A stretch of 64,000 nt of DNA, taken from the NCBI RefSeq assembly GCF_954871325.1, contig NC_088775.1, positions 92,791,655 to 92,855,654 of the forward strand, read 5' to 3'. Below are positions 1-64,000 of this stretch, in pieces. The translations under genes and the position numbers were made by a program. The stretch's first letter is position 1, and every line of letters starts with the position of its first letter. The DNA comes from Gordionus sp. m RMFG-2023. Its lineage: Eukaryota > Nematomorpha > Gordioida > Chordodea > Parachordodidae. Under the pieces are notes generated by a model, which saw nothing but the letters and a program-made list of their open reading frames with translations, made no database searches and had not been told where the DNA came from.

Positions 1-1190
1 ATACGCGCCAAAAAATTCAAAATCGAAATTTTAAGAACAATTATGGTTCCCTTTTTGGGAACTCAATTATAGAATTGTATTTTTTTTTTTAAATTATAAA
101 GTTTTCATAAAAAAATTATAGGTTGAATAAATTAAAATATGTCGAAGGTTAATTAACCTATTTGTCGCATTAAAAAAATATCGACAAATATCGAAAATTT
201 AATTGATTCATTTTATTCAAAAAATCATGAAAACAATTTTTCAAAAAAAACATAAAAAAAAACAAAAAAAACGCATATTACTAATTTCTCTAAACTCTTT
301 TAAATTCCATTTATTCTCACCTTGACATGTCGCGATAGTGTAAGAACGACAAATGTTTTCATTGGGGTTTAGTATATAAAAATCATTTCGATAAATATTT
401 TCGCATATTTTAATCTATTTGATATTTCAAAATTTTAAAAGTTTAAAATAATATAAATTCAATTTTATCCATAAAAAAGGGAATGAAAATCAATTTACGT
501 TCGTTTTTCCTTGTGGTAAAAAATTTGTCTCAATTTAATTATATTTTTTTACAATTCATTTTCAATGAATTTCTTCTTTTCTTTTTTCTTCAATTTTTAT
601 CAAAATTTTTTTTATTTAGTATATAATATATTATATAAGTTAGAGTCAATGTGTTTTTTTCGACTACGTGTTTTTTTTTCGACTATGTGTTTTATTCGAC
701 AATGTGTTTTTTTTCGACAATATGTTATTTTTTTTTTAATCATTAAATAATTTTTTGAAGCGTGTTTTTTTAAATTTGAAAATCTGATTTTACCCTAGCC
801 TATGAATTTTAGCTTTCTTTCTATCTTTCTTTCTTTCTTTATTTCTTTCTTTATACATATTATTTTAAATGAACAATGAATTTTGAGTAAACTGTTCCAA
901 GTTTCCCGAGACCTCAATGGCATTGTTAGTTTCAGTTACGATTTTTTTTAAAAGAATTGGGCAGTTATAATAATTTAACGGTAGAATTGTCGGAAATTCA
1001 TATGATAAGTATATTCCTGGAATGTACTTCCGGAAAAATAAGATTTTTTTAAATTTAAAAAAAAAGCTCAAAAATAATTGATTTAAAATTGACGCGAAAA
1101 AACCCATTTAAGCTATTCAAACTATGATATATTATTTTTTTAAACACACATTTATAATTACTTATGAATTAATTTTTCTACGTTTATTAG
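1..1190. other. AT-rich sequence, no gene recognised
   Basis: Long A and T runs and a short imperfect (TTTC)n stretch near 815-850. It may contain introns of the RGG-tail gene that ends at 1394, but no earlier exon could be supported. Open frames on both strands here lack credible splice sites or family resemblance. Confidence 0.4.
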
Positions 1191-1394
1191 GTAACTTTCT
1201 TAGTAACCATCTTGAGTTGGAACCATTATGGAAGGGTCAATGGATTAAGCGCCGAACAACAAGATTTTTTGGAATATGGCGCCAATTCCGACGAATTTCT
1301 CTCTAGAGAAAGGAGGAGCGGAAGAAGAGGCAGGGGTGGTCATCGAGGTGGCAGGGGAGGTCATAGAGGAGGCAGAGGTGGCTATAGAGGTTGA
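1191..1394 (+). CDS. Terminal exon of an RGG-tail protein (partial gene)
   Basis: This is the 3' end of a gene whose other exons lie outside the window or were not found. A pyrimidine-rich tract ending in TTTATTAG gives an acceptor at 1189-1190, and a second AG lies at 1202-1203, so the exon start is not certain. The open frame reads ...LSWNHYGRVNGLSAEQQDF..., then an arginine-rich stretch, and ends in RGG/RGGH/RGGY repeats before a TGA at 1392-1394. A canonical AATAAA follows at 1414-1419, which supports a true gene end. RGG tails usually bind RNA and are targets of arginine methylation. I do not recognise the family: GAR1, FAM98 and Sm proteins were considered and do not fit the non-RGG part. 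Confidence 0.6.
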   Translation, partial: VTFLVTILSWNHYGRVNGLSAEQQDFLEYGANSDEFLSRERRSGRRGRGGHRGGRGGHRGGRGGYRG

Positions 1395-1870
1395 AGAGGA
1401 CAATTATCTACTAAATAAAAACAACATAAATTTCGCTAAGAATGTATGACATTATTGTTATTGGCGAATTTATAATATTTATCGAAAAATAGAATCTTAC
1501 AATATACTAACTTTTATTAGGTATACGAAACATAAACTATAAATTAATTACAGAATATAAGTTACATAAACTTGTTTAATTCATTTAAATATCCACGAAA
1601 AATAACGGTGTTTCCGAAACTTAACTTTGTCAGTCATTATTACTGGCAATGATTGGTTGATTCAAAAATCGCCAGAGATCCGCAATCCCAAACAAAATCC
1701 GGTTCCGAGTATCACGTGTGCCGGGGAGTAGAAAATTTTTTTTGAACTAAACCCGGGTCGAGCCTAAGTTGTATTTTTTTTTTATATAAACCGGGACCGG
1801 GCCACAAGTTATGAAACACGGATTGGGACGGGCAGGTCCAAATATATTAAATCGTAACTTATATCTTCCT

Positions 1871-2024
1871 GTTCTCTTCTTCTCTTCTCTTCTACTCTTC
1901 TCTTCTCTTCTCTTCTCTTCTCTTCTCTTCTCTTCTCTTCTCTTCTCTTCTCTTCTCTTCTCTTCTCTTCTCTTCTCTTCTCTTCTCTTCTCTTCTATTC
2001 TCTTCTCTTCTCTTCTCTTCTCTT
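1871..2024. repeat. (CTCTT)n pentanucleotide microsatellite
   Basis: About 30 nearly perfect copies of the pentamer TTCTC. The same pentamer makes a longer array at 33637-33905. The long Ser/Leu/Phe open frame across it is an artefact of the repeat, because a 5-base unit without stops is open in every frame. Confidence 0.97.
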
Positions 2025-2046
2025 CCTACGTTATTTTATAATACAT

Positions 2047-2375
2047 AGAATAATGTATCTCCTCCAATAACTTCTAGTGTTACTGGGGGTCGATTTTTAT
2101 CAAACGGCCCGATTAAAGAAGAATATTCACAATTGATCTCGGAAGGGGACTGGAAACGAATTCAATATATATGATACTTGCTTAAAAAAAGAATGTCCAT
2201 AATTTATTTGGATAACGATTCCTCGGGTGAAGGGATTTTTGATAGAGCTGTGAGAATTTGGCAGCCCGGGTTAAATGGATTGGAAATTAGCAAGGCAGCA
2301 TTCCATCTTGGGACTTTTATTGAAAACCCAAATTTTTCGATTTTGATCACAACATTTAATGTATTCAGAACATGA
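2047..2375 (+). other. Coding-like stretch, unrecognised
   Basis: Two neighbouring open pieces look more protein-like than the surroundings. The first follows a possible acceptor (ACATAG) near 2046 and reads VSPPITSSVTGGRFLSNGPI and on to a TGA near 2171. The second, from an ATG at 2193 to the TGA ending at 2375, includes LDNDSSGEGIFDRAVRIWQP. They are in different frames and I see no donor joining them, so this may be a decayed gene or transposon piece. No family was recognised. Confidence 0.25.
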
Positions 2376-3235
2376 TTGGGCCTGTAATTAATATATTATA
2401 GGAAGCAATTGGAAATCATTTTTTTTTTTCATAAAAAAAAAATATTAGGCTTCAGAGTTTTTAAAAGATAATATCTCAAATGTATCGAGAGAGATACTAT
2501 ATAGATACATTAACTAACTTTTGTTAAACGGCTCGTTTTAGGAGTCGTTTAACAACACTAACTAACCATGCTAGTTTTCATACAAAATATTTAATAATTT
2601 TTTTTGTGTATATGTTGAATTCGTAAATATTCGATTATTACTCTTTTAATTATAAGCTAATTAAATCGTATAGGTTATATTGAGGCTCTGGAGTAATTTT
2701 AAAACAGTGCCGATTATTTATAGCTATTGCAAAAAAAAGCTAAAGAAATTATTGACTACGATCGGAAGAAGAAATTTTTTTTTTTGTATTAACATGAAAT
2801 AAATTTATACCATGACCATTTTTACATATATATATATTATTGTCAACAATATTACAATTATATATTTATATTTCTTGTAAACTGGTTATACAACTATTTC
2901 TATTAGAATTTCCAATTGCATTAGAATTTTAGATAATTGAAGTATCATTTTAACGAGAAGGTTGCATTTGTATGGTGAATAAATTCCAGTGTCGGGTAGA
3001 AAACTCTTTCTCTCTCTCTTTTTTTTAGTAATTTCTATTCCATATTTGAAAAATTATGGTTCTAATATTTCCTTCATAACATTCTGCTGTTATTGATTAA
3101 TATATAATGTATTTTTGAGGTATACTAAAATCAGATTGATTTCATAACCCCCGGGTCTGAACCCCGGTTTTGATATTAATTTAAAAATATTAGATATTCG
3201 GGTTTGACCCTAACAAATTGGGATTAGTGCTGTTA

Positions 3236-3399
3236 TAAAAACGGCCAACTCGATATTTTTATCAGGAAACATAATACGCAGGCCTGAAAGATCTTGTTCT
3301 GAAGGAACAAGGTTCTCTAGACATTATAATATTGAAATCTCGAGAACCAGGCGCTATTTTTTTCTGGATAGATATCTAAGTTAGCCGTCTAACATTACT
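3236..3399. mobile_element. MITE family B copy (hAT-like ends)
   Basis: A short palindromic element starting AGTGCTGTTA...ACGGCCAACTCGATAT and ending with the inverse, GTTAGCCGTCTAACATTACT. The same ends recur at 12682-12878, 49934-50103 and 52173-52326. The consensus end AGTGTTGTTAAACGGCTC resembles hAT termini. It has no coding capacity. Confidence 0.6.
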
Positions 3400-5759
3400 A
3401 ATTGGGATAAAACCATCAAATCTATAATATAATTGGAGAGAGAGGTTCAAAGTGAAATCAATATTCTTTGAATCATGGGGGAATAGGGATTTATAGCATT
3501 CGTTATTTTTTTTTTGCCCATCTCATGAAGGAATTGCCAAACAATTTGTTTTAGATATAAATAATTTTTCATTATGAAGGGATTAGCTTGTGAGAACCAT
3601 AATATTCATTAGTTATTTTATTTTATTAAGAGAAGTACTAAGGATATAAATAATTATAAATAACGATAAAATAAAATTACAATTTTTTAAGGTTAAAATA
3701 ATATTTCTTTAAAAAAATATAAAAAGTCAAAGTCTAAATGTTATACTTATATTTTTCTTGTTTAATATGAAAGTAAATTGTATGCTTTATATATATATAT
3801 ATTATATATAACATAATATCGCCTCAGAAAAGTTAAAAAATATAAACATTTTAAATAGAAATTGAACGTATTATGTCACAACACAACACATAAAGTGATT
3901 ATATCCTTGCATTATCTCTCAATTTGGTAAAAGTTTAAAAAATCCAATTGAATTAAATACGGTCCTATAATTTTGTTGAGTGATGTTCATATTAATCCAT
4001 ATTTTTCATAGAAACAGTTTCAAATATAAGTTGGTGGTGGATAGATGATGCCAAATGATAAAAGGCACCATTCTAGTCTATTTTAAAAAAGCCCCGATTC
4101 TAAAATTGTAACCAAAATAACATTAAGTAAGCCTAAAGACTTTGCTTATAGCTGGCAGAAATGCTTGGACATCTATTTTAAATCTCGATTATAATAAATG
4201 GGTACTTTCAGTTCACGGTTTAGTGATAGGATATCCAGGTTTAAGAATTATTAAAGAGCAAATCAAATACTACTTTATTGCCAAGTTTCAGAAATGTATC
4301 TCTTTTATTTTGCCAACACTTACTTATTTTGCTCATAACTGCAGACGTTCATTTAAACTGATGTGGATAGAAGTGCAATTAAGACGCTAAATAATGGCAT
4401 AATTTTTGTCAATTGCACCTCAAGTCGTTCTGCCAACTTTACGGACTGTCTTCTTTATTCCTTTCCCTTGCACATTTTGTAACTAAATCCTTTAACATAA
4501 CATGTATTTTTTAGCTCCATACAAAATTTCTAAAAATATGTCGGTGGCGGCCATATAGGTAAAATCAAATTCATCTGTATAACTATCAGTAGTCAAATAT
4601 ATTTTTGGGCAAAATTGAACATCTACATGCGGAAGAAATTTATATATATTTTTTTAAAAGCTAATCTTCTTCTGAGCATTTTAAAAACGATTATTAAAAT
4701 TTTGAGTATTTTTTTATTTGTCAGGGTCTTTATGTCTTAAACACTTCTGAACGATCACCTTACCATTTACATCCAAAGACTACTTGGAGTTAATATTTTC
4801 TAAGTAATTTTGTCTTATATGGGGTTTTCAATCAGATTAAATTTTTTATAGATCCTTTTAACGTTAAATGTTATTACTTAAAGGCTAGAAATTAGTAGAT
4901 TTTAGCTAGCAAACCTAGAAATTGTTATATTTTTTTCGACAATCTGCTCTGTTTAAATTATTGAGAACTCATCCCAACTCTTTTAAGTTTTTCTAGTTGC
5001 TAGGATATATTCTGGCATAGACCACATAGGGTTAGCCAGGAATTTGGTAAGGTGAGGGGGTAGAGGGGAGGAAATCACTATTAGATGAGTTTTTTTGCCT
5101 CATAAATTTTATAAGGGCGAGGACAGGGCTTCAGGCTAAAAAATTTGATATTGTCAATCATCAAGTTAAATAAATGTACAATCCACTATTTATGAAAACA
5201 AATAACAAAAATGAAAATCAATTTAGTATTCTGATTTGTGTATAGATCATCATTTCTTTATTCTCTAACCACTCTAATAACAAATTTACCACAAAAATTT
5301 GAAAAATGGCTCTTAACAAAGTATATATAACTTTTAATTATAATAAGTTTTTTTTTTTAAATTATACTTATTTAGATTTTAGAGTAGTGAAAGAAAAAAA
5401 TACTCATAAAACTTTCTCAAATTATAGAAAAGTGTTAGTAGGAATCTGACATTAGGAAATGTGGGAGATTTTGAATGATGGAAGCAGTGGAAAGATGCAC
5501 TTTATAGATCATCTAAAGTCGCAAAAATCAATGGCTCTCAACCTTGGAGGAAAATATTTACTAAATTATTTAGCTTCACAAATAATGAACCAGGCTAATT
5601 TTGGCTGTCTTGGATGATGACACTCGCGATGTAGCCTCATTTGCTAAAAATATAGGCGACAAAAATAAGAGTATTAACATCAGGATAAAAAAATTTCTTA
5701 AATTAAATATAATTGGGAAATTTTAGTCTCTATTCCGTTTTAGAAAATGAATAAACCGA
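3400..5759. other. Gene-free stretch with repeat fragments
   Basis: Nothing codes convincingly here. A fragment resembling the interior of MITE family B lies near 4130-4180. An 82-codon open frame at 4142-4390 overlaps that fragment and has no family resemblance. A coding-like but interrupted patch near 5450-5640 was not recognised. Confidence 0.4.
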
Positions 5760-6043
5760 GCTCACAGAAATAATGCATTTTTCAGCGTCGGTCGAATGCG
5801 AATCAGCTGGAGCCGCCATTTTGGTAACCCATATATTAATTATTCTCAAGATAAAAACTACTATTAAATTTATAACTTGCTTTCTATCCTTATTATCTCG
5901 AGGATCAGGCAATTCTTTAATAAAGTTCGCTCCATACTGGGAAATAAATTGTCTCTCCCTTTTAAATAATGTATAAAATGACGTCCCCAGCTGTTTTACA
6001 TTTATGTAAACTTTTTAATAAATAAAAATACGCTAGTATTAAT
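5760..6043. mobile_element. MITE family A copy 1
   Basis: Palindromic non-autonomous element. Its left arm carries GAATCAGCTGGAGCCGCCAT and its right arm the inverse with ATGACGTCCCCAGCTG. Near-identical interiors recur at 37335-37612 and 41880-42215, including an ATCAGGCAATTC block and a CCTCTCGTTTAAA block. It has no open frame of its own. Confidence 0.8.
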
Positions 6044-6072
6044 ATTCTATTTTTTTATATATTTCGCTCCAG

Positions 6073-6230
6073 GGTTGGGCAGTATCGCGGATTTTTGTAT
6101 CTAAGAGATAAGTATCTTTTATCATTTTTAAAATTTTGAAAAGTATCTTGTATCTTATATACAAAATTTTATAAAGTATCGGTATCTGTATCCAAATACA
6201 ATTTTCTGTAAATTTATCTAACCCTATTTC
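6073..6230. mobile_element. hAT-like terminal fragment rich in TATCT
   Basis: It starts CAGGGTTGGGCAGTATC and is followed by repeated GTATCT/AGTATCTTGTATCT words. The same kind of end lies at 14955-15010, and a related one makes the ends of the hAT element at 42502-44589. Most likely a solo or truncated non-autonomous hAT copy. Confidence 0.45.
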
Positions 6231-6899
6231 ACTCGATATATTTTGATATCTGTCAATATATCAATCAAAATAACATTCGAAGAGATTTGATATCAATCTA
6301 TAAACCATTTTTCGCCTTTATGTAGATTAAAGGGATTGAAATACTATGGATGACTATGAATCAGTTATATTAGTTAAAAAATAATACAAATATTTATAAT
6401 ATCTTTTGGAAAGACGAAATATAAAGCTGCAGATTGGAAACTTGATAATCCTGATTTTACAGGGCGCTTAAAATTGATTTCTATTCACGATAAATGTTCT
6501 ATCTGTTTTTAAAGATGAAATATCCCGAAAATTGGCACCACCCTGAGCCACTCATATTGGTCCTCAGCTGTTTTTTTTCGATTTTTATTTTTCAACCTAT
6601 TAAAAATTAAAATAAATTTGGAATTATGAATGCTTCATATATTTCGCCTCCGTTATAACGCAGCCATGCGATTTATTGCCACTGTGAAGGCAATCTGACG
6701 GTTCTGACCTGGCTTCGGATTTTGTTAGAGATGGACAATATTTAGAATCATTAAATTTGTTTTTTATATACATTCATACATAAATTTGTTTTTTTATTTT
6801 TAAATTAACCATATTTAGTATTAACATTTTAGGTTAATTGATTGTGAATTGATATAAATAGATGTTAGAAAAATATAAAATTTAGTAATAAATTATGCG

Positions 6900-7050
6900 T
6901 CAGGCATAGTGATAAATTAGGCTCTCATTTAAAATTCTTAATAATGATGAGTGTAACCAAGATGGCGTTTCCAGCTGATTTGTATTGATGTTACACTTTT
7001 AATGAATGAATCGTCAGTCTATGTATTATGTATGTCATTGGTTTGAACCC
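6900..7050. mobile_element. MITE family A copy 2 (right part only)
   Basis: Matches the right half of family A: GTAACCAAGATGGCGTTTCC, CAGCTG, ACACTTTTAATGAATG and ATCGTCAGTCTATGTATTAT, ending at GTCATTGGTTTGAA, which marks the family's outer terminus. The left arm is missing or unrecognisable. Confidence 0.65.
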
Positions 7051-7639
7051 AAAAAAATAAATCAACCACTGAGGAAAGTAAAAAAAAAAATTTATTTAGT
7101 TTTACATCGAATAATTGGAACATAGAAGAAAAAAAAATGGCGGGAATAAATAATTATTATTACACTTATTATTATAATATATAAATAAAAAACATAATTT
7201 TTAACTCCACTAATAAATACGAATATATTATATTATTTTATAATTTAAGTTTAATTGAATATATAAAAAAAATAATTAAAGGTATCAGAAATTCAATATA
7301 ATTGATAAGTTGTCAATCAGAATTTGACACGTTTAATTGCACGCTTGGTGGGCATATTATCAGAAGAAGAAAAATATATATTGCGGTCTTTTTGATAATC
7401 AATTTATTTTTATTTTTTGAAGAAATATTTACTTAATATTTTTGCGGGTTAGATAATGACCGGAAATGGTTTTAACGTAAACTTAAAAAGACAACGGAAA
7501 AAAATTGAAATTATCAAAATTATAATTCAAAAATTTGGGTAAAAAAAACAAAAAAGCTGTTTTTATGTGTGCGCGTTGCGTGGAAAGGAAAAATTATAGT
7601 TGAGGGAATTTGATTCTTTGAGTTTTCTTGGATAGAGAT

Positions 7640-20267
<12,628 letters not shown>

Positions 20268-21172
20268 AATAATAATATAAAAATACCGATTATTTTAGAA
20301 AACCATTATCGATTAATTTGAAGATTACCGGGATAATAACAATTTTGAGATTATGATGTCAATCTGAAATATAAAAATCTGGTCCACTTGGTGGAAACGA
20401 GTAAATAAAATTAACATTATTATTCTTCCCTATAATCCTTTTTTTTATCAAAATTTCCACTATATAATAATAATCTGAGTTCTATACAATCTATAATATT
20501 GTATACAATTTAATAATGTATGCAAAATAACTAACACAACAAAGTATCTAAATATTTTACAATTTTAACTCCATCCTCGGTTCTAAATACATTATTTGCA
20601 ACGTGAATGGATCTGAAATTTTAGCAGTATTTTTTTTCAATACAATGTTTTTGTGAAGATATAAAAATCTTTTGTTGCTTCGGGTATGAAAGATATTTTT
20701 TTACTTCCTATTAATTTTAGGAAGAATAGGACTTTTATTGCCTAAGTTTTCTAAAGTGGGGATTAACATTTATTTCCCTTTATGATTTTTTTTTGGGGGG
20801 GGGAGGGGTAGATGCAAATTTTATTCCTATTAGATTTGATAAACACATAGATGCATGTATAGTCGCGTGCAAGAGGTGACATCTCCCATAGGACTATTAA
20901 ACCCTTTGGGTTTGATAACAACGAGAGGTTCTTGGGAAAATTAACTGTTAATTTCATCAATATCTTGGGTAGGGTTCCTTAAAGAAATTACGTCATAGGA
21001 GTTATTTTCTTGACCTGGGTATTACCGGAAGCATGTATAGAAATTAACTATGTCATAACTGGAGCTATACGTGAATGTATACTGAGATTTTAGCCGGAAA
21101 CTGCCTTCATATTTTATATTTATTAATTTCAAATTAGTGACATTCAATGTTACTTGACCGAAATAAAATTCG

Positions 21173-21302
21173 ATGAAACATTCAGTCAATGAAAATCACA
21201 ATTCGGATGCATCGAGGATGAACGTAAAGAGAATGAGAATATATTCAATTGGACAGATTTTGAGAGGTGTGAAATATGCTGGACAGGTTGAGGAAAAAAC
21301 TA
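21173..21302 (+). CDS. Possible first exon, unrecognised (low confidence)
   Basis: An ATG preceded by an in-frame TAA opens a frame MKHSVNENHNSDASRMNVKR and continues to a good donor, ACTAG|GTAACT. It could be the first exon of the gene whose 3' end lies at 26428-26749, but the phases do not join directly, so at least one more exon would be needed. It may equally be chance. Confidence 0.2.
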
Positions 21303-24289
21303 GGTAACTACGAAATCGTTAAAATGTTTGAATTTATGATAGCCACTATTGGAAAATGGAAAGGTAAAAAACTAATTTTAGCACCTAGCGTTTTTAGACT
21401 ATATAAGTTAAAGATTTGTATAGAAATTAAGAAATCATTTCTGGACTATCAATCTGTAATCCAAAGTGATCTAAATATTTATGATCAATGACCTTCAATA
21501 GAAGCTTAAGCAGTAAGGTAGGAATCTGGAGAGGCATGAGCAGGGAGAGTAAAATATGAGACAATAAACTAGAGAGATAATCCAGTATAAAGATTATCTA
21601 TAATTTTTGAGGTCTCAAATAGTTCTTTAAGGGAAAACCCATAATTAAATTATCAAATACTTAATTAAGGTTTTTCTCTTTTGATTATATGGATGATTTC
21701 ATCTATCCTTATATAAAAGAGAGCAGTTGTAAGTGTGTCACCTAGTTAAATTCCTGTTTGGACTTGATTGACATAAGTTAAGTTTAAGAAGAGTCGCATA
21801 GGCATGAGATACTGTGTGTATCAGGATAAGATCTTATAAAAGCCTGGGAAATATTCCTCAGAAGTGTATTGAATATGTTATTAATATTGTGCTTCAGAAT
21901 AGAGGTCCGCTATTTTAAAATACTTTTTTAAGCCGACATCAGCCCCCTACCCGCCCGCTTATAATTATTTTAAAAATATTTACTCATTCTTCCATTTATC
22001 CATAAATTTATTTTAATCAGCCTGGTCGCCATATATTTAAAAATTATTTTATGGCTTGTTTATTAGTTTAAAAATTTTTACTATTTGATTGATAATTTTA
22101 AAATTTTTTAACGTTAATAACACTTTTTACCTAAATAGATAGACATTACTTTTGTCATTCACTTAATATTGCTGCATGATTGAAAGAAATATAAATAAAT
22201 TCTTCTCATTTTTTTTAATGATCTTCTAAATAGTGATTTATATTTATCTAAGTAGTTAAGTATTAATTAGTTAGTGTTAGAGGTTAAAATAAATATTTTG
22301 TATATTGTTGGTGTTGAATATTATTACAATGTTGGTAATAATGCATAAAATCTTAATTGCTTTTATCATATTACTCTGGGTCTTTTTTTCTAGTTACTAA
22401 GTGATTCGTTTCTAATGTGGTATTCTTACCGTATAAATAGCTCAAGGCTTGAATATTTTTGCAAAATTATTTCTTCTAAATATTTTTAGGGTTTTTGTTA
22501 AATTAATTTACCTAACATAATATATTCTGCTATGAGTTCATCGCGAGTAGCGTGGTTATGACTGTAAATTAACCAACATCTATTATTTGTGTGTCTATTA
22601 AAATTAAGAATATTGATCCTACTATTGAGAGCATTCGATTAATTTAAATGAGCAATATTGATCAACTTCTAATCGTTTACATACAATTCAATGGAAGATA
22701 ATCTTTTAGAAATTGAATATCTCAGAATAATTTCTTTAATTCCTCATCTAGTTCCATCATGTCATCTAATATGAAAATCTATCCATTATAGAGTTTTATG
22801 AAATGGGTTAGTCCTTTATATTCTCTTCTTCAAGAATTATCGATTTGTTAGGCCTACAACAAATTTTTATGTTCAAGTATAATAGATTATTTGCAGTAAT
22901 AATGAACGTCAACCACTCAGTATTATCAAAATATTGATAATTACCCAACTCAATGAATATGCAATTCAATAAAATTATCTTATTGGGATAAACATATTTA
23001 AAGATAAACAAGTATAAATGATTAAAGGTTAAAAGATGTGGGTCAGGATTAATTAAATATATGAGAGGTATTCCAACTCTAACCTCTATATTAAAATTCA
23101 AATTAAGTCACTAGAATAGATATAACAATATTTAAGATAAAACCTAAATCCTTATGAAATGGTGAAAGAATTATATTAAATTGCGGAAATTAATTATCTT
23201 AGAATTTTCCTAAATATATTCTGTAGCTAATAACAATAAAGAATTAGTCTCAGAACTGGTCCGAAGGGTATTTCTTTTTTCTATTATACATTAAACTAAA
23301 ATTTAGTAAAGGCATTACTTTTTTAAAAAGCAACGTTAAATAAGGAAACAAGTATTTTTGAAGAGTAACCGTTAGTGTCAAAACGACCAGATAAGATTAA
23401 AACCAAAATAAGATTATATAAGCCTAAGGAATTTGCTCATAGTTGACAGAAATGCTAAGACATTTATTTGCCAAATCTGTGTGCTTACATAATAATATTT
23501 TAGCTAAAATCTTAATCGGACCGTTTTGAAAAATAGACTTAAAACGAGTTTTAAAAACACTAGTAACATACAAGTAAAGAGTCTTGTCCTCTTCAAATAA
23601 CGTTAACAGCAAATTTAAAACAAATGCATTTTAAAATATAATAATGTTAATTTGTTTCTGTGTACATCAGATTGATGATTATTTTTACAATATTGCAAAT
23701 AAAGTATTTATCTCCCCACTTAGCATAAATTAAGACGTGATCTCTATTATTGAGGTCTTAGAAACCAATATATTAATTTATCAAAAAATGACCAGCCTTA
23801 CACAATATTATTTTGGATATAATCAATAGGGTCGTTTCACCCAAATCTAGCTTTTTAACAACACTACCTTTCATCGCATACATTATCAATTAGTTTGATA
23901 TGAAACTCTTAAACTAATTGAGAGCGGTTAGCGCATCATTACTAATATACCCTAAAACAAATCAATAAAACAATCCATTTTTATTCATAATTATATTTAT
24001 TCATAATTATATTTATCTATCCATTAAAAAAAATATAAATATTATAAATCATAATTATCCCGCTTCACATGTTCTTCATTCCCACAGGTCCATTCTTTAT
24101 TCCTCCCAGCTGACATCTTCTCCAATTAATCCAATATCTTCACTCCAAAATAGTTAACAAAGGAATCCTTAAAAACCAAACATGTGATGATCACGTTTTC
24201 CCCCTATCCACCAGGAAAACATAATTCCCCTGTCAGAAAATAACTGACATTTGATGTATTAAATTAAATTTATTCCTTCTTTTTTTCAA

Positions 24290-25135
24290 CAGCTACAACC
24301 AGCGTCTACATGACAGAATTTTCACTGGATGCAAACCTCCTTCAAAAACCTAAGCCTACCCCCCTAAAAAATCGCCACCTTCGGAAGAGGTGTCATCATT
24401 AATTTTACCTTTTTATTTATTGATACTCTTTTCAAAGAATTTACAAATGATAACTTAAATTAATCTGTATCTACTACCAACTATCTATATTTTGTGATTA
24501 AAAATAATTTATTTTTTAGATATTAAATTCAATTAAATCCTCCATTATTTACAATGAATTAGTTATTATGGCATTATGAGCTTGCTAAAATATCTAAACC
24601 TTTTAAATTACATTTAAAAGGATAGTTTATTTGGAAAACAATGTGTATGATTGTTTGCAATATATAGATTTGGTCGATGAATTGTATTATAATAATACTA
24701 TAATAAAAGTATAATTTTTACAGCAATAAATTTAGTCCTATTTCATCTCAAAATATAATAGATAACCCACCAAAAAATTTATCCTACCCCCAATAAAGCA
24801 GCTTCCTACCCCCTCAAAAAAATAGGATGCAAACTGTTCCTACCCCTCCCGCTCATGTAGACGCTGTGCATGCCTTTAAAAGGATAGTTTATTTGGAAAA
24901 CAATGTGTATGATTATATAGATTTGGTCGATGAATTGTATTATAATAATACTATAATAAAAGTATAATTTTTACAGCAATAAATTTTGTCCTATTTCATC
25001 TCAAAATTTAATAGATAACCCCCCAAAAAATTTATCCTACCCCCAATAAAGCAGCTTACCTCCTTCCCCTAAAAAAAATAGGATGCAAACTGTTCCTACC
25101 CCTCCCGCTCATGTAGACGTTGGCTACAACACAGG
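24290..25135. mobile_element. Non-autonomous inverted-repeat element with internal tandem duplication
   Basis: Ends GCGTCTACATGA (left) and TCATGTAGACG (right) are inverted and extend into similar flanks (CTACAACCAGCGTC / TTGTAGCCAACGTC). The inside holds two copies of a block of about 262 bases (from about 24613 and from about 24875) that include AATAAATTTAGTCCTATTTC and C-rich words such as CTACCCCCAATAAAGCAGC. There is no transposase frame, and the superfamily is not certain. Confidence 0.6.
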
Positions 25136-26427
25136 TTAATATAATATAATTTCACCTCTTCATTGGACGATGATTAATATTCATAAATCTATCTAATTGT
25201 TAATTATTATAAATATAAAAGATTTAATGAAATTTTTAGGATGTATTTTACTAATTTATCTTCTATTTACAGTTTTTTTTAATCACAATTGTATCCTGTC
25301 TAGTAATAATTATATAATATTTTTTCTTGAAATTTTAATTATGTCATAATTTGGAGACTTTGATTTGTAAAATTTGATTTTGGGTAAAGTCAGTATGTAT
25401 TGCATTTGATGAGTCATTTTTATTTTTATAATTTTATGTTTTAGTTAAATTGGTGAGTCATTGTTATTTTTATAATTTTATGTTTTAGTTTAATCGCGTT
25501 AAAATTTTATTTTTAGATTTATAAAAGTTAATTATTGTAAAGTCATTATGATGATGGGGTTTAATTATTTATTTGTGATGATTATTGTTTCCCTATAAAA
25601 GGGAAGCGAAATTTGTAAATAATCAATTCATTTCTTTTTTGAATTCATTTTTTTCTGAATTCATTTTTTTTGAATTAATTTTTTTTTAACAACTAATTTT
25701 TTTTCGATTATTATTAAATTATTATAAAATTATATAAATATATTGGATTGAAATAAAATTATTATATTCGGAGTTTTGCTTTTTACCCGGACTTGTACGG
25801 CACAACGTAATAAATTATATTAACTAATGTTATTAAATAATTAAATATATTCTATATATAATATATGACAGGAATTACTCTGAGTTACTAGGAAACTTAG
25901 ACAGTTAACTCAGAATTAATTTATATTTTTAAGATAAAATTAGTTTTATATTTTTAATTCATTATTTTATATATCTATATTATAAAATAGTTCATCATTT
26001 ATTTTATAAAAAGATATTCAATACATTTTATTTTTATTTCATCATAGAATAATATTTATCTTATTTTATCTAAAAATTTATATTTTGTTTTACGTTAATA
26101 TTCTAATTTATATCTTATTTAGGTTATATATTTTAATATATTTTTATATTATTCTAGTAAGTTAATAATAAGGAGATAAAATTATTATATATGATGATAT
26201 TATTATTTTGAAGAAATTGATTTTATCCAGAAATTCGATATCTAACATTTCTATAAGTGTACTGGACTATTTTATAAACATATGATTGTTAAGTCCACAA
26301 AATTTGAAAGCCCTTAAATGGATAAATCTTTTTCAAAGTTAATTCAATTATAATTTCATCTAAAAGCTTTTTAAGTAGTGTTAATTACTTTGTTACAAGT
26401 TGTATGTATTAAAACCTTTTTTGCAAG

Positions 26428-26749
26428 AAAATTGCATTAAAATATAAAAAGGCTATCATTGATTATTCCAAAATTTTTGCCCAACTCCGTAAATTTTCCT
26501 TAACATCGGCTCAAAAAACGACAAATCCCCCACAAGACAAAAATTATAAGCCAATAAACATTGTTTTATCAGGACCCGATAGAAAATTAACTTTCCCCTT
26601 CGTATCACAGCAACCAGTCAAGGGTGGTGGTAAACTTAAAATGGCTAGACAATATTCACAGGAATCACAGTCATCATATGGTACAAAATGCTATTTAAGG
26701 TAATCCAAATTTCCTTTACATATTAATTTTGTATAGGTTCGGGGTTTAG
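26428..26749 (+). CDS. 3' end of an unrecognised protein gene (two exons)
   Basis: A 90-codon open frame follows an acceptor TTTTTTGCAAG and ends in a donor AAG|GTAATC at 26699. A 37-base intron (26700-26736) with GT-AG ends comes next, and the short last exon closes with RFGV and a TAG at 26747-26749. AATAAA lies at 26802-26807. The frame contains KKAIIDYSKIFAQLRKFSL, NIVLSGPDRKLTFPFVSQQP and MARQYSQESQSSYGTKCYLR. It uses ordinary codons in very AT-rich surroundings, which supports real coding. Upstream exons were not found and the family is not recognised. Confidence 0.5.
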
Positions 26750-26807
26750 AATCTTGAAAATGATTATGCTTTCAGTAGATGATTCAGTTCATTTTTAAAC
26801 AAATAAA

Positions 26808-28523
26808 AAAAATTATCTGTTTATTTATACATTTTATTAAATATTCTTACAATATATTTAAACAGTTAATCAACAAATAAAATAATTTATATTAAAAATC
26901 TAACTATTTATATTAAAATTTTGTGAATATTTACATCTTAAAACAAATATAGATCAGATATATATATATATATTTTTAAATGATACTAATACATTCATTT
27001 TTAAAAAGTTTATTTGAAGCACATTATTTAAAATTAACAAATTATTTAGTCACCCTCATAATCAAATCTACTTTTTAGAATTTTACTTTCAAATTTTTTT
27101 AAGTGACCTTACAAATGATTCAAGGAATTTTTCTTAGTTATTTTCTTTTTGAGAACTCAATTATAATAATATTTATTTTTAAAATGTTTTATTTAAAGTT
27201 TTTATATAAATTTATACCTTTGTAATAAATTACTGTAAAGATGAAAATAAGTGGAATTTTCCCAAAAAAATAAACCTGCAAGATGAAAAGGGATGGGGCA
27301 AGGGGGGGGGGGGGGTGATTTAACAATGATTCCTTTGCACATTTATAACAGGTCTGGGAAAAGCTAACCAGGTTCTCTGATAGATAAATAAATATATAAA
27401 ATAAATTGAAACTTTTATTTTAATCACATTTATTATTTTTTTTGGGGGGATGGGGGCAGAATCCTCAGTGAATTTAATTACCTTTCTGGATTTATGTTTC
27501 TAACCTGCATCTTCATGATAATAAAAAAAAATTTGAAAGCAACGCACCCAGATTTACTCCCTAACCCTCAATTTTATTCTTCCCACCCCTGCCACCTCCC
27601 ATATTTTGTACCCCTAAAAAAATATATAGTCAAATTACTCCTAACCATTCTCCTTTCCACCACCTTGTACACTGTATGTTTCTTAGTTGTTTTTTTTTAA
27701 ATTGTAAAAATTAAATTCATGTGAACAAAATTCTTTAAAAAAAAATTTAAATTGATGCTAAAGAAAACAAAACTAAAGATTTATTTTGAAGAGATGATAT
27801 AGGAAACAAAAGAAAAGGATTTATAATCAGGTTCATCTTTTGGAACAATATAACCTAACAAATGAAATGGAATTTTGATGTCTATAGATTCAAATATTCT
27901 TAACTCATTCCTTATCATGAATATAACTATTCAAGATTAATAAACAAATAAGATATATATGCCTTATATTATTATTTATTTAAATTACAATTGCAATATC
28001 GGAAAGGGTAAGTTCCACTCATTTAGTTAAACTACAACTGAGTACAAGGTTTGTTGGTATCCTTGAGAAAAAAAATTGGCATAATTTTATGAAGGGTGGG
28101 CCTTCATAAAATTCACGTTCGCTCATTTTGGGCAGGTCTATGACCAACGTGCTAGATAAGATAAGAAATTGATTTTGAAAAAAAACAGCTGACCTGGTAA
28201 AATGGCGGGAACCCCTAAACACCTTAAAAATATTAAGGAATGTCAATCTTAGAGTTAAACCATAATTCTAAGGACAAATTAGATTTTTTTCCTAATTTTT
28301 TTTATACTTTCTAACATTTTTTCTTCATTCATTCATCCTCGAATATTCCAGAAATGAAATTGATCTAGAAGATAATTAATAAATCATTATCTTGTCTCAT
28401 ATTTCGAAAAGTGACCATAACCACCTCTATAAAGTGAGCTCCTGCCCTGATTTGTGGCGTTTGCTTTGCTAGAAATTCCCCTTTAGGAGCAATTATCAGG
28501 AAGCCTATTAATTTGATAAAAGA
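26808..28523. other. Gene-free AT-rich region
   Basis: Contains a run of 15-16 G near 27302-27316 and a TGGGGGCAG-type G-rich patch near 27445. A minus-strand frame near 28019-28246 overlaps CAGCTGACCTGGTAAAATGG, which resembles a degenerate arm of MITE family A. No gene is supported. Confidence 0.4.
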
Positions 28524-30393
28524 TACCCAATATCCCGGCTTGGTCCATTTTTGGGTCCTGTTCAGATTTTCGAAATAATATCGGGGTTGGTTCGCGCCTT
28601 CAGTTTTCTTGTAAATTATATAGTATAAATAAAGGATTCCATGTTTTTTGGGGAAAAAAATATGTCTACATAATTTTCATCTCGAATCCCAAAGACGATG
28701 CGTTCATTAAAAGTGCATACATCAATGAAAAAACAGCTGGGGACGCCATTTTGGATACCCATATCAATTTAAAAAATTTTTAATCGAGAAACCAATTTAT
28801 TTACTATGCCATCGATAAATGAGGAAGCAAGTTATCAATTTAAATGGTTAGTCTTTAAGCATGAAGATAATTTACTAATATGGGTTGCCAAAATGGCGGG
28901 TCCAGCTGATTCGTATTCAACCGACGCTTTCAAACGCATTATTATTGAATGCATCGTCAGTTTAGGTATTATGTCATTGCTTCGAAACATAAATTTATGT
29001 GGCTTTTTTTTTAATTAAAAAGAAAAATTTCTTCCCTTCATTCTTTTTGTTTTTCTATTTTATTATATATTATATTTTATTGCATTTTTTTTAAAAAAAT
29101 CTATATTTGTCGTAAAAATAATTTTTGAAATTAATGAATTTTTCGTGCTTGGCATGCCAATTAAAAGCATTTATATCCGAATTTCATCTTTATAACCTTC
29201 CTCGAGAAATGAACGAACTTTATAGATTTTTTTATTTTTTAAAAAGAAATCAATAATAAAAAAAAATGATTATTTTTTAAAAGTTATTAGATAAGATTTT
29301 GATCATTCATTCCATTTCTTTCTTTCCTTGAGGATGGTTCCACCGAAGTAGAGTCAGGCATTGGGTATATATATATATAAAGGAGTCAAAAGGTCAAGGA
29401 ATAGAAGAAAAAAAATTTTTAAACCCTTTTTTAACCTTATTTTAATTATATGTGAATAATTTTTTATTACCTCCTCCCTGAAGAAAACCCTTAAGATACG
29501 TCAGATATCTAAAATCATTCTTCCTAACCGGGTCAAGTACTTGATATCCGACCCGAACCGATTAACGGAATCTACTAATCTATGCCGGAAAAATTATTTA
29601 TTTTTTTTAAAAAAAACAAAAATTTATTATTAATTTTTAAGAAATATTTTTTTTATATTATAAAATAAAATCGATTTAAGAAAAAATTTAAAAAAATTAT
29701 CACGACATTTAATTATATAAAATTAAATATTTTTGAATATACAAAAAATAAAATGGAGGAGGGGGGAGGGTGCGATTAGCATGGCGAAAAAAAGATAACA
29801 GGTGTTTCCGGCGAGATTAGGAAAAGGAATTTGCTTCAGATTTAATTTTTGCTACGTGGAAAGGTCACATTCGCGGGATCTTTATATTCGTAGAAGAATA
29901 CGTGAAATTGAATGTAAATTTGTTAGCTTTTTATTGTATGAGACCGAGGCTAAATATAACGGATTTTATAAAAGGTCCTTATGGTCTTAGAGTCTTCTAT
30001 ATGTGTAATGATTTTTAAAAAATCAGTTTTTTTTATAATTAACAAAAACGGGGGTAGGTTAGTCGAAACGCAAACCGGGGTACTTTGAATCATTTCCCAT
30101 TATTAAAATTTTTACGCCAATTTGATTGTATCAGTAATTTTATTTTAATTTTAAGGCTATAGATTATCAAACAAAAATTTGCTACGAGGGGGAAATGATT
30201 TTATCTTTAAAATCCTTTATTTTATAATTATATGAAAATTATGTGGATATATTTTTTTTTCCCCAAAAAAACATGGAATCCTTTATTTATACTTATATAA
30301 TTTACAAGAAAACTGAAGGCGCGAACCAACCCCGTATTATTTCGAAAATCTGAACAGGACCCAAAAATGGACCAAGCTAGGATATTGGGGTAC
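28524..30393. mobile_element. Element with about 150-base terminal inverted repeats
   Basis: Left arm 28524-28681 and right arm about 30232-30393 are inverted copies about 95% alike. They share GCTTGGTCCATTTTTGGGTC, GGTTGGTTCGCGCCTTCAG and AAAGGATTCCATG. The 1.55-kb interior holds a full MITE family A copy and AT-rich filler. A 62-codon frame at 29802-29990 (GKGICFRFNFCYVERSHSRD...) is the only coding-like piece and is not recognised. It may be a non-autonomous transposon or two inverted copies of one repeat. Confidence 0.55.
28690..28990. mobile_element. MITE family A copy 3
   Basis: Full palindromic copy running from GACGATGCGTTCATTAAAAG through CAGCTGGGGACGCCATTTTG to the opposite arm, CCAAAATGGCGGGTCCAGCTG without the first base, and GCATCGTCAGTTTAGGTATT. 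It is nested in the longer inverted-repeat element at 28524-30393. Confidence 0.85.
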
Positions 30394-30410
30394 ACGGGTC
30401 TGGCCATATT

Positions 30411-30736
30411 TTAATTTTTATAAGATATACCCGGGCCGGACCGGACTTCTTAAAAAATATCCGGGCCGGGCCGTATATTTTAAAACCAAATATTTGAATA
30501 TCGCCCCTTATTAGCTAGAAAAAATCAAAAATAAATATAATATTTATTTTTTTTAAAAAAATCGTTTCTGATATTTTTTAATTGTATATAAATACAAGAG
30601 ACCTGCATAGGTACTATTCGCACGGTTCGGCCCGGATTTTTTCAAATATATATTAACATTTATTTTTGTATTTTATAGCTAACAATGACGATTTCAAATA
30701 TTTGGTTTTAAATATACGGCCCCTGCACGGTCTCTG
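30411..30736. mobile_element. MITE family C copies (GC-rich ends)
   Basis: Two overlapping or nested copies of a short element with GC-rich ends (CCGGGCCGGACC, GGGCCGGGCCGTATATTTT) around an AAACCAAATATTTGAA core. The second copy, about 30595-30736, has inverted ends CAAGAGACCTGCA and TGCACGGTCTCTG. The same family lies at 59553-59738, with partial copies near 12243 and 38343. Confidence 0.6.
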
Positions 30737-33636
30737 ATAAGTACCCTATAAAAGTTTGACTAAATATATAATTTTACACTGAGATTATTTGAATTAAAAC
30801 TATAAACATTTAAGGATATCATACAATTATCTTTATCACCTCACCACTACGATAATGTACGCTAAATTTGGTTATATCAGTTTAATTATTTAATAATTAA
30901 AAAAAAAATTTATAAATTAAAAGATTAAAAAACTTTAAAATAATAATTTTAAAATGAAAATTTTTTAAAAATTTTTGCGTGAGAATTATAAAATTAATAT
31001 ATGTTAGGGCGACAAAATGTTCTTTTTTCAACTTTAAATCATTTTTTGCCATTATTTGGAGTAAAAACCCATATAATAAATATTACAAAATAAAATCTTT
31101 AGTGAGATAAAATATTTTTTTGTAACGCATTCATCATCGTGTGTCATCATAATTTATCTTATATTGTAAAATGAATAAATAGCTTAAAAATTTCTCCTAA
31201 AAAAAAAATAAAGTCTCACTTTACCCCCTGTTTCGTTTTGCCCCTTGGTATCCCCTATATTATGTATAGCAATAACTTTGCATATATGTTATAAATTTAT
31301 TAAATCAATAAAAAAAAACTATTATAATTTTATTTTGTTGGATTTTGAGGTAAATTGATGATTTGTTTAGAAAGGAGAACAAAGTTTTAGATGGATAGAT
31401 GGAAAAAAATAATTACGAAAAAAAAAGATGGTGGATAAAAAAAAATCGATATTTAGCGCTTTAACCTTCTTTTTCTACGAGCGAAAGATTCTACGTAAAA
31501 TAATTATGGACATAATCTTGGTAGGGATTCTTCCTTCCTTCCTTCCTTCCTTCCTTCCTTCCTTCCTTCCTTCCTTCCTTCCTTCCTTCCTTCCTTCCTT
31601 CCTTCCTTCCTTCCTTCCTTCCTTCTCTACAGGTCTCTGATTTAAACTAACGAATATTGGTTTAGGTTCAGAAGTTTTCTTATTTTGGCCTGTGTGACCT
31701 AAATATATTAATTTATTTTATTTTTTTAAGAAAAAGAAAAATTTCAATAAATTTATAAAATTTGTGAAACACATGGCCAAAATCTTCCATCCCCATTTTT
31801 GATTAACTTGAGATTTAGCTATCCATCCAAACCTATGTGCCATCTGTGTCCAAAAATCATCCAGGCTTGCGTTATACTTTTTTTCTGGATAACATATTGA
31901 ATTATCAGTTTTTAAAAAATCGGCTCAAATCGAACCCTTTAACCGGTTCGACCCGGCCCGAAATCGCTAATATATCAGGGCCAACAACATCCCAAGTCTC
32001 ATAGAGGTTGTTCCACGGTATCGAATTTAATTCTTTATTTTCTTCCGAGAATATAAATTTGAGAGAAAAAAAAAATAATCTTAAAAAATATTATTTTTTA
32101 AAATTTTTTTTTATAAGGCTATGTATGCGCGGCCTAAATATTAAAAAATATAAAATTAATTTAAAAAAATAAATAAAGAAAAGAAAAGAAAGAAAGAAAG
32201 AAAGAAAATTTTCAAGATAAAAATAAAATTGTTTATTTATTTAAAACATTTGTTTTTTTTTTGTTTTTTTGAATTTACAAAAAAAATTCCGGCAATTATT
32301 AAGATTCAAATCTTGTTCAGGGATCTTCACTACACCGCATTCCATTCACATTTAGCACTAATTTCCGCTAAATGAATTCTGGGTCAGGTGTTAAAGTTTG
32401 AGTGGTTGACAAACTAGTTTTACGGATAAGGTTAGGTTCCGCCTCACGCTTCTGGTTCTGAGATTTGAATTCGTAGATTCAAATATTAGGGATTTGAGGA
32501 TAAAAGTTAATCTTAACCCATTAAATAGTCGAGATTTTTCTAGTGGATAAAGATGCTCAATTTTTTTTTTTCCAAATTATATTGATTAATGCTCAAATAC
32601 GATATTCTAAAAAAAAAAATCAGCCGAAAAAAAATAATCCTAAATAGAAAATCTAGCCTGATGCATATCTGCACAGTTAACCATTAAGAGGTTAATAAAG
32701 TCCCCCCCCCCCGCCAAGGCCACACTAGCAGCATCAACAAAATTGAGCTTAACAGAAGCTATAGGTTATTTTTTTTTTGGTTTAATTATTTTTTCCTGGA
32801 ATTCGGAAAATTAATTTTTTTTTAAAAAAATGTAGGTTTCTTGCTCTAAATATTTTTTTTTTTTAAAAAATGGCTGTTCCATTTCCTGTTTCTAAATATT
32901 TATTTATTTTTAAAAAAATGGCTATTCCATTTCCTGTTCCTAAATATTTTTATGGTTCCTATTTCGTTTTTTCTTGATATCTTGATTTCTTTTACGAGGG
33001 TTCTATTATAGAAGTTAGAAATAGAACAATGATAAACTATCCTCCTTTTAAAGTAACCTTTTCCTTCCCACCTATCACCCTATTTTTATTCCAGCTGAAA
33101 AGTTTAGCTACGACCGCTTGGCATTTTTTTTTTAAAATAATTTTTTAGACAAAAATATTAGGGATTTATATGCAAAATCGTATGATGATAATAAATTATT
33201 ATTACATTAACAAACGTAATCAAAATGGCGAACAGCTGACTTCCACTAGCGTTTCTAATATTTCGTAAAATTGGACAAACTCTATCTATACGGATCGAAA
33301 GATGATTTATATTTATTTTTAATAAAAAAAATATATTACTTTTGTATTTGTAAGTTTTCTTCAAATGCTTTCTTTGATATTTTGACTTGATTTGAAATAT
33401 GGTTTAAAACTTTGTCGATTCAAATAAAATTTTAAAAAAAGCAGACGATAACTATTGTTAAATTCGTAACCAACTATTGGTTAGAGAGAAAATGTAAAAA
33501 TTCCTGGCAAAAAAAGATGAGGATGTGAGTTTTCAAGTTTTTTATAATATAATTAAGAGTTCTTCTTTACAATCGAATATGTAGTAATATATTTTAAATG
33601 GTCTTTTATTTATAATTTGATATTATCTGTTTTTAT
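30737..33636. other. Gene-free region with homopolymers and a microsatellite
   Basis: AT-rich. It holds the (CCTT)n array at 31530-31625, a run of C at 32701-32711, a short (AAAG)n stretch near 32183-32206, and an AAAATGGCGAACAGCTGAC arm remnant of MITE family A near 33222. No gene recognised. Confidence 0.45.
31530..31625. repeat. (CCTT)n tetranucleotide microsatellite
   Basis: About 24 uninterrupted CCTT units. The FLPS-repeat frame across it is an artefact. Confidence 0.97.
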
Positions 33637-33905
33637 TCTCTTCTCTTCTCTTCTCTTCTCTTCTCTTCTCTTCTCTTCTCTTCTCTTCTCTTCTCTTCTC
33701 TTCTCTTCTCTCTCTTCTCTTCTCTTCTCTTCTCTTCTCTTCTCTTCTCTTCTCTTCTCTTCTCTTCTCTTCTCTTCTCTTCTCTTCTCTTCTTCTTCTC
33801 TTCTCTTCTCTTCTCTTCTTCTTCTCTTCTCTTCTCTTCTCTTCTATTCTCTTCTCTTCTCTTCTCTTCTCTTCTCTTCTCTTCTCTTCTCTTCTCTTCT
33901 CTTCT
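33637..33905. repeat. (CTCTT)n pentanucleotide microsatellite, long
   Basis: About 53 units of the same pentamer as at 1871-2024, with a few interruptions (CTCTCTT, TTCTTCTTC, CTATT). The Leu/Ser/Phe open frame is an artefact of the array. Confidence 0.97.
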
Positions 33906-34439
33906 ATAATTTTTTTACTTTCAAAATTATGTTATATTTCCAAATTCTGAGCTAATTCTTACAAGAATAATTAATTATATTTTAAATTTTTTTATTGATT
34001 AAATACTTTCTTTTAATATATATATATATATATTTTTTTATCAGTTTTCAAAAAAAAAGCAGACGTAAAAAATAATATTAGCCACAAACAAGATTTTCAT
34101 TTTTCGTTAATTTGTTCGTATAAAATAAAATTTAGGGGTGGTTGAACCGTTATAACCGCTCAGTTCCACTCCGCTAAATTTTAAACGGTTTTTACCCGTT
34201 TGTTCTCATGAATTCATATTGGCTTCCATTTTTTTTTAAAATTAATCACGTGGTTTATTTTTTTTTTAATTGGCCCAATAATAATTTTAAAAAAATTAAA
34301 TTTCTTTAATTAAGGCCGTGTCCTAAATCAAAAAAATAATTTCGCAAAAGTTTTGCGAAATGCACAACTTTAGCGAGTTTTGCGAGATACGAAACATGTC
34401 CAGAATCATACATTTATTTTCAATTTTAAATTGTTTGAT

Positions 34440-35677
34440 ATGCATGATATACTATTTCTCTATTTTATATTATTTGAAGATACGACTGAGTCTAGAAGAA
34501 GGCATAGATTTTTAGAAGGACGGTATATATGATATGATTTATATTATATGTATTAATTCTAGAGATCAAGGAATTTTTAGAACATTTGATAGTATTCCTT
34601 CATATCCTGACAAATTTCGTCAGATGTTCCATATGCATGTGGAAACATTTAATTACATTCTTACAAAATTGGAATCTATAGACACCACTATAGTTATACA
34701 TAAAAATTCTATCAGTATGAAGCATAGACTATATATAACACTCATGTATGATGATTATTTTTTTATATAATATCTATATATTTATAGATATTTGACAACT
34801 GGTATGAGCTTTAGAAAAATAGCTTTATATGCTAAGATTGGCAAAACATCAGTAAGTACAATAGTTACATCAACTTGTAGATTAATATGGATTGGTCTTC
34901 AACCCAAGCATCTCTGTTTACCAACAGTTGAACAGATGCTTGAAATTTCAGCAGAATATTTCAGGAAATCAGGTTTTCCTCATATAATAGGATCTATTGA
35001 TGGAAAACATGTTAAAATAAAACAACCTAAAAAAAGTGGTTCCACATTTTATAATTATAAAAAATACAACTCCATTGTCATTCAAGGTATTTCAGATGAT
35101 AAAGCTAGGTAATTATATATTTTCTAAATTTTAATTCTTTTCTAGATTCATGTTGATTGAAGTTGGCTTTCCTGGGTCTATCTCAGATAGAAGTATCTTT
35201 TCAAAGAGCCTATTTTATGAAGGAATGATCAATAAAATCATCAAGATACCCAATCCAAATTTTTTACCATCTACAGATATTAGAGCACCTTATGTATTTG
35301 TAGGTGATGATGCTTATCCCCTATTGGATTTTATTATGAAACCCTACAAAACTAATTTGAATGATAATAAATCAACTTTCAATACTAAATTATCAAAAGC
35401 CAGAGTATCAATAGAGAGATGCTTTGGCATCATGAGTGCCAAATTCAGACATCTTTACAAACCTTCAGAAACAAATATTACAAACACTATACAAATAGTT
35501 AAGGCTGACTGCCTTTTGCATAATATTATAATAGATCTTGATGGAAATCATAGCACAGATATAAATCATGAACAATACCCAATACTCAATTTTACCCAAT
35601 CTCAGTTCCAGCGATGGACTGAAAGCTCTAATAATATTAGAGAAACTTTTAATTTATTTGTAAATAATTATATGTAA
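34440..35677 (+). CDS. Harbinger DDE transposase (HARBI1-like nuclease), 4 exons
   Basis: Nuclease that cuts and joins the transposon, acting in the nucleus with the Myb-like partner. Exons 34440-34522, 34563-34745, 34788-35108 and 35146-35677 total 1119 bases, so 372 residues, close to the roughly 350 of HARBI1. The three introns are only 40, 42 and 37 bases, all GT-AG and phase-consistent. The DDE_4 triad is present: Asp160 in GSIDGKHV, Asp210 in FPGSISDRSIF and Glu286 in ARVSIERCFG. The GDDAYPLLDF patch (canonical GDSGYPL) lies between. The N-terminal half has the usual FRTFDSIP...FRQMFHM..ETFNYIL and TTGMSFRKIA helix-turn-helix region. The ATG at 34440 is the only in-frame start I found for exon 1. 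All key residues are intact, so it could be active. Confidence 0.9.
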
Positions 35678-35995
35678 AATTTTTGTACACATTAATTTTT
35701 GATTCCCATAATCTTATATTTCTTAATTCCCATAACCTTATATCTCTTATGAATGTTTTCATTTGTCAAAGTTATATAATTTATTTATAAATATTCAATA
35801 AAAAGTGCAAATAAAAGTGTTGTTTTGATTACATTATATAAGTAAGTTATTTCTAATTAATTTAATGAGTAAGACAAATGACTAAATTTCAATAATTTTT
35901 ATTATAAATAAATATACAAAATATGTTTAACATATTATGGTATTAAAAATTAAGATATAAAAATGTATAAATTAATTAAAAAAATACAGTATAAA

Positions 35996-37052
35996 CTAAA
36001 CTAACATTGTTGTTATAAATTTTAATTTAAAATCAAAAATTTCTTTATCAGTCATAATATTAAATTGAGCTTGATATGATTTGAAAAAACCCATAATATT
36101 ATGGGGATCATCTCCTTGGGATGTATGTTTGGCAGCAAAACCTATTTTAAAAATTAATAATTATTAAATATATAAATGTACCCCTAAATATCTCCATTTT
36201 TTCATCTTCATACTTCTTAGATTTTTTAGCTTTAGATTTAGGAGTATCTAAATTCTTCCTCTTTGAGCTACATGGATTAATATTTTCTTTATTAAAAGAA
36301 TTGTCTAACTATAATTAAATTAATAATATATACATAAAATTAATTTAACCTCTAAAATTTCTTTCTCATATATATCAGTAGGATTAACAATATCAGTTAA
36401 AAGATCATGTGTATTTAACTCGTAATCCTAATATATAGTTCATTATATACATTTCATGTTATAATACCTGTGATGATGTTTGTACATTCACCACATCTTG
36501 GATATTTTGTTCATAATCCTAAAATATTGTTATTATATAATTATAATTTCATGTTATAATACCTGTGATGATGTTTGTACATTCACCACATCTTGGATAT
36601 TTTGTTCATAATCCTAAAATATTGTTATTATATAATTATAATTTCATTTTATAATACATGTGAAGATATTTGATCCAAACTAAAACTTGCCTCTGCATTC
36701 TTACAAATATCTTCCACATTATCTTTTAGCCAAAAATAATCTTCTATAAATTTCAAGTGCCTACTGCTTATCATAGCAGCACCAGAACCTATATAAAATT
36801 AAATTATAATATATTTAATAATATCATACCTGATTTTTTTGAAAGGGAATAAAATTTATTAAATTTTGACTTTATAGCTGTGAACTTTTTTTTTATTTGC
36901 TCATAGTTTAATTCATATATCTTCCCTATCTCTTCCCATTTTATTTTACTTGCTGCAGTGTCCCTATATTTGAGGTCGCTATTACACCAAAGAAATCTAT
37001 GAGGCCTTATTTTTTCCATCAAATTAGATTCATTCGCCATCTTTTCGCACAA
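35996..37052 (-). CDS. Harbinger Myb/SANT-like DNA-binding partner, 7 exons
   Basis: Second protein of PIF/Harbinger elements, which binds the subterminal DNA and helps bring the transposase to the nucleus. Minus-strand exons: 36830-37052, 36658-36788, 36563-36613, 36468-36518, 36350-36427, 36182-36308, 35996-36141. The total is 807 bases, so 268 residues, all in phase. Exon 1 carries the MADF/SANT-like trihelix: LWCNSDLKYRDTAASKIKWE, then IGKIYELNYEQIKKKFTAIK. Exons 3 and 4 are identical 51-base exons (DYEQNIQDVVNVQTSSQ), products of a 95-base tandem duplication. A basic KRKNLDTPKSKAKKSKK-like stretch in exon 6 may be a nuclear signal. An internal Met at 37040 is an alternative start. Confidence 0.83.
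36461..36650. repeat. 95-base tandem duplication of an exon plus its intron
   Basis: Two identical units, 36461-36555 and 36556-36650, with a third, diverged partial unit beyond. Each unit contains one 51-base exon and the adjoining 44-base intron of the Myb-like gene. The splice sites are duplicated exactly, so the frame is preserved and the protein gains 17 residues. Confidence 0.92.
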
Positions 37053-37334
37053 ATTACAAAAGTTTAAAGAAAAAAAGATTAAAGTTTTACGAATCGTAAA
37101 ATTTGTAAGAATCGTGTAATATGCGCAAAATCGAAAAAATCATTTAGGCCAACATTTTAATTTTCCGTTTAAAATGGCTTATATTTTTTTTTCGTTAAAC
37201 TCGCGCAAATTGCGCGAGATTATTTTTATGCAATTTTTGATATTTAGGACATAGCCTAACATGAATGTTAAGAAATTATAAATTATATTTCAAATATTTT
37301 AAAATTGTGGTAATATGATGCATAGAATAATATT

Positions 37335-37612
37335 TTGACTGACAAGCGTCGCCGAATGCAAATCAGCTGGACCCGCCATCTTGGCGGCAACCTATATAGT
37401 AATTATTCTCATGTTAAAAACTACTATTAAATTGATAACTCGCTTTCCTTTTTATCTCGATGATCAGGCAATTCCTTATACTTCAGACATAGGAATAAAT
37501 TGGCCTCTCGTTTAAATTTTTTTTTAAATAATGATACGGGTAATCAAAATGGCGTCCCCAGCTGTTTTTATTGATATACGCACTTTTAATGAATGCATCG
37601 TTAGTCTAGGTT
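37335..37612. mobile_element. MITE family A copy 4
   Basis: Runs from TTGACTGACAAGCGTCGCCG through AATCAGCTGGACCCGCCAT to AAAATGGCGTCCCCAGCTG and GCATCGTTAGTCTAGG. It lies less than 100 bases outside the Harbinger element. About 275 bases, no coding capacity. Confidence 0.85.
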
Positions 37613-38735
37613 GAACTTTCAGATGTATTCATAATGATTCAATTCTCTCCATTTTGAAAAATTTTGAGATTCGAGGTTCGGTTCCGAAACCCTTAAAAAA
37701 ATGCATTTAAAAAATGTCGCTTCTGTTTGAAAAAAAAAAGAAGATTAAAATCCTCTAGGAGATAAGACGAAGCATATTTTACTCCGAAAGTGAAAACTGA
37801 CCTCAATTTGATAATCTCGAAAAATAGGAAAATCGATCCAAACCATTTTATTTTATTTGACAAATGTTAATATATTTATGTACTCTAGGAAAATAAAAAT
37901 AAAAAAACTTAATTATGAAATGCTAATTATTTTCGAAAAATAAAAATAATAATAATTAGATTGGTAATTTTTGAAAATCCTTGGGGGAGAAAAAAAAAAT
38001 GTAATTATTAAAAAAAAAAATTATATGGCCGCCGACTTTGCGTTAGTTAGAAAAAAATAATAATTTTTCTGTCATTTGTAAGTGGCCACTTTCCTCCACA
38101 CCATTTTGTTATGACAAATTCGGGGGCGGAAGTAATAATGCCTCGGTATGAACCAACGAAACTTGAATGAATCTAGTGGGGACCAATTCACCCCCCCCCC
38201 CCATCTAACATAGAATTTCGTAACCCACTTTTCAAAAATTTTAAGGACCAGTTTAAGCCTTTTTTGTCTACGTTTCTGAATACTATATATATTATATAGG
38301 TTTAAAAAGATTTTTTATCAAATCGAGTAACTTTTTATTGATATTTATCGGAGACATGCAAAGGTACCATTTGCTTGGCACGGCCTGGATTTTTCCTGAA
38401 ACTCCTATTTGAAATAGAATACCTCATGAAACAATTCATGAACTCTTTTATATATATTCTCTAAATCTGACCCCCCCCCCCCCACCTCCCATTTATGTGC
38501 CTGCAAAAGATTATACTAGTTCCGTTAAAGCTCTGAGTTGGCATAAGATCTGGGTCATTCCTAAAGTTCAATTAAAATGGAGTCTAGTTCAGCTGAAAGA
38601 AAGAAAGCGAACCTGTTTCACTGGTCCCTACGCCCTGGGTAGAATAGGGTTGGTGGGACTAATTTAAGATTTACGAGGCAGGCCCCCTTTTCCAAATATT
38701 TTTTTTTATTTCGAAAAAAAAATAATTAATTCAAA
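37613..38735. other. Upstream region of NAXE
   Basis: No gene found. It holds two long C runs, near 38190-38203 and 38470-38484, and a partial MITE family C end at about 38343-38400. The last 200 bases would contain the NAXE promoter, but no TATA-like element stands out. Confidence 0.4.
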
Positions 38736-41700
38736 ATGGCGACTATCGGTTTGGTATACGATTTTTTTAAAAATCGCTCCCTTGCATTGTTACGAAAAGG
38801 TGAAAATGTGAGCACCTGCTATAATAATCAGGTGACGATAAGGATTATGCTCAAAAATTAAGGGTGTTACCCCTCATATAATATAATAATTAATTGTTTT
38901 TAAATCTATAATTCAATCATGTCAAGAAAGCTCTTATTTATATAAAATTACCACCAGGAATATATGGCGTTCATTATAATTTATAAACACTTCTATTATT
39001 AAATTGATATTTTAAATAAAAACCGAAATAACATTTTGAAGACAAAAAAAAAAGTTTTGTCTGGAAGTCGTCAAACAAGATTGGCATGTGTAGAAACAAC
39101 GACTGGTCTAGAATATAAATTTTAAATAGCATGCCATTCTTTCATACAAAATGAGTAGTTGAATTAATACGGCTAGCATCGTCTGAGCGATATCTCAGCA
39201 TCTTGCGCTTTTTGGCATTCAGCTGATGCTAAAAATTTCAGCACCTTTTTTTTTTATCTTTCCATATATCATGTTCTTAAATATATTATTTTAATTGTAC
39301 GTATAATATAGCCAATCAGAAGCTAAAAAATTAGACGAAGAATTGATGGGGGAATACGCGTATACGTTGGAACAATTGATGGAATTAGCTGGTTTGCGTT
39401 TTTTCGAATAAATTCTCGAAAAATATTATTTTTAAACCGGAAATGGAATAAGTTTCAGATTGATAAGATAAAATATTTTTTTGTCGTATTAACAAGCGAT
39501 AAGTGAATTCAATCGATATACGAGAAGTTATCGTAAAAAAATATTGATAAAATGTGAAGGATAATAATTTTTTTTTTTATCGTATGCTCATAAAAGTTAA
39601 AACATGTGAAAATCGTCTGTTTTAATAAACATGTATATATATATATATGTGTAAATAGGTCTAAGCTGCGCCGAAGCCATATTGTCATGTTACCCTTTAA
39701 GCCAGTTGAGCAAAGGAGGTCTTGTACTGGTGTGTTGTGGACCGGGAAATAATGGAGGAGATGGACTGGTTTGCGCCAGACATTTAAGATTATTTGTAAG
39801 TTATTATTTTTTTTCTTCCTTTTTTTAAAAAAAAACAATGTAAATACTATCTCTTCCTTAAAAGTCAGGAATAAAATCCCTTAGAATAGTGTGGAATTAT
39901 TCCATTTGAGCCGAATCCAGATTATCAGCCCGAGAATCAGGTGATTTCTTGAGAACCCTTAGAAATATATTAAGATGATTGGCTTGACTCATGACATGAT
40001 TTTGTTCAAAAAGATATTTTCTGTTACAATCTGGGATATATCATTATTAATATTGCATGATGATTAATATATATATTTTTTTTGTAATTGTATTAAAAAT
40101 ATGGAAGATGAATAAACTACAATTGAGACCAATTATTTATAAAGTCATAATTGGTATTTTATGATGTCAACCAGAGTTTTGGTATACCTACTGGAGATCC
40201 TTGTTAATATGTCAAAAAAACAAATAGAAAACCAAAGTTTTTTTTGTATCTATATTTCTTTTTTATAAAAAACTGTTTTTATTTATCTGTTTTTTTAAAA
40301 AGGGTTACAAACCATCCGTTTATTACCCCGTGCAGTCTAATAACAAATTTTTCTCCTCTCTCAAAACTCAAATAGCCAAGCTAGACATTCCTTTCCTTTC
40401 CTATCTTCCTCGCGAACATTTTCTCATCGAATCCGGTTTCGACTTTGTTGTGGACGCCCTTTTCGGTTTCGGGTTTTCGGCCAAAACGCCAAAAATTGGG
40501 GAACCCGCTGTTTCGCCCCATACGAATAGCATGTTCAGGCCTCCTTTCGATGACGTCATAGGCAAGATAGCGGCCCTCAAGATCCCGGTCATCAGTCTCG
40601 ACGTTCCTTCGGGTAACATTTAATTAATTTTATCAAACATATGTTATATTCAAATCCGCGAAACCATTTTGTATTCACGATTTCGCGCATTAATTTAAAG
40701 GTTGGGACGTGGACGGAAGAACATCGCCATCCAGTTTAGGCGCTTACTGCATTCGGCCCGACGCCCTCGTTTCGTTGACGGCCCCGAAAGAATGCTCAAA
40801 ATATTTTAAGGGAAGATACCACTTTTTAGGAGGGTAAGTAAAATATTTATTTGGCGCGTAGGCCGGGGCAACTTATAGCCCGCCTGATTTTCGAGTGTGT
40901 GTTTTCGGAGGAAAATGAGAAAAAAAAAGCGTAGATTTTTATTGGCATGGCACGCGGTGATTGGTGCAGATTTGCCGGAAAACATTTTCATATTTTGTTC
41001 TTAAATTTATACATGTTCAGCGTCAATATGTTATTTTTTTTCAAATTTAAATCATTTATTGGGCGTACCGGAAATGTATGCCGTCAATGCTTGGGAATGC
41101 ATACCATATGAATTTCAGCCAATGTCTAATTAAAATCCATAATATTATCATAAAGTTTAACAAAAATTAAATATAAAAAATAATAAGTATGTAATATTCA
41201 AATTAAAATAATAATAATATTATTAACAATCTGGGATAATCATAATGAATGAATGCTCTCAATTTCCTCTCTTTTTCTTTCTATTCAACACCACATATAT
41301 CTTTATATAATATGACAAATGGATAATATTGTTAGTAGGTTAGTGTCGAGAGGTGTTTTTTCGACACTCAATTAACACATATTTAGATTAACTAAATATC
41401 ATTTTAGTGAAGATTTTGGCTAATGGATTCCCGAACCTTTGTGCCATCTATGGGCAAAATTTTAAGGCTCGCGTTAGATTTTTCTGAATAGAATATTGAG
41501 CTAGCCCTTTGTAAGAACACAAAAATGCCTTTTTTTCCCTAAGACAAAAACTGGAAAAAATTAACTTTATAACTTAATTTTAAAATTCGATTTAAACCAA
41601 GTAAGTCCAGATAGAAATTTTATAGAAGAAAAATATAAATTTCATTAAAATTTTAAAACTTCTGAAAGTTTTTAAACAATCAGAATTTCTTTTTTTAAAA

Positions 41701-44700
41701 AAAAAGATTTTCCCCCCAAAAATACACTGTTGAAGACTTTACTTAATTCGCTTAAATTCATGAATCATAATTATGGGTGCTAATCTTATTAATTGGATTA
41801 TACGTTGTTTACCGAAGGGTTATGAGATAGATACCCTAAAGAAATATATTTACTTTGCCCCACTCAATGATATAATAATACCTAGACCGACGATGCATTT
41901 ATAATAATTTATTAGGAAGCGTCGTTGAATGCAAATCAGCTGGACCCGCCATTTTGGTAACCAATATAGTAATTATCCTCAGGTTAAAAAAACTACTATT
42001 AAATTGATAACTCGCTTCCTTATTAATCTCGATCAGCCAATTCTTTAATAAAGTTTGCGTTAGACATAGGAATAAATTGGCCTCTCGTTTAAAAATTTTA
42101 AATTATGATATGGGTAACCAAAATGGCGTCCTCAGCTGTTTTTCATTGATGTACACTTTTAATGAATGCATCATCAATCTAGGTATTATTATATTTCATT
42201 GGTCCCACTAGAATTTAAGGAGGGAACATTAGGAAAAAAATGTTGAACTTGATTATACGCAATTCAAATGAAATATTCTTGATCATAATTATGGGTGTTA
42301 ATTTTAATTTTATTGGTTCATAAATTTTAATTTTATTGGATCATACATCGTTTGCCGCAAAGGTTATTGAAATAGATACCCTTGAAAAATATATATTTAC
42401 TTTCTTTTTGTATTTAACATAAACCTGGTCCCACAAGAGTCTAAGAAGAGATACATTTTAGAATATAAAAATATGAAAAATATTTTTAGAATACTAATTT
42501 TCAGAGTTGTTAAAGTAACTAGATATAAAAATGTGGTATCTGTATCTAGCAAGATTTTTGATAAAAGTATCTGTATCTGTATCTAGATTATATTTTAGAG
42601 GTATCTATATCTGTTTTTAGATACTTTTTAAGATACATTCTGATATACTTCTATTTAACGCTTTTTTATATTATAAATAAAAATACTTGAATGTAAAATT
42701 TATTTTATTTCATATGAGCATATAACTTAATATTAATATATATATTAAAAAATTATATATATATGTAAAATATTAAAACTTTTATATAAAAAAGAATATA
42801 TAAATATTAATTAAATATTATGCCTGAGTTATCAACAACAAGCAAATTCTGATATTACAATCCATCTCAAGGAATTTGCCATTTTTAATTGCAATGGAAT
42901 TGGTATTTTATTCTATTCTATTATATTAATTTTTAAAATTAATATTGATGACGAAAATGACGAAAATTTTCCATGGCCAATTTATAGACCATATTTTAAA
43001 ATAATATTTCATCTGTTAGTAAAATGTTTGCCATGTCTACCAAAAAATATGCAAATTTCAGTTAGCATTACTTCAACTTGCAACATTGAAAACATTTAAG
43101 GGTATAGATACTAAATAAATGTTTACAATTTTAAATTTTAAGAGAAAACATCAAACACTCTTATTCCAAATAAAAAAGGGGAAGGAGAAAAAATCTATTA
43201 AAGAAAATATTGGACTAGGCTCATCGTCCATTGATTTTATTTCCAAGAGACCTCAGACTTTAACCCAAACCACTTTAGATGATTTAATAACTGATTTTAT
43301 TATAGATAGCATTCAGCCATTTTCAATTGTTGAAAATCCTTCATTTATAAAAATGATCAAAACATTAGCTCCACAAAAAAATATAATTTGCGGACAAACA
43401 GTGGTTGCTGAATCTTCCAAAGATGGGAGAATGAAAAGAAAGAAATCATTAAAAGTCTAATAGAACCATCGATAATATGTACAACAGCAGATTGTTGGAG
43501 TGCATATCGCCGGTATAGCTAACATTTAAATTTGTATAATAATTTAATTACAAACAAATTATTTGAGCAGTTTTAAGAAATGTTAATTTTTAGTTCATAC
43601 ATAGGAGTCACTGCACACTATATAGATCCAACAAGTTAGGAAAGAAAATGTAGCGTTGGCTTGTAAAAGAATGACTAGTAGTCATACATATGATAAAATA
43701 GCAAAAAATTTACAAGATATAGCAAAGGATTATTGCATACAAAATAAAATCTCAAAGACCATTCATTACTAATAATGCCAAAAACTTTATTAAGTCTTTT
43801 AGGTTTATTTTATTATAAATATAAACATAATATTACTTATTTATGACAGAGTTTTCAAGCCAATTAAAAATATTAGTGAATCCATTGATGAGCTGAAAGA
43901 TGAAGAAACAGTTGCACCAATATCAATATCAGATCTTTATACTACTACTCAGGATTTTGGAATATCAGAATCATAAACCTGTGAAAAAAAACCCAGTAAT
44001 TTAATATCCAATTTTTTTCAGTATCCCTAGTTAATGATTTAAATTCTGATAATCAACAAATTTATAATAGTTTTTTTTAAAATGAATGCCGAAATTTTAG
44101 TATTTTTAAACAATATTCTGATATAAAAATGTTATTCATTAGATATAACACCACAATCCCTAACGAGGATGTCTTAATGACCAAAATTTTAAAAATATTT
44201 TGTTACTGAAATCTAAAATTTATTTATAATCATTTAATCATATATTATTTTATTAATGATATATAATAATTATTTATATTAATCATATATTATATTAATA
44301 TCTAAAAATCATTATTTTAGTTATATTTTGATAAATGTAATATCGAGTCAATAAATTTTTTAGATCATTTCATGAATTTGCACAATAGAATCCTAATTTA
44401 GGTTTATTCAAACCTTATCTAAGAGTACAATAAAAAATGTATCTGTACCTAGATACATTTTAAATTGTATCTGAAATTGTATCTGTATCAAGATAACTTT
44501 TTAGAAGCTGTATCTGTATCTAGATAATTTTTTAGAAGATGTATCTGTATCTAGGTCCATTTAAAAAGTATCTTTTAACAACTCTGCTGCTAATTTTATC
44601 TGGTTATATTTTTTTTTTGAAGTAAAAATCGAAATAATGGCGAGCATTTTTTTTAAAAGGAAATTTGAATACTAGGATAGGTGAAAAAAAAATTGCGAAT

Positions 44701-46481
44701 CGGCGAAGAGCATCTAAGGCGGGACGAATTATAGAGTCGGACAATAAAACCATCGCTATGAAACGGGCTTCCTCCCGTTACCCGAGATCCGATTACGAGC
44801 TTTTTAACTGCAGCAACTTTGATATACGCTAACGAAGCTGGAATTACCGCGGTAAAAGCTTTAATTCTCACCTCTCGCCTTCTTTCTCAGAATCTTCTTA
44901 ATTATATATTTAGATTTATCTACCGAAATCTGATTATAAAAAGCCTATAATTTTTGGATAAATTGGAATTATTATCGAAAAAGGGATCTTGTACTTGTAA
45001 CCTGATAAAAAAAATTATTATTGAATAGAGATCGATTCCGAAATTTATATCATAAACCTGAAAGAACGTTTACCAGTGATAAAGCCTTGGCGGCTTATTA
45101 AAAAATAATTACGCAAGACGCAACGCCTCCTTGCATTACGCTTTATCCAACAATAATTTGCCCGCTAAACCTTTCTGATTTAAATTTCACTGGATTATCG
45201 AAAGTGGAGCGACGTTAAAAATTTTTAGAGCAACTTGAATAATCAAAATCACGATGACGTTCGATCAGCTGGATCAATAAATTGTCAGCTGTTATACAAG
45301 AAAAAGGAATGAGGGGGGGGGGGGGGGGAGGGACAGGTCCAAGAAATATTTCGTTATTATATTTTTTCATTTCTATAATTGTATTTATATATAATTTTAA
45401 AGTATGTTCATGTTTATGCGGTTATAACTAATGATCAATTTATAGTCCAACAAGGCGGAAACCCATTTAGGCCGTTTTTCGGGGAATAAAAGATTCAAGT
45501 TTTTGATTGAGATTATAAGTTACATTATATTGCTTTAAATAAAAAAAACGAGTGACGCGTTTTCGAGTCTAAATAAAGATTTCAAAACGGGACGCTTTTT
45601 TTCGGATCTACCCGGTTATATGTTGTGATTGACGTTAGAGTGTTAAAAGCTGTCAATCAAGGATTATTATTATACCTTTATATAACATTCGGAAAAATAC
45701 AGTTTTCTTCATACATTCGTTTTCGTTTATATTGTAATATTGTCTGTCATTGGGTATTCTGTAATTTCAGGATATTATATTCATGGTTGAAGTATTAAAA
45801 TATAATAAATAATCAAATATGGACAGATTGCAACAGTATATACGTCATAGTGGGATTAGGAATCTCTAAGTTTTTATAATGTTTACCACGACTTGAGTTC
45901 ACGACTTCAGTGAGTCGACTAACGACTCAGACTCTGAGTCAGAGTCGGGTGAACTCGACTTTTTAACAACACTATACTGGGGGTAGATTTTTAAATTTCA
46001 AAAATCTGATTTGAATTCCAAATTTTAACCATAAACTTTACCAATATAAAATTTATATATAAAAATTCATTAAAGAATACTTAAAATTTTTCTAGGGCAA
46101 AATTGTTTAAAATTCACAGTGTAGATGCTATGTACATTTCCGGTCAAAATCAAATTTTTTTTAATTTCAAAATTTTCTCACATTTAAAATTCGTAACAGT
46201 TTGTAACCAAAATCTGGAATCGCAGAAATTTAAAAACCAAAACAAACTTTTCAAAATTTTAGGGAGCATACCAACATTCTTTAAAAAAAAACCTAGAACC
46301 AGAACCCATAAAAAAATGAATGGAATTATAAATTAGTAAATATATTTTAAAATCGATTAAACGTAATTCTAGACGCTTCTTACCGCCAAGCCTGAAATGC
46401 AAATGCGACCTAAAATTACCGGATTTTCCTGGAGGAAGCCAATGCGTCGATCTAAACGAATTCTTAGCCAATAACACATGA
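38736..46481 (+). CDS. NAXE: NAD(P)H-hydrate epimerase (YjeF N-terminal family), 6 exons
   Basis: Metabolite-repair enzyme that interconverts R and S forms of NAD(P)HX so the dehydratase can recover NAD(P)H. Firm exons: 39312-39391, 39659-39795, 40303-40612, 40701-40833 and 46373-46481, all GT-AG with matching phases. Exon 1 (38736-38788, [17 protein letters not shown]) is tentative, since its donor GTTACG is weak. With it the protein has 273 residues, against about 288 in vertebrates. Family motifs: [29 protein letters not shown] (nucleotide site), [23 protein letters not shown] and [20 protein letters not shown]. An insertion of about 20 residues after GFGFSAK is unusual. The end reads GGRFLPPSL...[10 protein letters not shown] and the stop is at 46479-46481, with AATAAA at 46486-46491. 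The last intron is 5.5 kb and full of transposons. Confidence 0.93.
41880..42215. mobile_element. MITE family A copy 5
   Basis: Best-preserved copy. Outer ends CAATGATATAATAATACCTA and, read inward from the right, CAATGAAATATAATAATACC, then CTAGAYYGAYGATGCATT on both sides. Inner arms carry CAGCTGGACCCGCCATTTTG and its inverse. It lies in the last NAXE intron. Confidence 0.88.
42502..44589 (+). mobile_element. hAT transposon 2 (ZBED/Ac-like), decayed
   Basis: Target duplication CTAATTTT at 42494-42501 and 44590-44597 is perfect. The ends are CAGAGTTGTTAAAG and its inverse TTTTAACAACTCTG (plus CTG on the right). Both subterminal regions are arrays of GTATCTGTATCTAG words, probably transposase-binding sites. 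The plus-strand remnant reads [20 protein letters not shown] (typical ZBED/hAT N-terminal region), then [10 protein letters not shown] with the first catalytic Asp, and a patch with TAHYIDPTS and [20 protein letters not shown]. Several stops are visible, and I found no C-terminal dimerisation domain. It sits in the last NAXE intron in the same orientation. Confidence 0.87.
43119..43460 (+). pseudogene. hAT 2 transposase remnant, N-terminal part
   Basis: A 113-codon open piece with [20 protein letters not shown] and [15 protein letters not shown], the region just before the catalytic core in ZBED-type hAT transposases. The core continues after the stop at 43460 in broken form: [11 protein letters not shown] near 43490, [13 protein letters not shown] near 43600 and [15 protein letters not shown] near 43660. 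The frame is broken between pieces, so it is not functional. Confidence 0.75.
44700..44852 (-). rRNA. 18S rRNA fragment (530-loop to V4), pseudogene
   Basis: The minus strand carries the universal small-subunit signature CCGCGGTAATTCCAGCT, then TAGCGTATAT, AAAGTTGCTGCAGTTAAAAA, GCTCGTA and GGATCTCGGG in the correct order and spacing. A V4-like stretch ending in AGATGCTCTT follows. About 70 bases (44781-44852) are very close to 18S; the rest is diverged. Upstream, the match stops abruptly before the CCGCGG. This is an isolated piece, not a ribosomal gene: it lies in the last NAXE intron without the rest of the 18S. The apparent 72-codon protein frame here is a shadow of the rRNA sequence. Confidence 0.85.
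45300..46100. other. NAXE intron sequence with a G run and a palindromic repeat
   Basis: A run of about 15 G lies near 45314-45328. At 45900-45975 the words GACTCAGACTCTGAGTCAGA and GTCGACTAACGACTC form a palindrome followed by TTTTTAACAACACTATACT, which looks like the end of a hAT-like MITE. Confidence 0.4.
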
Positions 46482-47196
46482 TGCTAATAAATTATAATCT
46501 TCCAATATTCCCACCCCCCATTCCATTTTATTTTTTTCTTTTATCCACTTTTGTTTTTTGGTATGACAAAATGTTAAAGGACATTTACATTTTAAAGTAA
46601 TCTTCCATTTTTAAAAAAAAAAAAATTTATTGTAAAGTTTTAAAATTCTTTTCTATTCATTCTTCTTTATATAAAACTTTATAATTTTGTTCTTAATTAT
46701 TCTCACAGCATAATAGGTGCCCTTCTTCCTGACATTTTTGTCAAATTTCAAAGGGTTCTTAAATATTAGAATATATTTATTTATCAATTTTTAAAATCAA
46801 ATTATTTATAAAAACGCTAAACACGATAAAAATAAATCATAAATTTTTATAAAAATGTTATGATAACATATAAAACTAATCAATTTATCTATTTGATATA
46901 CTATTGTCAATTACATTCTATTTGTTAGAAATTAATACACTATGCCACTTTTTGATGAGAGAAATTGTCGCAATTAATTCTCAAATTGGAAAAGCAATTT
47001 GGTTTTATGAGCAAATAAAATTACAGCATGATAGAGATATTTTTTTTTTGCAAATGCAATAATGTACAAGATTTTTATAAATTCGATTTAATTTTTTGTT
47101 TTTGAAATTTTCCAACACTAAAATACAATTTTGTATCACCTATATCAAAATATTGGTAGTATAATTAATGATAGCAGAATAGCAGCATTTTATTTT

Positions 47197-47859
47197 TTAT
47201 TTCTTGTCTTCAATCATTATTATATGATAGCCAAAATTGGTCTTTATTGGGGGGTTTGTGTAAGAAGGACTATTTATAGTGCTGATGGGCAGGGCAAACG
47301 CGGCTTCCTGAAAAGGGCCAACCATTGATCCTCTCACCATCCAGCCTAAATCTCCCTAAAAAAAAATTTAATATTAAAATAATTATATTTTTCTAAGGTT
47401 GTGTCTAAAAATATGTTTAAAAGCTTTAAGAAATATTAAAATTAACATTACAAGAAAAATTTTTATAAAAATGTTTATAATATATTAATATGCATATTTT
47501 GTAAACTATTCATCACTGTTAAATAATTTATAAAGTAAATATCACAAAAATATTAAATTATGTTAGAAACTATTAAATATTTACTCCTTGTCTAGCCTTA
47601 TCCTCGCTATACAAACTTGCTACTTCGTTAAACTTCATGCCATTTTGCAGCTTTGATAAGGCTTCTTTAATCTTGGATTCTTTCTCACATAAAATGTGTC
47701 TCACCTTTTATAAAAATAATTTAAATATAAAATTTAATTACTTTTTATAAAATTATGCTCATATTATTTAACTTTAATTTTGGTTCCCCCTTTTGTGTTA
47801 GTAGTTGCTGTTTTACCACTACTTTTGGTTTCAGATGGTTTTGAATTTTTCTTTGGCAT
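47197..47859 (-). CDS. PIN4: Parvulin-type peptidyl-prolyl isomerase PIN4 (Par14), 3 exons
   Basis: Small peptidyl-prolyl cis-trans isomerase, nuclear and mitochondrial in other animals and linked to ribosome biogenesis. Minus-strand exons 47773-47859, 47585-47704 and 47197-47355 total 366 bases, so 121 residues (human 131). Both introns are GT-AG in phase 0. Exon 1 is a basic, flexible tail ([14 protein letters not shown]...TKGGTKIK), as in Par14. The PPIase domain starts VRHILCEK and continues [36 protein letters not shown] and [13 protein letters not shown]. His32, Asp71 and His113 fall at the conserved parvulin positions. There is no WW domain, which separates it from PIN1. A minus-strand AATAAA lies at 47189-47194, just after the stop. 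It is convergent with NAXE, about 0.7 kb away. Confidence 0.96.
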
Positions 47860-49933
47860 TTATTTGCACGAGTAAAATATATATTATATCTCACATTAGC
47901 TAATTTCTAAGACGAATGTGATAAATATAATATGGCATCTCTTGAACCCAATAATACGTTTTTAAGCATGGAGCGTTTTTATATAGATTGGACTAATATT
48001 TGTACATTAATTATATTTTATATGAATCTACCATCGTTATAAAGTTTCTCCCTATAATTTTGTAACGATTGTGTGAGATAAGTATTAGTGTGTAATCTGT
48101 GACAAATAATTGTATCAGGCAGGAGCTATCCTTTTACAAAAGGGGTGCTAAAAGGTGTTAATTTGTTTATACATATGTATGGTAAAATTAATTGGCAAAT
48201 GAAACAAACAATTTATTTAATCCCTTAGTATACTAAAAATTATATCTAATTCCAATCCTCATTACATTTCATAACGATTTAATAAGAACAGAACGATTTA
48301 TTTATTATCCTTATATGACTCAAAAAATTATGATAAAAATTCTTAACATATTTAGATGATTCAGAGTATGCAATCACAATTAAAAATTAATTAACCATTA
48401 TATTACTTATCAATGAATAATATGGTTGGAATACATGTGAATTTTTAATATAAAATTTGATCCCTATTGTTGAAAAGGTTAAAAAATTTAAACAAAGAAG
48501 ATTTTATTTACGAATGGCAAGTTCCTGAACAGTATTTAGGCATAGGCTAGACATTATTGTTAATTACGTTGTCTATAGCAAATAAGTAGACCCCGTAGGT
48601 AGACATGATTTCTCCTCCCTTAAACCAGCGGAAGCATTTAGCGGCATGTCAATCATAAATTTTTTAAAATTCCGCCTGTTTTCCCAATAGTTTGGGGCTG
48701 GCCTTTAGTTTTAAATTATAATTGCAAATGCCTTTTTGGCATGCCCATAACAACGTAGAAAGGGGATAAAGGGGCCCGCTGTGATGCGTCTAGTGTTATC
48801 TAATTTCCTTCTATAAGAAATTCTGATATCTTAGAATTCTCTAAATTTATAACAAAGAAGTAAGTACGAGATTCAAAGATAAATTATAAGTATTTACTTC
48901 CCTTTCCTCATTATATATGTTGTTTGTTGTATATTTTTTCAAAATTTTAATTTAAATTTTTCATTTTAAAAAGCAATAATTATATCAAAAATAATTTTAT
49001 AAATAAAATTACTATATTTTTGATTTTTTTGATATTAATATCTTGTATTTAACTTAAATTTTAACATAGTATTTATATTTAAAGCATTATCATTATTTTT
49101 TCGCAAATTTTTACATATAATTTTTATGAACTAATATATCAAAATAAATTCGATATTTTGTAAAATTATTTTTTCTAACTTTCAACATCTACCTATACAA
49201 AATTAACCTAGATTCTTTAAAATCTGAAGACATTGGAATGTATATAAACCTATTGTCAATTATTAATCCTAAGGTAATCTAATTAAAATTTTTACAATTA
49301 CTATGTTATAATATACAAAATTTAATTTTTTCTGAAATTTTTAAATAAAGATTATATATAATATCTTGTTATCATTTTTTTTTATTTCACCTAAAAGAAT
49401 ATTTATTTAGATTTAAAAATAAGATTATTAAGATAAGCTCAATATAAAGAGTTGAAAAATTTATAAATCTCCAATAATAAATTTTATAACCTTATATATG
49501 ATCAATTTATATATTAATTAATTAAATTATTAGTTATTTATATTTAAAATATAAAATATTTTAAAAAAAATTTAATTAGGTATTGTAGTTTGTCATTATG
49601 CATAATTATAGAATTTCACTTTGTTCCTTAAATTTAAGCCATTATATTATTCATTTTAAATAAGATCTTAATGGCCATCTGGAGACCTTTGTCTAACACC
49701 CATATGATATCTAATTTGTTATAGCCAATCAGATTTTAGAATTTTTAAAATTTATAAAAAATTTAATTGCTTCCTAGAAATGAATGAATTTTTTTTTTGC
49801 AATATCAACAATATGTTTTATTTCATCAATTAAATAATAATTTGTCTAAAAATTTATAATTACATATAGTCAGATAAGTATAAAATAAAAAAGTTCAAAT
49901 TTGGAGGTTCCTGAATTATCAAGCTTGAAGAGT
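47860..49933. other. Gene-free AT-rich region upstream of PIN4
   Basis: No open frame or repeat family stands out. A GC-richer patch near 48590-48790 (AAACCAGCGGAAGCATTTAG, GGGGCCCGCTGTGATGCG) is not coding in any frame I can support. PIN4's promoter should lie just above 47860. Confidence 0.45.
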
Positions 49934-50103
49934 AGTGTTGTTAAACGGGTCATTTTGAGCTAAATTTTAAAAATGGCTAACTCAATATTTTATTCAGTAG
50001 AGTAATACACTAGTCTAAAGTTTGCTTATAGATGGCACAAAGTTTAGACATCTATAAGTTGGTTTAGCTGTTTTTAATAATTGGCTCAAATGCCTTTTAA
50101 TAT
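49934..50103. mobile_element. MITE family B copy
   Basis: Starts AGTGTTGTTAAACGGGTC and ends in the diverged inverse, TTTAGCTGTTTTTAATAATT. The interior includes GTTTGCTTATAGATGGCACA, a word shared with other copies. Confidence 0.7.
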
Positions 50104-52172
50104 AGATGAAAAAATTTATTTACAGCAAGAATTAGTAAAAGTAGACAAATTTTTCTTTACTATACCTATCTTTGGAAAAAAGATATGAAGGTATCACCAT
50201 AAGGGAAAATTCTATTAAAGTATTTGCTGAAACACGATATCTTGAACCTCATTTAATCTATCTTTTCTTTCTTTTTTAAAAAATTATTTTATAAAAGATT
50301 ATAAAATAAAGGTATTTTATTTTATTTTTTTGCTAAAACAAACAAAAATTTTTTATTTTTTTTTGAAAAAAAATGGAATTTCAAGGTCATAACTGATAAT
50401 CAATTTTTTTTTTTTTTAAATATATAAAAATAACCATTTCTTTTGGCAGTCAAAACACGAAAGGTAGTTTTTTTTGTAATGACCAAAGTTATTAAAATTG
50501 AGTGAGCATTTGTAAGAAAAACAACAAAAGTTTACAATTTTTGTTGATTCTAAATCAATCCACCAGTAAAATATGAATTCACTTATTAACATGATCTTTT
50601 CTCTTCACCCTTCACTTCGAGCGTGGCATAATTATTCTTGATAAATTTTTTCAGGAAATTTTGATAAGTAAATTTTATATTTTGAAACTTTTTTTGTATT
50701 GTTGCCAGTAAGGTATAGAAAGTATTGGTTTAAGAATGGATAGATGTAAATATCTTGAGTTTTAAATTAGAATTAAAATTTGTGACTTCCATATTATGAA
50801 AAAAATCATAAAATTGAATATATCTTTTTCTTCTGTTGAACAAACCTTGAACTTCATATGACAATTTTCTACTTTATTTAAAAAATATAATTTTTGGTCC
50901 GAATATTTTTTAACATAATTTTGAATGTTTTTAATCGAATTCTTACAATTCTTAGATAAAAAAATTAGAATCAATCACATCTTAAAAAAAACCAACTAAA
51001 AATATTCCTACTATTTATAAAATTCAGCCTATCTTAGCTTCTTAATTCCACTAATCTGAGGATTGGAATTTTTTTGGTTCCATATCTCATTCAGTAAAGA
51101 CGTTTTTTTTGTTTATTTTTCTTTCTTTGTGATTATAATATATATTTTTTTCTAGCTTAGGGTCTAATGCCTTTTATTTGAAATATTAAACCTAGAATTT
51201 GGATTCTGCACGGGAACCTCCAGAGCCCGGGTAAGTTTAGAAACAGGGACAAATTTATGAATAAGAAATCTCGAAACTGAGTCTATTTTAGACACTTTGA
51301 TCCAGAACATTCAGAACTAGTATAAATTTAGAAACAGGAGCTGAATCAGATTTAGAAACCAGAACCTTTTATAGTGGTCTTGAGAAAATTTTAGAATTTT
51401 TTATCTTCCGGAATATTTAATATTTTATGTCTTTAATCAAAAATGTAATATTTAAAAAGATAATGTCCCATCTATATTTGTTTCTTTTATTCTTACTCTT
51501 ATTTTTTTACTTAATTATTTAAATGATATCGATAATAAAAAATATCTGGTAAAATTTCATTGTCCCAAAATGGAACTAGCTTTCAAAATAACTCGTTTTT
51601 GTTTTACCAGAAATGGGGACAGAAAAATTTTATAAAAAAATAATTTTCTTGCTGCAAATTTTTTTTATATAATATATATATTCTGATTGAATATTTATCA
51701 ATAGCCATTCTTAAAACCAAGATTGCATTTGTATTTGACTCGTAGAGCTCATAACTCTGGGTTCATTCAAGTTAGAGCTTTAAGGCTCGGATTCTCTGTA
51801 ATTATCATACAAAGTTTTATTCGCTTTGATCAAAAGATCTCCGATCGATTCGTCATTCGAATTAGGGGTCTGCAAATCACGGTTCGGCCCGAGCTGGGTC
51901 AATTTAAAAAATTTGGGCCCGGTTTGGGCTTAAATTATGACCGATTCAGATCACTAATTTGAATAACCACCCACCCATAAATGAAGATTTCCTTAGATAC
52001 GATACCTAAAAACTGAGCGGCATTTTGGATCACTGCTTGCACACATATGTTTATACTGATAGCCAGTGAATTTTTTTTTTAAAAAAAAGGTCAAAATATT
52101 TAATGGGTGAGAAGATTTATCCTTCCTTGGCAAATTTTAATTGGCGTTATTATATGGAAAACCTCGCAAGGA
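50104..52172. other. Gene-free AT-rich region
   Basis: A 70-codon minus-strand frame at 50762-50974 (NCKNSIKNIQNYVKKYSDQK...) has a possible acceptor but no recognisable family. Near 51865-51960 GGTTCGGCCCGAGCTGGGTC and GGGCCCGGTTTGGGC look like a family C-type GC-rich MITE. Nothing else is supported. Confidence 0.4.
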
Positions 52173-52326
52173 TGTGTTGTTAAACGGCACGATTCGAGCC
52201 GATTTTTAAAAAACGGATGACTCCAATGGTTTATCCAGAAAAATCTTAGGCAAGCTGAAGATTTTCTGCTATATCGAGTCTAGCCGTTTTTAAAAATGGG
52301 CTCAGATCATGGCATTTAACAGCACT
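52173..52326. mobile_element. MITE family B copy, compact
   Basis: A 154-base palindromic copy: GTGTTGTTAAACGGCACGAT at the left and GGCATTTAACAGCACT at the right, with GAGCCGATTTTTAAAAA and its inverse inside. This copy best shows that the family is a simple inverted repeat. Confidence 0.8.
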
Positions 52327-53007
52327 TACTTGCAAGTCAAGCTAGAAGCATTTGAAAAAAAAAATATTATTTTGAAAGTTTTGCGCCAAAAGCGATAATT
52401 GGAATGTAATATTTTCCGGAAATGAGATTAAGGGACAAATAAATCTTTACGTATCGGTCTTCGGACCGCGCACCTCCGCTAAAAAAAATATAAATCCGGC
52501 TGCTCAAGACCCGCTAAAAATTTTTAATCTCCAATTCTCTCTTTAATGATACACACACACACACATATTTATATACCGATATTTCAAGGAGTTAGGAAAA
52601 AGCACTCGTAATTTTATATTTACATTCCTCGAGGAAAAGTGAATTAGCATAATTATTGTTTTCTCTTTTTTTTTTAAAAAAAAAGGCTTATTTAAATACC
52701 GACTTTTGAAAAAAAAAATATAAAAAGTGATACGTGTGGTTATGATGATTTAGGATATTTATTAAAATTGTTTTTAATTTTTTTTAAATTACTATTCAAA
52801 TTAAGTAATTATAAAAATAAAAAAATATATATTTTCTAATTGGGGCATTCTTTGTCTCACCGAGGAAAAAAGGGAAAAGAGAAGAGAAAAGAAAATTTAA
52901 ATAAAATTTGACTAATGAGATTTTTTTTTAAAAAATTTATCGAATAAATAAGTGACTAAAGAGGAGATAAAAATTTGTTATATTTTGAAGCGATGACGTA
53001 TAACGAT

Positions 53008-53265
53008 TCCTAGACTGGCTATCGCATTTGAAGGCGTCGCGGAATGCGAATCAGCTGGACCCGCCATTTTGGATAACCCGCACGGTAATCATTCTCGTGC
53101 TAAGAAACTAACTATTGAATTTATTAACTCGCTTTTCAATAAAGTTTGCAAATTTTTTTAACAATGATACCAAAATGGCGTCCACAGCTGTTTTTATTGA
53201 TGTATACACTTTTAACGAATGCATCGTCATTCTGGGTATCATTATATGTGTCATTGATTTGAAGC
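53008..53265. mobile_element. MITE family A copy 6
   Basis: From CCTAGACTGGCTATCGCATT through GAATCAGCTGGACCCGCCAT to CAAAATGGCGTCCACAGCTG and GCATCGTCATTCTGGGTATC. It ends about 200 bases before the putative 5' untranslated exon of the IL16-like gene. Open frames across it on both strands are incidental. Confidence 0.85.
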
Positions 53266-53399
53266 GCGTCATCGCCATAACCGTTGAAAAATGTGACAGA
53301 GCCATGTTTTCGCGCCGGCTCAAACCGGGGTAAATTGGGGAAGGACTGGGGCTTGATAGATAACCTTTAATCCCTTAATCCTACTATTGCGGCATGTAT

Positions 53400-53472
53400 G
53401 AAATTGGGGAAGTAACGCAACCGCCATTTTTTAAACTCCTTTTCTCGGCTCCCGGAAAGAAAGTCGAGGATG
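53400..53472 (+). promoter_or_regulatory. Putative 5' untranslated exon and promoter of the IL16-like gene
   Basis: A CCGCCATTTTTT word (53421-53432) precedes a pyrimidine tract, CTCCTTTTCTC, at 53436-53446. Then an ATG at 53470-53472 abuts a strong donor, GTGAGTAA. If spliced to the acceptor TTATTTTCAG at 56250, that ATG opens a four-codon upstream frame (M-E-K-stop) ahead of the main start at 56317. It could instead be the first exon of another gene, but no partner exon was found. Confidence 0.35.
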
Positions 53473-53943
53473 GTGAGTAAACTTATTCGAGAATTTAAAT
53501 TTCAAAAAATGAGTCGCTATTTGATATTCGATAGTTTCCCCGATTACATCATATTCTCTAAGCGTTTCGCATTAGAGTTTCCTATGTATGAACCCTCATC
53601 AAAGGCGCCGTATTTTTTTTAAACCCTCCAATGGTATTCACGGACGACTCAACCAATCATTTTTGTTTAAAGGTTTAATTTTAACGCCTTTATTCGAGCA
53701 AGCAAATATTTCGCGTACTTTGAAATAAAAAATGATACATTTTTCGAGACATATGGTTTTAACTTGATGCCCAGATATGTCATTTTTTGAAAGACAGGTC
53801 ATTATATTTTTTATCTTGATTCGATAAAATGGGTAGTAATAAAAAAAAATGTAAATAAATTAAGATTATGCCCCCAAAAAAATTTTTTTTTTTATAGAGT
53901 GTCAATAATAACTTATTTTGGCAAAATTTTTGATTTTCCTTAT

Positions 53944-54159
53944 GGTGCCCACAAATCGAGCGTTTTTAACGCGTCGTTTCAAAACGCAAATTAAAAACGT
54001 TAAACGCGACTAAGTTTTTAAATTGAACCGTTAATTATTATTATTTTTAAAATATAAAACGACTAAATTTAAAACAAAAAAAAAATGTCGTCCAAAATTT
54101 AAACGAACGCATTTAAAATGCATTATTTGCGTTTTGAAACGTTCAATTTGTGCGCGGTA
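53944..54159. mobile_element. CpG-containing palindromic MITE
   Basis: Left end GGTGCCCACAAATCGAGCG and right end, read inward, ATACCGCGCACAAATTGAACG are inverted. Both are followed by GTTTCAAAACGCAAAT. About 215 bases, non-coding. Superfamily not certain. Confidence 0.6.
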
Positions 54160-54204
54160 TTAGACTAATCCTAGGAAGTTTAAAGGGAGTGCCCATCAAG
54201 ACTC

Positions 54205-54480
54205 AGATAATGGTAAAGTAAACAGGCTTAGGTGGTATGGGCATACAATGAGAAGGTCTATGAACTACATTAGGAAAATAAGGTTGAAAGTTTGGAAGTG
54301 ATGGGCGAACGTAAAGGAGGAAGGCCAAAATCTTCAATGGGGGCCTAAAGTTAGAGCCAATATGAATAAGTATAAATTAGATAAAAGAGAGATAGCAGGA
54401 ATAACATAAAGTGGAAAGAGATATTGGAGGAGCTTACCACCAGAAAAGGTGAAAGCTAAAGAGAAAAAATAATAAAAATT
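54205..54480 (+). mobile_element. LINE 3' fragment (C-terminal end of a reverse-transcriptase ORF)
   Basis: A decayed stretch in shifting frames reads LRWYGHTMRRSMNYI, then KGGRPKSS, then a KW...L motif near the end. This is the typical tail after the reverse-transcriptase domain of many non-LTR retrotransposons (LRWFGH...GRPK...W). The 5' remainder is absent, as usual for LINE truncation. Several frameshifts and stops are present. Host or element poly-A is not clear. Confidence 0.65.
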
Positions 54481-55277
54481 AGACTATTTTTTAACTATCC
54501 TTAACCACCTTTTACACTTTTATTTCTTTCTTTCTTTCTATCCTCACATTTATAACAATTTGTTAAAATATTTGTCTAATTAAATTTCAAATTGTTCTAT
54601 ATTATTTGTATTTTTTTTAAAAATTATTTGTCACTTTTTTAATTTTAGGGCTTTTTTTTTATAAAAAAAAGACGTTTATACACTAGAAAACCCGGTCCGA
54701 AAATGCCCGTTGTCATAGCCCGACTCGAAATTATTTTCAGTAATTAGGCTCACCTAAGACCGAAGTAAATTCGGAGCTCGAGTAGGGGGTCATCGGGTTG
54801 GGCCTTGTGAATCACTAGCATAATAGAGCGAAAACATTTTTTAGGACTTAATTTAGCTCCGAATTTTTTTTTTATCTATTTAAACTAGAATACCGCGGTG
54901 CATTTCCGGTTCTTTCAGAACCGAAGTTTAAAAAAAAAGCGATGTTACATTTCATTTTCCTTTATTCTTTCATTTTTTTTTTGTTGACCTAAGTTATTAT
55001 TTTTTTAAAAATTTTAAGAATTTCAAAAATTTTGTAATTTAATAAAAATAAGATTAGATAAAACATCGTTGAAATTATCGAAGTTATTTGCTGAGTATTT
55101 AGATTTTAACGCGCGAAATTTTAAGATAATTAAATATTTTGATTTCGAGGTTTAAAAAAAAAATCGTACCGCTTACCGCAATCGATCACGTGGAGCAGGC
55201 CTAGATCGGAACGGGAAATATTTATTTTATGGGGCTCTAATTTAATTTAAACTCAACGACATAATAATAATAATAAT

Positions 55278-55525
55278 ACTTGGACTGACGATGCGTCCAT
55301 TAAAAGTGTACATCAACGAAAAACAGCTGGGGAAGCCATTTTGATTACCCATATCATTATTAAAATTTTTAAACGAGAAGCTAATTTTTTCTCAAGTCTG
55401 ACGTTTAACAAAGAATCGCCTGAACAAGTTGTCAATTTAATGGTGGTTTTTTTAAATACTGATATGGGTTACCAAAATGGCGGCTCCAGCTGATTCGCAT
55501 TCAACGACGCTTTCTACGTCAAAGT
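55278..55525. mobile_element. MITE family A copy 7
   Basis: Opposite orientation to the 53-kb copy: GGACTGACGATGCGTCCATT, AACAGCTGGGGAAGCCATTT, then ACCAAAATGGCGGCTCCAGC and TCAACGACGCTTTCTACG. It lies in the putative first intron of the IL16-like gene. Confidence 0.85.
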
Positions 55526-56250
55526 TTAAACTACCCATCATTTTTTTCAAACGACTTTACGAAAGCATATCCACCATAATGTTACCCGTAAATTAATAAT
55601 TAAGTTCGTTAGACAACCATTACTATAATTTTTGTCCCAAATTCTGGTTGGGCCTAGCACGATCACCCCTCCCCCTCCCTTCCAACTTTTGTCAAGAGAG
55701 GGGTTAAGCAGCCCAGTAAAGAGGGTGGTCTACAGAGACCACTGGCGCCTCTTTAACCTGTTACAGTTGTCAATTACGAAATAGGATGGATGTAGGGAGG
55801 GTTGGAATGATGGATCGAAGGTATTGGTATATCAGAATTCAATTGTTCTCATAACTGCCACCCCACAATAGCGGATCAAAATGTAATTACTCCAAGTCTT
55901 AGGATGTTCTAGCGACAAATCTCTCGGTTAGAATTTTAACCGAATTATCTGATACCTTTTAAAATTGAAATCCGATATAATCTTTCCCCTTGTGATCTTG
56001 TTATTATCCGGTCCGGCGGGTTATTAAAATGTACGACCCGGGTTTTGATAAAAAATTCTTTAAAAAAAATCGGCGAAAAATGAGAACATTAAATTTTACA
56101 TATCTCGCGACGCGATTTTATCAGCTGGTTAATTATAGATATTTCGGTCCCGGATTTTAAAAATCATACCACTGTCGGACCCGGTTTGTATTGCATTTCC
56201 CTGTCTAATTATTTCAAAATTTAATTTACAGATGATATAATTATTTTCAG
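55526..56250. other. Sequence upstream of the IL16-like coding start
   Basis: No gene or known repeat recognised. A G/C-richer patch at 55650-55830 has CACCCCTCCCCCTCCC and an AGGGTGGTCTACAGAGACCAC palindrome around 55721-55745. It was compared with 5S rRNA and rejected. The region ends in the acceptor TTATTTTCAG. Confidence 0.4.
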
Positions 56251-56316
56251 GAAAAATAAAAACAAAACTTCGAACTTCTTATCGGGAATTCGCGTTGATT
56301 ATTACCCGCCCCGATA

Positions 56317-59300
56317 ATGGTCATGACGGAAGATAACGCGATAGACTTTTCGAATCGCGCCAAATATTTTCACTTCGAAGATTTGGCGCGCACGGGAAAA
56401 GAATTCGATCCTTCCAAACAGTCCCCACTTCAGCAGCAACATAAGCTTCAAAATACCGCCAATATCCAAAATTTTTACCGCGATTTTTCCACCCTACCAT
56501 CTATATCCTCCAACAAATCCTCGTGCCACCCTAGTTTATCGAAGGCGGGATCTTGCGGTGAACCTAATCGTTCCGCATTTTTTGGGGGAGATAAGTCGCC
56601 TCTAGAACATCGACAAAAAACCGATCGAACAGCTCCAGCTAATATGACTACCGTTTCGAACCCTAAAAAGGTCAATTCCTTGATTGCCATGTTTTCGGGG
56701 TCTCACGGAAGTGCCAATCACCCCCCTCCACATTTAACTTCCGTCTCTTCTCCCCACATCAATAATAACTCCAATAATTTCCCTACTCATTTTACCTCCT
56801 CCTTTCACGCCAACAACAATGTCAATCATCCTTCGAATTTCTATGCTTCCTCCAACATCAACAGCAATGCCAATCATACTTCAAATTTCTCGGCGTCCTC
56901 CCACGTCAACATCAATGCCAATCATTCGTCAAATTCCTTTGCTTCCTCCCACGTCAACAACAATGTCAATCATTTCCCTCCTCATTTCTCTCCCCCCTCA
57001 TCCCATGTCAACAATTCCAATCATGGCCAGTCGCCGGTAGTTATATCAGACCCGCGCCGATGTTCAGTCAAAACGGCTGGCCACTCCCCCAATCAATCTA
57101 CCGCCAGTCATGTGACATCGCCTACTTGCCAGAACATCTGCCATGATAGTAGCGGTACCGGCGGTCAAATGATCGAAGTTTATGATGACACTAAATTTGG
57201 TCTAGCCGGACTGAGACGCAAAAATAGCTGCGACGGAAAAGTCGGCGAGGATAATTCCGCATCGAGTAGCAGCACGAAATCTTTTGACGTTAATGGATTA
57301 TTCACGAATCCTGATGGCAGTGAAAAAATTGGAAAAGATAAAAAGCTTGATAATTTTTCCAGAAAATTCCAAAATTTATACCTTCCTGACATTACAGATG
57401 GGACTATTCCCTCGGACACAGCTAAAAATATATCCGGTGACAAATCGAAGAAAAATGACGACAAATACTATAGTTTTAAAAATGGCCGCGATTTAACGGC
57501 TGCTGTTCGTGACAGTGTTTCTCATTTCACCGATTTCGATGCCCCATCTACCAACGCGTTTAGGTTCAACGGTAATGCCAGCGACAATTTTCTAACCAAT
57601 CACGACGAAGGAAAAGGTTACGATTGCTCCTCTCGTCGACCACGAATCGCCGAAATTCTCGACACGCCCTTTACCGTACATCAAGCCGCCCGCAATTCAG
57701 TCGATTACGATAACGCTGTCACACCTACCCCACCAAAAGAACAAGTATAAAAATTTATTCTATTAAAAAGTTGAAGCGAACATGATTATTTAAAGTATCA
57801 TAGATTGAATAGAAAGAGAAAGAAGGAAAAAAAACTAAGAAAAATATAAAAAATAAATTAAAAAAAGAACCTAGTAATGGAAATCGCCGATTCTGACCAG
57901 TGCCTGACAACTCCTCACGATCAAATGCCCAACTACCAATCAGAAGATCCTTATATCGATAACAGTTACCCCGCGCACGCGCGTCAAAACTCCAATGATT
58001 CGACGGCGTCCTCATCTTCCTCATTTAGTTCCTTACTTTTAATAGGTTGGCTCTTTGATTACATTTTTTTTTTAAAAATATAGTTTTGTTTAGAACATCT
58101 CATGAATGGCATGATGTCATTTTACAAATGATTTTATTATTTGTATATATATAAAGTTGCTTCCACGGCCGCTCCCGTTCACCTGCGCAATATCGAAAAT
58201 ACGGAAGACCAAGAAGCCCGTCTTTGCGCGCGTGACGACGACCATTTTTACGGACGAAACACCGACAGCCAATTATCTTCCTCCTCCGACTCCTCCCAGC
58301 AAATGTCCCCAGTTCCCGCCCCTTTTCGATCTCTCTTTTTCGACGGTAACAAATCTCGGCACGGGTCTGGCGACGAACGTTTGGATGGGGTTATTTCTTT
58401 TATTTTTTCGATTTTTCGCCCCAGCCCGAATATATCACATTTTTAGTCCCGTACCTGGATAGGCTCAAATTTTCGAATGAACGGGGTGGTTAACTCGCGT
58501 TTCTTTAATTAAAAATCGGTTCAAAACACCGAAACCAAAATGTAGAATTTTTTTTTATATTATACCGAACTTAATATTATCAATTCAAATATGTTTTGTT
58601 TATTAAATATCTTCCATATAGCAGACCTCTGTCACGATGCCAAACCCGTTTAACCTTTCCAAGAACTCGGGACGCGGCCATTTTATGTGTTCTTACTCGT
58701 CGACTCCCGTTTCATGCAATAATCATAATGGCGGCGGTAGTATGAGTCTCTCCGGTTCCTTTTCGGGCAAGAACCTTGGCAATGCAAGTCAGCAAGTTCT
58801 CATCAGCAGGTAAAGAAAAAATGGGTTATTAAGGGTAGGAGGAACGAAAATCGAATTGATTTGTGTTAGGTAGACGTTTCATCATCAGCTGTGAGCGGAA
58901 AATAATTCCCGTTCATATTTTTTCCGCGGAGAGGGGGAGAGCTTATTTTTATAATTTTTGTAAAAGAATTATCTTCAGCGATTCTGTTAAATCACCTGAC
59001 GTGGGCCAACTTTAAATTCCAAGATAAATATTAAAACAATATTTAAGATATATAATCTTAATTTACTACATTATTCAAATGGGCCAATCAGTTTTTTTCT
59101 CTCTCTAAACCAAAGGATAATAGTCAAGACCATCTGGTCCTCGACCTAAATATTCGGTTTTCGCATATGTATGTGTGTATCAGAGTGTTGAAATATAAAA
59201 ATCTGTTTCTGTTTGAATTAAATAAATGATTTAAATCAAAAAAAAAATCAACTCAACTAAAATAGTTATTCAAAATTCATTTACGAATCACTTGGCATTT

Positions 59301-62300
59301 TTACCGCCAATAATCTTTTTGGCAGTTTAGGGCTGCGTTCCAAAAATCTAAGAAAAAATCTATAAAAAAATAAATTTTTAAGGAAAAAATTAACTTAAGC
59401 TATTTTTAATGTAAAAATAAAACATTGTCCTATATCATTTATTTCATCAATTTATATAAAAATTTTAACAAGTGTTTATTTAGTTTATATATTTCAAAAA
59501 AAAATTAATAAAAATTAAATAGGATAGGAATTTGTGAGGATCTTAGTTGTTAGCAGAGACTTGCAGGCCCGGCCCGGACCGGATTTTTTTAAAACCCGGG
59601 CCGGATCGTACCGGGCCGTATATTTTGAAACCAAATATTTAAAATCGCCATTATTAGCTGTAAATATCAAAAATAAAAAAAATATAATTTAAAAAAATTC
59701 GGGCCGGGCCGTACAAACGGTACCTCTGCAGGTCTCTGATTGGTGTACCTCTGCAGCTTTGATTGGTTAGTATGTAACATTAAGATAAAAAAGACTCATT
59801 TAACAATTTATTTTTTAATAATGTCTTAATACATGTAAGTCGTTGCTGAACAATTTTTAAATGATAACTGCCCATTTTTTTTTAGTGTCAGAAAATAGTT
59901 TTCTGGAAAGGATGAGAGTTGTAGTGGAACCTCTGGTGCAAAAATGACTCAAAATTTAGAGATTTTGTTAAGAAGATAGGAAAAAAATTTGGGAGGAAAT
60001 TGGAACAGCAAATAACCCGAATTGTGATCAAGTTTGAGGAATAGCTTGTAAAGGCTAAATTTAACAAGTTAATAGTTATATAATGTGTGCAGAAATTACA
60101 GTATCATCAAAAGAATCAATAGACATATTTTGCCCAGTATTTATCATTAATGTATGATGCATATTAATTTTATATACAAGATATAAGATAAATACTGTTC
60201 CTAAGTGGCTAGATTCCTAAGATAAAAAAATATTTTCTAGTTTTGTCTTTTAGATAATTTTACATTTGTCTGTCATGATCAATTTAAAACTTGACTCAGA
60301 AAATTTGGTAATATCATAAACATTTTTCTTTTAACCTCAAATATTGTTCATTGTTCAACATATTGGAAGATTCCTACTTTTTATGTTAAGAGCATTAGCA
60401 CCAGAACTTTATTAATATATTTTTATAATAATTTTTATTTTCACCAGATTTTAGTTGGGTGAGAGAGCATATAATTTGCTAAATTAAGCCTTTTACAAGC
60501 TAAAAATTACTTCTTCTACTTGATCATAATTTGGGTTATATGTTTTTCCTATCTTCTTAACAGAATCCCTGAATTTTAAGTCATTTTTGCACCGGATGTT
60601 ACTGCGCAACTTATTATGCTTTCCAGAAAACTATTCTCTGACACTAAAGATAATATATATTTATAAATATAAATGGCTATAATTTTTTGGGTTAGTAAAT
60701 TTTATAAAAATGCACTTGTAAACGAACGACTCTCTTTAACTGTAGTGTATAGTTCACGACGACATTGGGGATGGCTAATATCCCCGATAAATCTTTATCT
60801 GAGCTACGAATTTTAAGATGACGCCTGTCGCTATCGCTGAAATGAAGGCATATCCCTCCATTTTGAAATGAATGACCGAAACTTAATTTGTTTTAATCGG
60901 CGTCTTTGATTAAAGCATACGAGAGGAGTTGGCTATGGATTTGATTGATTGATTAATTTATCCCGATACAAAATGTATCGTGTTGTACTATGTGAAAAAT
61001 AAATATGAGGGACACGTCCTAGCTCGTCATAGATTTTTTTTTTGTGTTAATTTTGAATCCCATTCAGCCAATCAAGCTTGGGCATCTTTTTATAAAATCT
61101 AACGACCATTCGGACACTTGACACTTATCGATTTCTAAAATGAAAAAAAAAGAAAGGACAATATAGGACTTGGCCTCTTTTGACAAATTTAACGTGCTTT
61201 ACATTTATTAGCGACATTGCAGAAATATCAAAAATTAAGGCCGGTCCGAACATGCCCCGATGAAATTCTTTACGGCCCTGACCGGAATTTTTTTTAAAAA
61301 AATTCGTTATTTCTAATAATTATGGCCGGTATTTTGCGTACGTAATTAAAATAAAATATAAGCAGTAAAAAAATGAATATTGAATATTAAAGGCTACTCA
61401 TTTTATTATTTCCCGACTATCAAATGGTGTGATTCATTCTTATATATTCGTTTTTAAAATTTTAAGTCCCTAGCCAGGATATTTAAAATCATAACCCCAC
61501 ACCGGATTCCAGGTTTGACCAGCAAGTTTCTGATATATATATATGTATATGCTTTAACTGTTGGGATCACCACTGCCGTAGGTTATTCAAAATAGCACGC
61601 GTGGTTCAGCACGTGATTCAGGATCCCCCCCCCCCTATGCGCTTCAACCTGGGTTCGATCCTTAGTGCGACTAATTTTTTCTAAACTTAATTCTTGACTT
61701 GAGATAAAATAAAAAATTAAACCAACTTAACTCTCCAATTGGAACGTTTACGGTTGTAATTGAACCAATCACGTCTTTACAAACTAACCAATCTCTCTTC
61801 AAGATTTGTGTACTTTTTTTTATTTTAAATAAGCATATGTTTAAATTTATATTAGAAAGTTTACTTAGATTTTTTATTATTATTTTTTTTACAAAAAACC
61901 CAGGTCAGAATCGAGAGGTTCTATAGCAAGCCTCACTTCGATCGTATCCTTGGCTTCCTCCACTAGTTACCTGTCACCATACGTAATTTATTTATTTATT
62001 TTTTAACTTCCGTTCACAAACCCTAAGAACGGGGTATTATGGGCCGAGCCTTTAAACAGCTGATTTGAGACCCGAATCGGGCCTTCCTTATAATCCGTCG
62101 CTAATCGTTGTGAATCTTATAAAACAAATTAAAATATGCGGTGTTAACTTATAATTTAGCATTGCCAAATATTGTAGAATTTTTTTTTGAAACCGAGAGA
62201 TCGTAATTTACGACTTTATTATTTTTTTTTATATTTGACAGGAATTACAGCAGCTGATTGAAGAAGCCAATCAAAGCCTGGACCAATCGGGATCGAGCGA

Positions 62301-63538
62301 CCATTTTGTCGATGTTTTGATTCTCCATCGCGAACACATGGGCGGGGGAATAGGTATAACGCTGGCGGGAGGCGTGGACCAAGAACAAAAGGAAATTCGG
62401 GTAATAGAATTTTTTTAACGCCGATGAAAGCAGACGGAAATGGAATTTAGAAAACTAAAATTAATGTCACCTGATTATTTGTTTTTTTATTGATATATTT
62501 TTTTACTTCCGCCAGATACACAAAGTGATAAGCGGGAGCGTGGCTGAAAAAGATGGCCGAGCTCAAAAAGGTGACAGAGTTTTATCTATAAATGGGAAGG
62601 CTATGCACAACTTGACACATCGACAAAGCGTCGAATTCCTAAAGGCTCCTAGACCCGAAGTTAGCTTTAATAATAAGAGATTGGAAATTTATTTGGTTTT
62701 TTTTTTAGGTAGTATTAGTTATATCCCGCCCAAAGACAGGTTCGTGTTCTCTTACGCGCTTAACCGACGCTGTCACGTCAATTACCAGTGACAGACATCG
62801 TCTCGACCAGAACCATCTCCTAAATCCACCCAGCAAAAATTCCCACGAAAAAACGGATAATTTTGGCCTCTCGACAACCATAGGTGGCGACGAAAAGTTA
62901 CTCGTAGAAGAAGACATTTTAGGTTTAAAAATGGGTTAACCTATATTTTTAATTTATATAATTAAATTTGATCGCCCGATTTTTAGGGGGTAAAGAAGGA
63001 CGACCAGCTGATTTCGTAGATGAATGCGCGCTAAAATGCGAACCCGGCGTTCCCTCCGAAGTTATCAAAATCGAGTTAGAAAATACCGCCTCGTGTGGGC
63101 TCGGCTTTTCGCTAGAAGGCGGTCGAGCCTCCCTATTCGGAGATAAGCCTATAACTATCAAACGAGTTTTTAAAGGTTTTTTTTTTATCCTTCATTTCTT
63201 TTTTTTTACTCCTTCTCTTCAACGTTTTTTCTTCGTTCATTCTTTTTATTCTTTTCTCCATTTATTTTATTTTACTTTACTTTTCAAAACTTTGCGATTT
63301 CGGAAAATCTGTAAAGGGGATGATTAAGATCTAACGCTTTAACTCGAAACACAAAATAATTTTTTTTTTAGGTGGAACTCTCGATAGGTGCGGTCTATTA
63401 AGCACGGGGGACGAGATTTTAATGGTCAACGACCAGAACACCGAACACATGACTCATTTTCAAGCTTGGAATTTTGTCAAATCGCTACCGGACGGGAAAG
63501 TTACGATAGTAGCCCGAAAAATGGCCACCATCTCTTAA
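56317..63538 (+). CDS. IL16: Pro-interleukin-16-like PDZ protein, 10 coding exons
   Basis: A PDZ scaffold of the IL16/PDZD2 family, expected to bind C-terminal peptides of channels, receptors or myosin phosphatase. Exons: 56317-57744, 57868-58045, 58157-58389, 58622-58809, 61904-61982, 62242-62400, 62516-62659, 62709-62922, 62987-63175, 63372-63538. The total is 2979 bases, so 992 residues; every phase joins. An in-frame TGA 15 bases upstream fixes the start at 56317 or its second ATG at 56323. Residues 1-700 are low-complexity and Ser/Asn/His-rich. The first PDZ (about 720-812) has [11 protein letters not shown] as carboxylate loop. The second (about 895-988) has [19 protein letters not shown] and [19 protein letters not shown], very like the last PDZ of vertebrate pro-IL16. 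PDZD2 is the alternative name. Exon 4 could start three bases later. Confidence 0.88.
56785..57030 (+). repeat. 48-base coding repeats (16-residue Asn-rich units) in the IL16-like gene
   Basis: Three units of 48 bases starting at 56833, 56881 and 56929 encode [32 protein letters not shown] and [16 protein letters not shown]. Diverged partial units flank them. Period is a multiple of three, so gains or losses keep the frame. Function unknown; likely a flexible linker. Confidence 0.9.
59553..59738. mobile_element. MITE family C copy
   Basis: Ends CAGAGACTTGCAG and CTGCAGGTCTCTG are inverted, followed inside by GGCCCGGCCCGGACC and GGGCCGGGCCGTACAA. The core is AAACCAAATATTT. No clear 8-base target duplication was found. 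Confidence 0.75.
59884..60645. mobile_element. Harbinger relic with inverted MADF/SANT fragments
   Basis: Ends AGTGTCAGAAAATAGTTTTC and, read inward from the right, AGTGTCAGAGAATAGTTTTC are inverted over about 180 bases. Each arm contains a broken piece of a MADF/SANT-like frame: one reads [17 protein letters not shown] and NPNYDQVEE, the other [17 protein letters not shown]. These match the Myb-like protein of the complete element (CNSDLKYRDT, KWEEIGKIYELNYEQI). No transposase remains. Confidence 0.65.
61595..61680 (+). repeat. tRNA-like or SINE-like patch
   Basis: GGGTTCGATCC at 61651-61661 resembles a Pol III B box and can form a T-arm with CTGGG and CTTAG. GTGGTTCAGCACGTG upstream is a weak A-box-like stretch, and a T6 terminator follows at about 61675. 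A run of C interrupts the anticodon-arm region, so it is not a functional tRNA. Possibly a tRNA pseudogene or SINE head. Confidence 0.25.
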
Positions 63539-64000
63539 TCCTCCCTCACCCATATATATTTTTTTGATAGTCAGCCTTCATTTTTTTTACTCATTAAACA
63601 AAATTATTATTTTTCTATTCTCAATTCTTTATTCCCCCACTTAAATCCATCATTATTCCACCATCCCATAATTTTTATAATGCACCAAATATTGTTTATA
63701 TGATAAAGCCATGCTCAAAAAAGATAATAATAAATCAAGATAATTCTTACCCCATGAGAACTACAAAAAAAATAGGAAATTAGATGAAGAAAAGATTTCT
63801 AATATTTTTTATATATAAAAAAAATTAATTGATTTTTATAATACCACCACAAAAATGAACGCATAATCCTTTTTTAAATAATTTTGAAAATAAAATTGAT
63901 ATTTTGCTACTTAATAAATATAAATCATAATATTAAAAATTGTATTAACACGAGAATCAAACCAACTATTATGCCTTATCTCCTATAATATTTATATTAT
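63539..64000. other. 3' flank of the IL16-like gene
   Basis: Contains the likely poly-A signals ATTAAA (63593-63598) and AATAAA-type words near 63728. The rest is AT-rich with no gene seen. Confidence 0.5.

Follow-up and report, generated by a model that had tools for sequence, protein, structure and literature searches.

Structure of the element and its two genes

The window, the whole 64,000-nucleotide stretch of Gordionus sp. m RMFG-2023 DNA that we analyzed, contains what is almost certainly an intact PIF/Harbinger transposon on the forward strand at positions 34314 to 37256 (2,943 bp, two genes), exactly the bounds proposed in a preliminary description of this DNA. The element begins with GGCCGTGT and ends with ACATAGCC, and the perfect TAA target site duplication (TSD) that had been claimed for it can be read from the sequence at 34311 to 34313 on the left and 37257 to 37259 on the right. 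Its terminal inverted repeats (TIRs) are likewise present, though imperfect: the left terminus (GGCCGTGTCCTAAAT, 34314 to 34328, plus strand) pairs with the right one (37242 to 37256, minus strand) at 13 of the outermost 15 bases, as read from the sequence, and the longer 25-nt arm pair matches at 80%. Short TIRs of this kind (∼15 bp) are those of the PIF/Harbinger superfamily, and its 3-bp TSD was found in the window copy, in 6 of 10 young copies, and in the two recombinants described below. When the genome was searched with the 15-base terminus, allowing at most one mismatch, 210 matches were returned versus 4 for the reversed control. The motif TTTGCG/CGCAAA occurs five times in the element, always within 240 bp of either end, as do 21 of its 25 CpG dinucleotides; the left subterminal motifs (34343 to 34384) are candidate binding sites for the second protein of the element. 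Its two open genes separate the element from MITEs, which are short and without coding capacity. An Rfam scan of the window at gathering scores returned nothing.

The two genes converge, as first described. On the plus strand, the transposase gene (34440 to 35677; exons at 34440-34522, 34563-34745, 34788-35108, and 35146-35677) encodes 372 residues, the length previously given, and has GT-AG introns of 40, 42, and 37 nt (34523 to 34562, 34746 to 34787, and 35109 to 35145). The protein carries the DDE_Tnp_4 domain (3.3e-30) and the acidic triad of the superfamily. Asp160, Asp250, and Glu286 were invariant in 36 aligned sequences, and so was Asp210, which the preliminary description had placed in the triad between Asp160 and Glu286. 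Those two outer residues stand, and the second catalytic aspartate is most likely Asp250 rather than Asp210, because both the predicted fold and what we take to be the layout of DDE nucleases point to it. A sequence search against solved structures gave zero matches up to an E value of 1.

The minus strand carries a MADF (Myb/SANT-like) accessory gene at 35996 to 37040, with seven exons encoding 264 residues rather than the 268 first reported, and with GT-AG introns of 41, 44, 44, 40, 41, and 40 nt in order from position 37040. Its product has a MADF domain (4.4e-07), in keeping with the Myb/SANT/MADF second gene of the superfamily. Within the gene lies a perfect 95-bp tandem duplication of one exon and one intron (36451 to 36640, minus strand), which adds 17 residues. 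Two tandem units, not always identical to each other, are also present in five other full-length young copies and in another NCBI protein (P0046); in this alignment the duplication is absent from eight older copies and from the young copies C1_93.09m, C1_52.1p, and C1_32.1p. NCBI already lists both element proteins, spliced in the same way, as uncharacterized and not as transposon proteins. The transposase is identical across its 372 residues to LOC135931473 (Gordionus sp. m RMFG-2023), and the second gene is LOC135931474, of which the database returned isoform X2 (247 residues), equal to our model minus one of the two tandem 17-residue exons.

The nine introns of the element are thus all GT-AG and 37 to 44 nt long, as the preliminary description had it. 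The transposase introns are exactly 40, 42, and 37 nt with GT-AG ends in 10 of 18 aligned copies, four of them older copies at ∼79 to 85% identity (BLAST), and C1_86.76 has GT-AG introns of 40, 39, and 37 nt. Broken intron ends were seen in C5_12.83m, C1_30.28, C2_30.15, and C3_2.82m, and three deletion derivatives have lost these introns with the deleted segment. Such short introns are within the range of the host, since two introns in a Gordionus chaperonin gene, a single locus read by eye, measure 47 and 41 nt; other exon matches at that locus are separated by up to several kilobases.

Copies of the family and age of the window element

A genome search with the element, in which the best 40 of 290 candidates were scored and copy counts are therefore lower bounds, gave at least 76 matching stretches at no fewer than 37 loci; at least six copies are full length or nearly so at 97% identity or more. 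Near-identical copies, for which the preliminary description had proposed a search, are thus dispersed in the genome. Both genes are open in 1 of 18 aligned copies, the window copy, so that disabling changes are not common to all copies, an outcome that had been named as fatal to the idea of an active element. The transposase alone is also open at C2_29.4p, and the MADF frame alone at C5_12.83m (263 residues) and at C1_93.09m and C1_32.1p (247 residues each, with one tandem unit). A frameshift initially considered common to three copies is common only to the inverted pair at C1:16.39 Mb; C5_12.83m has one of its own.

Only 5 of 2,944 columns carry substitutions private to the window copy, the fewest per base among ten young copies. 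Eight of the other nine have 0.24 to 1.39%, and the count for C1_93.09m (68) was set aside, since misaligned bases around a 0.7-kb insertion probably raised it. The nearest relative of the window copy differs from it at 14 of 2,939 aligned bases. Four of the ten young copies have no matching TSD: C1_16.387p shows a one-base mismatch, C2_29.4p and C1_74.0m have altered ends, and for C2_63.4p none was recorded because the alignment stops short of the right end. The deletion derivatives at C1:52.1 Mb and C1:32.1 Mb are less than 1% different and have perfect TAA duplications, and in the match listing those at C1:52.1 Mb and C2:63.4 Mb have identical deletion ends. On the basis of these near-identical derivatives, their TAA duplications, and their common deletion ends, the family, including its deleted members, has moved recently.

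Empty sites were sought with both flanks. Besides itself, the left flank (33905 to 34313) matched three places over no more than 57 bases each; with the right flank, the best 40 of 1,798 candidates, which were scored, matched a dispersed repeat, starting mostly ∼90 bases past the insertion and not spanning it. No empty site emerged from either flank. That repeat (37344 to 37611, 1,798 candidate places) lies beside the insertion and is ∼78 to 88% identical among the 40 places scored. A CTTCT microsatellite is found left of the element at 33800 to 33910.

We then asked about selection. Against eight older copies, dN/dS was 0.13 to 0.25 for the transposase and 0.23 to 0.31 for the MADF gene; these older copies are degraded, which should push the values toward 1 and not below. 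Among near-identical copies the substitution counts are too small for a judgment, and intron and intergenic divergences are uncertain, as changes are concealed when AT-rich sequence is aligned. The ratios show purifying selection on both genes across the history of the family, so that both proteins were needed over that history.

The window element is young and possibly autonomous, because it is the sole copy among the 18 aligned with both genes open, has only 5 private substitutions, and shows the mark of purifying selection. The whole, young Harbinger of the preliminary description is in this respect borne out. The family itself may be dying, since each of the other 17 aligned copies is without one or both open genes.

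Proposed mechanism and activity

In sum, the window element is, with a probability of about 90%, a PIF/Harbinger cut-and-paste transposon of Gordionus that inserted recently, has kept its full structure, and is of the autonomous type. By analogy with studied relatives, the transposase, an RNase-H-fold DDE nuclease (Asp160/Asp250/Glu286), would cut at the inverted termini, and the MADF protein would recognize sites just inside the ends (TTTTGCG motifs are the candidates), recruit the transposase to the DNA, and bring it into the nucleus. On insertion a 3-bp target would be duplicated, TAA in the window copy. According to the accounts in PMC9710019 and PMC10288884, the rice and zebrafish elements need both proteins; the zebrafish Myb-like protein recognizes a subterminal motif, and unless it contacts the transposase the two do not accumulate in the nucleus.

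Can the window copy itself still move? Judged from its sequence, the odds of present-day activity are about even. The copy may be anatomically whole yet dead, silenced or struck by one of its five private substitutions, and proteins from other copies may have driven the recent movement of the family; the open transposase at C2_29.4p and the open MADF frames at C5_12.83m, C1_93.09m, and C1_32.1p could act in trans. However, the window copy shows no disabling change in its frames, splice sites, termini, or acidic residues. We consider this alternative a real contender, if somewhat under an even chance. The hairworm phylum gains a complete, young, and testable two-protein Harbinger, for which the broken sister copies and the deletion derivatives provide natural controls.

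Relatives and origin

The element itself is ordinary and of a well-known kind. It resembles the insect PIF elements with a MADF second gene, which are described in PMC9710019 as having a transposase, a MADF/Myb-like gene, ∼15-bp termini, and typically a 3-bp TSD; compared with that description, the Gordionus element differs in its nine introns of 37 to 44 nt, its nematomorph host, and its duplicated MADF exon-intron unit. Zebrafish Harbinger3_DR and rice Ping/Pong also require two proteins, a DNA-binding partner assisting the transposase, and in the same two sources (PMC9710019, PMC10288884) their activity is reported, whereas the Gordionus element is known from its sequence and likened to them by description. 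Among the papers searched, none joined Nematomorpha and Harbinger, and none by title dealt with hairworm transposons or genomes; hairworm genome papers do exist beyond those searched.

Could the family have come recently from the arthropods that hairworms parasitize? The nearest named transposase relatives outside Gordionus are indeed from arthropods (named plant proteins are 19 to 23% identical). However, the best of them is only 44% identical, the named entries in the database are likely a biased sample, and copies at ∼80% within the genome indicate a long stay. In the transposase tree, in which the midpoint root is a drawing aid and the program warned of long branches, the two Gordionus proteins of the window family form their own long branch outside a large group with insect proteins, a group in which a further Gordionus protein (P0025) is placed. 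Viral contigs, searched as a possible vector, gave 4 stretches with the pattern, none of them a relative. The data do not support a recent transfer from an arthropod host, and we hold it to be very improbable.

The least probable reading, that the two genes now serve the host as a co-domesticated transposase-MADF pair, as known from insects, and are no longer mobile, would agree with their open frames, the purifying selection on both, and their listing by NCBI as uncharacterized proteins, but the window element has intact termini, a TSD, and near-identical dispersed copies. Domestication is marked, according to PMC9710019, by missing termini and missing related copies. The domesticated pairs HARBI1/NAIF1 and DPLG7/DPM7 belong to the same protein families as the Gordionus proteins and are described there as without termini or mobile copies; a pair lacking termini, TSD, and related mobile copies is not what we found, as the Gordionus element has all of these.

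A possible separate history of the MADF gene

Divergence from the older copies is not uniform along the element: it is ∼20% in the MADF gene and ∼10% in most of the remainder. In 200-base steps against eight older copies, differences were 1 to 17% over 34314 to 35913 and 14 to 32% over the span of the MADF gene (35914 to 37113), with one misaligned C1_80.6 step (48%) excluded; in the last step they were 8 to 13% in six copies, excluding C1_80.6 (42%, misaligned) and C3_2.82m (unaligned there). Four older copies differed from the window copy by 18.7 to 20.1% over 35714 to 36713, compared to 9.4 to 11.1% over 34314 to 35713. Synonymous differences against C1_76.456 followed the same pattern, with 66 of 237 sites in the transposase versus 70 of 133 in the MADF gene (Fisher P = 3e-06). 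The MADF gene of the window lineage may thus have a different history from the transposase, either by exchange or by faster divergence.

Two further copies, at C3:89412-91497 and C4:10896646-10898678, have one internal deletion in common and differ from the window copy at only 8 of 993 and 10 of 988 bases over 35714 to 36713, compared to 10 to 18% outside this segment. We scored them at 259 diagnostic sites, fixed between six window-type and four older-type copies. Both are of the older type on the left (apart from a few gaps and other letters), then show a long window-type run, return to the older type, and have some window-type letters near the right end; the long run is broken by one gap in the C3 copy and by one gap and one older-type letter in the C4 copy. 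The exchanged piece comprises the 3′ part of the MADF gene and the stretch after it; the exon encoding the DNA-binding domain differs from the window copy by 22% and does not belong to the window type. By these patterns the two copies are clearly recombinants, one deleted derivative on two chromosomes. They occupy separate sites, one flanked by a perfect TGA duplication and the other by a perfect TTA duplication, so the recombinant form has itself moved by transposition. Such copies show that exchange between members of the family happens, and this exchange among the MADF genes of relatives is what is new here; we know of no report of it in Harbinger elements from a brief literature check. A subterminal motif that would change with MADF type was considered and rejected, as most copies of both types retain TTTTGCGA on the left.

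Inverted pairs and exchange

At 7 or more of the at least 37 family loci, copies occur in both orientations, a count that covers only opposite-orientation neighbors. Five of these loci, compared arm by arm, are inverted (palindromic) pairs, at C1:16.386-16.393, C1:75.481-75.486, C1:76.935-76.941, C1:83.278-83.283, and C3:2.823-2.826 Mb, with arm identities of 98.9, 97.9, 93.3, 90.9, and 97.2%. Direct matches place the outer arm ends ∼15 bases or less from the 5′ end of the element in three of the five and extrapolation places them near it in a fourth; in the other pair they lie at ∼position 334. Simple assembly folds are disfavored because the arms are not identical, and the pairs likely arose by aberrant gap repair or local transposition.

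These observations can tentatively be joined in one scheme, which we rate as plausible but on balance somewhat doubtful. The two-gene Harbinger family of the hairworm would be an exchange system in which MADF segments pass by recombination from one subfamily to another, independently of the transposase, and the resulting recombinants transpose; the same repair would leave inverted pairs, possibly hairpin silencing loci. With the mosaic copies one can test directly whether the transposase has to coevolve with its accessory protein or whether the two can be mixed.

Separately, the step at 34714 to 34913 is only 1 to 2% different from the copies at C1:42.88 Mb and C3:25.90 Mb, with neighboring steps at 6 to 8%, which suggests a possible further conversion tract within the transposase gene.
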